DNA of 64,000 bases. Source: Labia minor (Eukaryota; Arthropoda; Insecta; Dermaptera; Spongiphoridae). The number at the start of each line of letters is the position of its first letter. Position 1 is the first letter of the stretch. A program made the position numbers and the translations under genes. The notes below the pieces were generated by a model. The model ran no database searches. It saw only the letters and a program-made list of their open reading frames with translations, and was not told where the DNA came from. The stretch covers positions 11,266,225 to 11,330,224 of the forward strand of contig OY720347.1 of the NCBI GenBank assembly GCA_963082975.1, written 5' to 3'. Shown here piece after piece: positions 1-64,000 of this stretch.

Positions 1-149
1 CCTAGGCAATCACTTTATCGGCGCCCCTGTATCGGCCATAAATGCCCATCATAATACTATAAATTTTAAAAATTCTAAGCTCGCGCGCCCCTTGTAACTA
101 CACGCCCCTAGGCCCGTGCCTAGTTTGCCTTACGGATAATCCGCCTCTG
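1..149. mobile_element. Truncated hAT-like element, right end
   Basis: G+C-rich sequence with several GCGCCCC blocks that ends in ATCCGCCTCTG. Its reverse complement starts CAGAGGCGGAT, a terminus typical of hAT MITEs. The left part lies outside the window, so the 8-bp duplication cannot be checked (the right flank is GTAATGAA). It lies in an intron of the SV2-like gene. The class is inferred from the terminus only. Confidence 0.45.
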
Positions 150-454
150 GTAATGAACCCATATTTTTTTCTTGGTTTAATTATGAAACAATATTTAATT
201 GATTTTCCTGAATTTCTTATCTTTGACGGACTTTAAAAATTATTAATATAATAATATAAATATAAATTGTGAAATTTGAGTCTCGACGTTCTAACGCCCA
301 TTTTGGCGCCATTTTCAAAAGAATTTTTATTAGGAAGGGATGTTTGGAATTCTGTGGATCTTAGTCTATATGACTAACAATAAGAGTCGATGTTGAGATA
401 TTAATATTTTATATTTTAATATATGTGTATTTAAAAATTTTCGATATTTAACAG

Positions 455-3400
455 ATAATGGAAGATGGCGAAGAAAATCTTACTTGTACTGATTCAATAA
501 ATTCCAAAGTATTTTTGAATACTATTGTGATTGGTGTTGTAACTATTCTTACAAATCTTCTGTCAGTCATTCTGTCAAAAAAACTTGAATATCGAGTTTT
601 ACCTGGTAATTTTATTAATTTATTTTTTATTTTTATATGTTTTTTCATTATAATTTAAATAAAAACATTTATTTATGAGTTTGATTATCAAAATTTTTGT
701 TCTGTAAATTAAAGAAAGTATATAAATAAAATAATTTCTAATCAACTAAAAGATTTATCATATTAACTAAAATTATAATTTTTATTTCTCAACATAGAGA
801 TACGAGGTGTCATTAAAAAAATCTGGAGTGTCTCCACTTGACTATCTCGCAATTTGAATTAAATTAAATAACATATATTATATTTAAATTAAATGTAATT
901 AATTATATTATAAATTTAAATTAATAAATAATATTTATTAAACCAGCGCGTGTTTGGATCTTTGTTGATGACACCACGTCACGTGCTGGCGCGTGATTTG
1001 CAGTGGTGTTAAAAAATTAATTCCTGTACTTTCAGCAATTCACTCAAGTTTAAATTCTATATATAGCAATTTTATACAATTTCTAATCATGTGAAAAATT
1101 ATCAAACATATATCTTTATTTTTACGGTCATTTTAGAGGAAAAAAATCTAAACGTGGTAGGTTGAGCTACATTTCTAATAAATTGATAGAAAAATACGAA
1201 TTTTGAATGTCAGTGTACCAAATGTTACTATTCTATTTCAAACCGTTTTTTCGTAATCTTGTCTACATACACACACACATAATAAATAAAAACATAATAA
1301 ATAAAAATTTCTCAGGGACCTTCAAAACGTATAAAAACATCAAAATCTAGGCATTGAAAATTTTCATGATCACAATGATATCTCTGGCTAGATAGTAAAA
1401 ATTCTTATTAATGATGCATTTTTTAACTTCTTGCAAATCTTCGTCTATTCATGAATCTCTTCATTTTTTAAAACAGGAAAAGGTCACAGTTGCCAGTAGT
1501 GAGTGAGTATGGTTTCTGAAGAATGATTGTGATGTGTTGTTTTTTTACTTGTATGTACTCAGAAGCAACGATTCGTGAGCAGGTAATACAAAATTCTTGA
1601 ATTGAATTATTAACCGTATGATCTTAATTCTTTAATCACACCTCGTATCTATTTAGAATAGTGATTCTCAATCTGGGCGATCGACATCTTAAAGGGGGAG
1701 ATTATTTGACTATACGATTTTGGGGTAGATAAGTTATTTTTGGGGGGCGAAATCATTTTCAACTCTAAAAAAAAGGTAAGATGATTTTGAGAACAGGCTT
1801 TTAAACATTTCCGCTTTTTTCAATATATTTCAATTAAAAAAAAAAGATAAGATGATTTTGCGATCAGGTTCTGAAACTCGATTTTTTAATATGGGTCTAA
1901 AGTATCACCAAGTGTACCTACCTTATATTAGGGATTATCATGCAATTTTTAGGGGGGGGGGGCGAATTATGAAGCCGGTCTTACGAATTGGGCGTTTGGT
2001 CCTAAAAAGTTGAGATCCACTAATTTATAAATTGATATAAACAATTAAACAGTTTTTCTGTATAATATATTCATATTTTATTCATTTTATTAATTAATTT
2101 CACTGTAAATATTTTAGTCTCTTTAACATTTGCAAGTGGCGTATGTGTATTGGCAATTTATCTACTAAGATCGCCAGTTGGAAATTTAACAGCTGCTTCT
2201 TTATTTCAAGCTTCCATTTCTGCAGCAAATTATGCAATTACAAGTGTGATTATTGATATTTTTCCTACTTATGTCAGGTATGAGTATAAAATACTAAATA
2301 TTGACTTGTAGATTTTTCTTTTTTCTAAACAATCGTACCAAAACCAATAGGATTATTTTAATTTATATTAAATTATGAAATAGCTTAAAAAAAATGATGA
2401 TTCTTTAAAAAAATTTGAGTTAAAATATCTTTGTAACATTTTTATGTAATCGTAATAAAGTTATTGCTTTAGGCTTTTAAAAGACATTTCTATATATCTA
2501 TCTCTGTGGTTTTACTGAACTCGAAAGTTCTTGGCCGCAGCAACCACACCCCTCCAAGTATCCCTATCCTGAGCCACAACCCTCCAATCCCTATCATCTT
2601 CCATCTCTCTCTCTCGTCCCTTCCTACATTATCCACCCACCGAGTCCTTGGTCTTCCAAGCGGGTGTTTTCCACTCGGTCTCTCCAAAAACATTCGCTAT
2701 TCGTGCCTCTCCCATTCTAGCCACGTAAAGATATTCCTCGTTATGCAGTCTCCGCCATTAACGGGTGACTTAATCTTTCTTTGGCCCATAAATGCTTCGC
2801 AGAATCCTATTCTCAAATACGCTAAATCGACTCTCGTCTCCTAAGGTCATAGACCATGCCTCACACCCATATAATACAACCGGCAAAATAATTGTTTGAT
2901 ATATTTTAATTTTTATCTCCTTTGATAATAATTTTGTCGCGATAAGCTCCTTTACTGCATGATAACAGGCGTTTACCGATTGCAACCTCGCTTTAAATTC
3001 TTCTCCAATATCATTATCCTTCGTGATTAAAGATCCTAAATATTTAAATTTTTCTACATTTTCGAATTCTACATTTTGTATGTTAAGACTTTGTGTTACT
3101 AAATACTTTGTCTTAGCACTATTAATTTCCAGCCCCACCTCTTTTCCTGCTTCAATTAATTTTTCTACGCTATCTTTAAAAGATATAGGTAAATATAATT
3201 TTAACATAATAATTTTGTATTGATTTGTTTAGAGGTGTTGGACTTTCCGTCGGATTACTTGCTGGTCGAATAGCCTCTGTGATTGCAAATTTATTACTTG
3301 GACAATTATTGGTATATAATTGCCATCTGATGTTTGGTATTATCATAGGCGTTATCTTTTGTAAATATTTTCATTGATAAATCAGATAATTTAAAAATAA

Positions 3401-3486
3401 AGCTAATATAATTGTATTTAAAATTTTTATTTCTAGTTGGAGGAATACTTTGTTTTTTTATTCCAAAGAATAAATCAACAACTTAA
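455..3486 (+). CDS. SV2-like major facilitator transporter, 3' part (four exons)
   Basis: C-terminal part of a membrane transporter of the synaptic-vesicle-glycoprotein-2-like branch of the major facilitator superfamily. Exons by GT-AG signals and matching phases: 455-605, 2118-2277, 3233-3360, 3437-3486 (stop TAA). The peptide has a CTDSINSKVFLNT loop before a membrane segment, as in insect SV2-like proteins. Further hydrophobic segments follow, including a VIIDIFPTYVRG turn, the usual acidic-to-arginine loop before a late transmembrane helix. It ends KNKSTT. Upstream exons are outside the window; the ATG at 458 is internal, because the exon is preceded by a TTTAACAG acceptor. An AATAAA lies at 3513-3518. 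The introns hold a Helentron-like repeat, a hAT MITE and a LINE fragment that stops just before the 3232 acceptor. The substrate is unknown. Family assignment rests on recognised motifs, not a search. Confidence 0.8.
824..1396 (-). mobile_element. Helentron-like non-autonomous repeat, family 2, copy 1
   Basis: One of seven copies in the window. Read on the minus strand it begins near ACTATCT-like sequence, has a short ACAC tract, and ends with GCGAGATAGT (degenerate here) followed by a small hairpin GAGTG-GAGA-CACTC. It lies in an SV2-gene intron, antisense to the gene. No coding capacity is seen. Confidence 0.6.
1659..2022. mobile_element. hAT MITE
   Basis: 364-bp element with imperfect terminal repeats TAGTGATTCTCAATC and, reversed, TAGTGGATCTCAACT. 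It is flanked by an 8-bp duplication with one mismatch, ATTTAGAA (1651-1658) and ATTTATAA (2023-2030). The 8-bp duplication and the NAGTGRTTCTCAA-type terminus are hAT hallmarks. No open frame. It lies in the intron before the SV2-gene exon at 2118. Confidence 0.75.
2490..3210 (-). mobile_element. LINE fragment (reverse transcriptase C-terminal region)
   Basis: The minus strand encodes the 3' part of a non-LTR retrotransposon polyprotein. Frame 3207-2770 reads LEINSAKTKYLV, KYLGSLITKDNDIGEE, then VVLYGCEAWSMTLGDESRF and ENRILRSIYGP. These are the post-catalytic RT blocks of LINEs often annotated as endonuclease-reverse transcriptase. A second frame (2693-2490) has GRPRTRWVDNVGRD, the usual C-terminal block, so at least one frameshift separates the two. 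It is 5'-truncated, lacks the YADD catalytic block, and sits in the last large intron of the SV2-like gene, 20 bp from the acceptor. Confidence 0.8.
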
Positions 3487-3733
3487 AAAAAAATATATAT
3501 ATTTATGGACTAAATAAAGTATCTAATATTAAATATATAAATATTATAACTACGTATTTAAAGGTATATTTATTTATATTTTAATTTGAAAAATATGTAT
3601 TTTTTTATTAATGCTTTATGTATTAGAAAAAAAAATTAATATGAATATATATAAATAATTTACATGTCTCGTATTCATTTATTTAAAGATGAAAATTGAT
3701 TTCCATTTTCTTTCGTCAATCAAATATGTAGAG

Positions 3734-4551
3734 CAGGGGTGTCTAAACCGCGGTCCAAATTCTGAGATGCGGCCCAAACGCAAATTATGAAAATATTTAA
3801 ATTTTTTCAATATGGTTCTAAAATAAAGGTAAAATGGTATTTATGTGCAGCCCAGCCTATTTTTACCGACCGACGATAGTAAGGGAGGTATTGTTTTCAC
3901 ACCAAATTTCACATGTGGAGATTTTTACATATCTCCACGAATCATGCATTTTCTAAACAGAAAAAAGTATTTTTAGCATGATGTCTGTCCGTCTGTCCGT
4001 CCGTCTGTCCGTCTGTCCGTCTGTCCGTCCGTATAGATGTGTACAGCCTGAACGGCTCAACCGATTTTGATGAAATTTGGTATATTTACTTAATGCATCA
4101 GTGGGATGAATTGATCAACTTTTGGTGCAATTCCGGAAACCGGAAGTGGTAGTATTAGCGATCGACGATAGGAAGGAAAGGGTTATTTTCACACCAAAGG
4201 AGATTTTTTTATATATCACCACGAATCATGCATTTTGTATTGGTTTTATCCTCGAAAAAAATCATATTTATTAGTTTTTTCTTGATTTAAAATTATATGA
4301 CGTCATCCAGCCATGCATGACGTCACAGCATGGTCTTGCATATATATTATAAATAAAATAAAATTAAAAATATTTATGTTATACCCATATCTGTTTTTTA
4401 TTGAATTAATAGATATATTAAAATTATTTGAAATTGTTTCTGTAGCTGGAAATTAATTTATTTCAAACCGTCGGTCGGTTCGGACCTGGCCACAGGTCAA
4501 CTTATTTTTTTTCAATGTGGCCCTCGAATGGTCATAGTTTAGACACCCCTG
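3734..4551. mobile_element. hAT MITE interrupted by a Helentron-like repeat
   Basis: Terminal inverted repeats CAGGGGTGTCTAAAC at both ends. The flanks ATGTAGAG and AAGGAGAG agree at 6 of 8 positions. Once the inner repeat at 3865-4503 is removed, about 180 bp of hAT sequence remain. It lies just downstream of the SV2-like gene. Confidence 0.75.
3865..4503 (+). mobile_element. Helentron-like non-autonomous repeat, family 1, copy 1
   Basis: Starts ACCGACCGACGATAG after a T-run. It has a central GTCT/GTCC microsatellite (about 3984-4030), then the inverted subterminal repeat CGTCGGTCGGT, and ends in hairpin GACCTG-GCCA-CAGGTC (4483-4498) followed by AACTT. A 5' subterminal inverted repeat, central tandem repeat, matching 3' repeat and terminal stem-loop with insertion among Ts is the layout described for HINE/DINE elements. 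It is nested in the hAT MITE 3734-4551. No protein. Confidence 0.65.
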
Positions 4552-4809
4552 AAGGAGAGTATTTGAAATTATTCTACCTTTCCATACTCCTAATAGCCTT
4601 CTCACACACTTCTATTCGGGTAGATATGTTTTAGACTTTAGACAATTACAGATGAATTTAAGAAATATGGTTCGGGTCAATTGAAAAAATTTCATATGCA
4701 TGCATTTTAAATGGTAGTTAAAAATCAAAATTGATTTTTTTTTTTTGTTTATTATACATTATTAGAAATACTAGGCATAAAATTAACCAATTGATATTTT
4801 ATAATAAAA

Positions 4810-6705
4810 CTAGCTGATCAGAGCGCCTTCCAGGCGCTCTTCACACCTAGACGGGCGCTCCGCCCCCTGTACCCCCGAGTGATACATAGTATTTGGTTGA
4901 AAGTCTGTATGTAAAAGGTTTTCATCCATTTTGTTTCAATCAGTATAAGTAGATAAGACATATATTTGTTTTCTTAGAAAATATATATTTTAATTTAATC
5001 AGTAAATTAATTATATATTAATATTGCATATGTTATATTTATCTAACTCTGTGTCTATACAGTTTTCGAAAGTTCTTAGCCGCAGCATCCACTTTTCTCT
5101 AAAAGTCCCTATCCTGAGCTACAACCAAATCCTACCCTGTCCCATCTCTCCCATGTCCCTTCCTTCATTGTCCACCCACCTTGATCTTTGGTCTTCCACC
5201 GGATGTTTCCCAATATTTGCATGTGTGTCTGCATACATATCTACGTATATGATAACTGAATAATAATAATAATAATGTATTAAATGAATATAATTGAAAT
5301 TTTAGTTTTAATTGCACTTTTTTTTTGGTTTTTATTTTTATTTATTTTTATTGGAATTATTACAAATAATAATAATAATAATAATATACCGTTTAATACG
5401 TGAAAATAATAATAATAATAATATACCGTTTAATACGTGAAAATAATAATAATAATAATAATAATTTATTAAATTAATATAATTGAAATTTTATTTTTTA
5501 TTATTACATTTTTATTTTTATTTTTTACCGACCGACGATAGTAAGGGAGGTATTGTTTTCACACCAAATTTCACATGTGGAGATTTTTACATATCTCCAC
5601 GAATATTGCTTAATTTAAAATTATATGAAGTCACCCAGCCATTCATGACGTCACAGCCTGGTCTTACATATAAATTACAAATAAAATAAAATTAAAAATA
5701 TTTATGTTATGTCCATATCTGTTTTTTTATTACATTAATAGATATATTAAAATTATTTGAAATTGTTTCTGTAGCTGGAAATTAATTTACTTCAAACCGT
5801 CGGTCGGTTCGGACCTGGCCACAGGTCAACTTATTTTGTTAATAATTTATTTTTATTTTTTATTTTTTTTGTTAATAATTATTACATTTTTATTTGTTCG
5901 AAAATTATTTCTACTTTATTAATTGTTAATAGTTATTACATTTTAATTAACAGTTTTCGGAATAAGTATATTCTCTTATTTTATAGAGATTTTTATTGTT
6001 TGTCTCAAAAGTCTACCTACAATATTTCATTACCATTGTATGATTCAAAATAAAATTCAAAATATTTAATAGGACATGACATGATCTTAGTATTAATTTA
6101 TTTTCATTATATTAGATTGATTAATAAATTTCAAAATATTTAATAGGACATGACATGATCTTAGTATTTTTCCCATCCCAGAATATTTGCTAATATTACA
6201 TGTTGGAGTTCCAATTACCTGCATATTTAATGGCAATTTCAATGCTGAATATACTTTTAAATAAAAAATTAAAAAAATTTGAAGTAAATGGAATTATTAT
6301 AATTAATAAATCTATATATAAATTTAATATATATTCAAACAATAATTGAAACAATATAATTAAAACGATTCAATATTTTACTTACATTGTGATTTATATT
6401 TTTATTTTTATTACAACTGTTATTATGGGTATGTTATTTTTGACAGTTTAAAAAAAATTAAAAATATTTGAATTTTGAAGAATATATGTAGCGCCATCTG
6501 TCGATAGTTTTGTGACACTACAGACTTTTACCAAAATATTACTAATTAAATTAATTTTGGATAAATTAATTTTGGATTTAACTACACTAAAACCTTCCTT
6601 GGTATGCCCACAACAATCCCTGAAAGTTTCACCGTAATCGGACGGGTAGTTTTTGAGTCTATAAGAGTCAGACAGACAGACATTGCCTTTTATATATATA
6701 GAAGA
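4810..6705 (-). mobile_element. Non-autonomous Helitron, copy A
   Basis: On the minus strand the element ends with an 8-bp-stem hairpin AGAGCGCC-TGGAA-GGCGCTCT, six bases, then CTAG followed by T, which is the canonical Helitron 3' end. The 5' end is TC followed by an AT-rich tract and AAAAGGCAATGTCTG; its exact base is blurred by a GATA microsatellite at 6701-6740. No Rep/helicase frame is present. It contains a relic of LINE 3' sequence (5040-5215) and a family-1 Helentron-like repeat. It is almost identical to copy B in inverted orientation. Confidence 0.75.
5527..5832 (+). mobile_element. Helentron-like repeat, family 1, short copy inside Helitron A
   Basis: 306-bp internally deleted copy that keeps the ACCGACCGACGATAG start, the CGTCGGTCGGT inverted repeat and the GACCTG-GCCA-CAGGTC hairpin, but lacks the central microsatellite. 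Its exact counterpart lies in Helitron B (10657-10962), so it entered before the two Helitron copies separated. Confidence 0.7.
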
Positions 6706-6740
6706 TAGATAGATAGATAGATATAGATAGATAGATATTT
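6701..6740. repeat. GATA microsatellite
   Basis: Run of GATA/TAGA units abutting the 5' end of Helitron A. Such tracts are common at this Helitron family's 5' end (compare the ATCTAT tract of copy D). Confidence 0.8.
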
Positions 6741-6906
6741 TTAAACATATTAAGATATATTTATGCTAAATGTTTTCTAATTTTGATTTATAGAAATGCT
6801 TAAAATTAAATTTGAAATCGTGTCAAAGTTGTTACCTTGGTTGCATAATTTGCAGGCGCTTTTAAATTATATTAACTATCGATTATTTTTTAATTTGACA
6901 AACATG

Positions 6907-7971
6907 CAGTGGCGTACCGTGAGGTTCTTGCGCCTGGGGGCAACTGAGAAATTAGCGCCTCCTTTCTTATATATATATATATTGTAATGTAATTTTAATG
7001 GTATCATTCTGGAGAATTTTATTTTTAGAGAATTTCCTGTGAAATGAAATAAAAATTGGGATATTCTCCAGAATTGAATATATTAATATGAAACCAAAAT
7101 ATAAATCCAAATTCCAACTAAGTCCTGTTAAGCCGGGTCAAATATCAAATCCTCCCCGACTCGGATCCGAGTTGGAACAACCGATTGGCTGCGAGCCTGG
7201 AGAGTCGTAAAAGTTATGTGCAGGGGAGAAGCGCTGCCGAGGACACGAGAGAGGTTTGAGCGAGGACTCGGATGAGTGATTGCAAAGTGTGAGGATCCTA
7301 AAAAATTGGTGTTGAACAAAAAAATTAAAACAGCATGTTCATCCGACATATTGGAAACAAAATAACATCCAGGGAGAGAAACAGTTCCTCCAGAGAGAAA
7401 TCAATCTACAATATTGCCGACCATCAGCTGGGATTCGGCGGGAACCACGCATCTTCAGTGCAAGAATCCACCTGTTCGAGTTGCGGGGTTTTCTTTGGTT
7501 TCTCTACCCTCCTCCATATCTAAAGAAATTCACCCTGAAGCTGGTTTACCAAGTCACAAAGTGCTACCATTATACCCTTGTTGAGACCATTTTACACCCT
7601 TCATTAATCCGTCTAACCTATTTTTTTATATATCATTACACACACTTAAATTTAAATAAAATGTTCAACATTTTGATTTTATAAAAATTTTATTTTTTTT
7701 TCTCTTTTACCTTACTGACCCAAAATAACACTTCAATATATATATATATTTAATTTAATTTTTTTTTAAAGAATATTAATGACGAATAACGAAACAGGTT
7801 TATATGATTTTAATAAGCGTATAAATAATATTTATTGACTTACACAAAATACAGTTTAACTTTAAATATTAATTCTTCTTTTGTTCCAAATTGGCTTCCC
7901 TAATTTTGCGCCCCCTAAATTTGGCGCCCGGGGACATATGTCCCCCCTGCCCCCCATTAGTTACCCCACTG
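6907..7971. mobile_element. Non-autonomous hAT element
   Basis: 1065-bp element starting CAGTGGCGTACC and ending GGTTACCCCACTG. It is flanked by a perfect 8-bp duplication CAAACATG (6899-6906 and 7972-7979). The G+C-rich inner ends (GCGCC and GCGCCC blocks) are typical of hAT MITEs. The interior (about 7100-7560) is a G+C-richer stretch without a credible long frame. It lies between the two inverted Helitrons. Confidence 0.85.
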
Positions 7972-8043
7972 CAAACATGTGCCACTTTTAATTTATAACC
8001 AAACCAATTATTTTCTATTTTAAAAATTCCTCTATATCTAAAA

Positions 8044-8344
8044 TGAGTTTTTTAAATTTAACCATCCTTTCTGTACCGGCGCCCCCTTTTGTTAAAAAAA
8101 TACTTGCGCCCCTCTTTTGTTTTGTAATAATCTAATTTCCTTTTTCAATAGTCGGGCACATTTCTGAAATAATATAACAGGGATGGGCCATGGTTCAGAG
8201 CATCGCAAAATCATTACCTTTTTTTTAAGAGCCAAATTGGAAAAAAATTGAAAAAAAATCGAGAATTTTCAAAAGTTTGCGGGCACTTGAATTGCCTTCG
8301 CGGCCCTTTTGCAAGTCTCGCGCCCCACGGGTTGAAAACCGCTG
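8044..8344. mobile_element. Degraded hAT element
   Basis: The right end ...CGGGTTGAAAACCGCTG reads CAGCGGTTTTCAACCCG in reverse, a hAT terminus. On the left only the inner part, CTTTCTGTACCGGCGCC, is clear. The same block follows an intact CAGTGGTTTCCAACC terminus at 43188, so the two belong to one family. No duplication is recognised. Confidence 0.5.
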
Positions 8345-9585
8345 ATTTACCAGAATTAGCATGAGTAAAATTAAAATATAAAACAATAGTTTGAACCAAA
8401 GCGATACTGGTTGCCATCGTAGCCAAAAACTTATGATCCTGTGCAATTAAAAAGATTAGGATTTTAAGCCAATTAAGTTTGTCGAAGAGCAAGAGGATCT
8501 GGTCAGTATAAGATAAACAAGCCAAAGGACATTGCTCGCTCTGCAACTTTAAAGGGGAGGACTTACATACGTCAAATTTTGTACGTCTGCTCAATGTATC
8601 AAGAGGAATGAGGAATACTTAATATCCGGTGCTCAGCTCTGTTGCAAGACTAGCTAATTGTGTACAATGAAACCTTGGTTATATTAGTGGAAAACATTCT
8701 AAATAAAGAAATTTTGTAATATCTGTGTTGTGTTGTTTTAATTAGAATAAAGTATATATTGTAATATATAAGTATGAAAATGCCTTTTTTTATGCTTATA
8801 TATTGGAAATATTTGGATATAGAATTTTGGAAAGTTATTTGTGTGAACACATGGCAACGTGTATAAAGGATAGCTTTCTGAAATTTATTGTTTTAAAGGG
8901 ACACCCTGGGAAAGGCCCAGAGATCCTTTTCGTTACCCCAAGATGGAGAGAGGGGTGGACAATTTTGCCAAGTGGCATAGGAGGGGAGAATGACCATTTT
9001 TACATGTAGAGACATTTTTTGGTCATTCTTGGATGGAGAGCCAGGGAAGAGACTTCATCTGACGAAGTAAGAACAAAATACAAGGATCATCCACAGTGTG
9101 CGAGGAAGCTGCCTGCCCTGATGTGACGACATGATACCTTGAGGAAAATATCCAAGAATCATCTTACTTGAAGTCCCAGTGTTCCCGGAACAGTGATAAT
9201 TAATTTGAATAACACAGCTAAGTAGTCGACTATTATCTATATAAATAATTGCAATTAATCGATGAACTCAATTCCATTAAATTTATACTCCTATTAATAT
9301 TTACGGTACCATCAAATTTATTCAATGTCTAATTAATTTCTTATTATCAATTGTATCAAATAATTTAGTCTATTCTTAGTAAATAAATAATTTTTAGTTG
9401 TAATTTTATAAAAAGCATTTTTCATATTGAACCTATTCAATTTTAATATTTCCCATATCAACCTACGCGGATTCAATAACCCTTTTAATTATGCAAAATT
9501 AATCCAGAGTGCTACCAATTTATTAAACCTTTTCAATAAACCAAATTTTCTTATAAAATACCTACCCCCTTATATTTTATATACG

Positions 9586-9600
<15 letters not shown>
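8345..9600. other. Unclassified stretch, partly G+C-richer
   Basis: Two G+C-richer segments (about 8345-8660 and 8870-9200) separated by AT-rich DNA. Short open frames exist on both strands, but none shows a recognisable domain or splice context. They may be remnants of unrecognised repeats. From 9200 to 9600 only AT-rich sequence and an AT dinucleotide run are seen. Confidence 0.35.
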
Positions 9601-9622
<22 letters not shown>

Positions 9623-9762
9623 ATATATATGAAAGGCAATGTCTGTGTGTCTGTGTGTCTGTCTGTGTGTCTGTCTCTTATAGACTCAAAAACTACCCGT
9701 CCGATTACGGTGAAACTTTCAGGGATTGTTGTGGGCATCCCAGGGAAGGTTTTAGTGTAGTT

Positions 9763-10219
9763 AAATCCAAAATTAATTTATCCAAAATTAATTTAATTAG
9801 TAATATATTGCTAAAAGTCTGTAGTGTCACAAAACTATCGACAGATGGCGCTACATATAATTTTCCAAATTCAAATATTTTTAATTTTTTTTAAACTGTC
9901 AAAAATAACATACCCATAATAACAGTTGTAATAAAAATAGAAATATAAATCACAATGTAAGTAAAATATTGAATCGTTTTATTTATATTGTTTCAATTAA
10001 ATCCAAAATTAATTTAATTAGTAATTTTTTGGTAAAAGTCTATAGTGTCACAAAACTATCGACAGATGGCGCTACATATAATCTTCCAAATTCAAATATT
10101 TTTAATTTTTTTTAAACTGTCAAAAATAACATACACATAATAACAGTTGTAATAAAAATAGAAATATAAATCACAATGTAAGTAAAATATTGAATCGTTT
10201 TATTTATATTGTTTCAATT
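9763..10219. repeat. Tandem duplication inside Helitron B
   Basis: Two direct copies of a roughly 220-236-bp segment (9763-9998 and 9999-10219) with a few substitutions. Copy A carries only one, so the duplication is specific to B. Each unit contains the block CTATCGACAGATGGCGC. Confidence 0.8.
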
Positions 10220-10656
10220 ATTGTTTGAATATATATTAAATTTATATATAGATTTATTAAGTATAATAATTCCATTTACTTCAAATTTTTTTAATTTTTT
10301 ATTTAAAAGTATATTCAGCATTGAAATTGCCATTAAATATGCAGGTAATTGGAACTCCAACATGTAATATTAGCAAATATTCTGGGATGGGAAAAATACT
10401 AAGATCATGTCATGTCCTATTAAATATTTTGAATTTTATTTTGAATCATACAATGGTAATGAAATATTGTAGGTAGACTTTTGAGACAAACAATAAAAAT
10501 CTCTATAAAATAAGAGAATATACTTATTCCGAAAACTGTTAATTAAAATGTAATAACTATTAACAATTAATAAAGTAGAAATAATTTTCGAACAAATAAA
10601 AATGTAATAATTATTAACAAAAAAAATAAAAAATAAAAATAAATTATTAACAAAAT

Positions 10657-10962
10657 AAGTTGACCTGTGGCCAGGTCCGAACCGACCGACGGTTTGAAGT
10701 AAATTAATTTCCAGCTACAGAAACAATTTCAAATAATTTTAATATATCTATTAATGTAATAAAAAAACAGATATGGACATAACATAAATATTTTTAATTT
10801 TATTTTATTTGTAATTTATATGTAAGACCAGGCTGTGACGTCATGAATGGCTGGGTGACTTCATATAATTTTAAATTAAGCAATATTCGTGGAGATATGT
10901 AAAAATCTCCACATGTGAAATTTGGTGTGAAAACAATACCTCCCTTACTATCGTCGGTCGGT
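10657..10962 (-). mobile_element. Helentron-like repeat, family 1, inside Helitron B
   Basis: Minus-strand counterpart of 5527-5832, with the same length and the same termini and hairpin. It was carried passively by the Helitron. Confidence 0.7.
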
Positions 10963-11998
10963 AAAAAATAAAAATAAAAATGTAATAATAAAAAATAAAA
11001 TTTCAATTATATTAATTTAATAAATTATTATTATTATTATTATTATTTTCACGTATTAAACGGTATATTATTATTATTATTATTATTTGTAATAATTCCA
11101 ATAAAAATAAATAAAAATAAAAACCAAAAAAAAAGTGCAATTAAAACTAAAATTTCAATTATATTCATTTAATACATTATTATTATTATTATTCAGTTAT
11201 CATATACGTAGATATGTATGCAGACACACATGCAAATATTGGGAAACATCCGGTGGAAGACCAAAGATCAAGGTGGGTGGACAATGAAGGAAGGGACATG
11301 GGAGAGATGGGACAGGGTAGGATTTGGTTGTAGCTCAGGATAGGGACTTTTAGAGAAAAGTGGATGCTGCGGCTAAGAACTTTCGAAAACTGTATAGACA
11401 CAGAGTTAGATAAATATAACATATGCAATATTAATATATAATTAATTTACTGATTAAATTAAAATATATATTTTCTAAGAAAACAAATATATGTCTTATC
11501 TACTTATACTGATTGAAACAAAATGGATGAAAACCTTTTACATACAGACTTTCAACCAAATACTATGTATCACTCGGGGGTACAGGGGGCGGAGCGCCCG
11601 TCTAGGTGTGAAGAGCGCCTGGAAGGCGCTCTGATCAGCTAGTATATATATAAATTAGTATAGTGAATAAATGAGGAAAGAAGAGAAGAGAAGAAAATGA
11701 GTGGACTTGGAGGGGTATTTTGGCTTTCTTTTAATTTTTTAATTTATCTTCATGAAAGGGTAAATATTGTAAATAATCTGTAATTAAGAAGAATCATTTG
11801 TAAGGCAAAAAGTCAACAATTATTATAAATAAAATATTGAATAAAGGTTTGAAAGTTCTTATAATTTTGATATACAACTTACGATATATGTATCGTTGAT
11901 TATTTTTATGTCTCTAAGAATGGATCTTTTGCGTAAATCGAGGTTTACCTTTATTTAGTTTAATTTAAATAAGATTTTGTTATATTTTCATGTTTTAA

Positions 11999-13310
11999 CT
12001 AGCTCTGCCTCCTTTACCCTCGAAGTAATAGATCGTATTTGGTTGAAAGTCTGTGCAAAAGGTTTTCAATCATTTTATTTCAATCAATATATTAAAACAA
12101 TGCATTTCTTATTATATTCTAATTAAAAATACATTTTAATTTAACTAGTAAGTTAATTATATATTTTATTGTATATTTTATAATGGATTATAATATTTCT
12201 TCTTTCTATTATTTCATTTTGATATTTTATTTTAATTGCTTGATTTCTATTGAATATTTTTAATTATAATGGAATTTAAGGAATTCTAGAGTTGAAACAT
12301 TTGATAAAAGTAAAATTAAGTTTTAACGTTATAAAACTATAAATCAGGCCTGGCCAACCCAAATGACTCCATGGGCCTCTTTGATTAGGAGCAATGCTAC
12401 AGGGGCCGGATTTTAGGGAAACGAATTTAAACTTTACAATGTATTAATAAACACTTTTAATACTTTTTTGATGCTTAATATTTAATGTTTTTATTTATTA
12501 TTTTTCGCCTACTTTTTTTTAAATAAAAATAATAATTTAAAATAAAAAAATATATTCTCTATTAATTACTATTATTTCTAACTTTTTTCTTTCTTTTTAT
12601 GGAATCAAATATGTAGTTTAAAAATTGTAGAACATATTTTAAATAAAAAAATGAATTAATTATAATTATTTCAATTATATTCTGTTTTTGAATATACAGA
12701 CGAGAAATGAAAGTTACAAAAGAAATATAAAGTTAACTGGCGGGCCGAACAATTTTTCACGGTGGGCCGCGGGTTGGCCAGGCCCGCTATAAATAAACTT
12801 AAAAAAATATACATTTATTAATAGTATTAATTTAAATTAATTGATATATTTGTTGTTTTTTTTATTAAGTTCTTTTATCAATTTTTCTAGATCATAGTTA
12901 TTTTTCTCCCTTATGTTAGAGGAAACTTATCTAACTCTGTGGCGCTAGAGGATTTGAACATTATTAGTCGCAGCAAGCAGATTTCTCTAACAATCTTAGT
13001 CCTGACCCACCTCCATCCAACACCTATTCTCTCTCAACTTCTTCAAGTTCTTTGGTCTCCCAATAAGTAACCAAGTTTCCTGCATGTCTTTCGTACACTT
13101 CCAATCACGTGGTCTATATATTTAATTTTCATTTTGTTAATTTAAAATGAATCATACGCTTTGCCAAAACTTTAAATAATTTGTGTACAAAAATATTGAA
13201 TGTTTTTAGCGAGATTAGATTTTATCTAATGTTGTCCGATTTGGCCTTAAACCGCATTGATATATTACAAAAAACTTATATATTGTCTCCTCTCCCAGCC
13301 CAATTCATTT
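11999..13310 (-). mobile_element. Degraded Helitron, copy C
   Basis: Starts with CTAGCTCTGCCTCC (reverse of a Helitron 3' end) and continues with a block shared with copies A, B and D (GTATTTGGTTGAAAGTCTG). It then matches copy D around 44780-45075. It contains LINE-derived sequence near 12930-13100. The 5' end is not recognised. It is interrupted by a hAT MITE at 12345-12786. Confidence 0.55.
12345..12786. mobile_element. hAT MITE in Helitron C
   Basis: 442-bp element with ends CAGGCCTGGCCAACCC and, reversed, CGGGCCTGGCCAACCC. It is flanked by a perfect 8-bp duplication CTATAAAT (12337-12344 and 12787-12794). The homologous segment of Helitron D (about 44935-44990) has no insertion, which gives a natural empty site. 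Confidence 0.9.
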
Positions 13311-13534
13311 ACCCATCCATGTTGCACATGAGATATCTAAATTTCTTAATTTGACTAGAACACTTTCTGTCTTTTAAATTATTTTTGTACTTAAAATATA
13401 GTAGTAATTAATAATTAAGTAACTGAACTAAAACAAAAACTAAAATAATATAATTTAGCCATTTTAATTTTATTTTTGTGTGAATATATTATTTTTACCA
13501 GAGTATGTCATATTAGGGCCTCCATTTTAACCAC

Positions 13535-15833
13535 TTAAACCGCTTTATTTTTTTCTTTTTTATTATGTTTTTTTATATGAAAAAGGAGAGAAGTTTTTTC
13601 AGCAAAACTTGATTTACAATAATCACAAGTATATGGGTTAATAGAATGATTTGTAATTAAATGTCGCCTTAAACCTGATCTCAAAGAAAAATTCATATTA
13701 CAATGAATACAATTATATGGCTTTTCACCTGTGTGTGATCTTATGTGTCCATCCAAATATTCTTTTCTTCCAAATACCTTTGAACAATATGTACATTTAT
13801 AAGGCTTTATACCTTCATGGCAACGCAAATGTACAAGGAGGGTATTTCTATATGCAAAGTTTGCTGAACAATAAGCACAGTTATATGGTTTCTCCCCTGT
13901 ATGAGATTTTAAATGTTCACGTAAAAAACAATTTCTTTTGAATCCTTTCTGACAAATTGTACACTTAAATGGCTTTTCCCCTATATGAACTAATTGTATA
14001 TGTTTAATAAATAGATTTTTTGTATTGAAGATTTCTCCACAAAGAGTACATTTAAATTCTTTATGAGATTTCATATGACGAGTAAAATCGGTTTTTTTAA
14101 TGAATAAATTTTGACAAAAATTACATTGGAAAGGGGATTTGGAATTTTCACTAATTGAATTTTGATTTTTAATATATATATGGTTGGTTTTATGAAGATC
14201 CATATGAGTTATATATTCATGAAATTGAAAATAGTTTTGACAACATATTTCACATGAATAAATATTAATAACTTCTTTGGATTGAGGTAGACTAAAGAGA
14301 TCTGTAAAGAAAATTATATTAATTAAAAATATGCCATACTTAATGACGAGAATAAAATCATGGCAAATAATATAAAAAAATTAACTAGAAAGAATTTAAA
14401 TAAAATACAATATTATTAAAAATGAAAATTTGAGATATTATAAATATATGTGAAACCTTTTATTTCTTTTCCTTTCAAATTCAATTGAATTTTTAGTATT
14501 AATTGTATTTCCGAATGTTGACATTTCTTTTGATGTTTGATTAAAAATTCCTCGCTAATAAATGCCATTTCACAATAACAACATTTAAAAAGGGGGCCTG
14601 TAAAAGGTATAAAAATAGTAAATAATTCTATGTAAGGTAATTGTATACTTTAACTATCATGTCATGGATTTGGATAAAACTTAACCAGTAGATTCCTTTT
14701 TTAATTCCAAAGAAACTTTCCTTATTCAATATTTCCGGGTCGCTTCTAGTTTACGAGATAAAAATTATTAGAATTTGCATATAAATTCAATTTAGCTATT
14801 ATATTTATGTTTTATTGATTTTTCCAGTAGAGGGCTTCACTAATTTTTTGTTGTTTTTTTAGTTAGGTTTGGATATAGAAAAATTAAAAAAATAGGTAAT
14901 AGTTAAGAATACATGTCACTTCTCAGATTTTGATGAAACTTCGCCAGTTGATTCCTTGATTAATTCTAAGAAATTTTTTCTTAGGCAATATAGCGGGAAA
15001 ACTTCTAGTTTTCAAGATAAAAAGGATTAAAGTTTGGATATAAACCCATTGATATTCTATTTAGCTACCATGTTTTATCCATTTGACTAGCAGAGGGCTC
15101 CACTAATTTTCGGGGAGGGGGGTTTCCAGTTCGGATTGGATATAGAAAAATTAAAAAATTAATTAATTAAATAATATCTCTATATATAAACCAAACCGAA
15201 AAAAACGATAATTAATGAATAAGTGAATAATTAGTGAATTGGTCAATAAAACATTACTTAATGGCTAAACATTTCGACATTCATAACCAGCTAATCTATC
15301 AAACTTAAAAAATATTTATTTATCTCGAAAACAAGAAGTTTGTTTCCTCGCTATATTGCCTAAGAAAAAAGTTTCTTAGAATTAATCAAGGAATCAACTG
15401 ACGAAGTTTTATCAAAATACGAGATGTGACATGTATCGTTAACTATTACCAAACCACCCATTTAATTAATTAAATAATTTTCCTATATCCAAACCGAACC
15501 GAAAACACCGAAAATTAGTGAATAAGTAAATAATTCATGAATTAGTCAATAAAACTTAATTTATATATAATGGCTGCACACACATTTCGACATTCATAAC
15601 CAGCTATTCTGTCAAACTTAAAAAATCTTTATCTCGTAAATTAGAAGAGACCGAGAAATATTGCATGAGGAAAGTTTCTTTGGAATTAAAAAAGGAATCC
15701 ACTGGTAAAGTTTTTACCAAATCCATGACATGATAGTTAAAATATTCAATTACCAATTTATTTCTATACAAAATAAATATTGGTAACCTTTATATATAGG
15801 ATATTGATTCTCTTCTTTAATAAATTGATCCAT
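13535..15833 (-). CDS. C2H2 zinc-finger protein A (three exons, 317 aa)
   Basis: Probable sequence-specific DNA-binding nuclear protein. Exons read on the minus strand: 15833-15788 (MDQFIKEENQYPIYK), 14597-14457, 14301-13535, with phases 1 and 1 and good GT-AG sites. Exon 2 encodes an atypical C2HC finger (CYCEMAF...FLIKHQKKC). Exon 3 holds about eight C2H2 fingers, beginning with a poorly conserved one (CEICCQNYF), several joined by TGEKPY-type linkers. The protein ends KKEKNKAV. The 46-nt first exon and the exon 2 finger match gene B (20221-22224), so the two are paralogs transcribed divergently. Intron 1 contains a nested long-TIR element. There is no KRAB, BTB or ZAD domain. Target unknown. 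Starting at the internal methionine at 14203 would lose the conserved exons. Confidence 0.85.
14649..15741. mobile_element. Long-TIR MITE with a second one nested inside
   Basis: Outer inverted repeats over 100 bp long: TTTAACTATCATGTCATGG at 14649 is mirrored at 15741. An inner pair of the same general family spans about 14895-15450 (GGTAATAGTTAA...ACATGTCAC at both ends). No transposase. Long TIRs suggest a Mutator-like or foldback MITE, but no clear target duplication was found. It lies in intron 1 of zinc-finger gene A. Confidence 0.55.
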
Positions 15834-16086
15834 TATAAATAATTAAATAAAGAAAATTAACTAATATATATATATATATATATAACTTTTTAAATAGTAA
15901 ATTTTTATATTATCAATTATTATAAAATCACAAATTCACACTTTTTAACCTATTAAAAATATAAATTATCACAGTATCAAAAATGTTATGGAAAATATTA
16001 ATTATTATCTATGAAAATTATTAGAAATGGGCGGTCCTGAATGAACGACCATGAAAAGATACGGATTCAATGAATTGTTATCAATT

Positions 16087-16150
16087 GTTATTTATCCTTC
16101 AATTTTCATTTTCAGCTTGTTATTTATCCTTCAATTTTCATTTTCAGCTT
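16087..16150. repeat. 32-bp tandem duplication
   Basis: Two perfect head-to-tail copies of a 32-bp unit ending TTTTCAGCTT (16087-16118 and 16119-16150), upstream of zinc-finger gene A. Confidence 0.85.
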
Positions 16151-16491
16151 ACTGCCACACATAAAGAAGATTCAATAATCAAGTGCTGAGCGAGAAGTTG
16201 AGCAGTAATTTATGTTCCTTTTATTTCTTTTTTTTTTTAAATTATATAGATGTTAAAATGAATAATAGGACCCGTTAAAAAAAACGAATTTGCTCACCTC
16301 TAATAGCTATTTAGTTATCTAGTTAATCAACTAACGGCTGATTTTAGTACTAATAGTTATAAGCGCGTTCTTTTAAAACAATTTATCAATGCAAAAAGGA
16401 AACCATTTGTTTTGAAAGAAAAATAAATAGTAAGAAAGAAATTTAGTAATGAGCGGTTTGTACTTGAGGATGAATACTAAATAATTTCATG

Positions 16492-16525
16492 GGTAATTAT
16501 ACAGGAGATCTCCTGTATAATTACC
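16492..16525. repeat. 34-bp perfect palindrome
   Basis: Each arm is 17 bp (GGTAATTATACAGGAGA and its exact complement) with no spacer. It ends 21 bp left of the hAT element and 13 bp before its target duplication. Confidence 0.9.
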
Positions 16526-16932
16526 ATAATTATTTATAATATAATTCATAGGTTCTTAAACTTATGTACTCCACGGACCCCCACTTGAAAAAATTTTTTT
16601 TGACGGACCCCCATCACAACTTTAGGTACTTTACGTCATTTTATTAATTAATTTCTGGCTTACGATCTCATAAGGACAAGGATATATGATGAATATTTCT
16701 AACAGTGATTGGTGAATAACGATTTTTTTGCATATTGTAGAACACATTTTATTAGAAATTATAATATTGAAGAAAGAAAATACAAACATTGTCATAGCAA
16801 CAAATCTCACAAATTATAATGGGTACTTACATTAAATTCATATAAATATTTTATAATTTTTTTCAGAAAATATTAAATAAGAAATATTTTAAAAAATAAC
16901 TGCATCTATCTCATTAAATATAACTTACATAT

Positions 16933-18792
16933 TTAATGAGATGTATGCAGTTGTTTTCTTGAAACAAGAATCTCAATATCTGGCTTAATATTGGAAACTT
17001 TTAATCTAAGATCCGGCTCTACATTTAATTTGTTTCTATATTTAGACTTAATATAAAATAGTACCGAAAAAGCTTGTTCGCATAAATATGTTGTGCAGAA
17101 TGGAATCAAGTGTTGAAGTGCTTTATTTGCAAGCGCAGGATAATCTGACCTGAGAAGTAACCAAAAGTTGCTCAATTCAGTTTTGTTAAATTTTAGTTTA
17201 TAAGTTGTATCACATGATAATTCCACGAGAATATCTTGTTCAGGTGCAGATAAATGTTTAGCATTTGTAATTTCCATATTAAATGGATCTCTGATCCAGT
17301 TATTGCAAGGATCAGGAGTAGAAAAATACTTCCTGAAGTTGCTTTTCAAAGTAATTAAATGTTCAACAAATAATTGACGCGTTTGATTAAGCAATTTTTC
17401 ACTGGAGCTTTCTATGAAATCATTGAGAGTTGGAAAAGACTCATATACACCGTTCTGGATGCGTTTCGACCACAAGTCGATTTTTTTAATCATTGCTTCT
17501 ATTTTATCTTCAACTTTAAATATATTTACAACAGTACCTTGCAGGCTCAAATTAAGTTCGTTCAATTTTGTAAAAATATCAGTCAAGTAAGCCACCTTAG
17601 CTAACCAGATAAAATCATTGAAACATTCGGTCAGTTCAAAATGCGCATCTATTAAAAACAATCGTATTTCATCTCGAAGCTCAAAAAGGCGAATGAGTAC
17701 TTTCCCGCGGGACAACCAACGTACATCTGTATGTAATAATAAATGTGTATGTTGACTACCCATTTCCTCACACAAAATTTTAAAAACTCTGGAATTAAGT
17801 GGACGAGCCTTAATGAAATTGACAATTTTAACTACTTCGTCTAATGTTCTTTTCAAATCTGGTGACATATTTTTGGCTGCTAATGATTCTCTGTGAATGC
17901 AGCAATGATTCCAAACAACCTGAGGCGCAACATTTTTAATAAGAGCAATCAATCCAGTTCTTGTACCTGACATTGCACGAGCACCATCAGTGCAAATTCC
18001 AACACATTTTGGCCACTCTATTTCATTTTCGGTTATAAAATTATTCAAACTGTTAAATATGTCATTAGCTGTCGTTCGTGAAGGTAGTGAATCACAAAAC
18101 AATACATCTTCTTGTATTTGATTTTCAAACTCATATCTAATGAAAGCTAACAAATTGGCATTATTAGTGACATCAGTACTTTCATCCAATTGTAATGAGT
18201 AATAGTGACTTTTGCGCACTCTCGATATTAATTCTTCTTTTATATTACATGACATGTCTTCAATCCTATTCTTAACCGTATCATTTGATAATGAAATCAA
18301 ATTTATATCGTTTGCTGCTTTAGTTCCTAACATTATATTTGTAATTACTTTTGTAGCAGGAAGAATTAATTGCTCTGCTATATTATGCTGCTTTCCTGCT
18401 TTAGCAATAAGTAGAGCTACTTCATATGATGCCATTACTGCTTTCTTACTCATACCACCAGATCCCGTCTTTACCATCAATTTCTGACTTGAATTAAGTT
18501 CTTCTTTTTTCATTTTAAAAAATTCGATAGACTTACTAACATGCTCGCTGTGCTTTGTTTGTAAATGACGTCTGAGATTAGCAGGTTTCATACTTTCATT
18601 GGATAAACTTTCCTGACATAGAACGCAGACTGGTCTTTCCACATCATTGTTGCAAATATAAGTAAATCCAAATGATAAATAATCATCCGAATATTTTCTA
18701 GTTTTGCGTTTCTTGGTAGAGTTTGCTGTTGATGCCTCATCATCTGATTCTTTCCGTTTCTGTGTTGAACCAGTTTGTAGCCAACGATCCAT
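16933..18792 (-). CDS. hAT transposase, ZBED5/SCAND3-like (619 aa)
   Basis: Cut-and-paste transposase with an RNase-H-like fold. From the N-terminus: a basic nuclear-signal-like tract (KKRKTRK, residues 27-33); a BED zinc finger (CVLC at 56-59 and HLQTKH at 76-81); the RNase-H core with LDEST (Asp203), CTDGARAM (Asp269) and the CC-x-H motif NHCCIH (295-300); the DVRWLSRG block (356-363); and the C-terminal hATC dimerisation region with CEQAFS (Glu572). The three acidic residues expected for catalysis are therefore visible. The start MDRWLQ is at 18792 and no stop interrupts the frame. Length is usual for the family. Several ZBED genes were domesticated from such transposases, but here flanking TIRs and target duplication indicate a transposon gene. 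Confidence 0.9.
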   Translation of the reverse strand: MDRWLQTGSTQKRKESDDEASTANSTKKRKTRKYSDDYLSFGFTYICNNDVERPVCVLCQESLSNESMKPANLRRHLQTKHSEHVSKSIEFFKMKKEELNSSQKLMVKTGSGGMSKKAVMASYEVALLIAKAGKQHNIAEQLILPATKVITNIMLGTKAANDINLISLSNDTVKNRIEDMSCNIKEELISRVRKSHYYSLQLDESTDVTNNANLLAFIRYEFENQIQEDVLFCDSLPSRTTANDIFNSLNNFITENEIEWPKCVGICTDGARAMSGTRTGLIALIKNVAPQVVWNHCCIHRESLAAKNMSPDLKRTLDEVVKIVNFIKARPLNSRVFKILCEEMGSQHTHLLLHTDVRWLSRGKVLIRLFELRDEIRLFLIDAHFELTECFNDFIWLAKVAYLTDIFTKLNELNLSLQGTVVNIFKVEDKIEAMIKKIDLWSKRIQNGVYESFPTLNDFIESSSEKLLNQTRQLFVEHLITLKSNFRKYFSTPDPCNNWIRDPFNMEITNAKHLSAPEQDILVELSCDTTYKLKFNKTELSNFWLLLRSDYPALANKALQHLIPFCTTYLCEQAFSVLFYIKSKYRNKLNVEPDLRLKVSNIKPDIEILVSRKQLHTSH

Positions 18793-19020
18793 TTTATGGA
18801 GTAATTTATTAACATTGAACTACAATAATATAAATATAATATAAATATAATATAAATATAACGAATTATTATTTACTAGCTATGTTTTAATATGATTTTA
18901 AATGAATGTTTTAATATCATTTTAAATGAATGTTTTAAATCATTTTAATAAATGTTTTAAATCATTTTAAATAAATGATTTAATATCATTTTAAATGAAT
19001 ATTAATTTATATAATAAATA

Positions 19021-19110
19021 TATTTCGTAATTTGATTCTAAAATATTATTAATTTCGTAATTTGATTCTAAAATATTATTAATTTCGTAATTTGATTCTA
19101 AAATATTATT
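19021..19110. repeat. 30-bp tandem repeat, three copies
   Basis: Three near-perfect 30-bp units containing TTTCGTAATTTGATTCTAAA, inside the 5' non-coding part of the hAT element. A single similar block occurs at about 57925. Confidence 0.85.
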
Positions 19111-19295
19111 AAAATAAATATTTTTTATTCATAAAACTAACTTATACTTACTCTCAAAAACAGCCTTTCTGGGAAATTGCAAAATGTGTTTAGTGTTTTT
19201 ATAAAATAATGATCATGCAAATTACACTAAAAATTAAAAAAAATTATTAGCTATAATAAACTATTATTAGCTATAATTTAATTATAATTAATTAA

Positions 19296-19405
19296 ATTAA
19301 TAAAAATAATTTAAAGATACAACTCGTTGAGAAATGAACTTATAATTAACATTAATAAAAATAATTTAAAGATACAACTCGTTGAGAAATGAACTTATAA
19401 TTAAC
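19296..19405. repeat. 55-bp tandem duplication
   Basis: Two direct 55-bp copies (19296-19350 and 19351-19405) containing GATACAACTCGTTGAGAAAT, inside the hAT element. Confidence 0.85.
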
Positions 19406-20220
19406 ATTTGCTTTAAAACTGTTTAAAACCCCAGAGTGGACGCTGACAATTTGGGTTTTTCCGGGTAAGACTGTCCCCTCCCCTGGTTTTCCCCAATAAC
19501 AAAGTGAAAGAAAATTCCCTTATATGCCTCCCCTTCCGAGCCCCTAAGAGGGGTTATTTTAAAGGAACAATCGAAAAATGATTTTAAATGAATGAATGGA
19601 TGAAAATTCAAATTTTATATATAGTTTTTTATATATGTTTATTTATTCACAAAAAATTAATTGACATAATTATCAATTTAATAAAATAAAATAGTATTAT
19701 TAATAGTATTAAATTATAGCCGTAATTCTCTAGGAGGATATAGTTAAACAATGAACTTTAAATATTTATATATGTATATATTTTTACGATGATTTTTTTC
19801 CGAGGACCGCGGACCCCCAGTAAAGGCTTCGCGGACCCCCAGGGGTCCGCGGACCACAGTTTAAGAACCACTGATATAATTTATTTGGCTAAAAAAAGAC
19901 TTAAAGAATTAAAGTAAATTATTCCATTTATTCAAATCAATCTACTCACAATCTCTCAGAAAGCAAAAAAAACCTCAAATAATTCAAAATTTATATTTTA
20001 TATAAAAACGCCATCTATTGATTTTTATTTTGATTTAACATAGGAACGATATCAACTTTGTTTTTACCGGTTTTTACTTATTTATATTATCAAAAAAATA
20101 ATTGATTATGTTTTGCTATATATATATTGAGTAAAAATAATGATCTATTGTAATATTTACTAGTTTTTATTTTAATTATTAATGATAAATATATGAAAGA
20201 TATTATTAAATTTTTACAAA

Positions 20221-22224
20221 ATGGATGAATTGCCTAGACTTGACAATCACTATCCAATATATAAAGGTTTGCTATTTTAATAAATTTTAAATATTATTTT
20301 AGTAATTACCTTGATACCAGGATTTTTAATTATTAGTTCACTAAAATTAAATATTTTTTTTCTAATTCATCCGAACAGAAAACTCAAAATGTCCCGAACA
20401 TAGAATTTTATATGTAAAATCCAAATCCAATGATTTTTTTGAAAGTTGAAACTTCATTCACTCCAACCCACAGACTATCTGGCTCTGCTCATTCTTCAAC
20501 ATGAGTTGAAAGTCATCATGTTTTCATTTTAGGGATAAAACTATAAATTACTATAATAATTACATTAAATATTTAACATCTTTATTGATATAATTCATTT
20601 GTATTTATATAAGTTTTAGTTTTATTAAAAATTAATATTTTCAGGACCACTTTCGATTTGCGGATATTGTGGAATGATGTTTATTAGTGAAGAATTTTTA
20701 ACCAAACATCAAAAGAAATGCATGCATATGAAAATATTATCAATATGCAAAGTTAAATTACAAATAAGAAGAGAAACTATAAATCCAAGTATAATTAAAT
20801 TATCTTATTATTCCTTTTTAAAGATATTGATTTAAATTCCAATTCTACTAAATAATTTATTATTTGGGAATAATATTTTCAAGATCCAGTCGTCGCACGT
20901 CATAATTAGGAAATATTAATCAAAGCATTAGCAACAACCTGTTGCTGAATCTTGATTTCGGTTTTCAAATAAGACTAATCTGCTCTTAGACATTCTGTAG
21001 ATTTGTTGGTTTTAAAGGATTTTTCAAGATTTAGATTATGTGATTGAAATCTATCTTGTTTGGTTAAGACCTAAAAAATGGTTTCGATTAATTATCAAAA
21101 CTAATCTGTCAAATACATTTTCCGTATTTTTAAGATTTATATCCATATATAAAATAATAAAATAACAAAAGCCAAAATAAGATCAATATATCTATATATA
21201 TTTTTAGATACAATGACTTTATTTTTTATCCGTCATTTATTTCTTGATTGTTAATTTCGTTCAGACCAAAGGTCTACTCCCTACAAATGAATTTGCACTA
21301 TGCACACACACCTAAATCTAAAATGATTTAATATTTTTTTGCCTTGAAACACTGAAAAACTGCGCTGACTTTGTAGCTGGTGGTAAAGACAAGTGGTAAT
21401 TGGGATCACCATTATACAGATGACTACTGAACCAAAAATTTAACGTCCCTAAGATTGGGAAAGCACCAAGCACATCAGCAACGCGTAGTTATCCTATGCA
21501 TAAGTAACTAAAAAAATTTTTATAATATACATTTATCTTTTCAGATATCGCTGGTTCTATAATCAATGTTCAGAACAAAGGAATCAATGACGATTATTTT
21601 TGTGAAAAGTGTTTTTGTGGCTTTTTGAAATTATCCGATTATAATAGACACATTCGACACCATCATTCATCAGATAAAGAACCATTCCAGCCTGAGAAAG
21701 GCGAAAGAAAAAGACAACGAAAACAAAAACTTAACGAAAAATGTGATATTTGTTCTAAAATGTTTTTGAATAAATATCGTTTATCTCGACATTATAGACG
21801 TCATACAGGCGAAAAACCATTTCAATGTAATCAATGTTCATCTTGTTTCTCACAAAAACACAATCTTATGGTTCATTTACGAACGCATTCCGGTGAAAAA
21901 CCATTTATGTGTACATATTGTCCTATGAGATTTGGTCAAAAAGTTATTTTAAAAAATCATTTAAGAACACACACAGGAGAAAAACCATTTGCATGCCCAG
22001 AATGTTCCATGAAATTCACTCATGGCAGCACACTAAAAAGGCATTTAATGTCTCATTCAGGAGAAAGACCATACGGCTGTGAACATTGCAAAGCCCATTT
22101 TTCACGTCGAAACACATTAATTAAACATTTACGAACACATGGTAAAGTTTTTTCTTGTACATATTGTAAATTGCAATTTAAAGAAAAAACCCTATTTACT
22201 AGTCATTTGAAAACACATTTTTAA
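20221..22224 (+). CDS. C2H2 zinc-finger protein B (three exons, 289 aa)
   Basis: Paralog of zinc-finger gene A. Exons: 20221-20266 (MDELPRLDNHYPIYK), 20645-20788, 21545-22224, phases 1 and 1, with acceptors TTTTCAG and donors GTTTGC/GTATAA. Exon 2 encodes a C2HC finger (CGYCGMMF...FLTKHQKKC). Exon 3 begins with a divergent finger (CEKCFCGF...HIRHHH), then a basic linker, then six regular C2H2 fingers with TGEKPF/SGEKPF linkers. It ends at HLKTHF with TAA. The conserved 46-nt first exon and identical intron phases show common descent with gene A. The ATGs of the two genes face away from each other about 4.4 kb apart, with a hAT transposon between them. Likely a nuclear DNA-binding protein with unknown target. 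Intron 2 has unclassified, moderately G+C-rich sequence (about 20880-21500). Confidence 0.85.
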
Positions 22225-24964
22225 TCCCTCTGTAATATTTCAAAAATAATAATGAATATACTTATTTATATATATTTAAACAAACAAATATTAATCTTGA
22301 AATATAACATCTTTGTCGAGGGTTAAAGTCAGATTTAGCAGATACCCTTTATTAATTATTATATTATCAGTCTGAAATATTAATATATATATATCGATGG
22401 CAGAAAGTGGAAATTATGTATCCTGTAAATTGGCTGAAACGTCTTATTACTACTTTCTTGAAAAAATTAACATTTGAAATGAATGGTCTCAAAAATTATT
22501 ATTAATAATGTTGGATTTAATAGTTTTGATTTTTTGAAATATAAAATTTGATATTCCTGGTTCGACAAAATTGCTTTCTTCATATTTACTTATTTATTTA
22601 ATTATTCCTTTAATAGCCACATGCACATCAGAGTATCCGAGATGATTTTGGAAAAAAAATTTCTAGAAGCAAATTATAAATTCATTTATATTTTTATGGG
22701 TCGTTTCATGCATTCATTTCAAGATTGTGTTGATTTTTTATGGTGATTTAAAAAAGAATCAAAATATTTGATGTCAAACTAACTAAAATAGAATTTTCAT
22801 TTATTTTGTATTCATCTTATAGATTATCATCTCTAGTAATAGAAATACTTATCCGGTGATTTTTCATAACTTATATAATATGCATAAATTAACAGTTAAA
22901 ATTTATTTTTTATACGCTAGTAAGACAATTAATTGATTGTTCCTCACTTTAACTGAAATTCAATTTAATTAATTCTTACATATGTGCCATCTTCAATTTA
23001 TTGACTCTGATTCAATATTATATTGCCATTAAATGTAAATATTAATTTACATTATTTAATATTTAATTTACTTTTAAATAAGGATTAAATTTAAAAAAAT
23101 TTTAAAATTAAATATTTATAAATATATTAAAAATTATCCTAATAATATTTTATCTATTTTTTACAATAATTATAAAAAAGACATTCTAAGTATTCTTACA
23201 ACAAAAGTAAAAAGTAGTCATTTGATATGAATTAATTATTTATTTTCACTCGTTTTTTTTATTTTGAATAAACCATGCAAATAGAAAATATAATAAGTTT
23301 TTGAAATACAACAATAAGTAATATTTTTCTTTATGTGAACTCATTTTTCGAATAGTACAATCAGTGGTGTATTGGATGTTCCCTTACCTTTTTTCAGAAC
23401 CGGAAAGCGTTCCAGTACTTTTTCATGTCCCGACAATTCCCACTTAAATCTACTGTTAGAATTTCTTTTTTTGTGTTCGTTAATATTTTGTATAGTAAGA
23501 ATAAGAAAAAAATAAAAACTTATATGGAAAAAAAAGTTTGCTGAAAATAGGACTTTTTTTGCTCCCATTATGCTTTCCTTTACTTCTTATTTTACCAATA
23601 CATCACTGAGTATAATTAATTAACATATGAATAAATTTATTTATTAAAAACTCCAATACAATCCAAAAGACCATATTTGAAGTAGACAACATACCTTTAA
23701 TTTTTGAGATTCTTGAATGAAAAATCTATTTGCTATTTTTACTATTTGTAAAATTGTTTATTTTAAACAAAATAAAATTAATTATGAAAAAAACTTCGGA
23801 TAAATTTAGCTTTTCCACACTGACACATTTTACGCGCTTTTTTTAGTTCCTCATCACTTCTTTCTAATTCTAATCAAATTAAATTGTTCCGATTTTAATT
23901 CTTTTAAATCTAGATTAGTGTGTTTGTCAACAAAGACTTTCAGATACCTCCATAAGAAGAACCAGCGGGGGATGTCGATATAGCGATTTATGGAAATTAA
24001 GCATCCTGGAAATGTTTTACTTGTTAAATTCATGGAATTTTAATTTTAATGCTCTGAAATTCTAAGTCTTTGTGTCATTGAGTTGGTTCTCTATCAAAGA
24101 CACAATGATATAATCCTTTTTTTAGGTTTCACTACAGTTCTGTGTTACAAAATAGTTTAACCCTCTTCGAAATCAAACAATTATTTAGGAGAATATTGAA
24201 AATTTCAATTATCTATGCCAATTAAACTTCGCACCAAGCCATAGAATGACAGATTACCTTCTCCCACCTCGTCTTATAAATTTATTCATTTAATCTCCAC
24301 CTCCTTATTATATGCTAATTTATTACTTATATATTTTATAATTTATAATTTTTTTCTTTAAATCTTATACCTGGCTTTCTGTTTGTAATATATATTTAAA
24401 AAATTTAGATAGTAGAATTAGATTTTAACAAATCTAAATTTAAATGTAAAAAACCGTCCAATTCTTATTCAATTTTTAATACACTCTTACAGAATTGAAA
24501 TTAATAACTAATCATGAATATGATATACATGTATTATGTTTACTATATTATTTAAAAAAATAAAGTACTAGATACATCTATTAATCACATTTATTTTTAT
24601 ATTAACCTTAAACATTTTGTATTAATTTAAATTTATAATTGTTTTTGATTGAAAAGATAAAAATTGTTTCAAAAAAAGATTATTTCTACATTTTCTATAA
24701 TTACGAATAGTGTAATTTTTAAAGATTGTTAATTCATTATTTCTTTAATAAATATAATTATATATTTTTGTTTCTATTATTTAAAAATAAATAAGGGTAC
24801 TTCATAAGCAAAATTCAATTAATTTTACTGAATCACAAATATAAATTAGAATTAAATTTTAAATTTATTATAAAAAGTCAATACTAAAATTATGGTAAAT
24901 TTTTTGATAAAAAATATGTCGGAGATACTTATATATAAATTAAAAAGTTTCTTTTGGGATAAAT
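22225..24964. other. Intergenic, AT-rich
   Basis: Between zinc-finger gene B and coilin. Apart from a hAT MITE at 23362-23608, I see only AT-rich sequence and short frames without domain or splice support. Confidence 0.5.
23362..23608. mobile_element. hAT MITE
   Basis: 247-bp element with ends CAGTGGTGTATTGG and, reversed, CAGTGATGTATTGG. Flanking 8-bp duplication AGTACAAT/AGTATAAT (one mismatch). The interior has no credible gene: a 75-aa minus-strand frame runs across both element and flank. Confidence 0.8.
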
Positions 24965-26957
24965 TTAATCATTTGGAGTATCAATTATTTTTGTCTCTAT
25001 TAATTCATTCCAATTTAAATAATGAATTGTCCTTTCTTCATTTATTTGTTCTTCATTAGTCGAATTTTCAATATCAAATTTTCCTTTTGGATTTTCAAAT
25101 TGATTAAATCCATCTAATAATAGAAGTATAAATTATTAAAACCATTTTTAATTTATTTTATTAGTATTCAATGAAAAGACTATTTACCTAATATCTTTAG
25201 TTTTATTTCAGAAGTTTCATCAGCATAAGATAAGACTAGTGCTTTAATATATTCAGATATATGAGGAGTATAATTTTCATTTAATTTTAATATCTAAAAA
25301 GAAATAAGGTAATAACTAGTATAAAAAAGATCAAGACTAATCATTTTATTATTTTTTGTAATTTTCTTTATCTTAATATCTAAATTATATTAACATCAAG
25401 AAAATATTTCAAAGAAATTTTATAATTATTAATGTTTGTGTTTGCTTAACAGGTTTTTTAAAAATAAATCAAATAAAAATAAAAATTAAAAAGATAAATG
25501 GAATAAAGAATTAACTTATTATTAATCAATTTATTATTATTATAGAGATTTCTATTTTTTTATAGAATCTCATCTGAATGTTTTTAAAAAAATAAATGTT
25601 TAAGATTCACATTACTTATAGTTCTAAGAATAAAATGAAATGAAATTTATTACCTTGAAAGCAATTGTCATATTAGCTTTTGGCGATTCTTTTAAAACTT
25701 GCAATTGATCATAATATGAATCATTTGAATTTATTTTTTTAGTCTTTTTATTTTCATTATTTATTATTGTAGAAGAAGCCCGTTTTATAATTAACGGCGC
25801 ATGAGAGGTTTCCTTTTTATTTAATACCGATGAAAATACATCTATAATCTTTTCATTCACAGAATCATTTAAATTACCATTATTAATATTTTCAATAGTA
25901 TTTAACTTCTCCACATTTTCATGGTCTTCATTTTCTGAATCTGTTGAAAATCGTAAATGTTTTGAATTTTTACTAGAAACATTTTCATTTTTTTTGTTTT
26001 TATTATCGCTTTGAATCTTTTTTCCTAGGGTACGAATCATATTAAATGTTTCCGTTATACTATTATCAATTTTTTTTTTGCGTTTTCGATATCTTTTACG
26101 TTTCTTTTTTTCAATTGAATTTTTCTCTAAAGAGTCAGGAATTGTGTTAGAATTTTTTAAGGTATTATTTTGACTTGACAAATCTAAATTGGTTTTATTT
26201 TCAATTTTTTCTCTATTCTCATTTTCTAAAAATCTTTTATTAATTTTTTCCTTATGTTTTGTTATTTCATTAATTCCATTAACTTGTGTTGGATCATCTA
26301 TCAATTTCTTTCTTTTTGATGGAATTATATCTTCCTCATTCTCTTTTGATTTTTCTTTATTACGTTTTTTCTTTTTTGTAAAAGCATCCACGAAATTGAC
26401 CCGATGAACTCTAAAAAATATTTTAAAAATTTATTATGACTTTCTATAAAAATAAATAAAAATAAAAATATAACAGTAATATAGATTTTAAATGTCAAAG
26501 CAATTGATAAGCATTTATTTAAGCATTTTATTTTAGAAACATGAAAGTTGGACCTATAAAATTATAAAATTATTATAAAAAATATATTTAAAAGTAATGG
26601 TTTTGACAATTTATCATTAAAATCAAAAAAATCTTATAGAATTGATATACTAGAAAAACTAAAAAAACAAAATAATCAATTACTGTTACATGAAATTTCA
26701 GATTACATGATTTTACTTTAAAATGTCGTCTTTTCGAATCATATTAATACTATCTGAATTAGGAATATAATGTCCATTAATTGTAAAAGACAATGCATCT
26801 TCAATTCCAAAAATGTACTGAACACGCTGTATTAAACATCCAATCATTGTAATTTGATTTAAATCGACTGAAATATATGATAATTTCCTTATATCATCAA
26901 AAAATTCAGATAAATCTAGACTTATTCTACAATTAGAATCCATTTTGAGATTTAAAT
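24965..26957 (-). CDS. coil: Coilin (four coding exons, 412 aa)
   Basis: Scaffold protein of nuclear Cajal bodies, which organise snRNP and snoRNP maturation. Minus-strand coding exons: 26943-26717, 26410-25654, 25293-25188, 25113-24965; phases match and the total is 1239 nt. The exon 1 peptide from MDSNCRISLDL has the coilin N-terminal self-association domain (ISVDLNQITMIG, VQYIFGIEDA, IRKDDILKV). The centre (about residues 80-310) is rich in Lys, Asn, Glu and Ser with basic clusters (KKRKRYRKRKKK), as in other coilins. The end matches the atypical Tudor domain: IAFKILKLNENYTPHISEY, KALVLSYADE, then GKFDIEN and LNWNELIE before the stop. No RG box is visible. A TTTCAG acceptor at 26958-26960 implies an untranslated upstream exon. 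Shorter than the human protein. Next upstream is the divergent RFX gene. Confidence 0.88.
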
Positions 26958-27751
26958 CTGAAATAAAATAAATATTTATTAGCATATTTATATTAATTTA
27001 TGGACATCTTATAAAATGCATACAAATTTTTTATTTTTTGTTTTTATAGTAGAATAGGTTATTATAGTATATTCATCTAAGCCGTTGTATAAAATTAAAG
27101 TTATATAAATTGCTAAAATCAATTGGTAAAATCATTATATTAAAAAATAATTCAAGTGATTAACAATATTTCTACACTCAATAAACAACCTGTTTTTCTT
27201 AAAATTCAGATTTATTGGATTCTAATATTTTAACTGTTCCCCAAATTAAGTGGTTTGAAATAAATCAAAATTAGAATATTTAATATTAAACATATTTTAT
27301 AAACATTAATATATATATAAATAAAATAGAAATTATAAATGATTCAAATTTCAACATAAAATTGTATCAACCTTAACTTGAAAAAAAGAATATAAATAGA
27401 TTTTAATTAATTTTTCAGAGAAATAATTCTGTATTATCGTATATTTTAAATGTCCTTTAGTTCTTTTAGTAGATAAATAAGTCTAAATTTAATTATTATA
27501 TATAAAATATATATAAATTTTAAATAGTTTTTTAAATGTTATGATGTTATCTAATCTGAAAAGCGCTATTTTTTCAATATTTAAAGATGTATTTTATTAC
27601 TTAATGCTCGAAATATTAAATATGAATTAAAAAATATTATATAATCTAATATACCTGTTTATTGTTGATTAAATATAAATCATTTTTAATATATATACTC
27701 TTTTGTTTTTTATTAAAAAAAAATAAAAGGTTTAAATATTATAAAATACTT
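26958..27751. promoter_or_regulatory. Spacer between divergent coilin and RFX starts
   Basis: The roughly 0.8 kb between the first coilin coding exon and the candidate first RFX exon. It should hold the 5' untranslated exon of coilin and possibly a shared promoter. The sequence is uniformly AT-rich and I recognise no core promoter element. Confidence 0.3.
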
Positions 27752-27827
27752 ATGATGGAAAAACATTACAATTCACCTAGACTAAGAGCTAAATATAAAG
27801 AAATAAATAATGGACCGAAAATAAAAA
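27752..27827 (+). CDS. Candidate first coding exon of RFX long isoform
   Basis: ATGATGGAAAAACATTAC... gives 25 codons plus one base ([20 protein letters not shown]...) and a perfect donor GTAAGT. Its phase fits the next RFX exon at 30835, where the joined peptide reads [12 protein letters not shown]. No homology is recognised. It could be the first exon of another gene or a chance frame. Confidence 0.4.
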
Positions 27828-28483
27828 GTAAGTTCTAATAAAGATAATTAAATTATATTAGAAAAATCATTCTTAAAAAATCATAAATCAAATTATCTTA
27901 TAAAAAAATATATGAAAGTCTAAAAAAAAATCTTATTGTTAAGAATTTAAAAAGTAATAAATTATTGAATATTAGATATTTAATAACTTTAATTATCAAT
28001 TTAAACTTGGTAACTACTTGTTATATTTTTAAGAAAGAATAGCAAAATAAATCAAAACAGTAAAATATTCTTCAAAAAAATGTCTGTTCATTTTCCACAA
28101 TATTTTGGAGATTTTTTCATTTGAATTTTTTTTTAATTTTAATTTTATATATAAGTAGATTATATTTATCAGTTAAAAAATTGTTTTATTCAAACTAAAT
28201 AAAAATCAACTTAAAAATTGAAATTTTTCTATAATTAATATATCTATAAAATGAATTTTATTACACAAATGGAAAATTAAGAAATTATGCGCAATAAAAA
28301 ATGAAAAAAATATAATACGTTTTAACCGTAATGAATTTACAAAAATTACTCTTTTATTTTTAATTTATAACTAGTTATATAGTTAAAGTTATTCACAAGC
28401 AGGAAGTTCTTAAAAACCTGATCCCCAGTTTAAATCTAATTCAATAATTGTTTGCATAACATGAATGTTTCTAAACTTAAGAG

Positions 28484-28521
<38 letters not shown>

Positions 28522-31500
28522 AGTAAGTTTAATATAATCTCTTTTTTTTTAATCCAACGATATATATTATAGGAAAAAATACAAAAAAAAGAATAGTCCT
28601 TTTCTAATTCGTTATCTAGCCATGAAATAAAATAAAATAATTTGAAATATATTTTGTTTAAATTAAATGAGTAGAACAAATTATATATGTAATAAAATTC
28701 TTTATATTGATATATTTTAATCAAATCAACCATAATTTCTCGGATAGTTTTAGTTTATATAATATATTTTTATATTATATTATTTTAAATTGTTATTATA
28801 TATTTTTAACAGAAATATATGGAATAAATTTAAAATACTTAAAATAAAGTGATTCTAGATATTTGCTTTGAATTTTATCAATGTTAATTAATTTTCACTA
28901 TAACAAGTCTTGTTAGAGTAAAATTTATTTTTATTTATATATTTTATTTTAAATACATAAAATTCATTTGCGCGTTATTTTATATAGTAATTCTTTATAT
29001 GATTTTAATAAAAAAGAAAATTGATGTTTTTTTGAAGGATACAAAAATAAAAATGTTATTTCTGTTATTATCCATGTAATGAAATATATATTTTTATTAG
29101 ATATTATGTAATATAAATCTTAAATGACAAATATTATTTTGTTTGATTTGGTTTAGCGTGATTAAATATTTTTCGCGTTAAATTTTTGGAAATCTGATGT
29201 TGATGTTATTTTAAAAATGACAGGTTGCCGCTCTGCGCGTACAGCCCCAGAGGTTGTTAGGACAACGAGCAGTGGCCAAGCGGTCTCCATAGCCACCGAA
29301 TTATTCTCTTTTTCTCTCTACTTTATTAATCTCTTTTTCTCACCAACCCATTTCGATACACCCTTTATTTAACAACGACACATTATTTGATCCATTCAAC
29401 ATTTGTTTTCTTACTAATATAACCGAATACAATGCCCATTATTAATTTTTCATTGCCAATTTCTAATTCCACTCAACTGATTGTCTTCCCCTGATAAGAC
29501 AATATGGCGTATCATTCGGCTCACTTTTATCAGACACTTGATGGTGGTTGCAATTTGTGATCAAATTCCTTTGGTCTAATTAATAAAACAATTATTTTTC
29601 AACATCAGAATCATTGGTTAATTGATCTTTCGAAAGGTATGTATAATTTTACTCACAAAATCTAAAGTATTTTTTTTTAAATAACCTAATCGATTATTAT
29701 TTCTTTATTTATTAAGTATAAAGTATTATAATATAAATATAGTCATATTTATTTATGCAAATATTTAATATAATATATAATATTTACTATTTGTTTGTTA
29801 AATTTTGCTCTATTAAAATATTATAAATGGATTATATAAATTATAAAAAAATTAGATATTTTTAATTTAATAAAATAATATAAATTAATTAAATATAAAA
29901 TTATTTTTATCAATTTACATCTTAAAGAGAATAATTATGATATTAATTATATATATATATATACCCTGTCTCTCTCTATATATATTTATATATATATTCA
30001 AATTATTTTTTTTTATAAATTAAATAACCAGGTGGGTTTTTTTCAACAGTTTATTTAACATCTGTTGTTTTCTCTTCCCTTGAGCGGTTCCCTTATTAGT
30101 ACCTGGTACATACTGGTACCAACCACCTCACCCCCTTAATATTTTTCATTTACACTTTGTGTTTGAGTAACTTAACGGTTATTTATTATGAAGTATTTTA
30201 TTTTTTATTTTAAATAATTAATTTTATTTAAGTTTATTTTAAACATTTGAATATTGTTTTTCTTTTCTTTACAAATTTATATAATAATATATACTATATT
30301 TGTGCTAGTATCGTGAATTATATATATAAATATATATTCAATGTGTTTAATAACTTTATAATTAAATATATATATATATTTATATATTATATTAAAATAC
30401 AAGTTTTGGTTTAATTTTTTATAATCATTCCATATTGATTATTATCCTAATATTTCTAATGTAAGTATTATCTGAGTTCGCGTTAACTATTCATATTTAT
30501 TATTTTAAATTTTTCATCTCTTTGAAATTAATTTTATTCTGTATAGCTTTAATATCATTATGAAAAACTTTTAAATAAATTTTTGAATAATTTATATTAA
30601 TTAATAGCTTATTTAATAGATATTTTTTAAACTAAATAAATATTTATTATTATTTTTTTAAAATCTTTTTAAAAATCTTGTAATTTGAATTATTATATAT
30701 TTTAATTCAAGATTTATGATTTATTGACTCTGGTTACTTATTCTATTTTCAAAGAAATTTTTTTATAAAATAAAATGCCAATTTTGATACAATTCATTTG
30801 CTAATTGTCATAATTTATTTTATTTCTGTTTAAGCTGAAATTTCGGATTCACCTGGATTCAAAAAAAAAACTATATTTGAAAGCTGTAACAAACCTTTAA
30901 AAATCTCATCAAGTTCAGAAGAGGAAGACCGTGAAAGAGAGCGACGTTCCTCTAAAAGACTCAAGCGCTCTTCGTTTCATTATTTTCCTACTAATGACAC
31001 GAAATCATCACCAACCCATTATTCCGGCCTATACCTAAAAGTGGATCCCGGGTGTTCATCTCCTACCATTTTTTTGCCAGAGGTATCGCCACTTAGCAAC
31101 AGGACCAAAACTAGTGCTAGTCGACGGGCTGCACGACTTTCCCAACAATCAGTGATGACAAGTGCAGCTGCAGCCTCATCGGCAGATCCTGCCACCTCTG
31201 AAGCTGATGAAAATAGTCATCATACGGTTACAATAGAAATTCCCCAACATGCAATTCAAGTATATACTTTATAAAATTTATATATATTATTATTTTTATT
31301 TCAAATTTAAATTTAAATTTTTATTTATTAGAATGGATCCGTGGATGTTTCAATGGACAGTCCTGGATCTCAAACGTCTAGTAGCAGCGAAGGCCCTGAA
31401 GGATCTGCCGCTGCAGCAGCCGTTGCAGCAGCAGCAGTTGCAGGTGCGACTGCTCAAGCATCACAAGTGACTACTCAGGTTGTCGTCGCCGACTCAGGCG

Positions 31501-32778
31501 TCGTTACAGCCGATTGTGCCTCTCCTCATTTTATTACTGTCACAGGTGACGGCCCCTCTCCAAGATAACAGCATGCTTTCCCTTAATTAAGAAATCACAA
31601 CATAAAACTTTCGCACTTTTACACCCAAAATAAATTAGTGTTTAATTGTTTTTAAATTTATAGTAAAAATAATTAATAAAAATATCTAATATAATTTCTT
31701 ACAACTTATAAGCTCGATATCATATAAGATCAGAATTTGATATTCATAATATTATTGATTAAGAATTTTTTTGATTTTCAATAATTTTAAAATATTTTTT
31801 TTATTATTCAGCGTTAAACTAATAAACAATAAAATTTTAATTATTTTTCTTAACAGATATTTCACCATATCACCCTTATTTAACATTTAGATGATGGTTC
31901 AAGTTTTATATTTATACTCTTAATTAAAATTTTCCTCACTAATTAAAAAGCTAGACATGAAATATAAACATTTTAGTTTTGAAATTTACTTCAAAGACCT
32001 TTGGTATTTTAATTTTAGAAGAATATTTCAAAAATTAGCAATAAAAATAATATTTTGGAATAAAACATTTAATTATTTTTATAAACTTGAAAAAATATAA
32101 AAAATGTAATAATCTCTGAAGCAAAATCTCTTTACACGACACTGAATTTTAAAATGTCCGAATATAAAAATTCATGGTTCTAATCAAACATTCAAATTTT
32201 CAGATGTACTATTTTGTATAAACATTATTTTTACTATAATTAATTGAGCACCTTAATGCTAAGCCTATTAAACAATGCTAGCTTAGCGAAAAACATAACA
32301 AAATAAACTTTTACACTTCATTATCAAACACTTATCCATTATCACTTTGCATTTTGGTTAATAGTGTTATCTTTCCATGCCTCCACTATGCAGCCACAGG
32401 ATCTAGGTCTTACACCTCACTAACTCCAGTGAACCCCGTAGGTAAGGCTACCCCATTCATTCCTTCATCTTTCATTCAAACGATTAAAAATTGAATTTAT
32501 CTAAATATAAAAGCTTTATTTATTAATTAATAAATAATTTTTTATAATCATACACTTTCAATTAAGCATGGGGAGCTCTTAGCATGTTAATTCAAAAAGT
32601 ACCATGCATGTATTAAAACTTATTCACTTAATATCTTAAAAAAAATAGTTAAGTTTAAATTTTTATTATATTTATTTTATAAATTAGCTGATTATTTTAA
32701 ATAAAACTTTATTTAATTAATATTTTAAACATGACAAACGTGTGGAAAATATTGACAAAACTATTTATTACCATCAGC

Positions 32779-32815
<37 letters not shown>

Positions 32816-35800
32816 TATATTAATTTCTATTAAATTTTAATAGCATGAGCAATCGACTTATTTTATAATTATTATTACTTATTTTATAATTATAGAAAAT
32901 GAATTTTAAATTTATAATTATAAAAAATAGTTGTCCAACTTAAATGGAATATTTTTTTAGAATTTAATTATAATTTTGTTATAGTTTCTGATGGGGATCC
33001 AACTCAAGCTGATGTAGTGACAGGTGGAGTTCATCCAACTTATGTTCAATATGTGGAAGGTTCTCCTGAACAAGCAATATATACTGCTACGAATGGTCAA
33101 ATGTAAGTTTATAATTAATAATTTTCATATGTTCGTATATATATATTAAAAAATATATTTTTTTAAATAGGGCCTATCCAGTATATACCGTTGGAGAAGC
33201 CACTGGAACCATGTATACATCTGCAACCGCTCAATATTATCCAAACAATTCAACGGCAGTAACTTATAGCCAGGTAAAATTTAAAATATTTTTGTTTAAA
33301 TTTTCATTATATTTATAAGGGAATTTTGTAAATAAAACCACATATTGATATTTTTTATTGAAAATTTATTAAAAAAAAAAAAAAAAAAATACAAATAATA
33401 CGTAAAAGGTGTATTTTTTGTATTTTTTTTTTTTTTTTAATAAATTTTCAATAAAAAATATCAATATGTGGTTTTATTTACAAAATTCCTTTATAAATAA
33501 AAACAGCCACCAAAGCTTTAATAATTTAATTTCATTATCTTTAAAATTTTTTCACAATTCAGGTGGCTAACTCGTTGACACAAGGGGCATCCCAATCAAG
33601 TCCTGGATCGGCTGCAGCTGCACAACTATTGGCACAGAGCACTGCTGGTTATCTAATTCAACAAGGTGTTGATGCTGAAAGTGCGGCACATACACTCATT
33701 GCCTCTCATCGTGGTGCCAGTCCTCCTACAGTCTCAGCAGTGAGTCAAACGTTTTTCTTTACTATTCTTTTCATGTTTCTTTGGTTTTTTTTTTAATTAA
33801 AGATCTATCTATATATAAAATATTAATATAATTATTCATTATAAAACTTGTAAAAACTAAACTAAAGTCTTATAGAAAATCTCTAGAAATTTCTTTTTAC
33901 ATTTTTAAGATCTACTAAATGGTAATGGGGTAAATGTTTAGAAAAAATTAACCAATAAAAGGTATAAGTTGAGATTTTCTATATGGAAACTTAGTCTAGT
34001 TTTTTACCTTATACTCTGGAGAGAATTTAATGATATGGCTGGGAGCCTTCCAAGGAAGCTTCAGGCGTCACTTATATGGTATCCACAACGGGTGGTGGAG
34101 GAAATGGAACTGGAAATGGTGCCACACCTTCAGCAGAATCTGCAGTCGCAGTGGCAACAGGAGCAGGATCTCCAGGACTTGATGGCGGCGATCCTCATCC
34201 AAGTCTAACTCATGCTACGCGGGTATCTCCCGCCACGGTGAGAGCCTGCTAATCACATCGATGATTCTTATTAGACTTTTAATTTGTTTCCATTAGTTAT
34301 TTTTTCTTTTTTATATTTGTCTTTTTGTTTTATATAAATTCCTTTATGTTAAATTGTAAATTGCATGAAACCAAGACGGTTTAAAAATATAATTTATTAT
34401 TAAATTTTTTAACCTTAAGAGACTAGACCATCAAGAATATTTAGACGGTATGAGAATAACCTTTCCTCAATTATTATTTATGAAATGGTAATTTATCTCT
34501 CTTAGATTACCAATTTATAAGTTGTTATTATTTTTTTTTCTATTTATATTTATAATTTCAGCAACATATGAACCTAATTTATCTTAAAATCAAATAGAGC
34601 CTTTTACTCATAAAGGTAATGTCATTATTATCATTAAAGTTTAGATTTAAATCCATTTGCACTACAAATTACATGTTGTATGATAATTTTTGATAAATCA
34701 AGAATTAATTTTTTTAATTATAATAAAAAATTTTTAAATTTTACATATAAAATTTAAAATCTTTAATCGAAATGAAAAATAATTTAAAGATTTTTAAACC
34801 GTCTTAATTAATTTATATTAGTTTTTTTTAGTTAAGTCCTATTTATTTATAATTATTTTTATTCAATTCCATGTAAATATATACTTAAGGATTTCATTAT
34901 TATATGTCTTTCACATCCTTTTTACAATTTGTATATTTCAGCTAAGCACATATCTTTTCATAAATTCACCATTTTATATAATCATGAAAAGTACAAATAT
35001 AAAATCTAGTTTCATATATTTTATATTTTACTTAAACTTTTAGTTATGCGTTATATTCTTCAAAACTATATAATTACAATTTTACAATTTATTTTTCAAT
35101 ATAAAATTTAATTATGTTTAATTTATAAAAAAAATTTAAATAAAAACTAAATAAAATGTCTTTGTATAATAGCAACTTCGAAATATATGTAGTTTTTTTA
35201 TTTACATTTTTCTATTTTATTAATACACGATTGTTTTGGCATTCTTATATTTTAATTTTACACTTTTAGTTTATTTAATTATTATATAAATTTAATATTT
35301 TTCAATAAATTTTATCAATGTCTTAATATTACTTTTTAATAGTTCATTTTTTGATATTAAAAACAAAATTGAATCTCTTAGAAAAATAAAATATTTTTAT
35401 TTAATATATGATAGGATTGTAAAAGTTGTGAAATATTCAACAAAATTTAAATTAAATATCTAGTTTTTACTTTTAAATTTATATTTTCTAGATTGCAAAT
35501 TCATGTTTTTTTTTATTATTAATTTTTCTATTCATTAGTCTATAAGAAACCGAAAATTGGCTCCTTTACATTTGCCTCTCCTCCTTAAATATCTAATTAT
35601 TTATCATTCCATCTTTATGATTTTCCTATCCATGATTAAAAGTTAAATTTACCTAAAGTTATCGGTAATCTGTCCAAATCATATCTGTCATCTTTTTCTT
35701 CTATTACTTTTACAATAATATTAACAGCAGCGATTCTCAATCTTTGGAGCGCGCCTTCAAAGAGAAAATATTTAAAAAAATTGATTAACTGTCTGAAAAG

Positions 35801-38800
35801 AAAGCAAACATACAATATTGTTTTGACAGTTATTTAAAATTAATTTAAAAACAAAATCCAAAATACCTAATTTACATTTTATTATAATCGCGGGGGGGGG
35901 GGGGGAATTGATTGGAATTTTTGGGTCTCGAATAGTGAATGGTTGAGAAACGCTGTACCTATTTTTTTTATAATTTTTTCCATATGTCCAAAAGCCAACA
36001 TATATATTTCATTTAAAAATTTATTACAATTTACATTTATTTTTTATTATAAAATTTGTATATGATTTTCTCATTACTGTGTATAAGTAAATAATAATTT
36101 AAATCTTTAAAACCTAATTAAATTTAATTTTAAATAAACTAAAATATATCGATAATTTTTAAATATCTTTAATTAATAAATGTTGTAAATAAAAATGTAT
36201 GACATTAAAAAATTAGTATAAATCTAAATAATTACATATGATTTTGTTCTTGTATTAATTTAATATTATTGTTTTTATTATCTTCTTTTTCTTTGTATAT
36301 ATATATATTTTTAATACTTTTATCAATAATTTTTTTAAAATTATATTATATTTAATTGAATTTTTAAGATTAGTATTTTTTTTAGGTTCAATGGTTATTA
36401 GAAAACTATGAAACCGCTGAGGGAGTGTCATTACCCAGATCTACACTCTACAACCATTATCAACGTCACTGTAATGAACATAAGCTTGATCCTGTAAACG
36501 CCGCATCATTTGGAAAATTAATTCGATCGGTATTTTTGGGATTACGAACTCGTAGACTAGGTACTCGAGGCAATAGCAAATATCACTATTATGGAATTCG
36601 AGTCAAACCTGGATCGAGTTTAAATCAATTAGGTGAAGATGGAAATTCTCCTTTGAGTGGGAGAGGATCCGTTGGACCACAAACCACTCCAGGAGGATCA
36701 GCTACCTCCTCTCAACGTCGGTATAAATTTCTAGGTGCTAAGTCTGAACCGACTGGTGGCCAATATGAGCAATCGAATACTAACCCCACTCATTCATCAG
36801 GACAGATCAATTGCTCTCCATCACAAGTAAATTCTTAGTGCTTTCTCTATAAATTTATATTTTTTTTGTTTAATTAATATGAATGTATTTTGACAGAATT
36901 CTCATCATCATCAATATCTTGGAGATGGAGTTGGTGCAATCCCTGAATTTCCAGAAATTGCTCTAACATCCGAATTAGCACTTCCCGAAGATTGCACTTT
37001 CGAAGATGTGGATACTTTACGAAGTATTTATCGCGAACATTGTGAGGTAATTTTCTCAACACTAAATTATATTTTGCCTTATCAGACGAAAGTAAGTTAT
37101 AAAAAGAGTTCTTTTTATACAATAATTCATAACTTTTGGCAGGCCTTTTTGGATGCAGTCATTACTTTGGAATTTCAAACAGTTGAAAGTGTTTGGAGAG
37201 AATTTTGGAGGAGTCAAGATAATAATAATGGTGAAGAATGCGAAGAGGAAAAATATTTATCAAAGTAATAATTATTCCTTTTTTATTTTATTTTATTTAA
37301 TTTTTTTAATATCAATACACTTCAAATAATTTCTTTTTTCAGAACTAAATTATATCAACTATGCAAATGTGAACCAGTTCAACAATTTATTCGACATGTT
37401 GATTATCTTTTTTATCAAAATCTTGTTGAAGTATTAATCCCTGATGTCCTTCGACCCATTCCAAGTAAATATATGTTTTTTTTTTATAAAGAATATAAAT
37501 AAAAAATCCGGAGTGTCTCCACTCGACTATCTCGCAAATTTAAATTAGATTAATTACAATATATTATATTTAATTTAAATTATAAATTAAAATAAATATT
37601 TATTAAACCCCCGCGTGTTTACCTCTTTGTTGATGGCACGAGTTTACGTACTGGCGCGTGATTAGCTGTCAACGTGTTAAAAAAAATTACGGTACTTTCA
37701 GCGATTCAATCAAGCTGAAATTCTATATATAACAATTTTATACAATTTTTAAACATATGAAAAACTATCAAACATATCTTTATTTTTACGGTCAGTTTAG
37801 AGGAAAAAAAGCAAAACATGGTAGGTAATGACCCACTTCCGGTTGAGCTATATTTCTCAAAAGTTGATAGAAAACTACAAAATTTGAATAATTTTACTAT
37901 TCTAGCTCAAACCCTTTTTGCGTAATCTTGTCTACATACACACAGACATTTTTCTCAACCTTAGTCAAAATGACTCAGAGACCTTCAAAACGTATCAAAA
38001 CATCAAAATCTCGACATCGAAAATTTTCGTGATCGCAATACTACCTCTGGCGAGATATTAAAAAGTTGTATTGGAAATTTCTTAATAATTTGAAAAAATC
38101 TAGACAGAATATTGTAGAAATGAATTGAATATATATTAATTATTTAAATATTTTCTAATTTTAGGCACATTAACTCAGGCTATCCGTAATTTTGCAAAGG
38201 GCCTTGAATCTTGGTTAACATCAGCGATGCAGGGATGCCCTCAAGAAATGATGGAACTAAAAGTCTGTGCTGTGAGCTCTTTTGCTCAAACATTAAGGAG
38301 ATACACATCACTTAACCATCTTGCGCAAGCTGCTCGGGCCGTACTTCAAAATTCGGCTCAAATTAATCAAATGCTTGTAGATTTAAATCGTGTTGATTTT
38401 CATAATGTTCAAGAGCAGGTATTATATTTATAATATAAATTATATTAATAAAATATTATTAATTGAATAATTATTTCTTAATAATAACTTAATTAATTTT
38501 TTTTTATTTTAGGCTTCTTGGGTTTGTCAATGTGACGATGGTGTTGTTCAAAGACTCGAAGAGGATTTTAAAGTAACACTTCAACAACAAAATTCCTTAG
38601 AACAATGGGCTGCTTGGCTTAAAGGAGTTGTTACTCAAGTTTTAAAGCCATACCAAGGAAAACCAAATTTTGCTAAAGCGGCTAGACAATTCCTTCTTAA
38701 ATGGTCATTTTATAGGTATAATTAATTTTTATTATAAATATTAAATAAATTATTACAGAATAAATTTTTATACAAATTATTATTTCAGTTCTATGGTTAT

Positions 38801-39205
38801 TCGTGATCTTACTTTAAGAAGTGCCGCAAGTTTTGGATCTTTCCACCTTATACGTCTTCTATATGATGAATACATGTTTTTCTTAATCGAGCATCAAGTT
38901 GCTCAAGAAACAGGTGAAACGCCTATTGCAGTAATGGGAGAGGTAAATGACTCAATTTTTTTAAATTAAAGTAAATGGGCATGAGTAATTTTTGTTCTTA
39001 GATATTCATATTTTAATTAGAGTATTTATTCATTGAAATTATAATTTAACAAAGTTCTAATATTATTTATTTTCACTCTTTTAAGAAATTGCCTACATCA
39101 ACTACAAGTTTATTCCCGCCTGAGACATTAAATGGGAATAGTCCATCATCATCAATTACGATTAAATCAGAACTCAACCATGCAAAAAGGCTTAAAATAA
39201 GCTAA
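27752..39205 (+). CDS. Rfx: RFX transcription factor, RFX1/2/3 type (up to 16 coding exons)
   Basis: Winged-helix transcription factor binding X-box promoter motifs as a dimer; RFX1/2/3 (DAF-19, Drosophila Rfx) activate ciliary genes. Exons: 27752-27827 (candidate), 30835-31259, 31332-31545, 32394-32441 (cassette), 32985-33102, 33171-33273, 33563-33739, 34055-34237, 36386-36826, 36897-37046, 37143-37264, 37343-37464, 38165-38418, 38513-38715, 38789-38942, 39086-39205. All phases agree; with every exon the product is 969 aa. The N-terminal half is Ser/Ala/Gln-rich and includes [12 protein letters not shown] and [10 protein letters not shown], typical of the activation region. The DNA-binding domain (about 449-523) has [15 protein letters not shown] and [20 protein letters not shown]. 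Dimerisation-region blocks follow: [69 protein letters not shown]. The exon 34055 start could instead be 34046. Introns hold a foldback repeat, a hAT MITE and a Helentron-like repeat. Confidence 0.92.
29253..29266. promoter_or_regulatory. X-box-like motif 1
   Basis: GTTGTTAGGACAAC fits the degenerate RFX-site consensus RYYNYYATRRNRAC at 13 of 14 positions (G for T in the centre). It is also an inverted repeat GTTGT/ACAAC. Confidence 0.5.
29283..29296. promoter_or_regulatory. X-box-like motif 2
   Basis: GTCTCCATAGCCAC fits RYYNYYATRRNRAC at 13 of 14 positions (C at position 12) and keeps the CCAT core. It lies 16 bp after motif 1. Confidence 0.55.
32394..32441 (+). CDS. RFX 48-nt cassette exon
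   Basis: Acceptor ACTATGCAG and donor GTAG|GTAAGG bound 48 nt that enter and leave in phase 1. They add 16 residues with no stop, [16 protein letters not shown], to the activation region between ITVT and VSDGD. Because it is symmetric, skipping keeps the frame. The surrounding intron is far more AT-rich. Confidence 0.65.
33313..33497. repeat. Foldback repeat in an RFX intron
   Basis: Two arms of about 75 bp, almost perfectly complementary (GGAATTTTGTAAATAAAACC and its reverse complement, each leading to an A/T homopolymer), around a loop of about 30 bp (CAAATAATACGT...). MITE-like. No terminal duplication identified. It lies between the exons ending 33273 and starting 33563. Confidence 0.85.
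35728..35955. mobile_element. hAT MITE in an RFX intron
   Basis: 228-bp element with ends CAGCGATTCTCAATC and, reversed, CAGCGTTTCTCAACC, and a G homopolymer near 35893. The flanking 8-mers do not match, so the duplication has decayed or the ends are misjudged by a few bases. Confidence 0.6.
37509..38059 (-). mobile_element. Helentron-like repeat, family 2, in an RFX intron
   Basis: Fills most of the 700-bp intron 37465-38164, starting about 45 bp after the donor. It shows the family hairpin GGAGTGTCTCC next to ACTATCTCGC at one end and GCGAGATA at the other. Antisense to RFX. Confidence 0.65.
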
Positions 39206-41555
39206 AATATTTTTACATGAAAAGTGGCACAAGACCTGGTTAATGCATAGAAATACATATGAATATTATTTTTTATTTTATATTTTAATATATTAATATT
39301 TAATATTGTTAGTGATATTATATATATCATAGAAACTAATTAAGTATAGCAGAATGAGGCTTAATTAAACGAAAATTTTATCAGGGTCTATAACTAGCCA
39401 TAAGGTTTTATATTATGAAAGTTTATACAGACATTTTGGTGAACAAAAAAGAAAAATTAAATAAAAAAAAATACAAAAAAAAAAAACAATGTTGAGTGTT
39501 AGCTGTTAAATGTTTAAATATAATTTAAAACATTTCAACATTTTTCTATGCATTGGACCATGTCCAAGCTCTAGATCTAGTCCAGAGTAAACACATTTGA
39601 TTTGCTCAAACTCAATCCATCCATACACATAAAAACGATTTCAAAATAATCCCAGAATAACGAAAGAAGAGAATTTATTTTTTATCTTAAACAAACATTC
39701 CATAAAAATTTAATATTGTTCGTTCCCCTAAAAATACTGATAAAAAATATTTTTTTTAATTATTAAAAAAATAAATATATAATTATATAAATAAATGTGT
39801 GATATTATCCAATATAATTATTAATAATTATTAAAATATACACTAAAATTATTTCTCTTGTTTGATGGTGAAGAAATTTTATTTTTAACAAATTTATTAT
39901 ATATTATTATATTAGAAGCTATTTTAAAACTTACCACTGGACCTATAAAAAATTATAATTTAATGTTTTAAATCAGTGTTAATTTGAAATAAAGTTCATA
40001 AAACACTATTAAAAAGAAATATTTTCAAATAAATAATTATCATAAATATTTAAATAGATGTAGTTTTTGATATTTAACTTTAATATAAATTTATACATTG
40101 ATATATATTTTCAAAATAACGTCCTTGATTATAACTAATAACAATTAATAACGAGTCCGAAACTATATTTTAATAAAAAAAATTAAATTTATATTTTCAT
40201 TTTAAAATAGTTTCTTACAGGGACCACTTTTTACAATACATAGGAACTTTATTAAAAAGCTGTTTTTATTATTTAATGTCAAAAAATTAATTAATATCCT
40301 ATTCAACTGTTACTTAGTATTTCTTCCGGATTTTGTTAGCAAAACTTCGTTTATAGAAAATAAAACTGGACTGAATTCATAGTCGAATCTCATATTAAAA
40401 ATCATCTTAAGAACCGTGTTAAGATGTCATCTAGATTCATTCTAACACTTAACACTGTACTTAAGATGATCTTTAATATAATGAATTTAATATATATGAA
40501 TTCCGCCCTAAAAAAAATTAAAAAGACGAATTGAAAGACAACATAGTGGATATGAATTTTTTAATCACATTGAGTTTAAGATTCGTATAAGAATTTGAAT
40601 ATTAATTGAAACTATATTTTCCTGACATTTAATCCCGATTTTTCAGCTAAAATTGATCGAATAATTTCACAAAGTATCTTTATCATTGGTTAAATATCTG
40701 TAAATTATCACTTTATATATTAAATCATTTAACAATATTATTACATAATAATTATTAAAAAATATTTTATGTATAATATAATTTCATTCATTCCATTTAG
40801 GATTGATTATATTTAAATAAACCATCAAACAAGAAGAATTAATTGAAACAATTTGTCCCTTAAATAATTAATTTATATTTAATAATTTATTTTCTTTTTT
40901 TAATTCTGTAATATATTTCACACAAAAATTAAATCATATACAGAAAACTATACTTCAATATAGGCTTGTTTCAAATAACGTTTTCTCAACTTAGTTATCA
41001 GCAAACGTTCAAACTAAATTACTTTTTTGTCTCAATTGACTAGTTTGGACGTGTTCTGATCTCCAGAGACAACGGTTTGAACAAAACTTATAATACCTTA
41101 TTGACCGAAGTATTTAATTTATTTCTTTTTTAAACTATTAATAAAAGTAGTTTTCTTAAAATGTGGACATCCAAAATATAATTAAAAAAAATTATTTTTA
41201 TTGATTTGATTTATTCTTTTATTTATAGAAGAATATTTTCTATATTTTTTTTTATTAATTCTGCATTATACATCGACAAAAATCTTTTGGAATTTATAAT
41301 TGTTTTAATAACGTTTCAAAAAAACAAATAAATGATCAGGTTTTATGAAAATATTAAAAATGAATTATGATAATTAATTTTAATGTTAAAAACCTGTGCT
41401 TATTTTAAATTTTAATTATTCTATTATATTAATATCATTCACCTTTAGTGTTTTGTAAGTCTTTTGTCCCAAATGTGTGAAATTTAATATAATTAATTCT
41501 TAATATATTTAATATCGATCTAATTAATTTAAATATATAGGTATGTATGACTATG

Positions 41556-41587
<32 letters not shown>

Positions 41588-43187
41588 ATTAGATTATTCT
41601 ACTAGTCATTAGATATATACATAACATACATATACAAAATATTTTTTAAGAAAACAATATATATTTAATATAAATAAATATATGGAAAAATTGAAAAAAA
41701 TATATACGTAATGTATACATGGATTATATATATTTAGATATTTATCATAAATATCGGATAAGGAACAAATCTTGCATATTAATTTATAATTTTTTAAAAT
41801 TCATTCTTCCTATAATACAAGAGATTAAATGTGGAAATTCATATGATTTTTATTTAATATTAATGAATTATTCAATGAAAATTTTATTATTTTTTCCCTT
41901 TTATTATTATTCCATATTGATGGAATCCTAAAAATAACAATTCTAAATAATTCATTATTTTTTTGTGATAATTAATTTAATTTACTTTTAAAATATTTAT
42001 AAAAGATGTTTTTAATTTATTTATTTAATTATTTTTTTTATCTAAATTTTATTTAATTTAAAATCAAATTGCTATTTGATTCTATTTATACATACGTATA
42101 TATTGTGAATATATTCTCATTTATTTATTAATAGTCAGAGTATATATTATAAATGTGGAGTGAAAATGAATTATCGAAACAAAAGGCGAAAAAATTGTTT
42201 TACAAATGAAAAATTCGCTATCGACATATTGGAAAATAAAAACAAAAAGAAAAAGTTAATAAATGAATGTCTAAAAAATAGAATAAATTAATTTGATGTA
42301 ATAAATTATGTGTTTTATTTTATTTTCAATCATCAACCTTTATTATATTTGTTATAATGTAGGCATATTTAATCTTTATTGTTTAAATACCCAAGTTTTT
42401 AACACTTAAAATGAAAATCAAAAAATTACTAAAATAAAGATCAAAAACAAAAAATTTAATTCGGTGGTGATTTAAATTTAAGAAACTTTTTTAATTGATA
42501 AATTTCTAATGCATAATTTTAACAAAAAATGATTCTTTTTTATCTTGGATCGAATAAATTATCCAATTTCAAAATAATGATATAAATTTTCATCTTTGAA
42601 ATTAAATGATATTAGAGTAAAAATATAATCTACGTTTTTTTTTTAAACATGTTAACTATGAATGTGTATGTAATTATTACATTACATTCATTTCCAAAAA
42701 TATTTACTATAAGTTATTAGGATAATTTTTATTATTGTATTTATTTTTTAGTTACAGGAGAATATTATAAACTTTTCTTTTCATGATTTTTTATTTTTTC
42801 TATAAATTCAATTATGAAATAATTTCATTTCTTGTTTCTTCCTTTTAAATGCTTCGCTCTAGTTAAACAGTCAAATTAAGATGATTATTACTTTCACTTG
42901 AATATATTTATGTATATAGGTATACATAAACAGGGTTAGTGCATCAAAATGATCAAAAATCCTGTAAGTATTTCTTAATTTTTTTCAAGTCTTAAATGAA
43001 TAATTCAAAAAGTTTCTTAATAATAATTTTGCTTAGAATATCATTTGATATTTGAATAAATATAACTAGTTATTTTTAAAACTATAGGAAATAAAATGGA
43101 AAAGAGCCGCTATTCGATAACGTACAGATACCATCAGAAATTCAAATGTTTACATAAATACTTTGGGCATCTATCAATGATCTAATA
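39206..43187. other. Intergenic, AT-rich
   Basis: Downstream of RFX. It holds RFX 3'UTR sequence of unknown length and AT dinucleotide runs (for example about 41558-41582). Short frames, including one of 70 aa at 41719 and one of 41 codons at 42166, have no supporting features. Confidence 0.45.
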
Positions 43188-43259
43188 CAGTGGTTTCCAA
43201 CCTTTCTGTGTACCGGCGCCTCCCTTTTGTTACAAAAAATTCTTGTGCCCCCCTTAATT
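43188..43259 (+). mobile_element. hAT left terminus
   Basis: CAGTGGTTTCCAACC followed by CTTTCTGTGTACCGGCGCC, the same family as 8044-8344. The rest is displaced by the Helentron-like repeat that starts at 43260. No right terminus was recognised beyond 46819. Confidence 0.6.
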
Positions 43260-43726
43260 ACCGACCGACGATAGTAAGGGAGGTATTGTTTTCACACCTA
43301 ATTTCACATGTTGAGATTATTACATATCTCCATGAATCATGCATTTTCTTAACAGAAAAAAGTATTTTTAGCATGATGTCTGTCCGTCCGTCCGTCCGTA
43401 TTGATGTGTACAGCCTGAACGGCTCAACCGATTTTGATGCAATTTGGTATATTTACTTAATGCATCAGTGGGATGAATTAATCAACTTTTCGTGCAAATC
43501 CGGAAACCGGAAGTGGTAGTATTAGCGATCGACGATAGGAAGGGAAGGGTTATTTTCACACCAAATTTCACATGAGGAGATTTTTTTACATATCACCACG
43601 AATCATGCACTTTGTATTGGTTTTATCCTCGAGAAAAATCATCTTTATTAGTTTTTTCTTAATTTAAAATTATATGACGTCATCCAGCCATTCATGACGT
43701 CACAGCCTGGTCTTACATATATATTA

Positions 43727-45633
43727 CTAGCTGCTCAGAGCTCCTTCGTCGCTCTTCACATCTAGACGGGGGCTCCGCCCCCTGTACCCCCGAGTGGTAC
43801 ATAGTATTTGGTTGAAAGTAGTAAAAGGTTTTCATCCATTTTGATTCAATCAATGTATAACATAAAACATTCATTTCTTATTGTGTGATTATTTAAAATA
43901 TATTTTAATTTAATCAGTAAATTAATTATATATATTTTTATTGAATATGTTATATCTATCTACTCGAAAGTTCTTGGCAGCTACAACCACATTTCTCCAA
44001 GTGTCCTTATCCTGAGCCTCTGTTCCATCTTTCTTACGTCATTCCCTGGTGTCCTCATCTTTGGCCCATAAATGCTGGGAAGAATCCTATTCTCAAATAC
44101 TCTGAATCCACTCTCATCTTCTAAGATCATAGACCATGTCTCACACCCATATAATACAACAGACAAAATAATTGTTTTATATATTTTAATTTTCATTCCC
44201 TTTTATAATAATTTTGATGAGATAAGCCTCTTTACTGCATGATAACAGGCGTTTCCCGATTGCAACTTCGATTTAAAATCTTCTCAAATATTATTATCCT
44301 TCGTGATTACATTCAATTTTTCTACATATTCAAATTCTACATTTTGTATGTTAATACTGCTCCTGTTTGTTTCTAAATATATTTATTTATCATTATTAAT
44401 TTCAAACCTCATCTCTTTTCCTACCTCGATTAATTTTTCCTCGCTATCTGTAATTGCAATTGCCGAATCTCCTATTATATTTAAGTCGTCTGGGTTACCT
44501 AATATTTTACAATTGATTTCCGCATCTTACTCTTTCTTTAATACCTTCAAGATAAATTTGAAGATCAAAATTTGAAAAAGTTTATTCGGATCTATTGAGT
44601 CATGCGTAGGTTTTACTAAAGTCTACAGATAATTAGTGAACAGAAATATTGAATTCGCGGTTTTTTCCAAATTCTGTCATAATGAAAATATCTTAATTAA
44701 TGTTGATCGATTTGGCCTGAACCCGCAATGATATCTTCTAATATTTCCTCCGCCTATGGTTCGTAAGTATTGTATATGTTATAATAGAGATAGAGTATAA
44801 TATTTCTTGATCATTTCATTTTGATATTTTAATTTCATTGCTTGATTTTTATTGAATATTTTGAATTATAATAAAATTTGAGAAAATGCAAAGTTAGAGA
44901 CTTGAGACAATTTATAAAAATTAATTTATAAAAATTAACGGTATAAAAGTATTGATAAAACTAAAGATAAATTAACAATATATACATTCATTAATAGTAT
45001 TAATTTAAATTAATGGATTTATTTGATTTTTTATTATTAAGTTCATTTATTAATTTTTTTAGATCTTAGTTAATTCCCTCCCTTAAAATAAAAGAAGTAT
45101 TCAAATATAGAAAGAATAAATACAAAATAATTTAAGTTAAATATGATTTAAATATTTTATTATATTAATTAAAATGAGAACTTTTAGAATAAATTATTTA
45201 ATTGAAATGATATTTGAATATTAGAATTTAAAATAAAAAGTTAAATATTATAATAATTCTTTGATTGGGAATCGCTAGTTATATACATTGTGTAAAATGA
45301 GTCCACCAGTCAGTGCGCCTGGCTCTTGAATGAACAACACGGAGAACTATATAAACTTTAAAAAATTAAATTCTGCGGTTATTGATTAGATATTAATAAA
45401 ATCTATAGCCTATGTTACCATAGAGGTATATAAGAATATTGTGATGTAATTTCATAGAAATTGTTTCTTATTTTTTGATGTTTATAATTCTAAATTACCG
45501 GTAAAGTGTCGGTTAAGTAGGAAATTTCTTTTTTGTTTGTTTCTATGACAAAAGTAAACAAATTACATACATACATACATACAAACACTCTCCTTTATAT
45601 ATATAGATATAGATATAGATATATAGATATAGA
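43727..45633 (-). mobile_element. Non-autonomous Helitron, copy D
   Basis: Inserted exactly between A and T of the host sequence ...TATTA|TAAATA..., with no target duplication, as Helitrons do; the empty site exists in copy 1 at about 4351. The minus strand begins TCTATATCTATA and ends CTAG after a degenerate hairpin. It has LINE-derived sequence in its 3' half and an ACAT microsatellite near its 5' end. Confidence 0.82.
43960..44565 (-). mobile_element. LINE reverse-transcriptase fragment in Helitron D
   Basis: Minus-strand translation gives DDLNIIGDSAIAITDSEEKL (the second half of the RT catalytic YADD block, here PDD), then after frame changes YKTIILSVVLYGCETWSM and FENRILPSIYGP. It is homologous to the fragment at 2490-3210. 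Several frameshifts; a dead remnant. Confidence 0.75.
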
Positions 45634-45757
45634 TAAATAAAATAAAATTAAAAATATTTATGTTATATCCATATCTGTTTTTTATTGCATTAATAGATAT
45701 ATTAAAATTATTTGAAATTGTTTCTGTAGCTGGAAATTAATTTACTTCAAACCGTCG

Positions 45758-46784
45758 CACAGTGGTATGAAACGCCAAAAAAGCTGGCCAAAAATCGAAA
45801 ATTGAAAAATTTTTTTTTTGCATGTCGTTTATGGTATTTTGTTGAAGACATATTTATGTACGAAAAGCTGAAAATGTAGAGCACTACCATGACTCTACGA
45901 GTTTTCCGAACATCTCAAAGTCAGCTGTTTTTACTTTCTCACGAGATTTCCCAAAACGTTTGAAATTCGAGCTCAGTCAAAATTGGTGTTTCGTTTCATA
46001 GAAAAGTTTCATTTGCAACTTGCGACATGGAAACTGTTGCTGGAGGTACGTACATGGACTTTTTTATTTTGTTTGCTAGAAATGCATGTATTATATTGAT
46101 ATTGGCTGATTTAAACCGCTTGTGTCAGAAAATGTAACCTGACGAAAAACTTTTCAAAAAACATTCCGCATTTTTTACATTGGTGACCATTGGTGACAAT
46201 CTCATTTGAATCATAAAGATAAAGGTCTATAGATAAAGAATCATGAAGAAAAAATTGCTCCTTTTTGCCCCATTTGTTCCTATGAATTTTTTTCCGAGCG
46301 CGCGAACGTCAACAGACTAGGGCCTATGGGACCCACAGGTACCTGCAGGTTAGTGCGATTAATATCTCGTTAAGGTGCACCTGTCACTTTTCAAAAGAAG
46401 GAAAGATATTTGAAGTAAAATCAATGTAACAGCTCACCTTTTCTCGAATTCCGTCGCCTATTTTAGATGCATAATATAGTTGTTCTCCTTTTTCTCTTCA
46501 TGACGTCATTTTTTGAAAAATCAACACATCATTTGAAATTTATCATTTTTTTTCGTACAATCTAACTTCAATTTCGAAATTTTCGGCTCAAAAAATCCCA
46601 GAGAACATACAATTGCGAATCTGACGTCACTTTTCTAAAAATCTGTCCGCCATTTTGAATTCGCCATTTTTTTTTTGTCAAATTTAAATTTCCTGACTCT
46701 CAAAACTATTGCCTACAAAATTTCAAGCTGTTTCACCAACATCTTCATTTTTGGCCAGCTATTTGGGCGTTTCAGACCACTGTG
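45758..46784. mobile_element. Non-autonomous Transib element
   Basis: 1027 bp with 38-bp terminal inverted repeats (three mismatches) starting CACAGTGGT. It is flanked by a 5-bp duplication CGTCG (45753-45757 and 46785-46789) within a family-1 Helentron-like repeat. Transib transposons, the RAG1-related superfamily, are known for CACWRTG termini and 5-bp G+C-rich duplications. No transposase frame inside. Confidence 0.8.
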
Positions 46785-47139
46785 CGTCGGTCGGTTCGGA
46801 CCTTGCTACAGGTCAACTTTATGAAATATATTTTCATTAAATTAAAATTATATCACATTTGGCAAACAATTTTAAATTTAAATTGAACCATTTACCTTAA
46901 TACGCCACCTCCTTGTTTTTTTTTTTCAAAATATGATAATTTCATTAATGAACTTCTTACTGATATATTTATAATTTTTTTTTTTTTAAATTTTCATTAA
47001 GATCTTTGAATAAAATTAAGCTTATTGATTTAATAGAATTAATAGAATTAAACTTATTGATTCGATTTAAGATGTATTCTAAAACACCATTAATTTTAAA
47101 AATTAATATTTGTTTATTTTATTTTTTAATATGTATTTT

Positions 47140-47310
47140 ATTTGAAATAATTTGCAGTATATCACTCCCCGCTCGCCCCTCTCCATGCCCCTCCGCCGCC
47201 TGGCCACACCTCCACTAGCCGGTCGGCTGGATTTAAAAGCATCAGTTCCCCTTGCCCCTTCCCTGCTGAGACCCTGAGCGGCCTCTCCACTGAAATCATT
47301 CCTTAATCAG
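47140..47310. promoter_or_regulatory. G+C-rich island, possible promoter
   Basis: A sharply G+C-rich segment (pyrimidine-rich CCCCTCTCC blocks, GCCGGTCGGCTGG) with a TATA-like TTTAAAAG near 47232 and an initiator-like ATCAGT just after. No frame of note. It may be an upstream or alternative GIPC promoter, or belong to an unseen transcript. Confidence 0.35.
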
Positions 47311-48179
47311 TCGCTAATCAAGAATTAATTGTAATTTTATTATTTATTTTTATTAATTAAAAGGAAGATTAGTGAACTTAAAAAAAAAAAATATTTCAAT
47401 AAAAATTAAATTTTATAAAGTGCATTTTTATAATTTTTTATTCATATACCCAAATAAATTTATAAATTTTTCATTCAAATCTTTGACAAGAATTATTCTT
47501 AAATATTCTATCAGATCTCATTAATTAAATTTTATTATAAGTTAAATTAAATTATTTAAAAATTAAAAACTCATATACAAAATTTTATTTTTCTTTAAAT
47601 ATATTTATTTATTTCAATATATATATTAATCCTATTAAAACTTATTTATTTAAAAAATAAGATGTGCTGATTATTTTCAAAATTCATATAATATAATTAT
47701 AAATCAAAAAAATATAAATTTCTTATATTCCTATAGGAATATATAATTTTAAATATTTTCTATATTCTTTGTAATCTGATTATCGCTCACACCGTTCGTT
47801 TCAAATCTCATATGAATATTGTTTTGTCAATTTCATATTATAACACTTTTGAAAAATGAATAATATTTCTATTACCTATATATCAATTAAACAGAATAAA
47901 ATCTTCGGGAAATTAATAATATAATCATAATTAGTTTTCTGATGTTTTCTAAGATATTTTTATTATATGTCTATTAAATGCGTATTATAACTTATTATAA
48001 TCATGGTTCTATATAGGATGTAAAATAATTCTAGTATTTTAATATTACAGAAATAAGATAATATTTTTAAAAATCTATACACTTTTTTAATCCTATTAAT
48101 ATTATTTATTTATTTATATCTTATTTTTTATTTCCTGTATATAATATAAATATCTAATCTTAATTATTTTTTTCTTTAT

Positions 48180-48444
48180 CGAGGCGAGAGTGATGCACAT
48201 CAATTCAAGTCTACGAGTTTAATCTGCGAGAAATATCAACCCTTTATTAACTCTGAGGTCAGTATTTATTATTAATTTTATTTTTAATTCAATTTAAATT
48301 TATTGATTATAAACTAATAAGTTATATTTCTTCTTCTATTTCATGTTTCAATCTTCGTTCCTGCTACTGAATGTTGATTTTAATTCTTGATTATCTTCTC
48401 CATCCTTCATGACGATGAAATGATTGAAATACAGCTCTCCAAAT
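48180..48444 (+). other. Possible non-coding exons
   Basis: Two segments end in strong donors: CTCTGAG|GTCAGT near 48258 and CCAAAT|GTAAGT near 48444, the latter preceded by ATACAG. They could be untranslated exons of a transcript from the 47.1-47.3 kb island. Splice-signal evidence only. Confidence 0.25.
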
Positions 48445-48849
48445 GTAAGTAATAATCGTTATTTATTTATCATGGCGCACTTTAAAATAGAAAATGTAAA
48501 TATAATATTTAAAGTAAAGTTTAATATAATATAGAAAGTATAATTAAATTACAATGATTTTTTGCTTTTGATAATATTCATTAGGAGATTATAGAGAAAT
48601 ATATTAAATTATATGACAGAATTTAGTGAGATTAGGGAATTTCAGAGCACATCTTTCAAGAAGAAGCATTGATAAAGGAGGCAGAAGAGACAAAGGTATT
48701 TTTAGAATTAATAGGTTTCGATGCATTATACTGGGAGGGTGGCTATTTTTTGATATATATATATATATATAGTAGTTAGGAATTTTCAGATGGTTGCCTC
48801 CTACATCCATGCCTGTTCTCATCATACTAATTCATAGATTAGATTAGAA

Positions 48850-49340
48850 TTAATAAATAAATAAAATGTGGGTGGATAAATCAAATGCCATGCTATTATT
48901 TGCATAAATTGCATGAATTGCACTTCAGGTCTGAATTGTGCCATTTTGTATTACTGAGAGTGTATTTGAGGTGGATTGGATGAACGGGAATTCGGGAAGG
49001 TAATTCAGCACAGTTCCGAAATGGGATTAGCCTGAACAGGAACAAATTGTTGGTTACCTTTTGAGCGCAGGGCTTTTTCGATTAGCATGGGCCTTCCATC
49101 CCTATTGATGGAGGAAATGCACTCCCTTACTAGGAGGGTTTTATTTCAGGATGCCCCGAATGTCGCGATTTCATTTCGAAATCCAAAAAATCAAAGGCAC
49201 TCTCAGCTGATTCAAAGAGGTTACAGACCAATCGCCTTATTTTTTTAATCTTTTTTTTTTAAGGCAAACTTTCTTTATTATTACTTTTTCTAAATTTCGG
49301 AAGGCGAGGCTTGGAAGGGCTAATTTATGGGGAAAGGAGG
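48850..49340. promoter_or_regulatory. Candidate non-coding regulatory block
   Basis: About 490 bp of balanced base composition without repeat similarity or long frames. It begins with a cluster TTATTTGCATAAATTGCATG containing a consensus octamer ATTTGCAT (48898-48905). It has the look of a conserved non-coding element upstream of GIPC. Confidence 0.3.
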
Positions 49341-50088
49341 AGGCCCTATTAAATATTCATTTGGTTTTTTTTTAATTTAATTAATAATAAAAAATAATTG
49401 AATATCGCGATTATTTTCTTTAACTTTTTATTTTCATTTTGAAATATACAATTTCATAATTTAAACTTTGATATATTTTAAATATTTTACTATATAGGTA
49501 GAAGTAATTATTATTATAATTTCTCAATTTAAAATTAAAATGCAAACATCACAAAAAAAAAAAAATCATATATATTGTAAAAATATAACTCTTTTTCATT
49601 ATTATTTCTTTTTAACTTACTAAATATGAAAATATTTTATTTTTTTTTTATTATGAAAATTATTTCATATGAATATAAATATATTGTAATCGAATATATT
49701 TATACGCAATAATAATTTAATATGAATAAATTATCAAATTTTTTTCTTATCATTGTACTCATAAATCATATTTAGAAAGAAATAAAATATACCTAGTTAA
49801 GCTTACTTAAAAAATTAACTTAATGTATAATTTTGTTAATTATAAACATGTGGTACAACTTATTTTAAATAAATAAATAAAATTAGATCTCCTAAAATTT
49901 TTTTTAATTTTGCTAGATCAAATATTCTTATTCTTTAGCTGACTTACAAATCCCATACGATCATTTTGCTTATTCTTATGTGTATTCTGTCCCAGTGTCC
50001 CCGCAAAAATTCTCCGGGAGATAAAAATGTCTCAGTTTACATAAATAATAATATCATCCGTGAATAAACCCAATATTATTCAATTTTT

Positions 50089-50565
50089 ACCGACCGACGA
50101 TAGTAAGGGATGTATTGTTTTCACACCTAATTTCACATGTGGAGATTTTTACATATCTCCACGTATAAGATTTAAGCAGACCATATTTTATATTGTAAGG
50201 GAGAGGAAAGATAAAAATATATGATATGAAGGGAAGGGTTATTTTCACACCAAATTTCACATGTGGAGATTTTTACATATCTCCACGAATCATGCATTTT
50301 TGTATTAGTTTTATCCTCGGGAAAAATCATCTTCATTAGTTTTTTCTTAATTTTAAATTATATGACGTCACCCAGCCCTTCATGACGTCACAGCCAGCTA
50401 CTAATATATTATAAATAAAATAACATTAATAATATTTATGTTCTATCCATATCTGTTTTTTATTGCATTAATAGATACATTTAAATTATTTGAAATGGTC
50501 TCTGTAGCTGGAAATTAATTGATTTCACACCGTCGGTAGGTTCTGCGCCTGGCTACAGGTCAACT
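50089..50565 (+). mobile_element. Helentron-like repeat, family 1, copy 4
   Basis: Begins ACCGACCGACGATAG and ends with CGTCGGTAGGT, hairpin CCTG-GCTA-CAGG, then TCAACTT. It ends close to the G+C-rich GIPC upstream region. Confidence 0.65.
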
Positions 50566-50589
50566 TATTCTAGAACGTTTCGTTTGTTG

Positions 50590-50945
50590 TATTACTGGTA
50601 AATGGTATGTCGGGTTTGTACATACAGTTCAATGCAATGGGAGTTGAATGGAGAGGCGTGCAGTGGATGGATGACAGGGGGGCAGGTGACGGGGCGGCTC
50701 TGCTACGCATCGTCTCCTACGCTTGAAAGGGAGGAGAGGCAGTCAGTAGCGTACCTGACGTGGGGCCGTTTCCACCGAATACGTCAGTTGATCCTCGATC
50801 TCTACCATCGGAAATCACCTTATCATCAACAAGCGAGATAATATGATCAATTCCATTCATTGCCGGTAGATGGAAGACAATCAATTCGAATAAAACTTCC
50901 CAATCGTCAGTGATTAATTAGCAGACTGTGGAAAAGATTGCTAGC
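50590..50945 (+). promoter_or_regulatory. GIPC promoter and 5'UTR
   Basis: G+C-rich block directly upstream of the GIPC ATG. Initiator-like TCAGT occurs at 50743-50747 and 50784-50788. No TATA box seen. An upstream frame (50602-50841) lacks homology and is probably part of the untranslated region. Confidence 0.5.
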
Positions 50946-51242
50946 ATGCCGCTCTTTAATAAAAAAGAGAATACAAGTAAAGTGGCCGAGTCGAAAATCG
51001 ACTCGAAATATTTAAATAAGAAACATGACGAGAAAAATAACCATTATAATCATGGACAACAACAACAACAACCTCCTCAACAAGCACAACAACAGCAAAT
51101 GGAATCCTCGATGAGTAAACCCAAATTGGTATTCCATTGCCAGCAGGCACACGGAAGTCCCACCGGACTAATTTCGGGCTTTACTAATGTACGTGAACTC
51201 TATCAAAAGATCGCTGAATGCTACGCAATTCCAGTTACAGAT
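50946..51242 (+). CDS. GIPC: GIPC (kermit) first coding exon
   Basis: Start of a GIPC PDZ adaptor, which links receptors and other cargo to myosin VI during endocytic trafficking. The exon encodes 99 residues from MPLFNKKEN and ends in phase 0 at donor GAT|GTAAGT. After a lysine-rich start and a Gln/Pro tract (about residues 38-51) it has the GIPC GH1 signature: [38 protein letters not shown]. The PDZ and GH2 domains would be on later exons, which I do not find before the window end, so intron 1 should exceed 12.7 kb. The MPL start matches GIPC proteins. Confidence 0.9.
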
Positions 51243-51405
51243 GTAAGTTCAATCTCATTATTATTATTAAAAAATCTCCCCATATACCATATCAATTTAT
51301 TACCTCATTTACATAAAATACTTATTATTAAAAAATATATATATATATTTTACATCTATCATTCTTAATTCTGTTATGCTACTAGTATATCTATAATAAA
51401 TAAGC

Positions 51406-51973
51406 TGGAGTGTCTCCACTCAACTATCTCGCAAATTTGAATTGGATTAATTAACATATATCATATTTAAATTAAATTTAATTAATTATAAATTAATAAA
51501 TAATAAATAATATTTATTAAATCAGCGCATGTTTGGCTCTTTGTTGATGGCACCACGTCACGTGTTGGCGCGTGATTTGCAGTGTTAAAAAATTAATTCC
51601 GGTACTTTCAGAGATTCCATCAAGCTAAAATTCTATATATAGTAGTTTTATACAATTTTTTTATCATGTGAATATATCTTTATTTTTAAGGTCCCTTTAG
51701 AGAAAAAAAAATCAAAACGTTGTAGGTAATGACCCTCTTCCGGTTGAGCTACATTTCTCAAAAGTTGATAGAAAACTACGAATTTTGAATAATTCCCGTA
51801 TACCAAATTTCATTATTTTAGCTCAAACCGTTTTTCCGTAATCTTATCTACATACACACACATATATATACACACAAACAGACATTTTTCTCAACCTTAG
51901 TGAAAATGATTCAGGAACCTTCAAAACGTATAAAAACATCAAAAACTCGACATCGAAAAACTGGCGAGATAGT
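51406..51973 (-). mobile_element. Helentron-like repeat, family 2, GIPC intron copy 1
   Basis: Near full-length copy: TGGAGTGTCTCC hairpin and ACTATCTCGC at one end, an AC tract, and GCGAGATAGT at the other. About 160 bp after the GIPC donor, antisense to the gene. Confidence 0.65.
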
Positions 51974-52035
51974 AATAAGGAAAATATTAAATAAATAATC
52001 ACTATGAAAAAGAATATATATTAATTATATTGAAT

Positions 52036-52822
52036 GGTCATCCATTCATGGATTTGGATAAAAATTTACCAGTGGGTTCCTTTTCTAATTCCAATTAAAC
52101 GTTTTTTATGCAATTTTTGCGGGTCGCTTCTAATTTACGAGATAAAAAGGATTAAAGTTTGTCAGATTAGCATATTATGAACCTCGAAATATGATGTCAC
52201 TAAGTGACTAATAATAATTATTGACTAATTCACTAATTATTGACTTCTTCCTAATTTTCGTTTTTTTCGGTTCGGTTTGGATATTAAGAAAATTAATTAA
52301 TTGATTAATTAATGTTTTTATTTTTCTATATCTAATCCGAACTGAAACAAACATTTTTCTCTTTTTTAATTCCCAATAAACTTTTTTTATGCATTTTTTG
52401 CGGGTCTCTTCTACTTTACGAGATAAAATGGATTAAAGTTTGCCAGATTAACATATTATGAACCTCGCAATAGGATGTCACTAAGTGACTAATAATAATT
52501 ATTGACTTTTTCCTAATTTTCGTTTTTTTTTCGGTTCGGTTTGGATATAAGGAAATTAATTAATTGATTAATTAATGTTTTAATTTTTCTATATCCAATC
52601 CGAACTGAAAAAAAACAAAAAAAATTAGTGGAGCCCTCTGCTGATCATATTAATAAAACATGGTAGCTAAATAGAATATCAATGAAATGATATGCAAACT
52701 TTAATCCTTTTTATCTCGTAAACTAGAAGAGACCGAGAAATATTGCATAAGAAAAAATTATTTGGAATTAACAAAGGAACCCACTGGTAAAATTTTATCC
52801 AAATCCATGTGACTGGATGACC
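52036..52822. mobile_element. Long-TIR MITE, second copy
   Basis: Ends GGTCATCCATTCATGGATTTGG-like on both sides, with TIRs of about 110 bp matching those at 14649-15741. It contains a direct duplication of about 280 bp (about 52070-52345 and 52350-52620) including TCACTAAGTGACTAATAAT. No coding capacity. Confidence 0.55.
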
Positions 52823-53747
52823 AATCAATATAATTACCGTATATTCACTTCAATTCTAAGTTTAATGTTAATAAAGCAATTAGTGAGTGATTGGAAAGAA
52901 AAGTCCATTTCTAAGTTTTCACCGGAAATGTCCATTTTTAAAATCCTTGAATCAAGAATTGTAAAACACTTTTATGACATTGGCCTTTCTACATTTCGGG
53001 TTTCCGTATAAGAATAAATAAATGGATGAATGAATGAACAGTAAACATAATATTTTTACTTATCATTTATCTCAGGAGGATTGAACATTGAAATTTATAT
53101 CACATTTTTTTTTTAAATAAATACTAATCAATTTTTATTTCCAATGTTTATCTCTTTAGAGGACATCTTTAATATTATTATTATTTTAACTAATTACTTT
53201 AGATTAAACAAATTGAAAAGGATAATATTAAAATAATTAATTAATTAAAAAAAATGTAATATTTAATTATTTGATTAATCTTTTATCATTGTGATAGAAA
53301 GTATAAATTTTCTATAGGAATAAATGAATAATTGAATTTATATAAATTTCTTTTGAATCGATGCAAAAAGTTAAATAGAAATATTTTATTATTCACCCTA
53401 AAATAATAAAGATAATACTAATTTTAAATATAAATATATATAATTTTTAATATATATAAATAAATAATAGATTATTTCTTCTAGATAATTCATTAACTTT
53501 TTTATTTATTATATAATAATCATAATTCATTCGAAACTAATTTAAAAAATAATAAAGTTTGTAGTATTAACAATAATTAAAAAATTGAAAACATATTCTA
53601 ATATACAAAAAAAATAATAATAATAATAATAAAATATTTGACATAAATAATTAAAATTTTATATTCAGATATGATTGAATTTTTATTTTAGAACAAATAA
53701 TGATTTAATGAATTTTTAAATTACTTTATGGATTTTATAAAAAATTC

Positions 53748-54228
53748 TGGAGTGTCTCCATTCGGCTGTCAAATTTGAATTGGATTAATTAACAAATATT
53801 ATATTTAAATTAAATTTAATTAAAAAAAAATTATAAATTAAAATTAATAAATAATATTTATTAAACCACCGCGTGTTTGGCTCTTGGTTGATGGCACGAC
53901 GTCACGTGCTGGCGCGTAATTACCAGTCAATGTGTTAAAAAATTAATTCCGGTATTTTCAGCGATTCCATCAAGCTGACATTCTATATATAGCAGTTTTA
54001 TACAATTTTTAATCATGTGAAAAACTATCAAACATATATCTTTATTTTTACGGTCAGTTTAGATGAAACAAAATGAAAATGTGGTAGGTAATGACCCTCT
54101 TCCGGATGAGCCACATTTCTCAAAAGTTGAAAGAAAACTACGAATTTTGAAAAATGCCCGTGTACCAAATTTCATAATTCTAACTCAAACCGTTTTTGCG
54201 TAATTTTGTCTACATACATACAGATATT
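53748..54228 (-). mobile_element. Helentron-like repeat, family 2, truncated
   Basis: Has the hairpin end (TGGAGTGTCTCC) and body but stops near the microsatellite, where the next copy (54229-54720) begins. Confidence 0.55.
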
Positions 54229-54720
54229 TCTATTTTAAAATATAATCTATTTATCAAAATCAGTTTTTATTTTTTTAGAATTTGTTTTTTTTTTGTATAG
54301 AAAATCTCGCAATTTGAATTGGATTAAATAACATATATTATATTTAAATTAAATTTAATAAATTATAAGTTGAGATTAAAATTAATAAATATTATTTATT
54401 ATTAATTAAAATTAAAATTAAAATTAAAACAGCCCATGTGTTGGCGCTTGATTTGCAATATTAATTCACGTAGCAGAAATTCTATAAATAGCAATTTTAT
54501 ACAATTTTTACTCATGTGAAAAACTATCAAACACATCACACATTTACTGTCAGTTTAGAGGGAACAAAATGAAAACGTGGTAGGTAATGGTCCTCTTTCG
54601 AATGAGCTACACTTCTCAAAAGTTGATAGTTAACCACGAATTTTGAATAATGCCCGTGTACCAAATTTCATTATACTAGCTCAAACCGTTTTTACATAAT
54701 CTTGTTTATGACGAGATAGT
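54229..54720 (-). mobile_element. Helentron-like repeat, family 2, variant
   Basis: Lacks the hairpin end and instead has a leader of about 75 bp (ATCTATTTATCAAAATCA...) shared with the copy at 62306. Ends ACGAGATAGT. Internally shortened. Confidence 0.5.
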
Positions 54721-55545
54721 AAAAAGGAATAAACCTTTTTAAGAATTACTAATTATTATGTTAATACGATATCTTTTCGGTTATACTGTTATATTCTGTG
54801 TACTTATTTCTACATCACTAAAGTAAAAATGTTAAAATTATAAATTTCCTTCAAATACTTATAATCCTAAGAAGAAATATAGATATTCATGAAAATAATT
54901 CTAGTTTCGAGGATGCATTACCAAGCGATCAACGAACGGCCAGATGGATGACTTTCCGGTTCGTAAACAACAACTGGCCAACGAAAAAGGCTTTACTTTT
55001 TTTTAATCTATATATATGATAAAAATATTTATAAAAAAAATGTATTATTTATTTATCAATAAGTCATTTTTTATAATTATGAAAACCTAAAAATAATTCA
55101 TAATAAATTTAAGATTTTGAATTGATAAATTAAAATATTAAATTAAGTAAATATAATTTAATCAAATATTAATTATGAAAGTATGATTTTTTATTTAAAA
55201 AAAATAATATTTTTCTATTTTAAAATACACATATATATTTCTATTTAAGATATTAACTTTATGTTTGAAAATTTAACAAAATTAAGAATTGATATATTGG
55301 CATATTATTATTAGATATTCTTATTTTTTTTCAAACAATAATTAAAAATATTTAATTACTTACAATTAGTAGTAAATTATAAATATACTTACAAAGAAAA
55401 AAAATTAATAAAATATATTATCATAAAAAAATTACAAAAAATCTTTATAAAAGTATTCAGTATTTTTTTATCTTCAAATATGATACTTATTTAAAAAACA
55501 AAATAAATAAAAAAATAAAAATAAAAATTTTTTAGAACATTTTTT

Positions 55546-56119
55546 ACTAGATCGCCAGAGATAGTATTGCGATCACGAAAATTTTCGATGTCAAGATTTT
55601 GATGTTTTTATACGTTTTGAAGGTTCCTGAATCATTTCAGGTTGAGAACAATGTCTGTGTGTGTAGACAAGTTTACTCAAAAACGGTTTGAGCTAGAATA
55701 ATGAAATTTGGTATACGGGCATTATTCAAAATTCGTAGTTTTCTATCAACTTTTAAGAAATGTAGCTCAACCGGAAGAGGGTCATTACCTACCACGTTTT
55801 CATTTTTTTTCCTATAAAGTGACTGTAAAAATAAAGATATATGTTTGATAATTTTTCACATGATTAGAAATTGTATAAAACTGCTATATATAGAATTTCA
55901 GCTTGATTGAATTGCTGAAAGTACCAGAATTAATTTTTTAACACTGCAAATCACGCGCCAACACGTGACGTGGTGCCATCAACAAAGAGCCAAACATGCG
56001 CTGATTTAATAAGTATTATTTATTAATTTTGATTTATAATTAATTAAATTTAATTTAAATATAATATTTGTTAATTAATCCAATTCAAATTTGTGAGATA
56101 GTCGAGTGGAGACACTCCA
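55546..56119 (+). mobile_element. Helentron-like repeat, family 2, plus-strand copy
   Basis: Begins ACTAGATCGCCAGAG, has a GTGT tract near 55655, and ends GAGATAGTC followed by hairpin GAGTG-GAGA-CACTC and CA. The only plus-strand copy among seven. Confidence 0.65.
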
Positions 56120-56574
56120 GCTTATTTTAATATTTTTCCTCCTTACACAACATTCATTATTTGTAATGTTAAGTAGGTTTTATAAGATAATTAAGAATTG
56201 AAATTAATATTTTTTTTTATTTAATCTTTATTTTACATATTATACATACCTATATATGGGATGTAACAAAGCTCATTTTAATCAGTTTATTATTTTATGT
56301 ATTTGCTAATCTATCACATTTTATGAAATTCATATATTATTCATACAATATGTATAAACTTATGAGGTTTGAACTTGAATTATCTACAAGTTTAGCTAGT
56401 AGTTCAGCATTTCACTATCGGACTATGATCCTAATCAATCTTTTTCTTATTAAATCTAAAACTTTATTTTTATAGAAATTAATTATAAGTAAAAAATAAT
56501 AAACAAATAAATAAATTTAATTTATCTTTTAATTTGATGATTATTTATTTCGATAATATATTTCCCTGTTATAA

Positions 56575-56861
56575 GGCGCCATTGGGTGTGTGGGTAGCTA
56601 ACCTGCCTCACATTCACATGGTCCCGGGTACAAGTCCCGGGCCTGGCAAGGGAATTTCCCTAGCTGGGGTCTATGGGACGGAGTCAACCCAGCCCCCGGG
56701 AACAACATTGGGGAAAAGCTAAATGATAGCGCCTCCGATCAAGAAAATCAAGGTAAAGGTTGAGAGGACCCGTTCTACTGATCATAGGACACCTCATTGA
56801 TATAACCGACTTGTTAGGCGTTGTCCTTGCGTAGGACGTACAAAGTCAGAGGTTTTTTTTT
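56575..56861 (+). mobile_element. tRNA-derived SINE
   Basis: Contains pol III boxes: A-like TAGCTAACCTG (56595-56605) and B-like GGTACAAGTCC (56627-56637). A G+C-rich body follows with a small hairpin GTCCT-TGCGT-AGGAC, then a T-rich tail. The B box departs from GGTTCRANNCC at one position. Not a functional tRNA. Confidence 0.6.
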
Positions 56862-59800
56862 ATTTCCCGGTTTTTTTAATTATCAATAAAATAAATATAT
56901 ATAAATTTGATTATATGGATCATCATTGAAAAACTTAATTTAAACTTAAATTTATTTAAAAAAAAATTGACTACTACGATGACCACGAGTATTATTATAA
57001 TTAAAAATTTAATTTATTAATGTAAAAAAAAATATTCAAGGCTAGAATTTGGCATTTAAAAAATAGATTATATATAAGTTCCTATCTCCGATATATTTAT
57101 TAATATAGGTATCTCTAGACTTATTAATAATAAGATTATTAACACTAATAATCTTTATTCAATTTTAATAATTTTATTTTATTAACTAAGATAATTTTTA
57201 ATTAAAATGATTGATTTTGTTCTTACTGCCTGGTATCTCAAGTGTTTTTTTTTCTTACAATCCATTAATAATATTAATAAAAAAAATAGTCACCTTGATA
57301 ATAGCATAAGAACATATAACTAGAGATAACATAAATACATCATATATATATACTTATACTTGTATATTGCAAAACCTGATCTGATCATTATTATAGAAAT
57401 ATTTCTTCCTTATCATTTATTTTATGAGAAATTCTTATTTAATGACTACTATTTACAAAATTTATGAACAAACAAAAGGTGATTTATTTTATGGTTGTGA
57501 TATATGATAGTAAGAGAAACCATAGAAATAAACAAAAAGGAGTAGGTAGTACATTGAAACCAAAACCTGAAAACTAAAAATAATAAGTTTGAATATTGAA
57601 AATTTTTATCTCTATTATTTAAACAAATATTTTTTAAATGATTGATCGAGATGTTTAAGAATCTATTGCTTGTATAGATTCTTATTTATTAATTGCTCAC
57701 ATTTATTTTTATATATCACGTATAGGTAGGTAAGTACCTGGTTCATATGAATATTTAAGATTAAGATTATTATTTAAAATAAATAAACGAAAAAATATAT
57801 GAAACAATTTCAAATTAATTAAAAGAAAATAAATTTAAAAAAAAATAGTTATAAAACATTAAACGTACGTATTAATGCACCGAAAGACAGAAAAGTATGG
57901 CCTGTGGATATAACATAATATATATTTCGTAATTTGATTACAAAATATTAAAATAAATATTATTAATTTTATTTTATTTATAATATTTTGTATTTAAGGA
58001 AGCGTTTATTATTAAAATTATTATTTTAAATTAAGAAAAAACTAACAAAGATGATTTTTCCCGAGGCTGAAATCTATACAGATCGATTTTTCTTTATAAA
58101 TATTGTCTATAGTGTGAATTTCAAAAAAATCCTCAGAGCGGTTTAATATTTCATATATATAAATATATAATTTTTTCTAGTATAATAAGATAAGATACAT
58201 ATAAATATTTATTAACATTTTACATGAGATTGTATTGATTGCTAGTAAATTAACTGCATTAATTTCAATTTTTCTCTTCTATATTCATTGTATCAACTGA
58301 TAAATGATTTTTTACACATTGAAAATGTAGGCTCAATTCATTTTATAACTTTAAAATTTATTCTATTATTATTTTTTCAATCAAACTTCTTCCTCTGGCT
58401 GGTTGGTTGTTTTCCGCTATCTAAATAAGCCAGACGTTGATGCTGCTAACTCAGGAGGATGATGACCTTTTAGGAGGCCCCCATTCCTAGAAACATAGAT
58501 CTCGCTTCACGTTATTTGTCTTCTTACATGGAACTCGATTTCCAATACAATAATAAAAACAACAACATCTGGTAACCATTCTTAAGAAATGATATATTTC
58601 CATTTAATATTTTTTTTTTATTGTCTTAAAAATCGTCTACGTATTTTTTGAATATAAATAATTTTCTTCTTCTTCATCTTTTTCTTTTCTAAGACTTTTC
58701 TTCTTAAAAAATTAAATAAAATTTTTATTATTAAATTTCGTTTAAAATTGATTAAATGTTAATAAATAATTAATAATAACTCTCATGTTAACTAAAATAA
58801 TTCTGAATTTTCGACATAATTTTATTATATTATAACGTTTTTCTTAACTTCACTTGGCGTCTGTCTCTCTGTCTGTCTGTTCGGTCTTTTGACAATTTGA
58901 AATCGAATTGAACAATTTAAACTTTTTATTGAGATAGACTTTTGAAAATTTTTATAGATATTTCAATTGATCCCTAAAAGGTATAGAAGAAATATAATTG
59001 AATTATAATTAATTAATTATAATTAATTAGCGATTAATTACTTTTAGTAACTAACTCATTTTGTATTGCTCCGATTAATTTTTTTTCAACGGATTCTGAA
59101 GCATAAATATTGATTTCATTTTGAATGTAATTAAATATATTTTATAGCATTAAAATTAATGATGAATTCTTATTAATCAGCACTAGCTTCGATGAAGTAG
59201 TGGAAGTTTTCCCCTCAAAAGGCATAGAGAAAAGGTCCTTTGAATAAAATAAAACCTTTTTTTATGAAGACAATGACAACAATATCCTACTTATATACAA
59301 TTAATTATAATTTTTAATTTCATGGTTACTTCACCAAAAAAAAAAAATAATAATAATTTTATATATAATCAACTAAAATGATTAATAATTCTTAATGTTA
59401 AATTATCTCATAAGAAGCTTAATTTAGTAATATATAGTTATCTACAATGCATGATACATAGGTGCATACATTGATTAAATTTTTAGAGAATAGAGTGATT
59501 TTTAAAAGTCAAAAAAAATATTTAAAATTTTAAAAATTTTCTCTTATTTTCTAAAGGAGAAATAAATTATTGATATTATTATCCCAAAATATACAAAAAT
59601 TATTGTCTTTAAAATTATTTAACGTTCTCCTTATATATGTATGTACTTATATATTTAATTCGTGAATATATATAATATATATAAGCAATTCTAACAAATA
59701 AAAAAATAAAAAAAAAACAATTTATCACCAGATAGATGTATGACTGAAAGAAGAAATAAAGAGAATCTCATGTCATGCGAATTAACCATGAAGGATGAAT

Positions 59801-60229
59801 GAATTGGTTATAAAAGTTGCGTGTTTTAACTAAAAGGGTTTTTATTTATCTTTTTTTTATCTAAAGAAATCGAAAAAGGAAATGTCTGTTTTAATTATTC
59901 ACCATCGAAATCATACAATTTATTGAAGGGAGTCTGACCTAATTGTATATACAATATATAATATATAATACCTCTCATACATCTTCAAAATCATTCCTTA
60001 ATTTTCACTTATTATATAATTATACATAATCTTATTGTTTGATATTCGAAGAATAATATCAGGTTATGCTTTCTAAACTGGAAATATTCATTTTATGTAA
60101 ATTAACACACCGATCATTAAGAAATTTAAAACCAGCTAATGATTTTAGGTAGGTATATTAAGTCTCTATCAAATTATATATGCATATTTATTCCATTTTC
60201 AATGGAGTTTTTTTAATCGGTTCTGTCAA
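56862..60229. other. AT-rich sequence, probable GIPC intron
   Basis: No gene or recognised repeat. A small G+C-richer patch (about 58380-58560) has no frame or splice support. Confidence 0.4.
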
Positions 60230-60420
60230 TTTTGAGTCAAAATTTCCCTGCAGAAAGACTTAATTCTGGCGGTTATTGAATATATATCTATAAAAATAGA
60301 GGTATGTAAGAATATTGTGATGAAATTTCATCGAAATCGTTTAGGACAATTTTGAGTCTTATAATGTCAAAATTTCCGGAAAGACAGACATAAAGTCACT
60401 CTTGGATTCTAGAAGTCATG
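60230..60420. mobile_element. Helitron-related fragment
   Basis: Shares GCGGTTATTGA and AGAGGTATGTAAGAATATTG-like blocks with the 5' portion of Helitron D (about 45395-45460). Termini not seen. Confidence 0.45.
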
Positions 60421-60898
60421 AAACGCGAAGATATGCAAAAAAATTTAAATTCACAAGAATGTGCTGACAATTTTTTTTTATATATATACATATAAATAAA
60501 TCAAATTTACAAAAATATATATATTTTATATCAACAGGCCTACTTTTCTGATCTAAGAAAGCATAGCTGAAATGTCAGTTTAATCTCTAAATAAATAATA
60601 TTTTAAGGCCATTCTTTTCTTTCATCCAGTGCATTAATACGTATGTTTAAGGCTGTATGTTTTATAACTATTTTTTTTTAATTTATGTTCTTTTAAATTA
60701 CTTGAATGGCGATTTGGTGAATCAGGTATTAATATTACCAGCCAAACCCAATAATAAGGAATTATTTTTTTTAATTACCGAGCTTAGACTCGATGTCCCG
60801 GTATCTTATCTTATTATGCTAGCTAAAATTGTATATATATATATATATTATATATATATATTTGTATTTTTTAATTTTTAAACCGCTTTAATATAGAA

Positions 60899-61195
60899 CA
60901 GCCGTCGCCAAACTTTTTGACCTCACGGACCAGTTAATTCATAATTTAAATCCCGCGGACCACTAATAGGATTTTTTAAGTGTTAAATATATTTATTATA
61001 TAAATAAAAATTGTGATCAAAGAACACATAAAATGTACCTAGTTAATAAAATGAAACTATTATCACGTATTGTTATGAATTGAATAATGTTTTAATGCAT
61101 CTTAAAACATAACTTAACATGATGAGTAAGTATATTCCACATTTTTCTGCGGACCAGCGAACTTTTCTCGCGGACCACCACTTTGGCAACCGCTG
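60899..61195. mobile_element. hAT MITE
   Basis: 297 bp, with ends CAGCCGTCGCCAAACTTT and, reversed, CAGCGGTTGCCAAAGTGG, and inner GCGGACCA blocks. Flanked by ATATAGAA/ATATAAAA (7 of 8). Confidence 0.78.
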
Positions 61196-62305
61196 ATATA
61201 AAATATAGAATATATATGTATATCTATTTAATATATATATTGATAATAGATATATCAATAGACTATCAATTAAAATAGAATAATATAAATTTGATACAAA
61301 ACTAATTGAATGAATTGAAATTGAACTAATTTAATTTAAAACTAATTAATTAACCAAATTTAATTCTAAATTAATCCATTTTGGTTTATTAAAATGTAAA
61401 TCCTATAACTACATTAACATAGATTTTGGAATTACACAAGTGATAATCCCTACCATGAATGTTTAATTGAATATTTTTTCTTTCAATAATTTGTAAAAGG
61501 ATTCAATTGTAAAATATTAAAAAGGACAAAAATTTTCCAATCTATTCTATTTTATAAAATATTTTTGTATAATTATATTACTAGTATGTTAGTAACTAAT
61601 CTTTCGCCAAATAATTAAAAATAATTTAATATTTTTTCCATGGTAAAATGAAATATCGTACTCTAAACAATATTCATAATTTAATAATTTTTTTAGTGGT
61701 GACAATATTGTGATTTGTTAATTTATATGTAATCTATAAATTACTCTTTATTGTAATTTGAATCATAATTTTATAATAATAATAATAATAGTAAAAATTT
61801 CGTAGTAAATTTATATTTGTCAATAGTAATATCAAAGATAAAACAATTTCATAAATAGGTTAAGGAATTTTTATTACCTGAAATTAAAATTATCTTTCTT
61901 TTATTGTTTGTTCGTGATAAAATTACCGAAAGAATTAATTATATTTTTCATTAAGAACTCATGCATCATATTTTTACCTTGAATTTCTAATTTTTTCAAA
62001 ATATTTAAATTAAAAAGGAAAATTAATTAATTATATATATAAATCATCAATAATACTTCAATACTAAAATTATTCATTCAACTTTCACTATAAATTAATA
62101 ATGTATTAAATAAGAAATAGAGAATATACCTTGAGCCAAACTGCTAGAGATAAGGGTTACTCGGTCAGTTTATCTTGTCCCTCTTCATCATTTATCTGTC
62201 TTATTAAAACATTAGAAACTTTCCTCAATACAACTTGATTTTAAAATAATTAGCATTTTTTTTATTTTTTTTTTTCTTAATCGTTATTCAGATTTGTTAA
62301 TTAAT

Positions 62306-62921
62306 CTATTCTAAAACATAATCTATTTATCAAAATCAATTTTTATTTTTTTAGAATTTGTTTTTTTTTTTTTGTATAGAAAATCTTGCAATTTGAATTG
62401 TATTAAATATCATATATTATATTTAAATTAAATTTAATTAATTATAAATTAAAATTAATAAATAATATTTATTAAACCAGCGCATGTTTGGCTCTTTGTT
62501 GATTGCACCACGTCACGTGCTGGCGCGTGATTTGCAGTGTTAAAAAATTAATTCCGGTACTTTTAGCGATTCAATCAAGCTGATATTCTATATATAGCAA
62601 TTTTATACAATTTTTAATCATGTGAAAAATTATTAAACATATATCTTTATTTTTACGGTCAGTTTAGAGGAAAAAAATGAAAACGTGGTAGGTAATGACC
62701 CACTTCCGGTTGAGCTACATTTCTCAAAAGTTGATAGAAAACTACGAATTTTGAATAATGCCCGTGTACCAAATTTCATTATTCTAGCTCAAACCGTTTT
62801 TACATAATCTTGTCTACAAACACACACACACACACAGACATTTTTCTCAACCTTAGTGAAAATGACTCAGGAACCTTTAAAAACATCAAAAATTTTCGTG
62901 ATTGCAATATTATCTATGCCA
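62306..62921 (-). mobile_element. Helentron-like repeat, family 2, variant with leader
   Basis: Carries the same leader as 54229-54720 and an otherwise complete body with an ACAC tract; the last part (GCAATATTATCTATGCC) is degraded. Confidence 0.55.
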
Positions 62922-63231
62922 AAAAATAATAATAAAATAAAAAAAAACAATTCAAACAGATGTCAAAGTGTGAATTTTGAAAAACAATAAAGCCCAATTT
63001 CAAACATAACTAAGATTTATATTTTTATTATTGGAAATAGAAATAGCAATCCTTCTAACTCTAATATTGGATATCTTAATCTGATTTTCTAGTGAGTTAA
63101 ACCATTATGGGAAATAAATTGGATACTGAGTTGGGGAGATGCGCTTGAGTGCTTTTTCAACAGGAAAACAAATTTTGACAATGTGTTCCTGTTTGTCTAA
63201 TCCCAACTGACTTCACTGATAAAATTAGTTT

Positions 63232-63267
<36 letters not shown>

Positions 63268-64000
63268 AAAATTATTTTTTAACACTAATTTATACATATA
63301 GAAGAAAGATCATTCATTTATTTTTAAAATTGAGTTGAGAATTATTCCTATAATAACTAATATAATAACAAAAAAAAAAAAATATTTCTATTCCATTAAA
63401 ATAAAAAATAAAATAAAATATATTTTTCTCTAATATTTTCGTTAAGTTTGAAAAGTTTTGGTGGAATACCCCTCTCCTCCTTCATCTACTTGCGTCATTT
63501 AATTTGTTTTTGACTAACGGAACGACTGTGACTAAGAATATTTAATATAATTTCAAATGAAATTGTTTATTTCAATGAAATTTTCTAAACATACAAAATA
63601 TTAATCCTTGATATTTTATTTAGGATTATACGATTGTTAAACTTTAATGAATTGTTGCTAATCATAATATATATATCAATAATAATTTCAAATAATACAT
63701 ATTAGATAGTTTTATCTCATATCTATTTGATTTTGTGTATTTGAAGTACTAATATAGTAAATTACATTAAAAGGTGATTATCATTGAAGAAAATGACAAT
63801 TAGATTTATTATATTTAAAATAAAATTCCTAATTTTATATTTATATTAAAAAGTAAATTCATTTCGACTCTAGAACTAAAGTTAAAATAATTAATATACC
63901 TAGTTACACTTTTTACAATAGTATTAAATAATGATCTCTTCTACCTCTCACGATTCCAATTCCAATTTGGGTCGTATATAGTGAGTATGTAGGACATTCC
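62922..64000. other. AT-rich sequence to window end
   Basis: Contains an AT dinucleotide run (about 63236-63264). No exon or repeat recognised. Confidence 0.4.

Follow-up and report, generated by a model that had tools for sequence, protein, structure and literature searches.

The window analysed here is the whole of a 64,000-nucleotide stretch of the Labia minor genome (contig OY720347.1, positions 11,266,225 to 11,330,224 of the forward strand; genome size 604 Mb). It carries a non-autonomous Transib element of 1,027 bp, called T below, inserted in a copy of an abundant repeat of about 0.63 kb (~634 bp), called X, which may be a Helitron-like element (HINE/Helentron). Without T, the GC content of the window is 25.5%. 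X begins with TTACCGACCGACGATAG after a run of T bases and ends with GGTCAACTTATT; a possible hairpin (GACCTG-GCCA-CAGGTC) is visible near its end, and X copies can lie near one another head to tail. The features of the element, its host repeat and the other X copies of the window are the following:

45758..46784, plus strand: non-autonomous Transib element T, 1,027 bp, read as an internal-deletion derivative
45758..45795, plus strand: left terminal inverted repeat (TIR) of T, 38 bp: CACAGTG, 23 bp, CCAAAAAT(C)
46747..46784, minus strand: right TIR of T, 38 bp: CACAGTG, 23 bp, CCAAAAAT(G)
45753..45757, no strand: left target duplication CGTCG; empty site visible in X copies of the window
46785..46789, no strand: right target duplication CGTCG
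46293..46356, plus strand: 64 bp of T (T536-599) without counterpart in the two autonomous copies
46490..46490, plus strand: internal-deletion junction (T733), joining the left-hand to the right-hand part of the autonomous element
45623..45757, plus strand: host X of T, left part (at least), from alignment to other X copies
46785..46817, plus strand: host X of T, right end (CGTCGGTCGG...GGTCAAC)
3863..4503, plus strand: X copy with empty target site
5679..5832, plus strand: X copy (matched part) with empty target site
10657..10810, minus strand: X copy (matched part) with empty target site
50404..50566, plus strand: X copy (matched part), empty, target flanks with substitutions
43255-43726: X copy

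The ends of T

The initial annotation had described exact heptamers at both termini, 38-bp TIRs with three mismatches and a CGTCG duplication. All were confirmed on re-reading T, the heptamer CACAGTG matching 7/7 at each end. X copies of the window retain the unoccupied site (4464-4478 and 5793-5807), and comparison with them shows that T is flanked by a 5-bp duplication. T is non-coding, the largest open frame reaching into it being 49 aa. Elsewhere in the window, open frames match an RFX DNA-binding domain, a GIPC domain and C2H2 fingers. A 628-aa open frame on the minus strand (16933-18819), with a weak match to the hAT dimerisation domain (E 8.6e-4, 19.5 bits for a Pfam cut-off of 21.4), probably encodes a hAT-type transposase.

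Transib is an accepted relative of RAG1, and the ends of T had been singled out as notable for matching a RAG recombination signal with a 23-bp spacer (RSS-23), defined here by the heptamer, a spacer of 23 +/- 1 and the nonamer ACAAAAACC. The left end reads CACAGTG, 23 bp, CCAAAAATC, with a nonamer score of 7/9, and the right end, in reverse complement, reads CACAGTG, 23 bp, CCAAAAATG, with a score of 6/9. For a 9-mer of such composition the chance probabilities are 0.0023 for 7/9 and 0.017 for 6/9. However, a nonamer score of 6/9 was also reached at spacers of 10-12 at the left end and of 11 at the right end. The nonamer is thus weaker than claimed, and its value as special evidence is reduced, nearly equal scores being obtained at other spacings. 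The resemblance to RSS-23 is real but weak, and it lies in the heptamer and little else because 6/9 nonamers also occur at other spacers. It adds little, since the nonamer is modest and Transib ends are already described as RSS-like in a passage of PMC8355894.

Copies of T and their autonomous source

The genome was searched with T at the DNA level; 40 of the 134 first-look candidates were scored, and at least 119 matching places were recovered, many of them corresponding to one TIR matching the other. With at least 40 near-full-length copies (the best 40, at 99-100% identity) and 226 exact 25-nt ends genome-wide against 0 for the reversed control, T is far beyond what chance would give. In a table made of 39 fetched copies and the window copy, an exact 5-bp CGNCG duplication was found in 37 of the 40 rows, plus the window copy (CGTCG on both sides), as the initial annotation had anticipated for copies sharing this TIR. 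Each of the two exceptions among the 40 (L025 and L037) is damaged at one end and lacks a clean duplication. The 8-bp or TA duplications that would have spoken against Transib occur in none of the inspected copies.

An autonomous Transib had been predicted elsewhere in the same genome, with a RAG1-core-like transposase gene between the same TIRs. It was found as a 3.65-kb element present in two copies (L048/L050 and L049/L051; 3,646 and 3,647 bp) that are 99.4% identical. They have the same TIRs as T, perfect across 38 bp in L050 and with one change in one TIR in L051. The Pfam RAG1 model PF12940 detected two loci in this genome with E-values of 0.07 and 0.09, below the cut-off as six-frame matches; scanned alone, one of these loci reached 25.9 bits for a Pfam cut-off of 25. 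Neither of the 611-aa open frames of the autonomous copies begins with ATG, and a separate frame of 155 or 156 aa lies upstream in each; the transposase gene probably consists of two exons with an intron between them. The 611-aa protein of L048 matches HzTransib (6pqn) with a phmmer E-value of 8.8e-107, aligned over 101-574, and RAG1 (3jbw) with an E-value of 2e-4. Counting along the alignment places the HzTransib catalytic residues D126, D225 and E436, as given in a passage of PMC6941560, opposite D206, D314 and E528 of this 611-aa protein, so that the DDE triad is kept. Locus L048, which spans ~3.3 of the 3.65 kb of one copy, has only two frames of at least 150 aa, and neither gave a kelch or PHD (RAG2) match with Pfam.

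When T is aligned to L050, T1-535 and T600-733 correspond to its left 670 bp and T733-1027 to its right 293 bp, with 97.6-100% identity. On this alignment T is an internal-deletion derivative of the 3.65-kb Transib of the same genome, and by its ends, its duplications and the transposase it is assigned to Transib. MITEs are short (a few hundred bp), non-coding, TIR-ended elements. The superfamily in the earlier label of Transib MITE stands, but T, 1,027 bp long and a plain internal-deletion derivative, is not a classical MITE.

The protein search returned 29 matches, all scored; apart from the two autonomous copies they are a broken copy, a partial copy and fragments. Loci were cut out for 20 of the 29, and among these 20 are deletion classes of ~1.24 and ~1.43 kb that end in the same TIRs. 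In the ~1.43-kb class (L057-L064) a coding remnant is 74-79% identical to the present transposase and the TIRs are nearly identical, suggesting an older or divergent Transib with common ends. At locus L096 (C1:19123052), ~27 bp of one TIR remain between X flanks, which would correspond to a near-complete internal loss or to a partial excision.

A common insertion point in X

In 36 of the 40 first copies the same base of X is occupied (...TTCAAACCGTCG/GTCGGTTCGGACCTGGCCACAGGTCAACTTATT, the slash marking the insertion point). Genome-wide, the exact 10-nt X flank (CAAACCGTCG/GTCGG) adjoins 206 of the 226 intact ends, in both orientations; taking insertion at one defined multicopy site as the mark of a site-specific element, T falls in this category. 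The remaining 20 ends include some in X copies with changed flanks and some insertions elsewhere. Consistently, the 20 protein-search loci hold 19 elements, of which 18, including both autonomous copies, have the X flank at every end seen (one end only being visible for three of the 18). Outside X, two loci on two contigs have identical flanks and a CGGCG duplication (L041 and L042) in a gene that we take to be Tc1-like, and single insertions are found at CGGCG (L092) and CGATG (L062). Other insertions away from the X target are L093 (CGACC, near the other end of X), L025 (CGCTG, one side damaged), and L037 and L094, each seen on one side only; L092-L094 were selected for the absence of the X flank.

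The extent of the recognised target was examined by counting candidate sites. The 15-mer CAAACCGTCGGTCGG, counted exactly, gives 18,469 perfect empty sites in the genome, taken as X from the 15-mer alone and not site by site. In 103 kb composed of the window and of random DNA (the first 2 kb of 20 places, hand-picked among 40 drawn), 8 X targets were found, which would extrapolate to ~47,000 X copies from a small sample and a biased window. The motif CCGTCGG occurs 25,458 times in the genome (10,760 for the reversed control), and 18,469 of these sites (72.5%) are the perfect X sites. Among background CCGTCGG sites, 10 of 11 appear X-like with loose criteria and 7 of 9 with stricter ones, applied by eye.

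With perfect X sites making up ~72% of all CCGTCGG occurrences, the 7-bp motif accounts for much of the specificity, and a CCGTCGG rule explains most of the preference for X. We give slightly less than an even chance to the reading in which the transposase has no special preference for X and needs CCGNCGG only, a motif supplied mostly by X, in its perfect copies and further in mutated ones. Two observations in other insects point the same way. The Drosophila elements hopper and transib2 prefer the 7-bp palindrome CCANTGG according to a table of PMC3276498, and a passage of PMC4735498, on moth transposons entering a baculovirus, names CGNCG as the preferred Transib site. CGNCG as the entire target rule was however rejected, because only 8 of the 56 sampled CGNCG sites, the window's own host site included, are X targets, to be compared with 206 of the 226 ends. 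A CGACG lying near the other end of X (ACCGACCGACGATAG) is similarly common (6 sites in the sample, for 8 targets), yet it holds no insertion among the inspected copies, the nearest being L093. The 7-bp rule itself is countered by two results. No insertion at a CCGTCGG outside X was seen among the inspected copies. Imperfect X flanks, with 27% expected, were found in only 3 (L013, L039 and L044) of the ~55 X-site elements (p 4e-5), one of the ~55, L096, having been found via its X flank. Imperfect sites include truncated or silenced X, and the deficit could stem from chromatin or from the condition of broken X copies. Taken together, these results are modest evidence that hints at a recognition of X beyond 7 bp.

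Probable excision scars and proposed mechanism

An excised element would be expected to leave both of its duplications behind. X copies with a doubled target were searched for with the pattern CAAACCGTCG N0-14 CGTCGGTCGG, which gave 136 matches genome-wide and 0 for the reversed control. An analogous 5-bp doubling ~11 bp further in X was found in 2 cases, with a stricter pattern (25 fixed bases instead of 20) that misses more of the diverged X copies. About 115 of the 136 scars are identical (CGTCGCGTCG) with zero extra bases (136 minus the 21 with at least one). Slippage could in principle account for these zero-gap scars, but the control point shows almost none.

A pattern for extra bases gave 24 matches. 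One base is added in 17 of them, C in 8 and G in 9, A or T never. Because the target is palindromic, these one-base scars are ambiguous: they fit hairpin opening and equally well 6-bp tandem duplications. In 4 of the 24 the insert is palindromic, with lengths of 5, 5, 6 and 8 nt. Two scars exhibit CGACG between the doubled CGTCG; the 6-nt insert CGACGG is accompanied by the loss of 2 right bases, and the 8-nt insert CGACGGTT by the loss of 3. Each of these 5-8-nt inserts is the exact reverse complement of the adjoining flank, which we read as the P-nucleotide signature of an opened hairpin, as in V(D)J recombination. The last 3 of the 24 are one 4-bp slippage product and two identical 11-nt inserts at duplicated loci, which hairpins do not explain. 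The 11-nt insert, GATACTCTGTG, lies at the X site in L116 and L117 (C9:23403985 and C9:23787909) and may be a remnant of the end of another element. At the right end of L025 (~1324), the last three bases are lost, and its target duplication follows in inverted form. In this one case a hairpin on the flank may have been joined back onto the element, like an open-and-shut join.

The doubled targets could instead mark a subfamily of X with an old 5-bp tandem duplication, a reading suited to the large block of identical scars and to the amplification of X to high copy number, but which we judge unlikely. To follow it, 40 scar loci were fetched (all 24 extra-base matches and 16 of the set of 136). 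A common downstream flank was found in one pair only, that of the 11-nt inserts. The C-type loci L099 and L112 have the same scar in X flanks that are identical over 190 bp; they may go back to a single event duplicated along with X, and this pair speaks for a subfamily. A tree was built from less than 200 bp of 44 occupied, 35 scarred and 9 empty X copies; with so short an alignment and so few empty copies its power is low. Scarred and occupied states are separated on it by 24 changes, for 26.1 +/- 2.2 with shuffled labels, and scarred, occupied and empty copies intermix as shuffled labels do. The control point speaks against the subfamily reading and so, with low power, does this mixing; the one-base and palindromic variants at the same point also argue against it.

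The divergence of T copies and of their hosts bears on how T reached so many X copies. Mean pairwise difference is 0.69% between T copies and 11.6% over the last 160 bp of the host X (inflated by some badly aligned rows, with a maximum of 51%), the two being uncorrelated (Mantel r -0.06, p 0.64). Because T copies differ by 0.69% and X hosts by ~12%, without correlation, the insertions look independent; it seems that X copies already old and scattered received young T elements one by one. Orientations within X number 21 and 15 (n=36, binomial p 0.41), or 24 and 16 of 40 by a cruder rule, and the X sites of the two autonomous copies are occupied in opposite orientations. A passive spread, in which T inserted once or twice in X and was then carried around the genome by it, is in keeping with the single occupied base in the first copies and with a right flank common to L010, L023 and L043, but is rejected as extremely improbable by the divergence contrast and the two similarly frequent orientations, to which are added the autonomous copies and the ~1.24 and ~1.43-kb deletion classes at the same X site and the insertions elsewhere with 5-bp duplications of their own.

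We therefore favour, with a probability of about 0.88, a mechanism in which T is moved in trans by the RAG1-like transposase of the 3.65-kb element, mostly into CCGTCGG within X, and is excised through hairpins that leave scars. The DDE transposase, encoded elsewhere in the genome, would bind the 38-bp ends and excise T by nicking and hairpinning the flanking DNA. Insertion of the blunt ends, staggered by 5 bp, would then take place mostly at the palindrome CCGTCGG, a motif that in this AT-rich genome comes largely from a single point of X. Once T has left, the flank hairpins would be opened and joined by the end-joining machinery of the host, producing the doubled target and sometimes palindromic P nucleotides. 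Excision through hairpins is suggested by the 4 clear and 17 compatible scars, together with the biochemistry of HzTransib described by others. From the low divergence of the T copies, we infer that this movement is recent or continuing.

One of the nearest known elements is HzTransib from Helicoverpa zea (PDB 6pqn and related), with which this Transib shares the RAG1-like DDE transposase, 5-bp GC-rich duplications and TIRs starting with CAC, the comparison of the TIRs being confined to their start. HzTransib forms a hairpin on the flank according to a passage of PMC6941560. Here, in addition, insertions are concentrated at one position of one repeat and natural excision scars are found genome-wide. 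As in hopper and transib2, the 5-bp duplication lies inside a 7-bp palindromic target (CCANTGG in Table 4 of PMC3276498), but the target is CCGTCGG and mostly within X. Dada (U6 and U1 snRNA and tRNA genes) and Pokey (28S rDNA) are likewise DNA transposons found at one position of a multicopy sequence, as stated in a passage of PMC3706591, in which Dada is not a Transib. Their target is a conserved gene, whereas here it is another repeat and the specificity may be of 7 bp only. With the V(D)J signals of RAG1/2, T shares the heptamer CACAGTG, and its scars are compatible with flank hairpins and palindromic P nucleotides. In contrast, both ends of T read as 23-spaced with a poor nonamer and thus form no 12/23 pair, T is a mobile element and not part of an immune system, and no RAG2 was detected in the covered part of the autonomous copy.

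On a stronger reading, this Transib lineage is a true site-specific dweller of X that recognises sequence beyond the 7-bp palindrome, and by moving repeatedly into and out of X it would have left, genome-wide and in the germline, P-nucleotide scars that resemble coding joints and are unrelated to V(D)J recombination; we regard this reading as possible, its odds falling somewhat short of even. Among the titles and abstract starts listed in searches of open-access literature we found no site-specific Transib and no Transib excision scars with P nucleotides, and no account of what Transib excision leaves in the germline in those titles, abstract starts and passages. This Transib combines familiar machinery with a striking place of residence and a record of excision that is unusually easy to read. 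The shared insertion site and the scars go beyond the initial annotation, and this larger finding lies outside the coordinates of T. Thousands of near-identical targets of known empty sequence form a ready-made assay in the genome, and insertion preference, orientation and the repair of hairpin ends can be read directly from the X sites. These results bear on how a transposon may live safely, with another repeat serving as its harbour, and on hairpin-opening joins outside immunity.
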